Source of the DNA: a virus
Direction: 5' to 3' (one strand)
Virus record (IMG/VR): IMGVR_UViG_3300022929_003923
Span: 1-39,106 of that record
Length of the DNA: 39,106 nucleotides
Shown here one piece after another: positions 1 through 39,106 of the stretch (positions are counted from its first letter, which is position 1; every line of letters starts with the position of its first letter). The position numbers and the translations under genes were made by a program. The notes beneath the pieces were generated by a model, which did no database searches, had not been told where the DNA came from, and saw only the letters and a program-made list of their open reading frames with translations.

Positions 1-206
1 TTCGCTTAGATGATTATGAAATTGAACCTGACTTAATACATTTAGATATCGAGGGCCATGAGCCTCATGCTCTAAAAGGTATGTTAGATACTTTAAAAAA
101 ATGTCATCCTGTTGTAGCGTTAGAGCGAGGTAATGGAGAAAACATACTATTCGATTTAGGATATAGTAAGTGGAAGCCATTTGGATTGGATTGGTTGTAT
201 ATATGA
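1..206 (+). CDS. FkbM-family methyltransferase, C-terminal fragment (5' end outside window)
   Basis: An open frame enters at base 3 and gives 67 residues ending in FGLDWLYI. It contains IHLDIEGHEPHALKG, the typical C-terminal core of FkbM-type SAM-dependent methyltransferases, where the acidic D-x-E-G-x-E segment is strongly conserved. Family members O-methylate sugars on lipids, glycans or secondary metabolites. The start lies outside the window, so the SAM-binding motif I cannot be seen. The stop codon overlaps the ATG of the next gene (ATGA), so the two are probably translationally coupled and belong to a glycan-modification cluster. Family assignment is good; the substrate is unknown. Confidence 0.75.
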   Translation, partial: RLDDYEIEPDLIHLDIEGHEPHALKGMLDTLKKCHPVVALERGNGENILFDLGYSKWKPFGLDWLYI

Positions 207-877
207 ATATTTACACCGTAAAATGGGGCGACAAATATGTTGCTTCTCATGTAAATCAGCTTCTAGATAGTTGTAAGCAACACTTGAGTTGCGAGTTCCA
301 GTTTCATTGTATCACTGAAAATCCAGAAGGTCTTTCTGAAGAAGTAAATGTTATTTCTATTCCCGAAAACAACCGCTTAGAGAAGTGGTGGAATAAGATG
401 TATCTGTTTGACGATTTACTTGTCACACAGAAAGGAGAAAAAATGTTTTTTGACTTGGATGTAATCATTCAGAAAAACATTGATGTGATTGCTGAATTTG
501 ATCCTGAAGATTGCTTATGCTTTGTAAAAACATGGTGGCATGACTTGGATGATTCGTATGAAAATACTAGGCACATACCACATAAATATACAGACTTAAA
601 CTCTAGTGTATTGCGTTGGAATGACACTCTTGATACTAGAGCAATCAAAGAGTACTTTAATAAGTACAAGAAACAAATTTTATGGTATTATCGTGGACTT
701 GATAACTTCTTTTACAATCGTAGGGTTGTTAAACAAAAACTGTTCCCTGTAGGCTGGGTGTACAGTTTTAATCAAGGTTATCTATTTCCACAAGATACCG
801 AGAAACATGTGTATAGGGCTCTTCCCTATATCTGTATTTTTGACTCAATGGGTAAAAGTGAAGATGTTAAATTCTAA
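203..877 (+). CDS. Putative GT-A-fold glycosyltransferase
   Basis: A 224-residue protein. I chose the ATG at 203 because it overlaps the upstream stop as ATGA; the in-frame ATG at 170 lies inside the FkbM gene. The N-terminus MNIYTVKWGDKYVASHVNQLL and the segment MFFDLDVIIQ, with a D-L-D triad near residues 84-86, look like GT-A glycosyltransferases, where a DxD motif coordinates the metal and nucleotide sugar. Aromatic-rich motifs (KWWNKMYLFDDLL, WYYRGLDNFFYNRR) fit phage and bacterial sugar transferases of unknown specificity. It sits between FkbM and a methyltransferase-like gene, in line with modification of a glycan. Donor and acceptor cannot be predicted. Confidence 0.6.
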   Translation: MNIYTVKWGDKYVASHVNQLLDSCKQHLSCEFQFHCITENPEGLSEEVNVISIPENNRLEKWWNKMYLFDDLLVTQKGEKMFFDLDVIIQKNIDVIAEFDPEDCLCFVKTWWHDLDDSYENTRHIPHKYTDLNSSVLRWNDTLDTRAIKEYFNKYKKQILWYYRGLDNFFYNRRVVKQKLFPVGWVYSFNQGYLFPQDTEKHVYRALPYICIFDSMGKSEDVKF

Positions 878-1547
878 TTTTATAAACAACTACAAATACT
901 GGGGTGAAGCGTTACATGTGATTGAGAAACGCATGCCGCACAAACTCACGGACTTTCGTGACTCACTGAGTCAGAACAATGTCGATGCTTCTATATGGCT
1001 TGTTGAGGAGCTTAAAGAGTACTTGGAAGAGCATTACCTCAAGACAGGTAACCTTAGAGTTTTGATTTTGAATTCTTGGTTAGGAATTCCTATGGTACCT
1101 CTGCTATGTGAAAACTTAGACATTTCTCAGATTCATATGGTTGACTTAGACGAAGAGGCCATTGAGTTGTCGAAAATTTTTCACAAACATTATGCCCAAG
1201 AGAAGTTCATTAAAACTAGACATCATAATTTAGATATTCCTTTTGAGTTTGAAAATCTAAACAAAATCGAAGTTGATGTAGTGATTTGCATACAAACGGA
1301 GCAGATGTATCCACTGAAAGAATTGCGTACAAAAAATCCCCACGCAATATTTGCATTACAGAATAGCAATGTGGTTGAAGAGATGTACGGCATCAACTGT
1401 GTTGACTCAATTGATGCGCTGAAAGAACAAGTTGGTCTCGATGAAATAAATTATGAAGGTACGAAGAAACAACACTATTACTCATGGGACGGTAAGAAAG
1501 AATATGATCGTTACATGATTATAGGGCAGAGAGATGGGCTGGTTTAA
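864..1547 (+). CDS. Class I SAM-methyltransferase-like protein
   Basis: A 227-residue protein. The longer frame opens at 807, but the start at 864 gives a 14-bp overlap with the preceding gene and the natural N-terminus MLNSNFINNYKYWGEALHVIE. The central segment RVLILNSWLGIPMVPLLCE, followed about 20 residues later by IHMVDLDEEAIELSKIF, has the beta1-loop-alphaA and acidic beta2 pattern of a Rossmann methyltransferase. The loop lacks the usual GxGxG (it has NSWLG), so catalytic activity is uncertain. The C-terminus ends on an inverted repeat shared with the converging 2OG oxygenase gene. The target could be a sugar or small metabolite; nothing in the sequence shows which. Confidence 0.5.
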   Translation: MLNSNFINNYKYWGEALHVIEKRMPHKLTDFRDSLSQNNVDASIWLVEELKEYLEEHYLKTGNLRVLILNSWLGIPMVPLLCENLDISQIHMVDLDEEAIELSKIFHKHYAQEKFIKTRHHNLDIPFEFENLNKIEVDVVICIQTEQMYPLKELRTKNPHAIFALQNSNVVEEMYGINCVDSIDALKEQVGLDEINYEGTKKQHYYSWDGKKEYDRYMIIGQRDGLV

Positions 1548-1557
1548 TCAGCCCTCT
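1532..1557. terminator. Hairpin spanning both stop codons of convergent genes
   Basis: The inverted repeat GGGCTG (1536-1541) and CAGCCC (1549-1554) has a 7-nt loop, GTTTAAT, and flanking AGA/TCT that can extend the stem. It covers the TAA of the plus-strand gene (1545-1547) and the TGA of the minus-strand gene (1548-1550), which abut with no spacer. It probably acts as a bidirectional transcription barrier, but neither side has a strong U-tract, so termination is not certain. Confidence 0.5.
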
Positions 1558-2177
1558 ATATCCTCTACCATCATCTCCCACATTTCTTTGTTGGGTATAA
1601 CCATACCAAATGTATGTCTAGGAGATTCTGATCCAGCACAGTGCCAGTAGTGTTTATTAGGATCTTCTGCTTTTCCACCATAGTATCCTACTTTAGCTGA
1701 CCATCCAGGTGTATCTTCTAATGTCACAATCGCATCTTTATCATAATCGTAATATTTAAACCAACCTTTGCCTCGTGGATTATAGTTGATTAATATATTA
1801 TATCCAGGACAATCCCAGTTATTGTGCCAACCCATAAAATCGTCTGGTAGATAAAAAACATGCACTGCGCTAAACTTTGCTCCTAGAAATTTTACAAGAG
1901 CATCATTTATTTCCGCAGATTTTTGTTTGTGTTCTTTTGGGATATCAGGTCCCATCTGTAAGTCTCGGACACTTGATACTTCGGGCGGGCCAATATGATT
2001 CTCGTTGGACATAACTTCCTTCAAGTAATCATATGAGGATGCAGAATAAAGATTGTGTTCTCTATCTGCTCCTCTTTGATTTCTAGGGAGACTTTCATAG
2101 TCAGTACTAAAGAACCAATGCATATACGGCTCAAGAAGTTCTATGAGTTCTGGATTAATTGTTTCTAATATCTTCAT
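1548..2177 (-). CDS. Putative 2OG-Fe(II) oxygenase
   Basis: A 209-residue protein read from the ATG at 2177; a TTG six bases upstream would add only two residues. GWHNNWDCPGYNILINYN supplies a likely iron ligand pair (H118 and D122). The later CAGSESPRHTFGM holds a distal His (H188) next to an Arg suited to 2-oxoglutarate binding, so the overall order fits the 2OG-Fe(II) dioxygenases often found in T4-like marine phages. The intervening GWFKYYDYD...I resembles the strand pattern of the double-stranded beta helix. Proposed roles in phages include hydroxylation of proteins, nucleobases or sugars. It overlaps the upstream glycosyltransferase by 23 bp, so they share one transcript. The substrate is unknown. 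Confidence 0.6.
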   Translation of the reverse strand: MKILETINPELIELLEPYMHWFFSTDYESLPRNQRGADREHNLYSASSYDYLKEVMSNENHIGPPEVSSVRDLQMGPDIPKEHKQKSAEINDALVKFLGAKFSAVHVFYLPDDFMGWHNNWDCPGYNILINYNPRGKGWFKYYDYDKDAIVTLEDTPGWSAKVGYYGGKAEDPNKHYWHCAGSESPRHTFGMVIPNKEMWEMMVEDIEG

Positions 2178-2865
2178 TGCCAAAAAGTTCTCGGTCAGAA
2201 ATTGTATAGTGCAGAATCACTCTTTCAGTGTCTTGCAACTCATTATCTAAATATCCCCAAACAAAATTCCATCTTGCATCTGGTTTAGGAAATTCGCCTA
2301 TTTTCAATCCATGGTCTGTTTTATTTAGCAGATACCACATACTGAATGTATCCCATTTTCTCACTTCCCAAGGATAGGGATCAGATACCCAATTAGGTTT
2401 GTTCTGCTCAATATACTGATCGTACCAAGCATTCATCAATTTTAATGTTTCGGGTTTGTTGTTGTAAGCAAACAATCCACAATGATAAATCATTTCTTCT
2501 GTGTCAGATAGCTTTGTTATCTTTGCATTATATGGACGATTTCTAGTGAATGTGATATCGTTATTATTCATCAAGCCGAAAACATTTTGTATGTCCTCAT
2601 GTTCTATAACCGTGTCAGCATCGATGTACAGCGTATTATCATATGGAGTCCTAGATAACGCCCATAACTTAGCTCTGATATGTTCTGGTATCCCGGTGAT
2701 TACTTGGTCAAAGATTTCATAGTCTTCATCTTCTACCCAAAAGTCATGGGTAAAGAGAGTGATTTTAGCCTCTGGATAGAAGTCTAATAAAGATTCGGCT
2801 GATTTTTTTGCGGCGTAGTAAAATGCTTTATTGACAGAGGCTACATAAATGTAGCCATTATTCAT
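2155..2865 (-). CDS. Putative glycosyltransferase (GT-A, DxD motif)
   Basis: A 236-residue protein. The N-terminus MNNGYIYVASVNKAFYYAAKKSAESLL is the first Rossmann-like unit of a GT-A glycosyltransferase, and NTLYIDADTVIEH gives a clear D-x-D (residues 82-84), the metal/nucleotide-sugar site, as in GT8-like enzymes. KLWALSRTPYDNTLYIDAD follows the family habit of placing substrate-binding residues before DxD. It ends inside the 2OG oxygenase gene and begins within the end of the 145-residue protein upstream, which indicates a translationally coupled operon. Within its first codons lies a perfect 8-bp inverted repeat (see separate entry). Donor sugar unknown. Confidence 0.7.
   Translation of the reverse strand: MNNGYIYVASVNKAFYYAAKKSAESLLDFYPEAKITLFTHDFWVEDEDYEIFDQVITGIPEHIRAKLWALSRTPYDNTLYIDADTVIEHEDIQNVFGLMNNNDITFTRNRPYNAKITKLSDTEEMIYHCGLFAYNNKPETLKLMNAWYDQYIEQNKPNWVSDPYPWEVRKWDTFSMWYLLNKTDHGLKIGEFPKPDARWNFVWGYLDNELQDTERVILHYTISDRELFGNEDIRNN
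2839..2856. repeat. Perfect 8-bp inverted repeat at the 5' end of the glycosyltransferase gene
   Basis: GGCTACAT, a two-base spacer, then ATGTAGCC. On the minus strand this lies 9-26 nt after the A of the ATG at 2865. In the mRNA it would form a tight stem next to the initiation region and could reduce initiation or mark a processing site. The coding sequence (Asn-Gly-Tyr-Ile-Tyr-Val-Ala) tolerates it. Confidence 0.6.
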
Positions 2866-3295
2866 TGATGTCCAGTTCCTTTTGGATCAATATAGTCGCA
2901 TACGCCTGTACTTCTAAGGGAGTCTTAGCTTTACGAATTAGCTTCTTTAGTTCTTTGTTTTGAGAGTTTTTGATAGCTTCGATTTCAAACGCTTCGAGCT
3001 TCATGTTAAATAAAACTTCTTGTTTGTGTCGCTGAAACTTTTGCTCTTCGTGTTCTTTTTTTCTATCAGCCTGACGCAGTTGCCATTCTTTATGCTTTTG
3101 CGTTTTCTCGTCTAAGCCTTCAATCCCATAAATCTCCACAAGCGCATTATAATCTGCATTCTCCCCGCCGTCTTCTTCAGGTCCGGCGACAACATGACAC
3201 ACTGCATATTCTCCATTTCCTTGAAGAATTTCACACACAATGTGCCTATTGTTTTTATCCTGCCAAATAGGATTTCTATATTTTTCTTGTTCCAT
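2858..3295 (-). CDS. Conserved phage protein of unknown function, C-terminal coiled coil
   Basis: A 145-residue protein. I use the ATG at 3295, preceded by a clear GGAG Shine-Dalgarno at 3301-3304; the frame extends to a GTG at 3307 that would contain this site. The first half (NPIWQDKNNRHIVCEILQGNGEYAVCHVVAGPEEDGGENADYNALVEIYG, split here only for description) looks like a small beta-rich domain. Residues about 75-145 are highly charged and helical (KEWQLRQADRKKEHEEQKF), suggesting a coiled coil. It lies just downstream of the fibre gene and is coupled to the glycosyltransferase. I do not recognise a family; a virion or fibre-accessory role is possible but unproven. Confidence 0.6.
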   Translation of the reverse strand: MEQEKYRNPIWQDKNNRHIVCEILQGNGEYAVCHVVAGPEEDGGENADYNALVEIYGIEGLDEKTQKHKEWQLRQADRKKEHEEQKFQRHKQEVLFNMKLEAFEIEAIKNSQNKELKKLIRKAKTPLEVQAYATILIQKELDINE

Positions 3296-3325
3296 AACAA
3301 ACTCCACAAATTAATAATAACAAAT

Positions 3326-3332
3326 ATATTTA
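3326..3332 (-). promoter_or_regulatory. Candidate late promoter box ATAAATA
   Basis: Minus-strand CATAAATA overlaps the stop codon of the fibre gene and lies about 31 nt before the ATG at 3295. It matches the T4 late box TATAAATA except for the first base. The position suits late expression of the downstream 145-residue protein and the glycosyltransferase/2OG genes. Confidence 0.4.
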
Positions 3333-4508
3333 TGCGATTCTCAAAAACAGCTTTTTAGATTCCTGAGTTGAAGAAGTAGCCTGAATCGTTGCACCAGTGT
3401 AGAACCCGGTGTAATACCCTGTGTAGTTGCCGGTGAAGTTGCCTGTATAATACCCAGTGTATGTGCCCGCAAAGTTAGTGCTGTAAGATCCTGTATATGT
3501 TCCGGCATAAGCCCCAGAATACGCCCCAGTGTAATATCCAGTGAAATATCCTCCAATAGAACCACCATAGAACAGAGTATATGTTCCTGCATACGCACCA
3601 CTGTAGAACCCGGTGTAATAACCAGTATAATTTCCAGTAAAGAAGCCTGCATAATACCCGGTGTAGTTTCCGGCAAATGCAGTGCTATATGTTCCTGCAT
3701 ATGTCCCGGTATAAGCTCCAGCATATGCTTGATCTGCAACTGTTTTTAATTGGTCAGTAAGAGTCTCACCCTTTTGTTGCCAAGTACCCGTACCCGGAGC
3801 AGAAGCTACTACTTCATATCGACCAATATTTGTTGCGACAATTCTATTTCTAAATCTATTTGTAAGAGACTGTAGTTCACTGTCAGAAAACTCTTTGATG
3901 TTTATTCCACCATCTTTTACAAGAGTTCTGTTTGTAGAAGAGCCAGGCACTGTAGTTGCCGCAGTTTTTTGCCAAAGATACTTTGTTACAGTAGTTCCGT
4001 CAGTTTGAGTATCATCAACTTGACCACGATTAACCCATGTACCCCCTGCAGGAGCCGTTGCCGCTAACCAATATTGACCAGCAGTATTAGCATCGTCTTG
4101 TATCATTGCTTCAATGACTTCATCCAAGATTTCGGTGTCAATCTCAGCATCCGTTGCTGGCTCAACTTTGTTGTTACCATCTAATCTAAGAGGAACTGCG
4201 GTTTTAGTATCACTCGCTACCCCAGTTGCTTCACCAAAAGTGTAAGTAGTAGATGTTGTTGTTCCGGCGGCTGGGTGATCTCCAACTTCTTCGCTTCTTA
4301 CCCTGTTGGTAAATGTGCCAATGCTAGTGAACCCAGCAGAAAGAGCGCCAGAAGTTACTTGAAGTGATGCAGTACCAGATGCACTTGCGTACTCAGTCGT
4401 GATGATGTTTGCCGTATAATTTTTAATTTCGGCAACAGTCAGTTCCTGCAAGCCCTGAATATTGCTCGCAGTAATATCGTCTGTTTTTATCTTTAGTGGG
4501 CCAGCCAT
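3330..4508 (-). CDS. Tail fibre/adhesin with long period-4 Tyr-Gly repeat tip
   Basis: A 392-residue protein with an AAAGGTGA ribosome site before the ATG at 4508. Residues 1-40 (MAGPLKIKTDDITASNIQGLQEL) look like a fibre attachment region. The middle is Ser/Thr/Gly-rich beta sequence with a repeated motif ending in GTW (residues about 145-160 and 240-250). From about residue 260 to 378 the chain is an almost uninterrupted xY(T/A/S)G repeat, for example YTGYYTGFYTG, with the period broken a few times (YSTAFAG, YTLFYGGSIGG). Such Gly-every-fourth-residue aromatic arrays suit a stacked, glycine-faced adhesive tip, loosely like the polyglycine adhesin gp38 of T-even phages. It is the terminal gene of the fibre block, so a receptor-binding role is inferred. 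Confidence 0.7.
   Translation of the reverse strand: MAGPLKIKTDDITASNIQGLQELTVAEIKNYTANIITTEYASASGTASLQVTSGALSAGFTSIGTFTNRVRSEEVGDHPAAGTTTSTTYTFGEATGVASDTKTAVPLRLDGNNKVEPATDAEIDTEILDEVIEAMIQDDANTAGQYWLAATAPAGGTWVNRGQVDDTQTDGTTVTKYLWQKTAATTVPGSSTNRTLVKDGGINIKEFSDSELQSLTNRFRNRIVATNIGRYEVVASAPGTGTWQQKGETLTDQLKTVADQAYAGAYTGTYAGTYSTAFAGNYTGYYAGFFTGNYTGYYTGFYSGAYAGTYTLFYGGSIGGYFTGYYTGAYSGAYAGTYTGSYSTNFAGTYTGYYTGNFTGNYTGYYTGFYTGATIQATSSTQESKKLFLRIA
3390..3730 (-). repeat. Tandem 12-bp-period coding repeat (xYTG units)
   Basis: About 340 bp made of degenerate 12-bp units encoding aromatic-Tyr-Thr/Ala-Gly. Longer second-order copies are visible: the block encoding AYAGTYTGSYSTNFAGTYTGYYTG resembles an earlier AYTGTYAGTYSTAFAGNYTGYYAG, so the array probably grew by duplication of larger blocks. 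The degeneracy across third positions shows it is old or selected at protein level. Confidence 0.75.
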
Positions 4509-4523
4509 TTAACTTGTCACCTT

Positions 4524-5375
4524 TTAGTTTACTAGTGTACCGCTAGAGTCGTATACTGCTAGTGGTCTGTGTACTCTCCAGTCTGTGGAATCTTTGCATG
4601 ATAATGTATAAGATGTGTTTGCCGGCAGAGTAATAGATGCATTTGCAGAGCCGCCATTAATACTATCTGAAGAGTTCGGGTATAGTTTGCAGTCTGTAGC
4701 AGTAGCATTAAATACCGTCACTGTTCTACCTGAAACCGCAGTAGGAAGTTTTACTCCCTGAGTGCTTGCCGCATTAGTAGTAATAACACTGAGAGTTTCA
4801 ACCAGTGCAGTTGCCGTGCCTTGATCTGATCCTGCTGTACCAATTGCCGCAGTCACACCAAACTGTGTGTGTCCGCCAATTGTAACATCCCCGGAAGTGG
4901 TGACCGTTGTAACATTCAAGTCATCAAGATCGGGAAGAAGCGACTGCCAGCTTGTTGCAGAAGTAGCAATCAAGTCTATTACATTGTCTGGTCTTACAAC
5001 TACAGGCGCATCAAGAGAGCCTCCGTCGATGCTTTCACTTGAAGCAGGATATACTTTAATATTGACCGCGGTCGAATTATATACAGTAATCTTGATTCCA
5101 GTGCTTGCATCAGGAAGAACAACCCCTTGGTTAGAAGTCGCCGTCTGAACAATGTTATAAGTTTTTGTGAGTGCAGTTGCCGTGCCTTGTGTAGTTCCCG
5201 CCGCAGTTACAGAACCATCCAAACCGGCAACAAGCTCGCCTGAAAAGGTCAATGCGGCAACAGAAATATCATCACCAGCTTCATACTTATCAGAATTTAA
5301 GTTGGTAAAGTTTGTGTCCACCTCTGTATTAGTAAGTGGACTACCTTTACCTGCTCTAGTGGTTAAAGTTGCCAT
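4524..5375 (-). CDS. Tail fibre-like structural protein with internal domain duplication
   Basis: A 283-residue protein. The N-terminus MATLTTRAGKGSPLTNTEVDTNFTNLNSDKYE is typical of phage fibre shafts, where a short conserved start precedes beta-structured repeats. Two related domains follow, at roughly residues 58-120 and 175-240. Each carries QGTATAL, a VV/TT segment, a QGVxLP motif, then TVxNxTAxxxKxYPxSSxSIxGGS. A linker (TVTTSGDVTIGGHTQFGVTA) separates them. The C-terminus WRVHRPLAVYDSSGTLVN probably caps or trimerises. It precedes the repeat-tip fibre by 15 bp and follows the small coiled-coil protein, so all three may form one fibre assembly. Exact function is inferred from composition and context. 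Confidence 0.65.
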   Translation of the reverse strand: MATLTTRAGKGSPLTNTEVDTNFTNLNSDKYEAGDDISVAALTFSGELVAGLDGSVTAAGTTQGTATALTKTYNIVQTATSNQGVVLPDASTGIKITVYNSTAVNIKVYPASSESIDGGSLDAPVVVRPDNVIDLIATSATSWQSLLPDLDDLNVTTVTTSGDVTIGGHTQFGVTAAIGTAGSDQGTATALVETLSVITTNAASTQGVKLPTAVSGRTVTVFNATATDCKLYPNSSDSINGGSANASITLPANTSYTLSCKDSTDWRVHRPLAVYDSSGTLVN

Positions 5376-5385
5376 TTATTTTATC

Positions 5386-5580
5386 CTAGTTTTTTTCTAT
5401 TAAAATTTTAAGTGCTTCTTTTATTTCAGATAGCTCTGATTTCAAACTATTTATATCAGAAGTAATTTCATCAACCTTAGAATCTTGTTTTTTTCTTGCT
5501 TTATATTGAGTAAGCCCTTCTTTATCCATATTGATAAAAACTCCTGACCCCACTTCTCTGAATTTAGTATTCGTACTCAT
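5386..5580 (-). CDS. Small protein with C-terminal coiled coil, fibre-associated
   Basis: A 64-residue protein that begins MSTNTKFREVGSGVFINMDKEG and ends in a heptad-like helix (ITSDINSLKSELSEIKEALKILIEKN). The start ATG at 5580 lies three bases after the stop of the giant baseplate protein, with a CATAAATA box just in front and no strong Shine-Dalgarno. Small proteins with a short conserved head and a coiled-coil tail are common next to fibre genes in T4-like marine phages and could be connectors or chaperones; that is inference. Inside it lies a late-promoter box (5448-5455) that could serve the following fibre gene. Confidence 0.6.
   Translation of the reverse strand: MSTNTKFREVGSGVFINMDKEGLTQYKARKKQDSKVDEITSDINSLKSELSEIKEALKILIEKN
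5448..5455 (-). promoter_or_regulatory. Late promoter box TATAAATA
   Basis: Exact minus-strand TATAAATA followed by GTTTG, inside the 64-residue gene and about 73 nt ahead of the fibre gene start at 5375. The same 13-nt string TATAAATAGTTTG occurs at 12282-12294. Confidence 0.5.
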
Positions 5581-5582
5581 AT

Positions 5583-8500
5583 TTATGCCTGCATTGCAAT
5601 CGCTCTGAGGTTCTTGATCGCAGGTACTTCAGAAGTATTTCCTGCTTTCAGAACAACTTTAATTGCAAAGTCCTTATATCTAGTAAATGTAATGGTGCTA
5701 GTAGTTGCAGTAGCAGTAGCCCCAGTTCCGCCACCACCGCTGAATGCGATAGTAGGGGCACTAGTATAACCTCGACCCGGATCAGTAATTGTGATTCCCA
5801 CAACTGCGCCTGCCGAAATCTGAGCGATGCCAGTCGCTTGCTTCCATGCACCTCCACCAGAGAATATAACAGTTGGCGCCGCAGTGTATCCTGAGCCGCC
5901 TGCCGTGATAGAAGTACTACTCACCCTATCAGTTATATATTCAAGTGTATCTTGAGCATCTCCGCCAAGACCAACAAGATTGCTATTTCTAAGTGGAACC
6001 TTATATTCAATCTCAACAAACCTTCCTGGGGGTAGTGCAGAAAGATTGTTTGTTTCTAGTTTGACCCAATAGAGATCATCTCTAAATTGACCATCATCTT
6101 CTGCGGCTCTAAACTTAGCATACACTTCAACGCTTGCATCATTGGGTACTCGTTGATCCATGTAAACTCTCAAATCTTCAGCTAAATTGTCTCTTGTAAG
6201 CTGTACAATTCGAGAAATGTATCTGCAAGTAGCATCACCGCCGTTTCTACTCTCTTCATTTGTAGAAACATTATTTATATCATTTACAAATAAATCAAAC
6301 CCTGCTCTAGAAATATCAATTACCGGACTGACAAGATCACTTGGTGTTCTCAATACTGCTTCAACTTTAAAGGATTTAGCTCCAGATAAAGAGAGTGATT
6401 CATTTGATTTAGAGTATATAGCATATTCTTCTTTTGTAAATTCTTGGGTTGCTCTTCCTATAGGCAGTCCAATATTGCCGGGTATAGCGACACCGGATGG
6501 TTTAGTTCCAAACACTTCATATGTTATAGTAGAATTTTGAGACGGTAACATATCAGTGAAATTATGGAACAGTCTGTTAAACGATCTATTCTCAATTGCA
6601 GTGATTGTAGCTTGTGTAGATCCTGTTCCAAGAACATCTCCTACTGCAAATGTGCTGTTAGCATCCACATACGCCTTACATGCAGTAGTCTTATTTCTAA
6701 ACTCAACAACACTGCCAGTTTTGACAGTGATATCAACTGTTAATCCAGAGCCAACGCCAGTAGTAGATGATTGTGCAATAGGAGAATAATCTCCTTCCGC
6801 ATAACTACTTCCCATTTCTCCTATAGAAAAAGCAGTGACTACACCGGAAGTCTCGGCAGTGACTGTTAGAGTTGCGCCGGTGCCTGAGCCAAATGATGCT
6901 AAAGTAATTACATCATTTAACGCATATCCGGAACCGCCATTAGTTAGCGTAATATCAAACGCATGTAAGCTATCTGTGTTTGCGAAAAATCCATTTGTAA
7001 AATCAGTAAGTTTTAAATAGTCATAGTCTTCATTGTTAAATACTGCTTTACCTGCAATAGGAGAAAACTTACATCTCTTGAGACTGTACTTGATATCTTC
7101 CGCTTGTATAGCGTTCCAAGAACGGTTATTAGAAGAAACAAACAGCACACCCGTAGAAGAATCTTCTGCCTGTATTCTTTCAGTAGTTCCTAGTTTATTT
7201 TGACCCAATTCAGATACCCAAATATTATAGTCTGGATCATTTCCTTGAGGCAGCAACACAAAACAAAATTCTTTGTTGGGAGCCAAGTAGATTGGTTCAT
7301 CAAAAGAAAAAGTAGTAGCCGTAGATGCATCCTCAGAAATATTTACTTGACTTGGAAGTAAGTTTTTGTTTCCATATGGAATGACCAGCGATCCTGGGTA
7401 TCCGTTGACAACTTCTCGAATCTGCATCGTGATAGAGTTGGTGCTCGACTTTGTTCTGAAATAAACATCAAGTTCTTTTAAGAAGATTCCATGTCCGTTA
7501 TTGACAAAAAATGTTTGCGCAATTGGGTCTATGCCAAAGCTACCAAATAGGCCCATGTCAAACCCTTCCCATTCAAATACGATCTCTGGTAACGGGGTTT
7601 CAGTGACTTCTGGCGGCACCACAGTCGCCGGTGGATCTACAGGATCTGGGGGCGGGTCTGCAGGATCCGGTTCAGCTCCAGGAATTATTTCAAACTGCTC
7701 ATTGATATTAGTCGATGTCTGTTCAGTCGAAGATTCAGATGACAAACTCAGGCTAACCCCGGTTGTCACTGTTCCAATAGTTGTAGTTCCTGCCGACACA
7801 TACCCCATTGTTATATTAGGTACTTGTGTAGATAGATTTAGTGTACTAGACTCTAGAGTAGAGTTGACAAAAGAAGAGTATTGTCCAGCACATGATGAAG
7901 TAACAAATCCTTGTCTGTTCTTAATATCATCTGATATAATAAGAATTTTATTGCCTACTCGGTATCTATTTGGAGGTATCTTCAGTTGAAGTACAAGTCT
8001 GCCCGTAGAATCAGAAGTTACATATCCATTATTCCAAGAACCAGAACCAGGCAAACTCGATGTACCATAGCTTGCCAATTTCTGAGTAGCACTAAGACCA
8101 TCAAACCAACTTAGTCCAATTTGCCGAATTCTAGCAGTAGTAGAGAAATTAGTACTCCCTCTCACTCTAAATGCATCAGAAACGCCATCAAAGAACAAAT
8201 AGTATCTGGTGTTTGGCTTCAATCTAGTAGCCTCAACAAATATTTGTCGCTGTCTTAAAAAGTTACTAAACTGTACATCAGTTACTGCCGTGAAAGAGCC
8301 TTCCTGGTAATCACTAAAATTGTTGTTTGTGTTTACACTCAACACCGAATTTGTCTGTGTTAGAGTAGAACTGCTAACGGTTAATTCGGATGTGGTTGTA
8401 GTTGTAGTTGTAGCGGTTTGTACTACATCCGCTGTCTGGATTACAGTGTCCCCTAGTGGTTCTCCTGCTGAGTTAGTGTCGTTAGGATCCGCCTCTACCA

Positions 8501-11500
8501 CAGTCGCTTCAAATCCACCAGTGTCAACAAATGTTGCTGAAGATGTAGATGTTGCGGTAGATGTAGTAGTTTGGTCGGTTGACCCACCCATAGAAACTAC
8601 AGAATTGGTTACGCCTGCATTGCCTAAATTGTTAAACGCATTTGTAAGTGCGTTTGCCGAGCCTTGAAGCACTATATTGTTAGGTGTAGGGGAAGAATCA
8701 GGATCTCTGTTTGTGTCAGATGTAGGCCAAACCCTCATATCACCAGTGTAATTAAATAGAAGCTCTCCAATACAATTTCTTGGCTTTGACGCAACCAAAT
8801 TTGAGCTAAATACTTGAGTAGTATATGGTAGCGTGATTAAATTGCCAGAGATTGCAGTGTTGGAAGAAAGAACAGAATTATATTCTAGATCAGTGTGATC
8901 TTCCTTAATAATAGGGCCGCCTTCGTGTAGCCTATCATCGATACCAAAGTTCAAATCTATGTCATTGACATTCATCAAGTCATGATTTGTGAATGTATCA
9001 ACGAAGAAGCCATTTTTAAATCTATCCAATCCGTTTGCATCGGGGATTGTTTTATCAGCAGTAGATGACTGAATAAAGTTCAAAGAAGAATAATACTCAA
9101 GTCTTCCGATTCGTTTTTCGATAGACGCAATATCTTGCATAGTGTATCGTCTGTTTTGCTTTACATCAGTACGAACAGCTAAATCTAGTCTTTTATATCT
9201 TCTAGCCAAATCATATGGAATAGAAGGATAAGGAGGTATGTAAAGATCCGAAATCAGCATAACTCCTGGGTTGTAAATGGGCGGTACTGGAGTTGCTTTT
9301 GGTTGGCCTTCTACATTACTAAGGAGTCCATTTTCATCAATAACGATTCTATCAACTCTACCTAACCAATACTCTCCGTCTGTGCTATAAGTTTCTCTTG
9401 GCATAGGAAACTGATAGCCGCCGCTCACTGATCGCAAGTTGAAATCAGAAGATGGGTTTTCTGAGGCAGTTCCTATAGTAGTTGCATCGCTTGCAGTATT
9501 TTCTATGTACGGTCTAAAGTCGATTGCATCCCTAAGATCAACATTATATTTACCTGCAGCCTGATGAATAGGGATTTCATATGTGTAAAAATTTGGATTG
9601 ACCGCAGTTAATTCATCTGCTGGATAAGAATCTACTGCAAAATATGTAGATTGGCTTCCTGCATAGTTAGGATCCAAATAACTTAGTTTAACCAGAATCT
9701 TTTTATTTGTAGTATCTACCGATGTATTATTTTTAATTAGTTTTGAGTGACCATAATAGTTATCGGTTTGTCCGTTAAAAAATTCAAACTGTTCTGAAAA
9801 GTTTGTAGTTGTATCGCTATATGCATCGCCGACAAATACGCCTTCAATTTTATATGTATTACAAATACCAAGATTCCAGGGACCAGAAGCTCCCTCACTA
9901 TTAGTAGCCGTGTCAATTTTTACAAATCTACTTTTAAGCGCAGACAAAGGTACCGGAGTAGTGTCGGTTTGTTTTACTTTAACATAAAGTTTTGCATCAG
10001 CAGTGTTTGATAATGATGTACCAATATCAAACTGAATAGAAGCAGGCCCAGCAGTTACGATGTGAGACTCTTGAATATCAAATATCTCACCTGCGGCATA
10101 AGCAGTACCATCAATAGTTACGGCCTCTTTAAAGACCATAATAAACTCATCATCCAACTGAGATTGAGAGGGAGTCGTGGAGTAAGGGAATGATTGCGTT
10201 CCGCTTACACTGATGGTAGATGTTCCTGTAGTAGTAAATGTAGCATCAATTTCTTTTTGAAATGTGAATGTGTTATCATATGTGTTGATCGGATCAACTG
10301 CAATACTCTTCATTGCCTTTACTGGCATCTGGAAGACCATCACATTTCTTTTCTGATTGAAAATCAGGGGAGAGCCTGCATTGTTGTCAAACAAAACATC
10401 ACCGGCACCATTAAAGTTAGTAGTGGCAGAATCAAAATATACTGAGCGCACATCTCTTAGCGCACCGCCAGACATTTTAATATCATACAAATACAGTCTG
10501 TACACTGCTTCAGGGTCGCCGGGCGTCCCACTTTCTTTCGCTACATGCCTGACTCTTGCAGTACCAATAAGACTTGCTGGGGGAGCGACTGCTCCAAATG
10601 TGCTTGATCTACTTGTGCCTAGAGTTGCCGCATCAAAAGTAAGGTTGGGTGCACCACCGTTTCCAAGTCTTGCATCAGGAATCGTGATTGTTTCATTCAC
10701 GATAAATCCGGTGCCGCCCTCAATTATCTCTACTGAAGCGGCACCTGCTGCCGAGACTCTTACTATAAATCTAGCATCTGAACCAGACGCTTCTGTAGTA
10801 TAGTCTCCTGCATTGATAAGATAAATGCCTTCTAACCGCAGAGACTCTGCCGCTGAAATCGCAGTGACAGAAAGAATTCCTGTATTGCTCATGTTTGCAT
10901 TAAGAGGCGCAGTCCCGAAATTTACAAGACCTGAAGTATTGATATCCCACTCACCTGCCATGTTATTTACACGAACATAGTTTCCGTATACGGTCGAGGT
11001 TGTGATACTTTCTTGTAATCTTGTGTCATTACCTTTTCTTACTGGGAAATAGTTTGGAGCATAAACCTCATTAACTCTGCCCCGTATAACTGCCTTACCA
11101 TCAGAAACTCCAACTGCAATGTGCTGTGATGAGCCTCCTTCGACCAATCCTCCATTGTCATCATCTATATCAAGTAGGTGCTCTCTAACCTCTACTTTAT
11201 AATTTTTGATAGAATAATGACCACTTTCAAGATATGTTCTTTCTGCAAGTCTGTCTCCAATCAACCCATAGATTTTAAGGTCTTCATCGATAACGGATGT
11301 AGACTTCTTACCATCGACTACTTTAAACAAACTTACAAAATTATCTTCAATCGTATCGGTTGCTGGGTCTCTTGTTACAAGCTCGGTATAAACTTTATAT
11401 CTGTCAGCTCCCGGCGCATTGAAATTAAATGTCCCTGTTGCCGGGTCTAACAGCGTAGAATCATCATCAGAAGTTACAATGTCTTCTTTTACTAGAACAC

Positions 11501-12155
11501 CGACATATTTTGTTACCGGTGAACCAAAAGGAGCTACCTGTATTGACTGTGTAGAATGTTCTACAAATTTGCCTTTAAAATAAATAAGCCCTTCTTGTAC
11601 AGAATAGTCAATCGACTGTCCTCGATAATGCTTATTTCTTTCAATGCTAGTATTAGAATCAACAACAAAAGTGTTTCCATTTCGCCCTGAAACTGTGCTG
11701 GTTACTGTTAACACTTCACCTGCGACAAATTTAGAATCCGTATCTGAATTATCACCCGAAGTATATTGAATGTACACGGTTTTTTTAGCGATTGTTTCGG
11801 TGTCTTGACCAGACTTCACTTTTGCGATTACTGCGACATTACCCGATGTTCCGCCTGTTACTGTATCTCCAACATATGTTGCTAAATCGTCATTTGAGAT
11901 AGCAGATCCAAGGTTATCGACATCGTTAATCTTGACAAAATCGTAGTTTTGTAATACATCTTTGCAGCCTAGAACCGGAGCACCATCAACAAATATATGC
12001 TCGCCAAATCTAGCAATTTGATTCTGTAAAATTGTCTGTAGCTGTGTAAGCTCTCTTGCTTGTACAGCATAGCCCGGCTTGAAAAGAATTCTGTTGAAAT
12101 TCTTTGCCGAATCAAAGTCATCGTAGTAAGGACCTGTGTTTAAGTTCAATGCCAT
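5583..12155 (-). CDS. Giant baseplate/fibre protein, DUF4815-type N-terminus
   Basis: A 2190-residue protein with an AGGACAC ribosome site upstream of the ATG at 12155. The N-terminus (FNRILFKPGYAVQARELTQL...ILQNQIARFGEHIF) is the hallmark of DUF4815 structural proteins of T4-like marine phages. Later features, in order: a glycine-turn module (about 470-510, TITIPDARLGNGGAPNLTF), a Thr/Ser-rich low-complexity stretch (TATTTTTTTSELTV), and a Pro/Asp-rich linker (PDPADPPPDPVDPPATV). Next come a beta domain starting GIDPIAQTFFV and, at the C-terminus, two GxGYTxAPTxxFSGGG modules. It occupies the place of gp9/gp10/gp11 after gp8 in T4 order, so it probably joins the baseplate periphery to the fibres. 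This is its largest gene by far; exact role inferred. Confidence 0.75.
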   Translation of the reverse strand: MALNLNTGPYYDDFDSAKNFNRILFKPGYAVQARELTQLQTILQNQIARFGEHIFVDGAPVLGCKDVLQNYDFVKINDVDNLGSAISNDDLATYVGDTVTGGTSGNVAVIAKVKSGQDTETIAKKTVYIQYTSGDNSDTDSKFVAGEVLTVTSTVSGRNGNTFVVDSNTSIERNKHYRGQSIDYSVQEGLIYFKGKFVEHSTQSIQVAPFGSPVTKYVGVLVKEDIVTSDDDSTLLDPATGTFNFNAPGADRYKVYTELVTRDPATDTIEDNFVSLFKVVDGKKSTSVIDEDLKIYGLIGDRLAERTYLESGHYSIKNYKVEVREHLLDIDDDNGGLVEGGSSQHIAVGVSDGKAVIRGRVNEVYAPNYFPVRKGNDTRLQESITTSTVYGNYVRVNNMAGEWDINTSGLVNFGTAPLNANMSNTGILSVTAISAAESLRLEGIYLINAGDYTTEASGSDARFIVRVSAAGAASVEIIEGGTGFIVNETITIPDARLGNGGAPNLTFDAATLGTSRSSTFGAVAPPASLIGTARVRHVAKESGTPGDPEAVYRLYLYDIKMSGGALRDVRSVYFDSATTNFNGAGDVLFDNNAGSPLIFNQKRNVMVFQMPVKAMKSIAVDPINTYDNTFTFQKEIDATFTTTGTSTISVSGTQSFPYSTTPSQSQLDDEFIMVFKEAVTIDGTAYAAGEIFDIQESHIVTAGPASIQFDIGTSLSNTADAKLYVKVKQTDTTPVPLSALKSRFVKIDTATNSEGASGPWNLGICNTYKIEGVFVGDAYSDTTTNFSEQFEFFNGQTDNYYGHSKLIKNNTSVDTTNKKILVKLSYLDPNYAGSQSTYFAVDSYPADELTAVNPNFYTYEIPIHQAAGKYNVDLRDAIDFRPYIENTASDATTIGTASENPSSDFNLRSVSGGYQFPMPRETYSTDGEYWLGRVDRIVIDENGLLSNVEGQPKATPVPPIYNPGVMLISDLYIPPYPSIPYDLARRYKRLDLAVRTDVKQNRRYTMQDIASIEKRIGRLEYYSSLNFIQSSTADKTIPDANGLDRFKNGFFVDTFTNHDLMNVNDIDLNFGIDDRLHEGGPIIKEDHTDLEYNSVLSSNTAISGNLITLPYTTQVFSSNLVASKPRNCIGELLFNYTGDMRVWPTSDTNRDPDSSPTPNNIVLQGSANALTNAFNNLGNAGVTNSVVSMGGSTDQTTTSTATSTSSATFVDTGGFEATVVEADPNDTNSAGEPLGDTVIQTADVVQTATTTTTTTSELTVSSSTLTQTNSVLSVNTNNNFSDYQEGSFTAVTDVQFSNFLRQRQIFVEATRLKPNTRYYLFFDGVSDAFRVRGSTNFSTTARIRQIGLSWFDGLSATQKLASYGTSSLPGSGSWNNGYVTSDSTGRLVLQLKIPPNRYRVGNKILIISDDIKNRQGFVTSSCAGQYSSFVNSTLESSTLNLSTQVPNITMGYVSAGTTTIGTVTTGVSLSLSSESSTEQTSTNINEQFEIIPGAEPDPADPPPDPVDPPATVVPPEVTETPLPEIVFEWEGFDMGLFGSFGIDPIAQTFFVNNGHGIFLKELDVYFRTKSSTNSITMQIREVVNGYPGSLVIPYGNKNLLPSQVNISEDASTATTFSFDEPIYLAPNKEFCFVLLPQGNDPDYNIWVSELGQNKLGTTERIQAEDSSTGVLFVSSNNRSWNAIQAEDIKYSLKRCKFSPIAGKAVFNNEDYDYLKLTDFTNGFFANTDSLHAFDITLTNGGSGYALNDVITLASFGSGTGATLTVTAETSGVVTAFSIGEMGSSYAEGDYSPIAQSSTTGVGSGLTVDITVKTGSVVEFRNKTTACKAYVDANSTFAVGDVLGTGSTQATITAIENRSFNRLFHNFTDMLPSQNSTITYEVFGTKPSGVAIPGNIGLPIGRATQEFTKEEYAIYSKSNESLSLSGAKSFKVEAVLRTPSDLVSPVIDISRAGFDLFVNDINNVSTNEESRNGGDATCRYISRIVQLTRDNLAEDLRVYMDQRVPNDASVEVYAKFRAAEDDGQFRDDLYWVKLETNNLSALPPGRFVEIEYKVPLRNSNLVGLGGDAQDTLEYITDRVSSTSITAGGSGYTAAPTVIFSGGGAWKQATGIAQISAGAVVGITITDPGRGYTSAPTIAFSGGGGTGATATATTSTITFTRYKDFAIKVVLKAGNTSEVPAIKNLRAIAMQA

Positions 12156-12167
12156 CTTTTGGGTGTC

Positions 12168-13760
12168 CTAAAAATTTAAAATTATTTTAACAGTTTCTAC
12201 TTGGTCGGCATCTCTAGTGATGGGCTTTCTGTTGTCTATGTACATAACATCGCCTGTATGATTTGAGATTTCCGGATCTGTCAAACTATTTATACTCATT
12301 CCGGTAACACCGGTATTCAAATTATTCAAAGAAGAGCTAACTGATATTCCAGGATATACTTCCTGTAAGTAAACCGTATCGATTGTTCCATCATTATCAG
12401 AATCTATTTTTTGAATGACTCTAAATCTACCGCCTGAATCGACTGTGATAATATCGTCTAAACTATAATCTTCTGGATTAGATACAGTAACTACATGGCA
12501 AGGGGTGCCTATAGAGGCATTGTAAATAGCAGTCTCAGCAAAATTTTGTAGGTTTTTAATGAGACCAATTTGCCTGAATTCATTTCCGATTATAATATCG
12601 GCGTCAGTACTTGTAAATGTAGCAGTGATTCCGACATTAGTAGCAAATAATTCTTTGGGAGGATTTCCCCCATGCCCTTCATATGGGCTGACAATAGGAC
12701 GCAGAATTGCTCCTGTGCCGTTGCCTGTTGCTTGATCTAATCCTACATGTGCAAATGTGTATCCAGAACCCGGAGAAGTCATTACAATTGCAGTAATAGC
12801 ACCAGCGGCATTTACCGTAGCACTTGCCGTTGCGCCTGCACCGTCACCAGTTATGACCACAACAACATCATTGTTGATGTAGTCTTGTCCGCCCTCAGTA
12901 ATTACTATTCTATCGACTGTGCCCGATATCGCAGTTGATTCAACCGCCTGTTGAAGAGTAGGAGTTTCAGTAGTTCCCAACTCTGCTTCAGCAGTGGCTA
13001 ATGTTCCATCACCGTTAATAGTAACAAACGCAAAGGTATATCCTCTTCCCGCAGTATCTACTGTAATTGAATCAATAGCTCCACCAACAATGTTAGCGGT
13101 TGCAGTAGCTCCTGTGCCGTCACCCTGAATAATCACAGTGGCAGTAGTATACCCAGACCCCCCAGTAGTAACTGAAATAGATGCTATTTCTCCATTGACA
13201 TCAAACTCGGGTTGACCCGCTCCAGCCACCTTTCTTACAGGAATATAATTCTGAGACAAAAACTTTGTTCTGTCAGCCGAACCAACCTGAAACAAAAACT
13301 TCCAAACATATCCATCGTCTAATTCAAATGTGTCAGTTCCAGTAGATGTAGGTTTAATTGTACTCGGTGAATTGTTGTTATTGTCTAAACACTTATAGAC
13401 ATTAAAATCATCCGTAAGAACAAAAAACTTTGCGTCTGCTAGATTAGTAACCCCTGAAAATGCAGGGTGACCCGTTGCATACTCATCATCATATTGGTCG
13501 TAGGTTGTATTTGTTTCCCAATCATAGCGATTAGTTAAAAGAACCGCATCAGCCGCTTCAACCTTTTTAACAAAAAGCATATCATGCTTATATTGTTGCA
13601 AGTAATACTGAGAATCTCTAGGAAGCTCAGGATTGTTGTCATCTGCCCATGGGTAAGCCCTAGAGACAAACATATAATAAAAGTCGTTTTCGTTGTAGAT
13701 GTCCCGATAAAAGGATCTAGCTAACTGTTGACGACCAGTTCTTCTAACTAGCAATGACAT
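12168..13760 (-). CDS. 8: Baseplate wedge protein gp8, with an inserted repeat domain
   Basis: A 530-residue protein; T4 gp8 has 334. Both ends match gp8. The N-terminal half has [10 protein letters not shown] and [13 protein letters not shown] (compare the T4 pattern of DGYVWEYLFE), and the C-terminus [32 protein letters not shown] aligns with the T4 gp8 end (HSGEMIYMENRPPI...). Between them, at about residues 190-345, is an insertion of four glycine-turn repeats of the form GGSGYTxATVxxxGDGTGA. gp8 links wedges in the baseplate. A GGAGTTAG ribosome site precedes the ATG at 13760. The insertion is shared in type with gp7 and the giant protein, so it is probably a surface decoration module. 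Assignment is firm. Confidence 0.85.
12287..12294 (-). promoter_or_regulatory. Late promoter box TATAAATA inside gp8
   Basis: Exact minus-strand TATAAATA followed by GTTTG within the last codons of gp8, about 132 nt ahead of the giant-protein start at 12155. It could boost late transcription of that 6.5-kb gene. Confidence 0.45.
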
Positions 13761-13783
13761 GTTCTAACTCCTATATTAGACTA

Positions 13784-14239
13784 TTAGGTGTCAGAAACAG
13801 TAATGGTCCAAGTGATTTTTAGTGTATCATCTGATCCTTTGTTTACCACAGAAAAAATAGTACGACAAAGCATTGTTCCAGAAGAGGCAGCATTGAACAC
13901 CCCGGCTTCAACAATAGCACCTGTTCCTGTTCCTGCAGGGAAATCCCCGACATACTCAATAGCATTATCAGTGACCGTCGTTGTAGTCAAACCAACTCTG
14001 GATCCAGCAATTGCAGTCCCGAGAGTAGTATCTGAGGCGCCCGGTGCGCTGTTATCTGTACCAACTTCCATATGAGACATTACTGCCTCAGAAGTTCCTG
14101 CCATGCGAGAAGAAATGAAATCAAGTCCAGTATCTACAACAAGGTTAGATACAACTTGCTCACTTTTAATTGTGCCTTCAGGCGAAATAAGTTGTAATTT
14201 AACTCGTCCCTTGGCGTTGAATTTAGATTGATTAAGCAT
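13784..14239 (-). CDS. Predicted virion structural protein between gp7 and gp8
   Basis: A 151-residue, beta-rich protein with a clear AGGAGA site before the ATG at 14239. It begins MLNQSKFNAKGRVKLQLISPEGTIKSEQVVSNLVVDTGLDFISSRMAGTS and continues with MSHMEVGTDNSAPGASDTTL. This pattern (a conserved VVDTGLxFIxSRM followed by MxxGTxxxAxxxxDTxL) recurs in small tail-associated proteins of many phages, but I cannot name a T4 counterpart. T4 has no gene between gp7 and gp8, so this is an insertion relative to T4. It has its own TATAAATA box upstream, pointing to high late expression. A baseplate decoration or fibre role is plausible. Confidence 0.6.
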   Translation of the reverse strand: MLNQSKFNAKGRVKLQLISPEGTIKSEQVVSNLVVDTGLDFISSRMAGTSEAVMSHMEVGTDNSAPGASDTTLGTAIAGSRVGLTTTTVTDNAIEYVGDFPAGTGTGAIVEAGVFNAASSGTMLCRTIFSVVNKGSDDTLKITWTITVSDT

Positions 14240-14276
14240 TTGTTTATAGTCTCCTAGTACTAAAAGGTTGTGTATT

Positions 14277-14284
14277 TATTTATA
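14277..14284 (-). promoter_or_regulatory. Late promoter box TATAAATA
   Basis: Exact T4 late consensus on the minus strand in the 48-bp gap between the gp7 stop and the 151-residue gene, 38-45 nt before its ATG. A second overlapping ATAAATA follows immediately. Spacing leaves room for an ordinary leader with the AGGAGA site. Confidence 0.7.
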
Positions 14285-14287
14285 TGG

Positions 14288-17200
14288 TTAAAATGTAGTG
14301 GAAGATACGCCAGGGTAACTTTCTACATAATCTTCTGCAAAATAATCTCCATTGATATAGTTCTGCATATAGATAACGCCTGCGTCAGATACTTCATAAT
14401 CGTCTGCTTTTATGCCATCAAAAAGAAAAACTGGAGAATCATTCATATCTGGTGTTTCAGTTTTATTCAGACCAATAGTCAGTGTATCTGCATCAGCAGT
14501 TACCGCACTTTCAGTTTTTACTAACTGTGGCTCTAAAGAGGGATCATCGTCTACTGCAACATCGTCTGTTTTATTTAGTTGCAATGCAAGAAGCACTGTT
14601 TCAGCAACATCTGTAGAATCTATTGGGAATCTCTGAATAAGTTTGACAAGCAAAACCAACTCAGTCATATCTACCGAATCGGTGATATTATTCTTCTCAA
14701 AGTCCTTTGCAACATTTTCCGAAATGTCTGGGTTTTCAGACTTTTGCGTTGTAACATCAAATCGGTATACCGTGTCATCAGCATCTGGATTTTCATTTTT
14801 AACTAGTCCAGGTTCAAGAAATGCTTCGTCATCCTGCGTAGAAAACGAATCTGTAATTGCAGGCTTATGGAAACCCAATTCTACTAATTCAGAAACCTCT
14901 ACCGGATCCAGCGGGACAAAAATTCTAAACGCAAACAAATCAGGAACAACATTAAATGTAATGCCAAAATCTACATTATGAAGAATTTGCAAGTCAGAGA
15001 AAGCGACCATGCCTGCAGGGTTAGCTGTTCTTGTTAGCAACTCTCCCCAGATTCCTTTAGATAAAGAAGACCTTACCTGATAAGAATATGATTGATAAAT
15101 TTTATTATCTTGTAGTCTATTGGCATCAGACAGGAATCCCCTAGAATCTTTAAATCTTCCTGGGTAAGTATGTGCAAAACCTGTTGCGCAAGTGAATATG
15201 GCAGTTTCGCCTATATCACTTGTAATGGTAAAATTAAATCCGGGTCTTTGGAAACCTACACCAGTAGCAATGATTTCATAATTAGTAGGATAGCCAGAAG
15301 ATGAAATTGCAGTTACCCGGACATATGCATTGTTGTCAATGCCCGTTAGCGTGTAATCCTCAGCAAAATAATCAATGGCATATACGCCTAATATGTCGCC
15401 CGATTCCGATACTTTAAAAGTATTACCGACTTTGAATCCGCCATTGGCAGCACCGCTGTCGCTCACAACAGAGACACTATTCAAAACTCTAGTCAAGAAG
15501 GCTAATTTATTATTAATGTTATCGATTGTGTTTTCGTTTGCAACATATGTTCTATATGCACTGGTACTTAGTTGAAGTGCCGGTTGATTATTATAACCCT
15601 CGCCCCCTTCAATTATAACAACCTCAGTGATAACACCATCAGTGAGCCTAGCGCCTAAAACTGCCGGTGTACTGATACCATTCCTATCATTGTTGTCAGG
15701 AATAATTGCGATGTCTGGGTTTGCGCTGTATCCTTGCCCGCCATTTAAGATTGTTACGCTGTATATTTTGCCTTCCGTTATATCATCAACATCAAATGTC
15801 AAGTCTACGGCACCACCGGAACCTAACAAACTGTCGGGTATAGTGATTGTTTCACCGGGAGCGTAATCGTCACCAACGGTATCAACTGTTATGCTGGCAG
15901 CACCTACGCCGTCTACAACAACTGTAAATTCTGCCCCAGCACCGTTACCATTTGTAGTGAACCCAGAATTAATGTCGTAAGTGTCTGCAACACGCAGGGG
16001 ATCCGCAGTTCCTATATTAGTCACTGAAGAAATCTTTCCTCCGAGAACCGCAGATATATCTCCTTCAACCCCGTACCCTGGTATGTCAGTTCCTGCAGGG
16101 ACATCAATTGTCAACTCAAATGCTGTAGGATTTGTGTACGCAATTTTCTTCGCTCTTAAAACCGAAGTGTTTATAGGAACTCTTGCAGTGATAGAACCGG
16201 TAGAATCATAATAATAGATATCTACTTTTCTTCCCCTGAATTGAAGAGGATCAAACAATTCACCATCAGTTCTTTCTATGTTTTGGTATACTTTGATTGA
16301 GGTTTCTTCACTCCAAATACCATCAGAAGGCCTTAAAACATATTCATATGGCTTGAATACATCTACTTCTTCTCCATACACCATTCTAAAGAATGTCTTA
16401 ATGCTTTCGCTTGATCCTTTAGACGAATAGAAATCTCTAATTCTTTTAATTAGAAACCTAGTATCCATCTGTTTATCTTCAGGAAAATCAATCGCATACT
16501 GTTGTAATAGAGACTCTAAGAAATCTCCGTGATAGTGCGATACACTGAATCTGTCAATCAACTCCTGAAGCACATAGTTGGGAGAAGCAGTAGATGTACC
16601 TAAAGATGCTGTATAACTATCATCTGCATCCATAAAAGAAAAGTACGCTTTAATGAATTCAGCATACTTAGGATACTCTATTCTAACCCATTCTGGAATT
16701 TCAAATTCAGTAATATAAGAAGTGTTTTGATGAAAATATTGTTGTGGTCTATTGATAAAGTCAATAGAAGGTGTAAAAATTGCACCTGAGCCGCCGCCTG
16801 AAATTGAAGTAACTTCTAATTCTATATTTCTGGCAGACCCATCTCCCCCAATCGCAGTATCAGCAATATAGATTATATCGCCTTCAGCATAGCCAGTTCC
16901 TTTCGTAGTTACAGTAGCACCAGTAACTTCACCAACATTGTTGACTACAATTCTAAACAGAGCACCACTACCTACACCAGAAGAACCAACTGCTGAAACA
17001 TTTAAAAATGTCCCAGAGTCTCTATTTTCATCTACTTGAGAATCAAAACTTACCGAAGAAAGTGAGCCAATAAGTTTCACATCAGGAATAGTCGCATATC
17101 CATCACCCGGTTCTGTGATGGATATTGATTCAACAACATTATTAGCAATCTCTAAACTTACTACTGCCTGTATATTCTGAGTTACATCGACTGTAGAGTC

Positions 17201-17311
17201 AGGGGGAGAAACATAAACCGTTGGGGGATCCGAGCTACTATACCCGTTACCTGGATTGGTTATTTCAATAGACTGTATATACCGTCTAAAATTAGGACCA
17301 GTTCTAGCCAT
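14288..17311 (-). CDS. 7: Baseplate wedge protein gp7
   Basis: A 1007-residue protein; T4 gp7 has 1032. It sits directly after gp6 with a TAATG junction, as in T4. The central segment EWVRIEYPKYAEFIKAYFSFMD...FLESLLQQYAIDFP...FLIKRIRDFYSSKGSSESIKTFFRMVYGEEVDVFKPYEYVLRPSDGIW carries the characteristic signature of phage wedge proteins (given here as pieces). The N-terminus and middle carry glycine-turn modules (NPGNGYSSSDPPTV, GGQGYSANPDIAI). One resembles the giant protein closely (ETITIPDSLLGSGGAVDLTF). The C-terminus has imperfect LEPxLVKxE repeats. gp7 nucleates the wedge and contacts gp10 and gp8. Length, order and signature agree. Confidence 0.75.
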   Translation of the reverse strand: MARTGPNFRRYIQSIEITNPGNGYSSSDPPTVYVSPPDSTVDVTQNIQAVVSLEIANNVVESISITEPGDGYATIPDVKLIGSLSSVSFDSQVDENRDSGTFLNVSAVGSSGVGSGALFRIVVNNVGEVTGATVTTKGTGYAEGDIIYIADTAIGGDGSARNIELEVTSISGGGSGAIFTPSIDFINRPQQYFHQNTSYITEFEIPEWVRIEYPKYAEFIKAYFSFMDADDSYTASLGTSTASPNYVLQELIDRFSVSHYHGDFLESLLQQYAIDFPEDKQMDTRFLIKRIRDFYSSKGSSESIKTFFRMVYGEEVDVFKPYEYVLRPSDGIWSEETSIKVYQNIERTDGELFDPLQFRGRKVDIYYYDSTGSITARVPINTSVLRAKKIAYTNPTAFELTIDVPAGTDIPGYGVEGDISAVLGGKISSVTNIGTADPLRVADTYDINSGFTTNGNGAGAEFTVVVDGVGAASITVDTVGDDYAPGETITIPDSLLGSGGAVDLTFDVDDITEGKIYSVTILNGGQGYSANPDIAIIPDNNDRNGISTPAVLGARLTDGVITEVVIIEGGEGYNNQPALQLSTSAYRTYVANENTIDNINNKLAFLTRVLNSVSVVSDSGAANGGFKVGNTFKVSESGDILGVYAIDYFAEDYTLTGIDNNAYVRVTAISSSGYPTNYEIIATGVGFQRPGFNFTITSDIGETAIFTCATGFAHTYPGRFKDSRGFLSDANRLQDNKIYQSYSYQVRSSLSKGIWGELLTRTANPAGMVAFSDLQILHNVDFGITFNVVPDLFAFRIFVPLDPVEVSELVELGFHKPAITDSFSTQDDEAFLEPGLVKNENPDADDTVYRFDVTTQKSENPDISENVAKDFEKNNITDSVDMTELVLLVKLIQRFPIDSTDVAETVLLALQLNKTDDVAVDDDPSLEPQLVKTESAVTADADTLTIGLNKTETPDMNDSPVFLFDGIKADDYEVSDAGVIYMQNYINGDYFAEDYVESYPGVSSTTF

Positions 17312-19230
17312 TAGGAATCACTTACCTTAGCATTTGCTGTAACCGTAACGCCTGCAAAAATATTGTTTGGTATGTTTGCAGTCGTCTTGTCTAGAGAAAG
17401 AATTACATTTTTTGACGGCTTGGCCAAAACTGCCGCCGCACCAGGGACAATTTCTGTCACCGGCAATAAAAATTCAGTTCTAATATCTTTTGCTGTTTCA
17501 TGAGGGGTAGCCGAAACATTCAATGTAGAGGATGCGGATAAAAGATTAACTACTGTTAAGTCAGTAAGAATGATTTTTCCGGTATCGTAGTTTATAGTTC
17601 CTGCGTTAGGATTAACGATTTCCCCGCCCTGTGCGGTCTTTAATATAATCTTACCTGCGCCACTGTATGAGGGTGCAATTACCGTTGCATCTGGCACATC
17701 TGCCATCACCACTTTGTAAGTTTTACTGTTAATATTAACAGTAAAGAAATTACTACTTACCGCATAGGGGTTAATCTTGTTATTAAAATCAAAAATGTAT
17801 TTCAAACTTCTATTGAATGTTGGGGTGTTTCTTTTCTGTAATCGTAGTGATAAGTTGACGCCTACAATAGAAGGAGAAGTATTGACAATATTAGCGGCTA
17901 ATTTTGAATAATAAAAATTAGCTTCAAGTGAATTCAAAGAAGTGTTAAAATAGCTGTTGATCTCACCCAATACACTAGTTTCGATTTCACCTGAAGTAAG
18001 TCTAGTTCTTTTTGAATCAAAATCAACGGATGCAATTATTCCTATATAGGTAAACTCAGGATCTACGAATTCGGTAGTTATCGCAACCGGCTGTCTAGGT
18101 GCAATGAAGTCTCTGAGTATTGTCGTTTTATCGTCTTCAGTAACAACCAAACCTTCTCTCGCTTGAAGAGAAACAAACACTTTGCCATATATGGGAGGGC
18201 TATTGTTTTCTCCGCCCCATACTGCTACGGATTTTATATTTGGGTTGTTTTGTAAAATAAGACTTTTATAATCGTTTGCGGTAACCGCTCTATTCTTTGT
18301 CGCATTGAATCTAGGTGCGCTGTATCGAATGCTGTCTACTGACTCCTGTGCCGCGCCTCCCGAAGAAGTGGTCACTAAATTAAGTGTAACTGTCGAGTTT
18401 ACCCCAGTAAGATTTGCAGGAGGAGTAAATACTTTTGCTCCGTTACCTAGTTCGGCATTCGTTGCAATGTAATCCAACCGAACAACACTGCCAATTTCAA
18501 GTTTCTTACCAATAATACCGTCACCAAATGCAACTTGATAAAATCCATTTAACGCTTCTTCAATAAAGAATATTTCAGAAGTAGCTCCTGCTTCAATGAT
18601 TGTGTCTGAGAAGTTATAGGTTACTACATTGATATCCGTGAGAGAAGTTTGTACTCTGCACCTCACTGTAGTGGTATCAACATCAGGGTTAGCCATCAAC
18701 ACCGGGCCCTGTCTGTTTGTAGCTTCAACCAATTCTGAGTTATTTACAATAGTACCTTCTACAAGTACAACATTCTCAAAATAAAAAACTTCAGTTCCAT
18801 CAGCGAGCAAACTTTTATTAATAAAATAATCTTTTGAAGGGTAAAAATTTAATCGTTTGCCGTTGAGCGTGGTGGTAAATACTGCGCTTCTAAGAAGAGT
18901 GAAACTACTTGAAGTGTAAGTTGGGTCTGGTACTACTGTCAGGTTAATTGTTGCTCTAGCCGCTCTAGCAGACCTAGCAGTGTATCCCATTGTTTTTGCA
19001 ATAGATGAAACTGAGCTTCTTTTTGTAGCTGAATCCAAAAATGCTTCATTCGCTGTCATGTGAGCGAGAATCGCATTATAGTGTGTGTTGTACGCTAAGA
19101 GGTCAATGAGAACCGAAAGCCCTGACGCCTCAAAATCATAGTCTTGAAACTGCTCTTGGTCTTGAAGATAAAGCCTTAGATTTCGTCTAATACCTTCAAA
19201 ATCTAGTTCTGTGAGTCTTTTAGTTGCCAT
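17311..19230 (-). CDS. 6: Baseplate wedge protein gp6
   Basis: A 639-residue protein; T4 gp6 has 660. The N-terminus LTELDFEGIRRNLRLYLQDQEQFQDYDFEASGLSVLIDLLAYNTHYNA (in pieces) is the conserved gp6/J-like baseplate signature: a tail-ring subunit with a long first helix followed by an NExFLDSA motif. The middle SIRYSAPRFNATKNRAVTANDYKSLI is also diagnostic. gp6 forms the ring that binds the wedge around the hub and triggers sheath contraction. It overlaps gp7 (TAATG) and lies 24 bp after the PAAR gene, with an ATAAATA-like box in that gap (19248-19254) and a GAGAGTAAAG leader before the ATG. Assignment is firm. Confidence 0.92.
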   Translation of the reverse strand: MATKRLTELDFEGIRRNLRLYLQDQEQFQDYDFEASGLSVLIDLLAYNTHYNAILAHMTANEAFLDSATKRSSVSSIAKTMGYTARSARAARATINLTVVPDPTYTSSSFTLLRSAVFTTTLNGKRLNFYPSKDYFINKSLLADGTEVFYFENVVLVEGTIVNNSELVEATNRQGPVLMANPDVDTTTVRCRVQTSLTDINVVTYNFSDTIIEAGATSEIFFIEEALNGFYQVAFGDGIIGKKLEIGSVVRLDYIATNAELGNGAKVFTPPANLTGVNSTVTLNLVTTSSGGAAQESVDSIRYSAPRFNATKNRAVTANDYKSLILQNNPNIKSVAVWGGENNSPPIYGKVFVSLQAREGLVVTEDDKTTILRDFIAPRQPVAITTEFVDPEFTYIGIIASVDFDSKRTRLTSGEIETSVLGEINSYFNTSLNSLEANFYYSKLAANIVNTSPSIVGVNLSLRLQKRNTPTFNRSLKYIFDFNNKINPYAVSSNFFTVNINSKTYKVVMADVPDATVIAPSYSGAGKIILKTAQGGEIVNPNAGTINYDTGKIILTDLTVVNLLSASSTLNVSATPHETAKDIRTEFLLPVTEIVPGAAAVLAKPSKNVILSLDKTTANIPNNIFAGVTVTANAKVSDS

Positions 19231-19254
19231 CTTTACTCTCGTTTATTTTATTTA

Positions 19255-19542
19255 TTAGCCGCCAATTTGGACTGTTGGGTTGAATGTTGTAGTAACAGGT
19301 CCGCCGCATGCCGCGATTGATCCCTGAAATGCGACCCCTTTGCCGTTTATTCTCACGGTAACTGAGCCAGTTGATACCGCATTTACTGGGTGTGTAATAG
19401 CACCTGAGCTATGCGCAACTACCACATCTCCTATCAATAATATTGGAGATCCTCCACTAAGAACAGTTGCATTAGATGGAGTAATGGCGCCTACTCCTGC
19501 AGTATCAACTACTGTTCCGGGAGCGATTGCAACACTAGGCAT
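19255..19542 (-). CDS. PAAR-repeat spike-tip protein
   Basis: A 95-residue protein with the PAAR-like pattern: short beta strands, a VVDTAGVGAITPSNATVLSGGSPILLIGDVVVAHSS pattern (in pieces), and metal-ligand candidates His (VVAHSSGAITHP) and Cys near the end (SIAACGGPV). PAAR proteins form the sharp tip on gp5-type spikes of contractile tails; the T4 equivalent is gp5.4. It lies immediately after gp25 with a TAATG overlap and upstream of gp6, near the gp5 hub gene, which supports a spike-tip role. The start at 19542 is fixed by the overlap. Confidence 0.8.
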   Translation of the reverse strand: MPSVAIAPGTVVDTAGVGAITPSNATVLSGGSPILLIGDVVVAHSSGAITHPVNAVSTGSVTVRINGKGVAFQGSIAACGGPVTTTFNPTVQIGG

Positions 19543-19934
19543 TACCTAAGTCTCCTCAGACTAGTGTTAAAGACCTGGGGCTGTCTCACACCCTTAACAT
19601 AAAAGTCTATTTGTATTTTGTATTCATCCTCATTATAATTTGGATAAACACTGACTTGATCTACCCTGACCCTTGGTTCAAAGTTACTAAGAGCTTCTTC
19701 AACCAGCATAGAAATAGCACTTGCAGTTCCCATATCCATAGGCTCAAATAGCAGACCTGCTATAGGAGACCCGTAATTGGGAGTAAAAGGCTTGCTGTAA
19801 TATGGAGTAAGCAGTAGGTTCTTCATAGCCTGCTTTACTGCATTTACATCAACCTTTTTGTAAATGTCTCCCGTGACAGTATTGAGCGTAAAGCTCATAT
19901 CAATGTCGGAATAAGTTCTAGTTACATTAGCCAT
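19542..19934 (-). CDS. 25: Baseplate wedge protein gp25
   Basis: A 130-residue protein; T4 gp25 has 132. It has the lysozyme-like gp25/GpW fold signature: the N-terminal DIDMSFTLNTVTGDIYKKVDVNAVKQAMKNLLLTPYYSKPFTPNYGSPI (in pieces) and an internal VxVYPNYNEDEYKIQIDF. gp25 starts wedge assembly and contacts the sheath. The ATG at 19934 is preceded only 5 nt away by a TATAAATA box, with no ribosome site between, so a late transcript would begin at about the ATG. The gene is coupled to the PAAR gene by TAATG. Confidence 0.93.
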   Translation of the reverse strand: MANVTRTYSDIDMSFTLNTVTGDIYKKVDVNAVKQAMKNLLLTPYYSKPFTPNYGSPIAGLLFEPMDMGTASAISMLVEEALSNFEPRVRVDQVSVYPNYNEDEYKIQIDFYVKGVRQPQVFNTSLRRLR

Positions 19935-19939
19935 ATGTT

Positions 19940-19947
19940 TATTTATA
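19940..19947 (-). promoter_or_regulatory. Late promoter box TATAAATA abutting gp25 start
   Basis: Exact consensus on the minus strand, five bases ahead of the gp25 ATG. With the T4 late box lying at about -13 to -6, initiation would fall on the A of ATG, giving a leaderless gp25 message. An AAAGGA sequence lies upstream of the box and could serve only read-through transcripts. Confidence 0.6.
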
Positions 19948-19953
19948 TGTCCT

Positions 19954-20808
19954 TTAAGTATCTAATGGATTTGGTAACGCATCTTCTATAGCATCAGTAG
20001 CAGTATCTACCACTTGGTCTACAATAGTATCTAAGCCCCCAGAAAAGCTATCCACTGCGCCTTCAACTTGATCCAACAAGTCGCCTAGAGGATTACCCCC
20101 AAAGCCATCTTGCAAAGCACCAAAAGGATTGCCGCCTAATAAATCATCTAATAACCGATTTCTTTTTCTAGCAAATCTTGGTCTGCCATTCATTCTAAAT
20201 GCTTCACCTGGAGCCTCACTTACGGTAAATCCTTGTTTGTCAGGATCTAATATTAGATCAACATCTACTCTTGATGCCGCATTTTTGAAGTCTGCTATAA
20301 TATCTGGAAACTCGCCTTCTTTGATTATGTTTTTAACATTAATCTCAGGTAGTTTTAGCGGGAATCCTTTCAGAACAAAGGTGCCGCCAATGTCTTGTAT
20401 GTTTGGTACAATTTCACACAGCAATTCGAGATCGTTACCGACTTCATTCAGAACACCTACGATATTGTCAATATCGACATCCAAGTCGCCATACTTGTCT
20501 TTCATATCGTCTAGGTAAACTGCCGCGCCTGCGATACCCGCCGCTACTCCACCAAAATCATTTAGGAATTTTTGCATGTCAGCAGGCAACCCTGGAACAA
20601 GCCCCCCTAGAGCGGCAAGTGGGTTCTCTAACAATTGCTTAATCAACTTTACTTTTTGGTTGAGAGAAGTAAGAAGTTGTAGTTCCACATAGCCAGGAAT
20701 AGTTGCAATTTTTAAAGGCAGTACGGTAAGTGCCTTGTCTGCAATATCAAGCGTCTGTTCGATATTGGCTGATAAGTTTTTTACTAATTCTGCTGGTCCG
20801 CAACTCAT
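19954..20808 (-). CDS. Unknown T4-like structural protein between gp5 and gp25
   Basis: A 284-residue protein with a good AAGGGG ribosome site before the ATG at 20808. The first half is helical and hydrophobic (LSANIEQTLDIADKALTVLPLKIATIPGYVELQLLTSLNQKVKLIKQLLENPLAAL, in pieces; AAGIAGAAVYLDDM). The middle has VELLCEIVPNIQDIG-like sequence, a basic patch (GRPRFARKRNRLLDDLLGGNP) follows, and the tail is acidic (DTATDAIEDALPNPLD). I see no known motif. Position between gp5 and gp25, in a run of structural genes, makes a virion or tail-assembly role likely; nothing more can be said. T4 has only a small unrelated element at this place. Confidence 0.55.
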   Translation of the reverse strand: MSCGPAELVKNLSANIEQTLDIADKALTVLPLKIATIPGYVELQLLTSLNQKVKLIKQLLENPLAALGGLVPGLPADMQKFLNDFGGVAAGIAGAAVYLDDMKDKYGDLDVDIDNIVGVLNEVGNDLELLCEIVPNIQDIGGTFVLKGFPLKLPEINVKNIIKEGEFPDIIADFKNAASRVDVDLILDPDKQGFTVSEAPGEAFRMNGRPRFARKRNRLLDDLLGGNPFGALQDGFGGNPLGDLLDQVEGAVDSFSGGLDTIVDQVVDTATDAIEDALPNPLDT

Positions 20809-20817
20809 ATTATCCCC

Positions 20818-22248
20818 TTAGTTCAAAGTAATCAGCGCGGCAGTGACTGTGAAGTTAGCGCCGCCGGTGATATTGGTGCTTGCATTAGTCATAGACATTG
20901 CCGCATGTCTATAAGTCGCCGCAGCCGATGTAACGGAATATGCGGCAGATGTTATACTCGTAGCGGCTACAGATGTCTGTATATTCGTCCCCAGAGAATT
21001 CATTGTATATGCAAGTCCAGCATTGATAGTTGTTGCAATAGTAGCACCAACATTAAAGTTTCCAGCAGAGAAACTAATAGAACCAAGCGTTGTAGTGCCG
21101 AAGTCCATATCTTTGATTGCAAATACACGATATGCGCCTAATTCACTTGTAATATTGAATCCTAACAACCCAGACTGAATTACTTTTCCTGCAACTTGTG
21201 TATTTTGGTTCTGCCCAACAAGTATGTCTTGACGACCAAGAACAGAAAGTTTATCGCCGCCCAATCCCAAACCGCCTTGACTGCCAACACGAACACCTCT
21301 GTTACCGTTGATATTCATGCTGTAATCTGACTGTATTTCACTTACATGATTGCCCTGTGTTTTCTCATGTCTTGTTCCTCTGACAGTAGAAAACTTATTG
21401 CCTGTAATGTCTTCATAATAATCACCCTTGACATTCAAAGTCAAGTCGCCTTCAACTGTTATATTAAAGTCACCTTTGATGAACAAGTTTTTATCTTTGA
21501 TGACAATTTCATAATCATCACCAACGACTTTATGTACCTTTGTCCCGTCAGGCTGAATCTCTTCAAATGTTCCTGTTCTATGAAAAGTGTGAATTCTTTC
21601 TGCGCCTGGAGTATCATCTACTTCAAACACATGCCCGCTTTCTGTTTCTCTTACATGATTATAAGGATACTTTGTTTTTGTTTTGCTTGCCCCTTGAGGA
21701 TCTGGTTCGCTCCAAAAAGATTCTGTTCTTCTTGCCTGCACTGAATCCCCTTCTATTTCGGGGGCAAACGCAATTGGCACATCCTCAACTTTCATTTCTC
21801 TTTTAATCGCAAGAGAGAAATGCTTTTCTGCTACATCTTCTCTAGAAAGCCGGGGAATGTCAGACTCGGGTACGGTGTTTCTTCCTGCATTATTATCACT
21901 AAATGGATAGACTCCATTTGGATCGTTGAACCCTACCTTTTCGTTGGGGGGTTGCATAGACAATGCAGAAAGAGAACCCATAATGACTGGTATTTGACAA
22001 TCAGGTCCGTCAGCAAAGAACCCGAATACATGCGAACCCTCGACAAGCCCAGTGGCTGAGTGTCCAATACCTGAAACACTTGCTGAAGTTACTGGATTCA
22101 TTAGTACTGCAAGCGGCAAGTCTTCTGTTTGTAATTCCGATTTATCGGGTGTATGATAGCCCAAAATTCTCACCCGTACTCTGCCAATCTTTGCGGGGTC
22201 GTTTCTATCTTCGACCACACCCTGCCACCATGTAAATTCGGGATACAT
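20818..22248 (-). CDS. 5: Baseplate hub spike gp5 (OB fold and beta-helix, no lysozyme domain)
   Basis: A 476-residue protein. I use the ATG at 22248 after AGGAAGG; the frame extends two codons to a TTG. Residues 1-100 (MYPEFTWWQGVVEDRNDPAKIGRVRVRILGYHT, in pieces; SHVFGFFADGPDCQIPVIMGS) are the OB fold of VgrG/gp5 spikes. From about residue 200 to the end comes the needle: repeating VxGDxxxxVxGN units (FIKGDFNITVEGDLTLNVKG) and a Gly-rich trimeric beta-helix. T4 gp5 carries a lysozyme domain between them (575 aa); here the linker (about 100-200) has no EAD-like lysozyme sequence. gp5 punctures the cell envelope. It overlaps nothing but is two bases from gp27, which holds it in T4. Confidence 0.88.
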   Translation of the reverse strand: MYPEFTWWQGVVEDRNDPAKIGRVRVRILGYHTPDKSELQTEDLPLAVLMNPVTSASVSGIGHSATGLVEGSHVFGFFADGPDCQIPVIMGSLSALSMQPPNEKVGFNDPNGVYPFSDNNAGRNTVPESDIPRLSREDVAEKHFSLAIKREMKVEDVPIAFAPEIEGDSVQARRTESFWSEPDPQGASKTKTKYPYNHVRETESGHVFEVDDTPGAERIHTFHRTGTFEEIQPDGTKVHKVVGDDYEIVIKDKNLFIKGDFNITVEGDLTLNVKGDYYEDITGNKFSTVRGTRHEKTQGNHVSEIQSDYSMNINGNRGVRVGSQGGLGLGGDKLSVLGRQDILVGQNQNTQVAGKVIQSGLLGFNITSELGAYRVFAIKDMDFGTTTLGSISFSAGNFNVGATIATTINAGLAYTMNSLGTNIQTSVAATSITSAAYSVTSAAATYRHAAMSMTNASTNITGGANFTVTAALITLN

Positions 22249-22250
22249 AA

Positions 22251-23606
22251 TCAACCTTCCTCTATACTGTCACGAACAATTTCAAGCATCATAGTATGTC
22301 CACGATGTGTAATACTGTGCCTAATACCTGTAATAATGTATATACCTGAAACTTTTGGATCGAGCAAATCATCAAATGATGGATTCGTTAATTTTTCTCC
22401 AACTGACGGGTAATTAAATCTAATCAACTTACCTACTTCAACATCTGTTTTTCCGGGAACCGTAATCTCATATACAATAGCTTTCATTTCTGCCAATGCT
22501 GTGTGTCTATAACAAGTTGCAGTAACTTGCTCAATATTAAATGCATCGTTTTCAGAAAATAACCCAGATGCCCCTGCTTTAAATCTTATTACTGATAATG
22601 GATTAGACTTAACCAGCTCTCTAGGAAACGGAGGGTTGTTAGTTATATGCTTAAAAGTATAGAAATTCTCTGGTAGAATATTTTTTGCTTCCGAGTTTCC
22701 TGTGTAGTCGAACCTTATATCATACATATCCTTATTTGAATAATCATATGAAAAGGTAGTGCTACCGTAATATCCACTTTGTCTATTGTTAAGTTGGTCA
22801 TCATACACAGGATAATCTATTGCACTAACAGTTATTTGTGTATTAGAGAAGAATGGAGAGGTATAAGCGTATCCCCCACCTCTTCTATTTTCTTCCTTTC
22901 CTTCAAATATCTCATCTAAATTATTTAGATAGCTGTATTCATCGTATAGTACTTTTGCCTTCTTCTGCTCTTGTACCAATGATGTTAATGAAGTAAAATA
23001 GAAAAACTTATTTGACTCAAAAAACATAACATTGGGCATCAAATATTCAGACCCAATACTATTTTTAGCTAAGTAATTTAGACACTTAAATGGTGACCAG
23101 TAAGTCGAAATAAATTCAAAGTTGTTTGTGCTATGAGGAGCGTCAAGTAATTTAAGAGGAACACCCTCACTCAAATATTCATTATAAATTTCAGATGCTA
23201 TTGCATCAGTGCTTCCCTTAAATTTCTTGTTGACCTTAGTTATGCTGTCATTAGTTGCTTCGGGTGACATGAAATCAATAGAAAAGAATTGTTGTCTGTC
23301 GTTTTCTAATTTTCTATTTGTAATAGAATACACATCAAAGGTTTTTTCTATTACATTTATTTGGTTATCTTCTAAATATGGAGATTTCGCTCGCAATACT
23401 AATTTTTCATCACCAAAAAAAGCCTTTCCTAATATATTGGCTGCATCCGCAATGACTACATTACCAAACATGCATGGACTGTAAATACTCTCACTAAGAG
23501 TTATCTCCATGTAAAAATTAGTTAGGTCTATTTTTTCTCCGGTTGAGGTTATGAGATCAATTTTCTCTACAACAATATCGCCGGCAGTTTGCTGTAAGTT
23601 AGACAT
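22251..23606 (-). CDS. 27: Baseplate hub protein gp27
   Basis: A 451-residue protein; T4 gp27 has 391. It has a gp27/VgrG-like hub sequence: LTNFYMEITLSESIYSPCMFGNVVIADAANIL (in pieces) corresponds to the first barrel, NFEFISTYWSPFKCLNYLAKNS is the conserved central loop, and the C-terminal VGKLIRFNYPS...DPKVSGIYIITGIRHSITHRGHTMMLEIVRD is the second-barrel end. gp27 trimers join gp5 to the tail tube. The start is fixed by a TAATG overlap with gp53, and the stop is 3 bp from gp5. In T4, gp27 lies elsewhere from gp5; adjacency here is typical of marine relatives. Confidence 0.87.
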   Translation of the reverse strand: MSNLQQTAGDIVVEKIDLITSTGEKIDLTNFYMEITLSESIYSPCMFGNVVIADAANILGKAFFGDEKLVLRAKSPYLEDNQINVIEKTFDVYSITNRKLENDRQQFFSIDFMSPEATNDSITKVNKKFKGSTDAIASEIYNEYLSEGVPLKLLDAPHSTNNFEFISTYWSPFKCLNYLAKNSIGSEYLMPNVMFFESNKFFYFTSLTSLVQEQKKAKVLYDEYSYLNNLDEIFEGKEENRRGGGYAYTSPFFSNTQITVSAIDYPVYDDQLNNRQSGYYGSTTFSYDYSNKDMYDIRFDYTGNSEAKNILPENFYTFKHITNNPPFPRELVKSNPLSVIRFKAGASGLFSENDAFNIEQVTATCYRHTALAEMKAIVYEITVPGKTDVEVGKLIRFNYPSVGEKLTNPSFDDLLDPKVSGIYIITGIRHSITHRGHTMMLEIVRDSIEEG

Positions 23607-24115
23607 TATTGTTTAATCAATTCCTTAAATTCAGTGACAAAATTATTTAAATATCTTGGGTGTAATATTTTTATTTCTTGTCTTGCATCGTTTTCAATTA
23701 ATTCGTGTTCCAAGTGAGAGACCTCAAATATCTCACCGCTTGCTAATTTTTCAGCATTATAGTCAACACATATTTCTGGTCTATCTGAAGTAGCCCAATG
23801 GTGAGTAGCATTCGCATTATTCTCGCCATATCTTTGCTTTACCATAGCTTCTACTTGCTCAGGGGTATAATACCAATCATTGAAAGGATCGATAATATTG
23901 TTAATAAGCAACAACACCCAATGCAACTCGGCATCCCCATAAAGTTTATACGCTATATCTTCTGGTCTTTCCCCTGCTTTGAGAACATGCTTATCAAGAT
24001 ATGTTTCATTCACTATGAATTTATCTCTCGGAGCCACTCTCCTGAAGATATCTGTAACAACTTCTCTTCTCTCGTCAAACGGATATAATAGTTTTGGAAA
24101 ATATGAAAAAAACAT
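23606..24115 (-). CDS. 53: Baseplate wedge protein gp53
   Basis: A 169-residue protein; T4 gp53 has 196. Residues 45-100 match gp53 well: YLDKHVLKAGERPEDIAYKLYGDAELHWVLLLINNIIDPFNDWYYTPEQ (in pieces) compares with the T4 LysM-like segment that reads ELANAIYGNPQLYWVLLMCND. gp53 clamps adjacent wedges in the baseplate. A short gap of 4 bp separates it from gp48, with which it shares a transcript, and its stop overlaps the gp27 start. The missing length is at the N- and C-terminal ends. Assignment is firm. Confidence 0.92.
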   Translation of the reverse strand: MFFSYFPKLLYPFDERREVVTDIFRRVAPRDKFIVNETYLDKHVLKAGERPEDIAYKLYGDAELHWVLLLINNIIDPFNDWYYTPEQVEAMVKQRYGENNANATHHWATSDRPEICVDYNAEKLASGEIFEVSHLEHELIENDARQEIKILHPRYLNNFVTEFKELIKQ

Positions 24116-24119
24116 TTAA

Positions 24120-25343
24120 TTAGTACCCTTGTTCTATGTCATCTGCGGTGAGGATTTCTAGTTCTTTAAACACTAATGACATAGTAATTTCTGATGGTGC
24201 ACCTTCTGCATCTGCAAATGTAGTAAATGTATCGCCATTACCAAATGACAATCTTATGTCAGATAACGCACAAGATTTTACTAGGTGCAACCATGAACTT
24301 GTATTGCCGTTATACCTAAATTCAATATCAAACTCAGATGGGTATATCAAAAAAAGGCCTGAAGAATCTTTTTCGGAATGCATATTTTTTTTGAATGTCT
24401 TAATTATTTTTCTTACTTGCTCTAACTCATCTTTACTTCTAGGCGCAAACTTATAATCAAATGTGAAAGTCCTAAAATTCATCGATTTAAACAATTGTTC
24501 CTTATTGGGATTGCTAACTTTTCCTGATGCCGCCTGTATTGCACCAGAAACATCTAAATCAACTCCAAACTCTTTGGGTATATTTGCTAATGCGCCTAAA
24601 GTTCTAGCCGCATATTCAACCCCCGCTCCACTTGTAAGAACATCCATTGTGTTCATGGCGCCCTTTGCAAGAACACCAGTTAATGCTCCTAAATCTTGAT
24701 CTTGCCACTGTGCGCTATATGCAACACTAGGTGCTTGAGGTATATGCAATGTAATTAACGAATTTGTTTTTACAAGTCTATTTTTTGCAAAAGAATTACC
24801 GAGCAGCTTGCCACCGGCATAGCCTGCAGTGCCCCCCAAAACACCCAACACAGTTTTAGAAAATCCGGTGTCTCCTTGAGCGGCTGCTAATCCACCACCT
24901 GCAATAAATCCAACACCCCCGGCAATATTTCCTAATTGGTCATTATTTAATCTATTGTTGCTGTTAGGATCATATACTATTTTATCAGGATTTTCTCCAG
25001 CTAATGCTTGACCTGCTTTAGACTGCTCTCTAATTTTTATTCTAAACACAACTGAATGTGGCTGTTCTGCGCCTTGTGGTACTTGTGGATATCTAAGATT
25101 TGTAAATGCGCCGGTGCCTCTTGTATCTTTATCTACTTTATCTAGCAGTTCTTCTGTTGTTTGGTTATTCTTGCTAGTCGTGTTCTTAGTGATAGCAGAA
25201 TCTTTTGAAGATCGTATGTCTTCATTGTTGACAGTGTTATCCACATCATCACTAGGAGGCATTACAGTAGAGTTATTTTCCCTCTGCTGTTCTCGTTGCG
25301 CTCTTCGCCTTGACCCCGCGGGTACGAAATTGTCATCTGCCAT
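24120..25343 (-). CDS. 48: Baseplate tail-tube cap gp48
   Basis: A 407-residue protein; T4 gp48 has 364. The C-terminal half FTFDYKFAPRSKDELEQVRKIIKTFKKNM...SSWLHLVKSCALSDIRLSFGNG...PSEITMSLVFKELEIL (pieces) matches the T4 gp48 tube-like pattern TWDLTPRSTEDLMAI...LEITMREIITL. The N-terminal 90 residues are polar and disordered (Asn/Thr/Asp-rich), and a Gly/Ala hydrophobic segment lies at about 138-185. gp48 caps the hub and, with gp54, starts tube polymerisation. It is the first gene of the minus-strand baseplate operon, reading away from gp4 across a 44-bp gap that holds a TATAAATA box, and an AAGG site precedes the ATG. Confidence 0.8.
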   Translation of the reverse strand: MADDNFVPAGSRRRAQREQQRENNSTVMPPSDDVDNTVNNEDIRSSKDSAITKNTTSKNNQTTEELLDKVDKDTRGTGAFTNLRYPQVPQGAEQPHSVVFRIKIREQSKAGQALAGENPDKIVYDPNSNNRLNNDQLGNIAGGVGFIAGGGLAAAQGDTGFSKTVLGVLGGTAGYAGGKLLGNSFAKNRLVKTNSLITLHIPQAPSVAYSAQWQDQDLGALTGVLAKGAMNTMDVLTSGAGVEYAARTLGALANIPKEFGVDLDVSGAIQAASGKVSNPNKEQLFKSMNFRTFTFDYKFAPRSKDELEQVRKIIKTFKKNMHSEKDSSGLFLIYPSEFDIEFRYNGNTSSWLHLVKSCALSDIRLSFGNGDTFTTFADAEGAPSEITMSLVFKELEILTADDIEQGY

Positions 25344-25346
25344 TAG

Positions 25347-25354
25347 AATAAATA
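25347..25354 (+). promoter_or_regulatory. Candidate late promoter box AATAAATA for gp4
   Basis: Plus-strand AATAAATA, one mismatch from the consensus, 34 nt ahead of the gp4 ATG and overlapping the start region of the divergent gp48. Together with the minus-strand box at 25381-25388 it makes two converging-start divergent promoters. Confidence 0.4.
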
Positions 25355-25380
25355 CCTTAGAGAATTGTTAATTTATCGAC

Positions 25381-25388
25381 TATTTATA
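25381..25388 (-). promoter_or_regulatory. Late promoter box TATAAATA for gp48
   Basis: Exact minus-strand consensus 38-45 nt before the gp48 ATG at 25343. It overlaps the first base of the gp4 coding sequence, so the start of gp4 carries the promoter of the divergent operon. Confidence 0.6.
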
Positions 25389-25831
25389 TGACTTATAACA
25401 AAGAAATACATAAAGGACGATTTAATCCCAAGAATCTTCACAAGTACAAAGGAGATCCATCTAATATTATTTATCGCTCTGGATATGAGCTAAAATTCAT
25501 GAATTGGTGTGACAAGAATGCCGATGTCACTGCATGGGGGTCTGAAGAGATTGTGATACCCTATAGATCACCATTAGACAACAGAGTGCATAGATACTAC
25601 CCAGACTTTATTATTAGAGTGAAAGATACAACATATCTGATAGAAGTTAAACCATTTCGATTCACACAAGAACCTAAGATACCCAAAAGAAAGACAAAGA
25701 GATTTATCAGTGAAGTAAAACAGTGGGGTGTGAATATAGCAAAGTGGCAAAGTGCTAAAGAATATTGTCTTGATAAGGGATGGGAATTTAAGATAATCAC
25801 GGAAAAGGAACTAGGTATCTCGTATAAATAG
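25388..25831 (+). CDS. 4: Head-completion nuclease-like protein gp4
   Basis: A 147-residue protein; T4 gp4 has 150. It has a TnsA/PD-(D/E)XK-like core: YRSGYELKFMNWCDKN (E34), then VHRYYPDFIIRV (D73) and TYLIEVKP (E86-x-K88). This is the arrangement known for gp4/gp50, which finishes filled heads before tail joining. The basic segment KIPKRKTKRFISEVKQWG follows. It is the first gene of the plus-strand run and diverges from gp48. Its last codons, TAT AAA TAG, form a late promoter box for the next gene. Assignment is good. Confidence 0.85.
   Translation: MTYNKEIHKGRFNPKNLHKYKGDPSNIIYRSGYELKFMNWCDKNADVTAWGSEEIVIPYRSPLDNRVHRYYPDFIIRVKDTTYLIEVKPFRFTQEPKIPKRKTKRFISEVKQWGVNIAKWQSAKEYCLDKGWEFKIITEKELGISYK
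25823..25830 (+). promoter_or_regulatory. Late promoter box TATAAATA formed by the end of gp4
   Basis: The exact consensus is made by the final Tyr-Lys-stop codons of gp4. Five bases separate it from the ATG at 25836, so with T4 late geometry transcription would begin at the A of that ATG. No Shine-Dalgarno lies between box and start codon. Confidence 0.6.
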
Positions 25832-25835
25832 TCAC

Positions 25836-26405
25836 ATGGCTACTTTACAAGATATCAGAGCTAAAGCTCAATTACAACCCAGACCGCTTGATTGGTTTCA
25901 GCGACAAATTCGTTCACTCGGAAATCAGTTTGATACTCCGGGAGCTTTGATGCGCTCAGACATCGGGCAAATGACAGGGAGACCGGATGTAGGTAGTATG
26001 TACCTGTATCTGTACGACCCCAAGACGAAAGCATCTCTTCCCTACTATGATAGATTTCCTCTTGTATTTCCTTACGAAGATGCTCAAGGCGGCTTTTACG
26101 GATTGAATTTACATTATCTTCCATACGGGATTAGATTTCAATTGCTAGAAGCATTGATGAAAACTAAAAGCACTAAAACAGTAACCAGCGATACCGAATT
26201 GCAACTGAGCTGGAACATATTGAAATCTGCTTCAAGATTCCCTGGAGTCCAACCTACAGTAAAGCGTTATCTTTACTCTAACATAAGATCAAGAATTTTA
26301 AAAGTAAATCCTGAAGATTGGTATACGGCAGCTATGTTACCAGTCGAACAATTTGAAGGGCTAACAAAACAGCAAGTATTCAATAGATCGAGGAAGTCAC
26401 TATAA
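25836..26405 (+). CDS. Conserved T4-like structural protein of unknown role
   Basis: A 189-residue protein whose frame fills the interval between gp4 and the tube-like gene; the stop overlaps the next ATG (TAATG). N-terminal residues are basic and Gln-rich (RAKAQLQPRPLDWFQRQIRSLGNQF). The middle (MYLYLYDPKTKASLPYYDRFPLVFPYEDAQGGFYGLNLHYLPYGIRFQLLEALM, in pieces) is very aromatic and reads as a compact beta/alpha fold. The C-terminus (WYTAAMLPVEQFEGLTKQQVFNRSRKSL) is basic. I recognise it as belonging to the late structural gene set of T4-like marine phages but cannot name a T4 orthologue. Its late-promoter position suggests strong expression and a virion role in head or tail completion. Confidence 0.55.
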   Translation: MATLQDIRAKAQLQPRPLDWFQRQIRSLGNQFDTPGALMRSDIGQMTGRPDVGSMYLYLYDPKTKASLPYYDRFPLVFPYEDAQGGFYGLNLHYLPYGIRFQLLEALMKTKSTKTVTSDTELQLSWNILKSASRFPGVQPTVKRYLYSNIRSRILKVNPEDWYTAAMLPVEQFEGLTKQQVFNRSRKSL

Positions 26406-26995
26406 TGGCAGGGTTCAGTTTAAATGACTTTTTATCAAAAGTAAGAAGCGAAGATTTAGCAAGAAGCAATCGGTTTGAGGTAGAAATCTTTGGTCCCGGA
26501 GACGCTAAGGCAATATCTATTTTGTGTGAAGATGCTTCGGTGCCTGGACTTATTGTTCCTTACACGCCTACAAAAATAGGAAACTGGACTGAGCCTAGAG
26601 CGCATGGAATAGAATTCTTTGGAGATAACGCTACATTTACATTTTATTGTGACAGTAGCTGGAATGTAAGAGATTACTTTGAAAACTGGATGTTCAGTTG
26701 TGTGAATCCAATTAGCAAAGAAATAAGTTTTTACAACAATACTGTCGGTACCGTAGTTATTCATGCATTGAACAGAAAAGACGATATTGTAAAATCTTGG
26801 ACCTTGGTAGATTGCTTGCCGAGAAATATTTCTCTCACTCCACTTTCTCATGGCAATGAAGGAGTGGCAAGAGTTTCAGTGTCGCTTGCTTACAAATATT
26901 GGACCCCTGACTCAAACGGCATATCGGCATCGACAGTTCCTATTAACTCAGCCGTATCCGGTGTGGCAGGCACCCCCCGCGGACGAAGAATTTAA
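26405..26995 (+). CDS. 54: Tail-tube-like protein, probably tube initiator gp54
   Basis: A 196-residue protein. LARSNRFEVEIFGPGDAKAISILCEDASVPGL is the typical opening of gp19/gp54 tube-fold proteins, which start with a D-ARxNxFxVEI strand and then a loop to the inner ring. The C-terminal VSVSLAYKYWTP matches the closing strand that ends LALDYW in T4 gp19. It could be either the tube subunit gp19 or the initiator gp54. I favour gp54 because it sits with gp48, gp26 and the tape measure rather than next to the sheath gene. T4 gp54 is longer (320 aa), so a short form is implied. No sheath gene is in the window. Confidence 0.55.
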   Translation: MAGFSLNDFLSKVRSEDLARSNRFEVEIFGPGDAKAISILCEDASVPGLIVPYTPTKIGNWTEPRAHGIEFFGDNATFTFYCDSSWNVRDYFENWMFSCVNPISKEISFYNNTVGTVVIHALNRKDDIVKSWTLVDCLPRNISLTPLSHGNEGVARVSVSLAYKYWTPDSNGISASTVPINSAVSGVAGTPRGRRI

Positions 26996-27010
26996 TTATT
27001 GGAGAATATA

Positions 27011-27712
27011 ATGGCATTACCATCAATCGACACCCCTACATTTGAAATTGAAATACCTCACACAAAAGAAATCAAGAAGTTTAGACCGTTTCTTGTAAAA
27101 GAAGAAAAACTTCTTGTGCTTGCCAATGAATCAGGTGAGCAAGATGACATGATTAGAGCAACCCAACAAATTGTTACTAATTGCTCATTTGGAGAAATTG
27201 ATGGTGAGAAATTGCCTATATTTTCATTGCAGAAAATTTTCATGGATCTTAGAAGCCAATCTATAGGCAGCAAGATTCAGCTGGGTCTGTCATGTGGAGG
27301 TTGTGGGACTTCTCATAATCACACTATCGATTTGACTGAAATAAAGATATCTACGCACAAAGATCATTCGAGTAAAATAAAATTAGATGATACGATGTTT
27401 GTTGACATGAAGTACCCAACTGCATTTGAAGTGCAGAAATTGTTGGACAGTGAAAATTCAGAGCAATTATATGCAGTGGTTTCGCAGTGTGTTCACATTG
27501 TATATCAAGACGATGAAATTTTTAATGCATATGAATCTTCAGATGAAGAAAGAAAAAATTGGGTAGAAAATTTGACAATTGAGCAATTTACCAATATTAG
27601 AAAATTCTTTGAAACAATGCCTACACTAGAGTACAGTGTTAATTTTAAATGTAGTAAATGTGACCGTCCTAATTATATGGACTTTAATGGCTATCAAAAT
27701 TTTTTCGCATGA
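27011..27712 (+). CDS. 26: Baseplate hub assembly protein gp26
   Basis: A 233-residue protein; T4 gp26 has 208. I start at the ATG 27011, which has GGAGA at 27001-27005; an in-frame TTG at 26999 overlaps that site. It has the T4_baseplate pattern of gp26: EIEIPHTKEIKKFRPFLVKEEKLLVLANE, a repeated LRxQSIG helix, and two CxxC pairs (C95/C98 in LSCGGCG and C214/C217 in FKCSKCD) that probably bind zinc. gp26 helps assemble the hub and is not always a structural component. It overlaps gp51 by ATGA, so the two are coupled. Confidence 0.88.
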   Translation: MALPSIDTPTFEIEIPHTKEIKKFRPFLVKEEKLLVLANESGEQDDMIRATQQIVTNCSFGEIDGEKLPIFSLQKIFMDLRSQSIGSKIQLGLSCGGCGTSHNHTIDLTEIKISTHKDHSSKIKLDDTMFVDMKYPTAFEVQKLLDSENSEQLYAVVSQCVHIVYQDDEIFNAYESSDEERKNWVENLTIEQFTNIRKFFETMPTLEYSVNFKCSKCDRPNYMDFNGYQNFFA

Positions 27713-27888
27713 GCCTTTCCCATGATAATCTTCAAAATTATTTTAAGACCAATTTTTTATTAATGCAAGAACATAAATACTCATTGACTGAAGTTGAAAA
27801 TTGGATGCCGTGGGAAAGGCAAGTTTACATCGCTATGCTAATAGAACATTTAAAAAATAAAGCAGAAAAGGCAAAGGCTAAACGATAA
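27709..27888 (+). CDS. 51: Small hub-assembly protein, gp51-like
   Basis: A 59-residue protein: MSLSHDNLQNYFKTNFLLMQ followed by EHKYSLTEVENWMPWERQVY and IAMLIEHLKNKAEKAKAKR. The MPWERxVYIxxL motif and the position between gp26 and the tape measure are those of small hub catalyst proteins of T4-like phages, where gp51 acts in hub assembly; the same motif is used by tail-assembly chaperone-like products. It overlaps gp26 at its start (ATGA, 27709-27712) and the tape measure at its stop (TAATG, 27886-27890). Both junctions support a real, coupled gene. The lysine-rich C-terminus is unusual. Equivalence to T4 gp51 rests on place and motif. Confidence 0.8.
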   Translation: MSLSHDNLQNYFKTNFLLMQEHKYSLTEVENWMPWERQVYIAMLIEHLKNKAEKAKAKR

Positions 27889-30197
27889 TGGCTGAAGATA
27901 CTAGAAGCACCAAAGATAGATTCGTTGAAGAGTCTATCGGAATGATAAAAGATAGTCTCCGCGTAAACCGAGATACGAAAGGCTTCGGTAACATTATGAA
28001 GGAGACTTTCTCTCCGGCTAACTTTTTTGGTGCTGATAGTAAAATGGGCAAGATGTTCAGTAGCACTGAAGAAAGAGACCGTATAAGAGGCTACGGTGGC
28101 GGAAAACAGAAAGGATCCGCTAACACAAGTCAAGAAGTCGGGGTTAGTCCCGAGCTAAAGCAAATACAGGCAGATGTCGCAGATATAAAAGCTATTCAGG
28201 AGGAAAGTAAATCAGACCCTGAATTCAGAGAGTTAGATAAAAGCGGCAAAGATCAATTATCAGTCTCCAAACAAATACTCGCCACACTACGAAAGCAAGA
28301 ACCTGCAATGACAAAAATGCAGGGCGACAGCGTGATTGCATTGCTCAAGAAAGGTGTTGGTAGTGGAGGAGGCGGTGGAGGAGAATCTGACTCTGGGCCT
28401 GGGTTTTTCTCAGGAGCATTAGCAACTGGTATTATGATGAAAGGCAAGGATCTTTTTGCCGCTGGTAAAAATAAAGCAGGTAGTCTGATGAAAGGCGCCA
28501 AATCAGCCGGCGGTAGTCTACTGAGAGGTGCTGGCGGAGTTGCTAGGGGTCTTGGTGGTGCTGGGCTTGGGGTTGGTTTAGGTGCATATGAAGCGGTCTC
28601 CGGAGCGATGGGGGCTGAGAGAGACTTAGAAGGATTAGAAATATCCGCTGAAGAGGCGCAATCAAGAAAAGGTGAGGCTATCGGCAGTGGAGCAGGCGGT
28701 GCAGGTGGTGCGCTGGCTGGGGCGGCTGTCGGCGCGGCTGTTGGCTCTGCTATCCCTGTTGTTGGGACTCTTATTGGTGGCATAGTAGGTGGCGCCATTG
28801 GATATTTTGCCGGCAGTGCGGCAGGTGGTGCGGCAGGTGAAGCAATTGCAGATGCAATTCCAGTAAGTGAAGAAGACCTCAAGGAATCAAATACGCTTGC
28901 AAATGAGTACTTAGATAAAATAGCTGACAATCCAGGCGGTGACGAGTTAGTGGCAAAAATAAAATCAGAAGCCACTGAAATCGAGTCTATGATGATGGAA
29001 TCTACCGGAAAACAGCCTGAGGAGCTTTCTGAGAACGATATTGACGCAATCGCTAATGCGGCACTAGTTAAAGCTATACAAAACAATCAAGAAGAAGCTG
29101 AAACCATAGGTGTCAATATTGACACCTTTACTGCTAGTTATTCTTCCGATAATCCTATGCAAATGGGACCAGGTGATGTGAAAGAGTATGACACTCGATT
29201 AGAAGAAATTAATAACTCGGATATGAGTGAGTCAATAAAAATAGCGAAGAAAAGAAGATTAGACGCAGAATTCGGTGCAAAATTTGGAGGCACACCACAG
29301 CAACTAGAAGCAAGAAAAGCAATGGCAAACGAACAGTCGATGCGAGAAACCCGTGAACAATCTGGTTCACTTGTCCATGCAAATATGTCCCGAGAACAAA
29401 AACGAGCATTTGATGAAGAAGTGCAGAACAGAACCCAACAATACCGTGAAGAGTTTATACAGAAGAACGAAGGGAAAGAAAAATCAGATTCTATGTATAA
29501 CCGTAAGTTAAACACGCAAAATGCAAGGGCTAGAAAAGATGTCACGATGGAAATATTAAATACTGGCGGTGTACTTGGTGACAAAGAGGCGTTGATAGAA
29601 CAAGGCGTTATCGAAGGTGACTTTGCAACCGGTAATGTAGACCGATCTTATGAGATAGACGGCGAAGAAGTATCAAGAGAAGAATATGAAGCTCAACAAG
29701 ATCGAATGAATACAGGCCTGCTTGATGATCCTAGCGAAATGGTTGTTGATGCTGGTGAACCTGTTCCTATTGAAGAAATCGAAGCGGCATATGAAGCTGG
29801 AAAAGCAGGAGAAGACGGCTCCCTGGGAAGCCCTGAAGACAGGGCGAAATTTTATGAGCGGCTGGCAAGCGATCCAAATGCCACTCCCGATCAAGTGATT
29901 AGTTTAAATCAGAAAGCAAGACAAGCAAGAGAGCAAGCCGAAATCAATACCGACATCGAAGCGGGTTACGGAGAGGGTCTCTCTGGAAATACGAATGCTT
30001 CTGTAGTAGAGAATGCAACAGATGATGCAAATAACGCAACAGCTCCTGGTGCGACTGCGCCTGTTGTCGTACAAGCCCCTGCTCCTGCCCCACAACCACA
30101 GCCGGATATTAATGTAGTTGTATCTATGCCTAAAACTATAGGACCAGAAACAAGATCAGGCGTAAGAATGATTGGTATGCTTGGTAATGATTATTAA
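27888..30197 (+). CDS. 29: Tail tape-measure protein (gp29-like)
   Basis: A 769-residue protein; T4 gp29 has 590. It follows gp26/gp51 and closes the plus-strand run. The first 150 residues are charged and helical. Residues about 155-240 are Gly-rich (GVGSGGGGGG) with amphipathic segments. About 262-325 is a glycine-zipper hydrophobic stretch (AGGALAGAAVGAAVGSAIP...IGGIVGGAIGYFAG) suited to inserting in the host inner membrane as DNA enters. The rest is coiled-coil and acidic/Gln-rich, ending with a Pro/Ala-rich linker and PDINVVVSMPKTIGPETRSGVRMIG. If tail length follows about 0.15 nm per residue, the tube would be near 115 nm. A strong hairpin follows the stop. The role is inferred from place, length and composition. 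Confidence 0.75.
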   Translation: MAEDTRSTKDRFVEESIGMIKDSLRVNRDTKGFGNIMKETFSPANFFGADSKMGKMFSSTEERDRIRGYGGGKQKGSANTSQEVGVSPELKQIQADVADIKAIQEESKSDPEFRELDKSGKDQLSVSKQILATLRKQEPAMTKMQGDSVIALLKKGVGSGGGGGGESDSGPGFFSGALATGIMMKGKDLFAAGKNKAGSLMKGAKSAGGSLLRGAGGVARGLGGAGLGVGLGAYEAVSGAMGAERDLEGLEISAEEAQSRKGEAIGSGAGGAGGALAGAAVGAAVGSAIPVVGTLIGGIVGGAIGYFAGSAAGGAAGEAIADAIPVSEEDLKESNTLANEYLDKIADNPGGDELVAKIKSEATEIESMMMESTGKQPEELSENDIDAIANAALVKAIQNNQEEAETIGVNIDTFTASYSSDNPMQMGPGDVKEYDTRLEEINNSDMSESIKIAKKRRLDAEFGAKFGGTPQQLEARKAMANEQSMRETREQSGSLVHANMSREQKRAFDEEVQNRTQQYREEFIQKNEGKEKSDSMYNRKLNTQNARARKDVTMEILNTGGVLGDKEALIEQGVIEGDFATGNVDRSYEIDGEEVSREEYEAQQDRMNTGLLDDPSEMVVDAGEPVPIEEIEAAYEAGKAGEDGSLGSPEDRAKFYERLASDPNATPDQVISLNQKARQAREQAEINTDIEAGYGEGLSGNTNASVVENATDDANNATAPGATAPVVVQAPAPAPQPQPDINVVVSMPKTIGPETRSGVRMIGMLGNDY

Positions 30198-30207
30198 CAT
30201 ATAAAAA

Positions 30208-30230
30208 AAGGGGGACATTGTCCCCCTTCT
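30208..30230. terminator. Bidirectional transcription terminator
   Basis: A 9-bp perfect stem, AAGGGGGAC (30208-30216) with GTCCCCCTT (30220-30228), and a 3-nt loop. An A-run (30203-30209) lies on the left and a TT-CT run on the right. It sits between the tape-measure stop (plus) and the gp32 stop (minus), so it probably ends both converging transcripts; the longer A-run gives the better U-tract for the minus-strand transcript. Confidence 0.8.
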
Positions 30231-30247
30231 CAGACTACTAATATTAA

Positions 30248-31159
30248 TTAGTCATCTTCAGCCAACGCGGCAAAATAACTCATTGTATCTTCTTCATCAG
30301 CATTAGACTTGACTGACACATTAGATGTAGCAGATTTAACAGCAAGCAAGTCTTCAACATCATCATCACCTGATTGAGAAGCGATAGTTTCTGCTGTAGT
30401 AACTCTTGCACCACCAGTAAGAACCTGATTAAGTTTAGCTTTCAACTCATCATAAGTTTTGAAGTTCTTAGGATCAACCATCTCAGCCAGTGAGTGTTGC
30501 TTACCCCAGATTGCTTCAATCTCTTCATCGCTGTTTGCAACAGCACTTGGAGAAGACTCAAATTCAGACTTATCATAGTTACGATATCCCTCAACTTGTC
30601 TTGCCTTCAACTTGAAGTTAGAACCTTCCCAGAAATCAAACGGATTTACTGGAGTTTCATCTTCAAACTCTGGTTGCATGACATCTTTAATCTTATCAAA
30701 GATTTTCTTACCAAACTTGTAAAGCATTACCTGACCTTCATTCTGAGGGTTAGCAGGATCCTTGATTACAAGAATGTTAGCATAGTAAGACAAACGGCGC
30801 TTTTGCTTTCGTGCAATATCTTTGTTTGCTTCTACACCACTGTTCCACAACTCGCTGTTTAGTTCAGACACAGGATCAGGCTGACCCATAGTTGTGAGAG
30901 AATTTTCAATGTACCACTTACCCGTGGGACCTTGAAAGCCATGATTCCACATACGAACCCAAGGAAGTTCTTCTCCTTTAGGGGGAGCAAGAAAACGAAT
31001 GATTGCATATCCATTGCCAGCAGAATCTACTGACAGCTTCCATTCATTGCTATCGTTATTGCCTTGTTGTTTAGGGGAATCGATCTTTTCGACTTCCTTC
31101 ATTAAGTTATCGAAGGAGCCTCTTGCCTTGCGCAAGTCTGAAAGTGAATTAAACGACAT
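30248..31159 (-). CDS. 32: Single-stranded DNA-binding protein gp32 lacking the zinc cysteines
   Basis: A 303-residue protein; T4 gp32 has 301. I use the ATG at 31159, with GGAG 8 nt upstream; the frame is open to 31216 but no ribosome site supports a longer product. The N-terminus MSFNSLSDLRKARGSFDNLMKEVEK is the basic cooperative region (a LAST-like motif). The core WKLSVDSAGNGYAIIRFLAPPKGEELPWVRMWNHGF, in pieces, is the OB fold. The C-terminus is acidic (DDDVEDLL...DEEDTMSYFAALAEDD) for protein contacts. It contains no Cys at all, whereas T4 gp32 holds zinc with His and Cys residues, so the metal subdomain has been lost. A TATAAATA box precedes it in the end of gp59. Confidence 0.9.
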   Translation of the reverse strand: MSFNSLSDLRKARGSFDNLMKEVEKIDSPKQQGNNDSNEWKLSVDSAGNGYAIIRFLAPPKGEELPWVRMWNHGFQGPTGKWYIENSLTTMGQPDPVSELNSELWNSGVEANKDIARKQKRRLSYYANILVIKDPANPQNEGQVMLYKFGKKIFDKIKDVMQPEFEDETPVNPFDFWEGSNFKLKARQVEGYRNYDKSEFESSPSAVANSDEEIEAIWGKQHSLAEMVDPKNFKTYDELKAKLNQVLTGGARVTTAETIASQSGDDDVEDLLAVKSATSNVSVKSNADEEDTMSYFAALAEDD

Positions 31160-31218
31160 ATTTGTTTCTCCGTATAAGCGTTGTATTTTTGTGTATTGTC
31201 CTATATCAGCGGACACTA

Positions 31219-31794
31219 CTATTTATAATGCCTTTCACCAGTGATTCTAATTCTATCACTGATTTGGACAAATGGACGATATTTTTTAATCAACATACTA
31301 GTGTCTTGTAAAAAGATATCATCATTCTCTATAGTAACATAATTGTAGAATTTGTCAAGTACTACAAGCGTTTCTAAAGAAATCATTTTACCAAAATAAA
31401 GCCTAAACACCAATGGGTGTCGGCCTTCTTTGGCTTCAAATGGAGACTGCAATTCTTCCTTCTCCATTTCATAATCTATTTTGGCGATGTCTTGTTCAAA
31501 TTTATATGCAAAAGATTGCCTATTTTTTAGCCACAGAGTATATCTTTCTTTTGCTTCCAAGTCAAACAGACCACCCCACCTATCACCCGAAACAAAATTT
31601 GCGACAAGGAAGTCAATTGCTTCTTTTCGGGTGTAGTCCCTCGCAATTTTTCTGAGACTAGTCAAGTCTTTTCGCTTCATAAATGTTTTTTGACTAGCTC
31701 TAACTGCGCCTTTTGTTTTTGTTATGTCATAATCTTTTTTTGTGAAGTGAAGTTTAAGTGCTAAGTATAAACGATATACTTCAAAAGGTTCCAT
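31219..31794 (-). CDS. 59: Helicase loader gp59
   Basis: A 191-residue protein; T4 gp59 has 217. The N-terminus MEPFEVYRLYLALKLHFTKKDYDITKTKGAV is the conserved HMG-like start of gp59 (F-x-VYRLYLALKxHF), followed by KTFMKRKDLTSLRKIARDY. Middle and end carry VFRLYFGKMISLETLVVLDKF, typical of the second domain. gp59 loads the gp41 helicase on gp32-coated DNA and pauses the polymerase at forks. Its end forms a TATAAATA box (Tyr-Lys-stop) ahead of gp32, and its start overlaps the preceding radical SAM stop (TAATG). Assignment firm. Confidence 0.92.
   Translation of the reverse strand: MEPFEVYRLYLALKLHFTKKDYDITKTKGAVRASQKTFMKRKDLTSLRKIARDYTRKEAIDFLVANFVSGDRWGGLFDLEAKERYTLWLKNRQSFAYKFEQDIAKIDYEMEKEELQSPFEAKEGRHPLVFRLYFGKMISLETLVVLDKFYNYVTIENDDIFLQDTSMLIKKYRPFVQISDRIRITGERHYK
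31220..31227 (-). promoter_or_regulatory. Late-type box TATAAATA at the gp59 stop, upstream of gp32
   Basis: Exact consensus made by the TAT AAA TAG end codons of gp59, 61 nt ahead of the gp32 ATG. It allows late expression of gp32 on its own, in addition to read-through from upstream early/middle transcripts. Confidence 0.55.
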
Positions 31795-32879
31795 TAGTTT
31801 GTCTCGTATCCAACTGCATAATCATAATCGACATAATTCTTTTTACATTTCAGACTACACTCAACCCAAGGGCTGTTCTTCCAACTAGAAAATAGCTTTT
31901 CCCACAAGTCATGGTTCAATACATTTTCTATTGTATTAGTCTTCACTGATAGTTGGTCTCTGTACATTGCAAAGAAACTATCTTTGTAGTTAATTGTCTT
32001 CTCTCCATCACTCATTGCAATGTAAGGAAATGAAGTCCAACTGCAAGGGTGTAATGTACCATCAGCACTCAGATACATTCCTCGATTGCCTACTAGACAT
32101 AACGGAAGAATGTTACCATGTGGCTTCGTTTCATTGTATTTTGTGATATTTGTTTGCATGTAATCATTGATAGGCTGCACTCTATCTGAAATCGGAACTA
32201 CACTTCTTTCATACCTATTTGTTTTGCTTATATACTGCTCATCCGGTTCTAAATGATCGTAGGGTCCATATGTATCATACTTACTTGCAAACTTTGTACT
32301 CTTAGTCCACTGCACAGAATCACATCCATTTATCTGTGCAATATCTTTAATCTTGTTCTGATGCAATTGATTGAATTTGAAATATATTGACGCCCAAACT
32401 ACAAACGCATCGGAATCGTGTCCCATCACAGACATGCCTTGCATGATACTATCCCAATTAGAATTCACACGATACATGTTGTTAGTTTCTTGGTCGTATC
32501 CATCAACACTAAAATTTACTGTATCATATTCATTGAGAATCGTAGCAAGTTCTTCCCACCAAGTCTTTTTCTTATATGAGCCATTTGTAATAATAAAAAT
32601 ATGGCATGTAGGTAATATGTTTTTGATGTATTCGCATATCAACAAGAAATCTTTGCAATAGATAGGGTCACCAATGTCTCCGCAGAAGGTAAACCGCTTG
32701 ACATTTTCTTTTATAAACTGAGGCGTGAATGCTTGGCTGAATTCTTGTAAAGTGAATTCATCATTAGTCCAAGAGGTCGCAGGCAGTTCTGTTCTAGGGC
32801 ATCGTGGACATTTCAATGTACACTTTGCACTGATCTCAATGTGCCAATGATATAGTTGCCAACCATAACGATTATTCAA
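31794..32879 (-). CDS. Radical SAM protein with C-terminal cysteine cluster (SPASM-like)
   Basis: A 361-residue protein with a TTG start at 32879. An AGGAT site lies 6 nt before it, and the TTG overlaps the SDR stop (TTGA). Residues 13-30 (HIEISAKCTLKCPRCPRT) hold the CxxxCxxC [4Fe-4S] site (C20, C24, C27). FTFCGDIGDPI and IFIITNGSY follow as the SAM-binding strands. Near the C-terminus, LPLCLVGNRGMYLSADGTLHPCSW and WVECSLKCKKNYVDYD carry further Cys that could bind auxiliary clusters, as in SPASM proteins. Such enzymes modify peptides or sugars by radical chemistry. It lies between gp59 and SDR in a coupled operon, so its substrate may be made by the neighbouring sugar enzymes. Confidence 0.8.
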   Translation of the reverse strand: MNNRYGWQLYHWHIEISAKCTLKCPRCPRTELPATSWTNDEFTLQEFSQAFTPQFIKENVKRFTFCGDIGDPIYCKDFLLICEYIKNILPTCHIFIITNGSYKKKTWWEELATILNEYDTVNFSVDGYDQETNNMYRVNSNWDSIMQGMSVMGHDSDAFVVWASIYFKFNQLHQNKIKDIAQINGCDSVQWTKSTKFASKYDTYGPYDHLEPDEQYISKTNRYERSVVPISDRVQPINDYMQTNITKYNETKPHGNILPLCLVGNRGMYLSADGTLHPCSWTSFPYIAMSDGEKTINYKDSFFAMYRDQLSVKTNTIENVLNHDLWEKLFSSWKNSPWVECSLKCKKNYVDYDYAVGYETN

Positions 32880-33472
32880 GGTGCTATCCTAATTCTCTTG
32901 TTCTCACTAAAAATAAACTCTGCAATCATACTAGCAACCTCTTCAGGAACTAGATGATCCATTGCATACAAGTCATCCATTGGCTTGTGTTTTTCTTTGT
33001 GTCTATTTGCATTGAAGTTTGTTTTGGTTAGTCCTAAAATAACTTCTTTAACTGTAACGCTTGGGTGTTCATATCTTAACATATCACCGAAAATTTGTAA
33101 AGCCTTTTTACTGAGACTATATGCCAAATCACCCGGATAGAATTTTTCTACATTTGTACTTGTGATATTAACAACAGTGACATTTTCGTTTTCTTGTATT
33201 GCTAATTGTGAGAGTCGCATTGCACTAATCAAGTTAGTGTTTAGTACTCTGCTCCAGTAGCTCCAGTGCATCTCACTGAAAGGAACTTTACCTCCGACAT
33301 CATGTCCAGCGCAATTTATTAACATATCAACTTTACCGAATGAGCGTATTCTCTCAGGAAAATCTAAGTCAATAATATCTCGGGTGAGTTGAATTAGTTG
33401 GTGTTCGTGTTTTAGTATTTTAACTAATTCTTTTCCCACACCACTTGAACATCCTGTAATAGCAATAATCAA
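32876..33472 (-). CDS. Short-chain dehydrogenase/reductase (SDR)
   Basis: A 198-residue protein. It starts with a TTG at 33472, which overlaps the gp33 stop (TTGA); no ATG exists in frame ahead of the essential N-terminal strand. It has the classical SDR signature: TGCSSGVG (residues 6-13) for NAD(P), NCAG (53-56), Ser in NITST (about 105), and Y118-x-x-x-K122 (AYSLSKKAL). At 198 residues it is short for the family (about 250), ending soon after the active site. It probably oxidises or reduces a sugar or cofactor intermediate. Coupled to radical SAM downstream and gp33 upstream. Confidence 0.85.
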   Translation of the reverse strand: MIIAITGCSSGVGKELVKILKHEHQLIQLTRDIIDLDFPERIRSFGKVDMLINCAGHDVGGKVPFSEMHWSYWSRVLNTNLISAMRLSQLAIQENENVTVVNITSTNVEKFYPGDLAYSLSKKALQIFGDMLRYEHPSVTVKEVILGLTKTNFNANRHKEKHKPMDDLYAMDHLVPEEVASMIAEFIFSENKRIRIAP

Positions 33473-33759
33473 AACGGCAACTTCACTGTTTTTTCTTTCA
33501 TTAGATTTAAGTCTTCTGCCTCGACTTTAATTTTTTCTTTAAGTGAGGGAGTGACCAGTTTCTTAACTGACTCGATTTCTATTTCCTGTTTCACACAATA
33601 CTCTACTAATATATCGATTAAGCTAGAATCAGTCCTACTAGCTAACTTTTCGATATATTGAGAAAACTCTACTTGAGTTTTAAATTGTTTAGTAATTAGA
33701 AAAACATCCGTTACAGTGGATCTGTCTTCCATATCGTTGTCAACTACTAGTTTGGGCAT
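33469..33759 (-). CDS. 33: Late transcription co-activator gp33
   Basis: A 96-residue protein; T4 gp33 has 112. VTDVFLITKQFKTQVEFSQYIEKLASRTDSSLIDILVEYCVKQEIEIESVKKLVTPSLKEKIKVEAEDLNLM (in pieces) has the gp33 pattern: helices that bind the RNA polymerase beta flap, and an SLIDAxxxYCxxxxIExExV core. gp33 links RNA polymerase, with gp55, to the sliding clamp so that TATAAATA promoters are activated. The start overlaps the epimerase end by 20 bp, and no strong ribosome site is visible, so it is probably translationally coupled. In T4 gp33 and gp59 are neighbours; here two metabolic genes separate them. Confidence 0.85.
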   Translation of the reverse strand: MPKLVVDNDMEDRSTVTDVFLITKQFKTQVEFSQYIEKLASRTDSSLIDILVEYCVKQEIEIESVKKLVTPSLKEKIKVEAEDLNLMKEKTVKLPF

Positions 33760-34612
33760 AATTAAGTTTCCACTGTTTAATATAATTTATCACATCAAAT
33801 TTACCTTCTACAAAGGGTGTTTTACAAATAGTTTTTTCTGCTTCACCAAGACGATCAAATTCGTGTATGAATGGATGGTCAAATGCTTCAGCGATTTGTA
33901 ATATAGATTTAGGATCGCCTTTGCCTAGATGAATGTTTTTAGGTCTTTTCGCGGGTATTGTAAGAAGTAACTTTACGATACCCGCTATTGCATCACTCAC
34001 AAAAGTGAAGTCTCTTTCTTTTCTTCCGCTTCCATATATACGAAGCGGTTCTCCTTTTAACACCTGATTTTTAAAACTTCTAATCACGGTGCTGTGTTGT
34101 CCATAGTCAGCCTCTCTGGGCCCGTAGATGTTATAAAAATATAACAAGTGTGATTGTACACCCCAAAGTTTATTGTAGAGAGTTAAATTCTCCTCTGCAA
34201 TAGTTTTGCCAAATGTATATGGATTTGAATATGGTGAAGAGTGTAGCCTACTAGAAGTTTGAGCAAAATAAAGCGGACACTTATATTCTCTAGCCCACTC
34301 ACACACAGCCACAGTAGGAACAATATTATTTAAAATTGCATCTCTAGGCTCTTCCATAGAAAGTCTGACTCTAGGGGTATTAGCTAAGTGTATGATGCCA
34401 TCAACTGGCATGAGTCCGCCGTGAATTCCAACAGTATCTAGAATAACATCTTCAACCGCACAATGCATATACTGAACATACGGACTATCTACAATGTATG
34501 TTCCGTTTCTTTTATCATCAACAACGGTAACACAGCATTCAATTGTTGCCAGTGCCTCAACTAAATGTGAGCCGATAAACCCGCAGCCGCCGGTTACAAT
34601 ATAATGATTCAT
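33740..34612 (-). CDS. NAD-dependent epimerase/dehydratase
   Basis: A 290-residue protein with the ATG at 34612, one base after the SleB stop; the frame is open upstream but that part lies inside the SleB gene. TGGCGFIG (residues 7-14) is the NAD-binding loop of extended SDRs. The catalytic Y132-x-x-x-K136 is in NPYTFGKTIAEE, with S/T at 119-121. YNIYGPRE is the sugar-nucleotide-binding motif and YGSGRKERDFTFVSDAIAGI is the usual NDP-sugar C-terminal segment. It probably converts a nucleotide sugar, for example by 4-epimerisation, 4,6-dehydration or decarboxylation. It lies upstream of gp33 in the same operon. Family firm, substrate unknown. Confidence 0.85.
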   Translation of the reverse strand: MNHYIVTGGCGFIGSHLVEALATIECCVTVVDDKRNGTYIVDSPYVQYMHCAVEDVILDTVGIHGGLMPVDGIIHLANTPRVRLSMEEPRDAILNNIVPTVAVCEWAREYKCPLYFAQTSSRLHSSPYSNPYTFGKTIAEENLTLYNKLWGVQSHLLYFYNIYGPREADYGQHSTVIRSFKNQVLKGEPLRIYGSGRKERDFTFVSDAIAGIVKLLLTIPAKRPKNIHLGKGDPKSILQIAEAFDHPFIHEFDRLGEAEKTICKTPFVEGKFDVINYIKQWKLNYAQTSS

Positions 34613-34613
34613 T

Positions 34614-35189
34614 TCAATAATCTTTATAAAAAATGTGTGTGTCCGCAACACCCACCATTGTCATTTGACTAGACCAAGCAGGAGAAACATAATTTGCATG
34701 ATAGTGTGTTGCACCATCTGTGCTATCTATTTGTTCATTATACATGTATTCAGCAAGAGTGTAAATATCTTTATATGCATTATGGTCATATACTTTATCG
34801 GGTTTTCCATCACAGTACCAACTAAATTGACATTTATTTCTTACAGGAACATCTTTGTTGTGATTTTCTTTCCACCACCTTGAATATTTTGCTTGATGTA
34901 CAACTTCACATATAGTGTTAGGGAATTTATTGGATTTTACTCTGTTCAGAGTAACACTTGCAACCGCGGTTTGACCTGTAATGCTCTCACTTCTAGCCTC
35001 AAAATAAATATTTCTTGCTAAACAGATTATTTCACTTTCCAGAGCAATAGGGTTTGATTCAACGATTACAACAGGAGTTAGTTCTAATTCAACTTCAATT
35101 GTCTTAACATCATTAGGTTCCTTTTCAAACAAACTGGTGCCTGCTATCAACCCTAATGTTAAAGTTAGTATGTATGAAATAATTCTCAT
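34614..35189 (-). CDS. SleB-type cell-wall hydrolase with N-terminal membrane anchor
   Basis: A 191-residue protein with an AGGAGG ribosome site right before the ATG at 35189. The first 20 residues (MRIISYILTLTLGLIAGTSL) form a signal/anchor segment. From residue 50 the Hydrolase_2/SleB domain follows: CLARNIYFEARSESITGQTAVASVTLNRVK (E64 is the likely catalytic Glu, in the EAR-x-E motif), NTICEVVHQ, and QFSWYCDGKPD. These enzymes cleave peptidoglycan glycan strands. It probably acts as the phage endolysin after secretion across the inner membrane, which suits a tail spike that lacks a lysozyme domain. It is the start of the operon that continues with epimerase and gp33. Confidence 0.8.
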   Translation of the reverse strand: MRIISYILTLTLGLIAGTSLFEKEPNDVKTIEVELELTPVVIVESNPIALESEIICLARNIYFEARSESITGQTAVASVTLNRVKSNKFPNTICEVVHQAKYSRWWKENHNKDVPVRNKCQFSWYCDGKPDKVYDHNAYKDIYTLAEYMYNEQIDSTDGATHYHANYVSPAWSSQMTMVGVADTHIFYKDY

Positions 35190-35217
35190 AAAACCTCCTT
35201 AGTTTAAGAGGCCCGTT

Positions 35218-35234
35218 AAGGTGGTGCCCATACC
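35218..35234 (-). repeat. 17-nt repeat copy A: GGTATGGG..CCACCTT
   Basis: Minus-strand GGTATGGGCACCACCTT. It recurs with two changes (TT for CA) at 35527-35543, in the terminal hairpin of the tmRNA coding piece. This copy lies in the leader of the SleB gene. The meaning is unclear: it could be a remnant of duplication or a shared structural/regulatory element. Confidence 0.55.
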
Positions 35235-35245
35235 TTTAAAACTAC

Positions 35246-35476
35246 TTAGTGTTTACCACCAGAATTACTTACAAAAGAATTCATTTGGTTACATAACCGC
35301 TGAGTATCCTCAAAAGTAGGATATTCGGGTAAGGTAGGATACTCAATCGACTCACCGGCATCTTTCAATGCCATGTATTTGTCTATGAGTTGTTCTTTCT
35401 TTGCGTGATACTCTTCTACGAGCATTAACTTTGCTTCCATAAGCATGTTGAATCTTAGTTCATATGGATTTGACAT
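35246..35476 (-). CDS. Small conserved protein of unknown function
   Basis: A 76-residue protein; the ATG at 35476 has an AAGGAGA site, while the open frame extends ten codons further with no better start. MSNPYELRFNMLMEAKLMLVEEYHAKKEQLIDKYMALKDAGESIEYPTLPEYPTFEDTQRLCNQMNSF (in pieces) is a helical protein ending in His-rich NSGGKH. I recognise this N-terminus (NPYELRFNMLxEAKxML) as a small protein widespread in T4-like marine phages without known function; it may bind nucleic acid or protein. It lies between the tmRNA and the SleB gene and is probably on the same strand unit, though the tmRNA terminator stands between. Confidence 0.6.
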   Translation of the reverse strand: MSNPYELRFNMLMEAKLMLVEEYHAKKEQLIDKYMALKDAGESIEYPTLPEYPTFEDTQRLCNQMNSFVSNSGGKH

Positions 35477-35504
35477 AACTATCTCCTTGTGTGTGTTGTG
35501 TGTC

Positions 35505-35540
35505 AAAAATGGGTCCGTTTGATAACAAGGTGGAACCCAT
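35505..35540 (-). terminator. Hairpin and U-run ending the tmRNA coding piece
   Basis: On the minus strand ATGGGT-T-CC (35540-35532) pairs with GGACCCAT (35516-35509), leaving one bulged T, with a loop of about 15 nt and then TTTTT (35509-35505). It reads as an intrinsic terminator that also gives the 3' end of the coding piece. Confidence 0.65.
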
Positions 35541-35543
35541 ACC
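35527..35543 (-). repeat. 17-nt repeat copy B within the tmRNA 3' hairpin
   Basis: Minus-strand GGTATGGGTTCCACCTT, 15 of 17 identical to copy A at 35218-35234. It spans the 5' arm and loop of the tmRNA terminator hairpin. Confidence 0.55.
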
Positions 35544-35553
35544 CCGTCTAACC

Positions 35554-35586
35554 TTAAGCGGCTAGAGCGTATGCCTCATCGTTGGC
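35554..35586 (-). other. tmRNA tag reading frame ANDEAYALAA
   Basis: Codons GCC AAC GAT GAG GCA TAC GCT CTA GCC GCT TAA. The bases just before the resume GCC are TAATAACT, close to the AGTAACT of the E. coli tmRNA. The tag differs from the E. coli ANDENYALAA at one residue (Ala for Asn) and keeps the LAA end that ClpXP-type proteases recognise. Confidence 0.9.
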
Positions 35587-35662
35587 AGTTATTACATGGC
35601 ACTTTGCCAGTCAATCAGTCTCCACTTGTCCTATACAATCGCAGTCGAACCTGTTCAGCCCC

Positions 35663-35745
35663 ATCATAAACGAACTCTTAAATTTAGGAGTCTATCTCTA
35701 AATACAACCCAACACTAGACCCATGTAAGATTGCGAGTTCGTTTA
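35663..35745 (-). other. tmRNA intervening segment with 11-bp inverted repeat
   Basis: After CCA at 35746 comes TAAACGAACTC (35745-35735); its complement GAGTTCGTTTA (35677-35667) precedes TGAT and the mature 5' G at 35662. The 57-nt loop between them is excised. The stem extends the acceptor stem of the precursor, with ACCA opposite TGAT as an internal loop, a form that RNase P and other tRNA-processing enzymes could cut. Confidence 0.8.
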
Positions 35746-35817
35746 TGGTGGAGCTGGGGGGAATCGCACCCCCGTCCTACAATCTTTCAGTCCGCTTCAT
35801 CAACTGATACAGTATAT

Positions 35818-35846
35818 ATATTAACTCATGTGCAGGCATTTGTCAA
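35818..35846 (-). promoter_or_regulatory. Sigma-70-like promoter for the tmRNA
   Basis: Minus-strand TTGACA (35846-35841), exact -35, spacing of 17 nt, then TAATAT (35823-35818), a 4/6 match to TATAAT. Transcription would start near 35811, just before the acceptor piece. The -35 overlaps the stop codon of the upstream radical SAM gene. It is the only strong host-type promoter I notice here, implying expression by unmodified host polymerase early in infection. Confidence 0.65.
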
Positions 35847-36871
35847 CCACATCCTGCACAGTTTTGGTAACATACATCCATATCCCATTTGAGTACTTCA
35901 TCAAGTATACCCGTGTTCATTATTTCTTCAGGTGTGTGATGTAATAGGCTGTTAAAGTTCCTATCTAACCCTCGCTCTACATAAAAGCGTCTAATCCAAT
36001 CATTCATTTGTCCTATCTTGTATCCTAAATCAACTTCATTAGGAATGAAACAACAGGGCCAAAGTTTTTTATCAGCAGAGAGATATATGTTGTGTAAATG
36101 ATTTTCTTTGTTGATTGCATGGCATTTTATCTTACCTTCTTTTTTGACTAACATGTCTTCCCACAAAGACATATCTTTAGAAGCGACAGAGGGATTATGA
36201 AACCAATTACCTAAATCATCAGATTCATTGATGCCTATAGGAACTCCTGGAGCTGGTTCTAATCTGTACCCGCCGTCTGATACAATCAGGTCTTTAAATA
36301 CAAATCTTTCTGAGTTTCTATGTTTGAATTCTTTAAACCCATACTCCTCTGACATTTTTTTAGCCGCGGCAAGTTGATTATAATTATGACGAAATAGTGT
36401 CATATACCATATCGCTTTACCGCCTGCTTCAATATAGGCTTTAGCATTTTTCAAAACAACATCAAGCCGTGTTTTTCTTCTATACATTTCGTGGCTTTTT
36501 TGGTCAATACCTTCTATGGCGAATTCTACAGATACATTTTTTTGTGTGCCTAGCCATGACCAAAAAGTTCTGTGCAAGCCGGCTCCGTTTGTGCTTATGA
36601 GGGTATGGATATGTTTATCCGTCAAAACCTTAATAAATTCTTTTGGTTGTGAATGCATCACTATATCCCCATAGTTGCCGTTAATATGTGTGGCAACAAT
36701 ATTACTGCACCAAGGAGAATTTACAAAATTTCTTAATTCTTCCGCTGACCACTGATCTATTACAAGATGCGGATCCGTCTCAAGTGTAGTATCGTATGTT
36801 CTAGGACACTGTGGACATCTGGCATTACACTCAGAAGTGGGTTCTATCGTTAAAAAGTTTGGCTTTTTCAT
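35843..36871 (-). CDS. Radical SAM protein (second), SPASM-like C-terminus
   Basis: A 342-residue protein with an ATG at 36871 overlapping the exonuclease stop (ATGA). ECNARCPQCPRT has the CxxxCxxC cluster (C15, C19, C22), and LISTNGAGL is the SAM-binding strand. HAINKENHLHNIYLSADKKLWPCCFIP and the terminal DMDVCYQNCAGCG provide auxiliary-cluster cysteines, as in SPASM/twitch proteins. It is similar in plan to the radical SAM at 31794-32879 but diverged; the shared start, xxIExTxxCNxxCPxCPRT, suggests a common family. Such enzymes cross-link or modify peptides or cofactors. It immediately precedes the tmRNA in reading direction. Confidence 0.82.
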   Translation of the reverse strand: MKKPNFLTIEPTSECNARCPQCPRTYDTTLETDPHLVIDQWSAEELRNFVNSPWCSNIVATHINGNYGDIVMHSQPKEFIKVLTDKHIHTLISTNGAGLHRTFWSWLGTQKNVSVEFAIEGIDQKSHEMYRRKTRLDVVLKNAKAYIEAGGKAIWYMTLFRHNYNQLAAAKKMSEEYGFKEFKHRNSERFVFKDLIVSDGGYRLEPAPGVPIGINESDDLGNWFHNPSVASKDMSLWEDMLVKKEGKIKCHAINKENHLHNIYLSADKKLWPCCFIPNEVDLGYKIGQMNDWIRRFYVERGLDRNFNSLLHHTPEEIMNTGILDEVLKWDMDVCYQNCAGCG

Positions 36872-37527
36872 TTGTGGTCACCTTCATACAAGTCTCTTGC
36901 ATGTAACAAATGATGCACATAGTTATCTCTTCTGTCAATAAAGATTTGAGGCTCTTCATCTTCTACTGCAATAAGAATGACAGACCTGTTAATAGGGGTT
37001 CCTGTTCTTTCTTCATACATGATAGAATATGCAGCCGCTTGTGCAAAGTAGTTATCAATCCATTCTTTCTTTTTAGGTTTTCTAGATGTTTTAAAATCTA
37101 TGATGGAGAGTTTACCATCAAACTCTGCAATACAATCTACTCTTCCCGCTAGTCTCAGGTGGTCGCTGTACAAAGCAATCTCCTGCGCATGAATATTATC
37201 TATTCGGGAAAGGACTGGTTTAAACGAATTCCACATAGCTAAATCCAGCATAGAAAGTTTGCTGATATCAACTTCTTCATTGTCTATATAATTTTCGCAC
37301 AAAAGGTGAATTTTTGTGCCGCGGGTAGATGCTTGGCGACTGATCTTATTGGCTTCTTCTTCACCAACTCTCTTTCGCCATTGCATAATAGAATCTCTGG
37401 TTTGGTAACCCAAAACAGTAGTTACAGAGGGGTAGGCCGCTCCAGACTCAGTAAAGTATTTTCTACTGCCATCTGGAGCGGTTTTGTCACTCGCAAAGTC
37501 TTTCAGTTCTTTTACATGTTTAAACAT
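36868..37527 (-). CDS. PD-(D/E)XK exonuclease, MGME1/RecB-like
   Basis: A 219-residue protein. The core is present: RGTKIHLLCENYI near residues 70-81, then LRLAGRVDCIAEFDGKLSIIDFKTSRKP with D131 in the GRVD motif and D144-x-K146, followed by FAQAAAYSIMYEE carrying the Q163-x-x-x-Y167 motif. This combination marks the RecB/Cas4/MGME1 branch of PD-(D/E)XK nucleases and occurs in T4-like marine phages. It probably degrades or processes DNA ends in replication, recombination or host DNA turnover. N-terminal SYPSVTTVLG-like strands (AAYPSVTTVLGYQT) are shared with mitochondrial MGME1. It is coupled to the second radical SAM by an ATGA overlap. Confidence 0.82.
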   Translation of the reverse strand: MFKHVKELKDFASDKTAPDGSRKYFTESGAAYPSVTTVLGYQTRDSIMQWRKRVGEEEANKISRQASTRGTKIHLLCENYIDNEEVDISKLSMLDLAMWNSFKPVLSRIDNIHAQEIALYSDHLRLAGRVDCIAEFDGKLSIIDFKTSRKPKKKEWIDNYFAQAAAYSIMYEERTGTPINRSVILIAVEDEEPQIFIDRRDNYVHHLLHARDLYEGDHK

Positions 37528-37569
37528 AATATAATTATACTACACCTAAGTTAAAATATCAAGTATATA

Positions 37570-38328
37570 TCAAGAGTATTGGTCTTCATATTGCATTCTA
37601 GCCAACAAATATTCCTTTACAATGTCAGACCTGACGATATCATCAATACCAAACTCAATTATGTTGAAGGATTTCATCATGTCTGCAATGACCATAAATT
37701 TCTGTAGACCTGACATATCGTTTCTATTTTTGTACAGATCAGACTGCCTAAAATCTCCGCAGAAAATTACCTTACTGTCAGTACCAATTCTGGTCATGAT
37801 AGAATTGAGTTCCATATCATTCATATTCTGACATTCATCTACTAATACAATTGCGTTATCAAGGGTTATTCCTCTTACAAAGGATGTAATCATCCACTGT
37901 AAAGACTTACCTTCTTGCAATCGATGAAACGGGTTTTGTTTGCCGGGAAAAAGATCCTCAACCATACTTATATATGGTTGCATATAAACTTCAGTTTTTT
38001 CTGCTTGGTCTCCAGGAAGGTGACCGATATCTCGGGAAGGGACTGCTGACCTACATATGATTACTTTTCTGTAGGGGTTTCCGGGGTCAAGCACTTCTTC
38101 TAGTGCTTTATATAGTGCGATGTATGTCTTTCCGGTGCCTGCCGCACCGTGTAGTAAAAATGCTGATCCCTTTTTATACTGCTGAAAGAAAATAGACTGC
38201 ATTTCTGTCATAGGGTCAATTACTACTAAATCATCAATTCTAAGTTTGCATCCTCCGCTTTTTTTGTTAATGTTTGCTGGTTGTGAGTCATCGTGTACAA
38301 TCTGAAGATTCGACTTCCGCTTAGGCAT
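37570..38328 (-). CDS. phoH: PhoH-like P-loop ATPase
   Basis: A 252-residue protein with an AAAAGGG site ahead of the ATG at 38328. The Walker A GAAGTGKT is at residues 61-68 and the Walker B VLVDECQN at 161-168, followed by a sensor-like region TRIGTDSKVIFCGDFRQSDL. This is the PhoH ATPase/helicase-like domain, which is very common in marine myoviruses and may act in RNA or phosphate-stress metabolism; its biochemical role in phage is unsettled. It lies between the exonuclease and a small unknown gene. No Pho box is obvious. Confidence 0.92.
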   Translation of the reverse strand: MPKRKSNLQIVHDDSQPANINKKSGGCKLRIDDLVVIDPMTEMQSIFFQQYKKGSAFLLHGAAGTGKTYIALYKALEEVLDPGNPYRKVIICRSAVPSRDIGHLPGDQAEKTEVYMQPYISMVEDLFPGKQNPFHRLQEGKSLQWMITSFVRGITLDNAIVLVDECQNMNDMELNSIMTRIGTDSKVIFCGDFRQSDLYKNRNDMSGLQKFMVIADMMKSFNIIEFGIDDIVRSDIVKEYLLARMQYEDQYS

Positions 38329-38376
38329 TAGGTACCCTTTTGGTTAGTTGTGGTTAATGGAAAGATGTGATTGGTA

Positions 38377-38673
38377 CTAAGACAGTTTCTCCTTTGGTGA
38401 GTGAATTGGTTCGATACTTGCTATTATCTTATTTATAACTCTCTTTGCTTCATCCGACAATAATCCGCTACGATATCCTCTCTCTAAACTAAGCAAGACA
38501 TACTCAGAAGATAAAGTTCTAAGTGAGTTCATGCTTACTTTATAGGTAACATCACCCCAGATATTCACGCAGAAAAGAGCCATCTCAACCTCTTGTTCAG
38601 TATAGAGATTGATCTTAAAGCCATTTGTAGCAGTCCTAATATACTGCTTTGGAAAATTTACAATGTTATTCAT
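38377..38673 (-). CDS. Small conserved protein of unknown function
   Basis: A 98-residue protein with the ATG at 38673. Sequence MNNIVNFPKQYIRTATNGFKINLYTEQEVEMALFCVNIWGDVTYKVSMNSLRTLSSEYVLLSLERGYRSGLLSDEAKRVINKI (in pieces) is mixed alpha/beta with a helical C-terminal half. I see no family motif. An AATAAATA box (38679-38686) precedes it. It sits between PhoH and a carbamoyltransferase, so it is probably a T4-like marine phage accessory gene. Real gene judged from a clean frame and spacing; function unknown. Confidence 0.5.
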   Translation of the reverse strand: MNNIVNFPKQYIRTATNGFKINLYTEQEVEMALFCVNIWGDVTYKVSMNSLRTLSSEYVLLSLERGYRSGLLSDEAKRVINKIIASIEPIHSPKEKLS

Positions 38674-38678
38674 AGCTA

Positions 38679-38686
38679 TATTTATT
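38679..38686 (-). promoter_or_regulatory. Candidate late promoter box AATAAATA
   Basis: Minus-strand AATAAATA followed by TAGCTATG, six to thirteen bases ahead of the start at 38673 and overlapping the end of the carbamoyltransferase gene (38688). One mismatch from TATAAATA. Confidence 0.35.
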
Positions 38687-38687
38687 T

Positions 38688-39106
38688 CTAAAATACTTTC
38701 ACTCTGTATCTATCTTCAAATTGTTTAGCATCTGTCTTGTTATTTACTATTGGCTTACCCTTAATGTTGAGGCTTGTATTCAATAGCATAGGACAGCCGG
38801 TGTGCTTTTTCCATAGCCTCAGGAGCTCATACAAGCCCCTGTGTTGCTCTTTCGTTACTGTCTGCACTCTGCTAGTCCCGTCGATGTGTACAATGGCAGG
38901 GAAGTCCTCTGGCTGCTTGCAGGTCACAATGTATTGCATATACGGCGACTCAAAATCACGGTCTACATTAAAAAATTTGTGTGCATCCTCTTGCAATATA
39001 ACGGGTGCAAACGGTCTAAACTCTTGTCGTTTCTTTATCCTATTTACTACATCTTTCATTTGTTGACCACGAGGGTCAGCAAGAAGACTACGATTGCCCA
39101 ATGCTC
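38688..39106 (-). CDS. NodU-type carbamoyltransferase, C-terminal part (5' end outside window)
   Basis: The frame runs off the right edge; the visible 139 residues read ALGNRSLLADPRGQQMKDVVNRIKKRQEFRPFAPVILQEDAHKFF (in pieces), the signature end of the NodU/CmcH family: ALGNRSILADPR, then KxRExFRPFAPxI. Members transfer a carbamoyl group to sugars or antibiotics. The further PAIVHIDGTSRVQTVT and CPMLLNTSLNIKGKPIV match the C-terminal (YrdC-like ATP/carbamoyl) domain. Together with the glycosyltransferases and FkbM at the other edge, it suggests modification of a surface glycan. Family confident. Confidence 0.85.
   Translation of the reverse strand, partial: ALGNRSLLADPRGQQMKDVVNRIKKRQEFRPFAPVILQEDAHKFFNVDRDFESPYMQYIVTCKQPEDFPAIVHIDGTSRVQTVTKEQHRGLYELLRLWKKHTGCPMLLNTSLNIKGKPIVNNKTDAKQFEDRYRVKVF

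Follow-up and report, generated by a model that had tools for sequence, protein, structure and literature searches.

The tmRNA gene and its neighbours

The window, by which we mean the whole stretch of DNA analysed, is a virus record of 39 kb (39,106 nt) in IMG/VR, obtained from an environmental DNA sample. It contains genes for gp2, gp4, a gp5-like hub, gp32, gp33, gp59 and baseplate proteins, which mark it as T4-like; the functions assigned to its genes include DNA end protection, head closure, the tail tube and PhoH. Cultured phages are distant: a tail protein shows less than 60% identity across all 248 records, those of Melnitz phages included, and BLAST of the tmRNA DNA against cultured phages gave no match. 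The minus strand carries a complete circularly permuted (two-piece) tmRNA gene, which lies among the following genes.

37570..38328, minus strand: PhoH-like gene, conserved upstream neighbour of the tmRNA
36868..37527, minus strand: gene for a PDDEXK exonuclease, a conserved neighbour on the upstream side of permuted tmRNAs in phages
35843..36871, minus strand: radical SAM protein gene (phrog_21308), directly upstream of the tmRNA
34614..35189, minus strand: cell-wall hydrolase (endolysin-like) gene, conserved downstream neighbour
33469..33759, minus strand: gene for a gp33-like late-transcription coactivator, conserved downstream neighbour
31219..31794, minus strand: gene for a gp59-like helicase loader, downstream of the tmRNA
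30248..31216, minus strand: gene for a gp32-like single-strand DNA-binding protein, downstream of the tmRNA

A second radical SAM gene (31794-32879, minus strand) also matches phrog_21308, and the pair flanks the tmRNA-gp33 region. The same strand has genes for the C-terminus of a carbamoyltransferase (38688-39101), a sugar-nucleotide epimerase (33740-34651) and a short-chain dehydrogenase (32876-33472), three functions that suggest the modification of surface sugars or small molecules.

The only gene reported by ARAGORN in the window is a minus-strand tmRNA* (permuted tmRNA) at 35463-35838, with the tag ANDEAYALAA. Two Rfam models matched above their curated cut-offs in cmscan: RF04321 (tmRNA_permuted) with 99.9 bits (cut-off 47, E 1.8e-18, 35808-35554), the match being full-length over all 213 model positions, and RF01850 (beta_tmRNA) with 84.7 bits, barely above its cut-off of 84 (E 3e-24, 35859-35499). 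Among the alpha, beta, cyano and standard models of clan CL00001, beta_tmRNA was retained as the best for the window. A preliminary description, made from the sequence alone, had claimed that a T4-like phage carries a permuted tmRNA in complete form and had named the Rfam covariance models as a means of checking it; ARAGORN, both models and the T4 core genes bear it out. That description associated the permuted order with alphaproteobacteria and some cyanobacteria, and here it was right about the permutation but did not name the best-fitting subtype, which is betaproteobacterial. The parts of the gene are as follows.

35818..35846, minus strand: sigma70-like promoter (TTGACA-17-TAATAT), which stops about 10 nt 5' of the modelled tmRNA start
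35746..35808, minus strand: acceptor piece, the 3' tRNA-like part, made up of the T-arm (its loop is UGCGAUU), the 3' strand of the acceptor stem and an encoded CCA (ARAGORN, Rfam, direct reading)
35663..35745, minus strand: intervening segment of 83 nt; its ends, TAAACGAACTC and GAGTTCGTTTA, lengthen the acceptor helix and show covariation among relatives
35503..35662, minus strand: coding piece, with 5' acceptor strand GGGGCTG (35662-35656), D-loop region AACAGGTTCGAC, tag region and 3' domain; its 3' end is a predicted one
35597..35609, minus strand: hairpin TGGC-AAAGT-GCCA, 10 nt 5' of the resume codon GCC at 35586 (direct reading)
35554..35586, minus strand: tag reading frame GCC...TAA, peptide ANDEAYALAA (ARAGORN, Rfam)
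35509..35547, minus strand: beta-type 3' pseudoknot, with ACGGGGT/ACCTTGT and ATGGGTTC/GGACCCAT pairings (Rfam, direct reading, relatives)

The acceptor piece thus comes first, terminating in CAGCTCCACCA with its CCA at 35746, and is followed by the intervening segment, by GGGGCTG from 35662 and by the tag. In the acceptor stem, GGGGCUG pairs with CAGCUCC at seven of seven positions, including the G3·U70 pair that is the identity element for alanine. Several details of the preliminary description hold on the sequence: the seven pairs with G3.U, the hairpin (35609-35597) ten nucleotides ahead of the resume codon, and a tag differing by a single residue from that of Escherichia coli. The E. coli tag is ANDENYALAA; that of the window is closed by a TAA stop. 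The fold of the RNA was better than those of 100 out of 100 shuffled sequences (z -4.0). The case for a terminator is weaker. A stem of ATGGGTTC and GGACCCAT (35540-35509) is indeed followed by five T's, but it has a 16-nt loop and was missed by a terminator scan; any terminator here is non-standard, and the stem is mainly part of the conserved beta-type 3' pseudoknot.

Conservation of the locus and of the RNA in other phages

Phage tmRNAs have hitherto been regarded as rare curiosities. A two-piece tmRNA has been described in the T4-like phage Melnitz, with 53 two-piece structures counted in phages, mostly aquatic (PMC9004378), and the tmRNA database holds 79 phage sequences (PMC11915505). 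A pattern scan of IMG/VR revealed at least 119 stretches with permuted tmRNA genes. In view of these three sources, the window tmRNA is another example of an already known kind, and the idea that it was a first case has to be given up, particularly since Melnitz has its gene at a matching locus. Methylophilales phage Melnitz (MZ577097.1, gene 86; Kyanoviridae) resembles the window both in its permuted tmRNA and in the succession of PhoH, PDDEXK nuclease, tmRNA, late-transcription coactivator, helicase loader and single-strand DNA-binding protein. It differs in that its tmRNA fits the alpha_tmRNA model (106.7 bits, tag ANDNYVPVDYALAA), whereas the window fits beta_tmRNA, and in having a glutamine riboswitch adjoining the tmRNA (L208, 2198-2246, confirmed with Rfam), whereas the window has none above the cut-off. 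The tmRNA genes of mycobacteriophages and of Bacillus phage G have the one-piece order. They are, like that of the window, tmRNA genes carried by phages (PMC4131195).

What appears to be new here is that the tmRNA belongs to a conserved T4-like locus, in which gene order and strand hardly vary. In a set of 91 distinct phage tmRNAs, wherever the markers were found, PDDEXK (52/52) and PhoH (29/29) lay upstream on the same strand, and gp33 (61/62), gp59 (57/57) and gp32 (45/46) lay downstream on the same strand, giving the order PhoH–PDDEXK–tmRNA–gp33–gp59–gp32. Among contigs with sufficient flank, an upstream marker was detected in 48 of 74 and the downstream pair in 43 of 54, so that a smaller share of the contigs may be set differently or carry markers that have diverged beyond detection. 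Distances between tmRNAs correlated with those between neighbouring genes (r 0.61 for PhoH, 0.38 for gp32, 0.27 for gp59 and 0.14 for PDDEXK; for reference, r was 0.58 between gp59 and gp32). As the tmRNA distances track those of the neighbours, less so for PDDEXK, the tmRNA and its surroundings seem to have come down mainly by common descent, with some exchange.

The nearest distinct copy is 99% identical to the window in the tmRNA core, and seven close contigs that keep the gene have the tag ANDEAYALAA or ANDEAYSLAA. Relatives retain the tRNA-like core, the tag frame and the 3' domain, the pairing of the 3' pseudoknot being maintained despite sequence changes. The intervening segment diverges, yet its ends still pair. 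Of the segment-end cells in 49 distinct phage helices, 95% were paired compared with 74% in swapped controls, and double changes occurred in 109 cells against a control mean of 25 and a maximum of 47 (500 controls); kinship among the sequences inflates such counts, but the gap to the controls is nonetheless large. (In an initial count that included bacterial rows, the segment ends of the latter were near-identical, so the swapped controls were uninformative there.) This strong pairing and covariation of the segment ends also appears to be a new observation.

Promoters

The promoter proposed in the preliminary description can be recognized as TTGACA-17-TAATAT at 35846-35818, although about five promoter-like sites would be expected by chance in such a region. 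The window has these two hexamers with only a degenerate late box, but close relatives carry the T4 late-promoter box, TATAAATA, overlapping their -10 region. The exact box occurs in 21 of 85 distinct upstream stretches, compared with about 1.3% of random stretches, and in 18 of these 21 it lies 40 to 45 nt 5' of the GGAC box; TTGACA is frequent at the matching -35 position. This overlap of a sigma70-like promoter with a late-promoter box seems not to have been noted before. The Melnitz tmRNA was assigned to an early promoter (PMC9004378); the motifs in relatives suggest that both early and late use are possible. Elsewhere on the minus strand of the window there are eight exact TATAAATA boxes (at 38437, 31227, 19947, 14284 and others), several of them immediately 5' of genes, which would fit T4-type late promoters.

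Loop signature and origin of the phage genes

In almost all tRNAs the T-loop has U55. The window has G at this position (UGCGAUU) and a D-loop that is one base short, and its clade shares both features (T-loop UGCRAUU). Both changes were present in 17 of 23 phage copies, in a set collected without any T-loop constraint, and none of the 64 bacterial permuted tmRNAs sampled combined the two. A strict genome pattern using the window D-loop had no bacterial match. Bacterial alpha copies have G55 too, but in a loop GGCRGUA and with a longer D-loop. Phage copies with alpha-like and with beta-like 3' ends both show the combination. A test for correlated change between G55 and D-loop length lacked enough independent pairs to reach significance and could not separate the association from descent. 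Because of these two changes, the charging of the window RNA, or its fit to SmpB, may differ.

The nearest bacterial counterparts, the RF01850 tmRNAs of Rhodocyclaceae and relatives, share with the window the permuted order, the pseudoknot sequence CCUUGUUAYCAAA and the tag start ANDE. However, two of them score 263 and 293 bits against the 84.7 of the window, their T-loop is UUCGAYU, their D-loop is one base longer and their tags are mostly ANDERFALAA or ANDERFAIAA. With RF04321 the window again scores lower than the bacterial beta genes (99.9 bits compared with 135-172), and no feature excludes it. In a maximum-likelihood tree (a short alignment of 190 columns, unrooted, covering phage, bacterial alpha and bacterial beta copies), the window fell in a phage-only group of 16 rows (support 100/96), while the bacterial beta rows made up a set of their own. 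We therefore consider the window tmRNA to be beta-like in its 3' domain but outside the bacterial beta lineage, from which its loops and its grouping set it apart.

This tree divides the copies into phage, bacterial alpha and bacterial beta sets with the minimum number of label changes if L221, an alpha-type permuted tmRNA from a genome (G180) filed under Burkholderiales that could reflect contamination or transfer, is counted as alpha. An arrangement with all phage copies on one side and the bacteria on the other gave p-AU 0.36. (An earlier quick tree was dropped in favour of this fuller search, a constrained tree having proved better by 66 log units.) Permuted tmRNAs above the cut-off were present in only nine of 200 Burkholderiales genomes. 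The phage sequences have a bearing on how the permuted form arose in separate bacterial lineages. It is conceivable, if rather unlikely, that the permuted tmRNA is an old, mostly vertical gene of aquatic T4-like phages, kept in a single place next to the late-transcription coactivator gene, and that transfer of the permuted form did not run only from bacteria to phages, these phages having themselves been donors to bacteria, for example to the betaproteobacterial lineage.

Possible role in infection

We think it likely, with a probability of about 0.78, that this is a functional two-piece tmRNA of a T4-like aquatic phage that uses the SmpB, AlaRS and RNases of its host. A precursor would be transcribed from the tmRNA's own promoter, and the ends of the intervening segment would lengthen the acceptor helix; host RNase P and 3' nucleases would cut the segment out, leaving two RNAs joined through the acceptor and long-range helices. 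Charged by host AlaRS through G3·U70, and delivered by host SmpB to a stalled ribosome, the molecule would let translation restart at GCC, append ANDEAYALAA and release the ribosome, the tagged protein passing to ClpXP-type proteases. A search of 15 phage records with a tmRNA, not all of which are complete, found no SmpB gene, and so host SmpB is probably needed. That the RNA serves trans-translation in infection, as initially proposed, is the most likely interpretation, and the benefit to the phage would probably be extra rescue capacity at a time when the mRNAs of both host and phage are undergoing cleavage. The preliminary description had put forward, as possible roles, the rescue of ribosomes stalled by host-mRNA decay or the marking of proteins for degradation.

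Might it instead be a competitor, occupying host SmpB or ribosomes and so blocking or redirecting trans-translation by the host? The tmRNA of phage DS6A extends barely beyond the tRNA-like domain, and tmRNA is inhibited by a molecule of this sort (PMC4131195, PMC11915505); the atypical T-loop and D-loop of the window could be taken in the same sense. Such a role is nevertheless improbable, as relatives keep a full stop-ended tag frame, the context of the resume codon and the 3' pseudoknot, all needless in a decoy. We also find it quite improbable that the main purpose of tagging is the breakdown of host proteins and reuse of their amino acids, as proposed for Melnitz, rather than rescue as such: the tag does end in LAA, a typical protease signal, and the sigma70-like promoter permits early expression, but tagging is bound to stalled ribosomes, with no known route for the selective marking of finished proteins, and several relatives have the late-promoter box.

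Phages often integrate at tmRNA genes, and capture has been proposed for Melnitz (PMC9004378), so the gene might be a host copy acquired not long ago and without function, or a functionless relic, left for instance by imprecise prophage excision. This is very improbable, however, for a gene that has a promoter of its own, sits at a conserved locus and forms covarying helices, in a family whose phage copies stand apart from bacterial ones in the tree and which has no close bacterial copy (a search of 300 Burkholderiales genomes for a host source yielded at best short pieces of less than 50 nt). The conserved locus, the covarying processing helix and the common changes in T-loop and D-loop suggest that the tmRNA is a phage gene long maintained by selection. 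It can now be asked whether a T4-like phage needs a ribosome-rescue RNA of its own, and at what stage of infection.

A variation on the tag was seen in several phage tmRNAs (L007, L102, L050, L075 and L087), in which a short form, ANDKYALAA, is followed by two stop codons.
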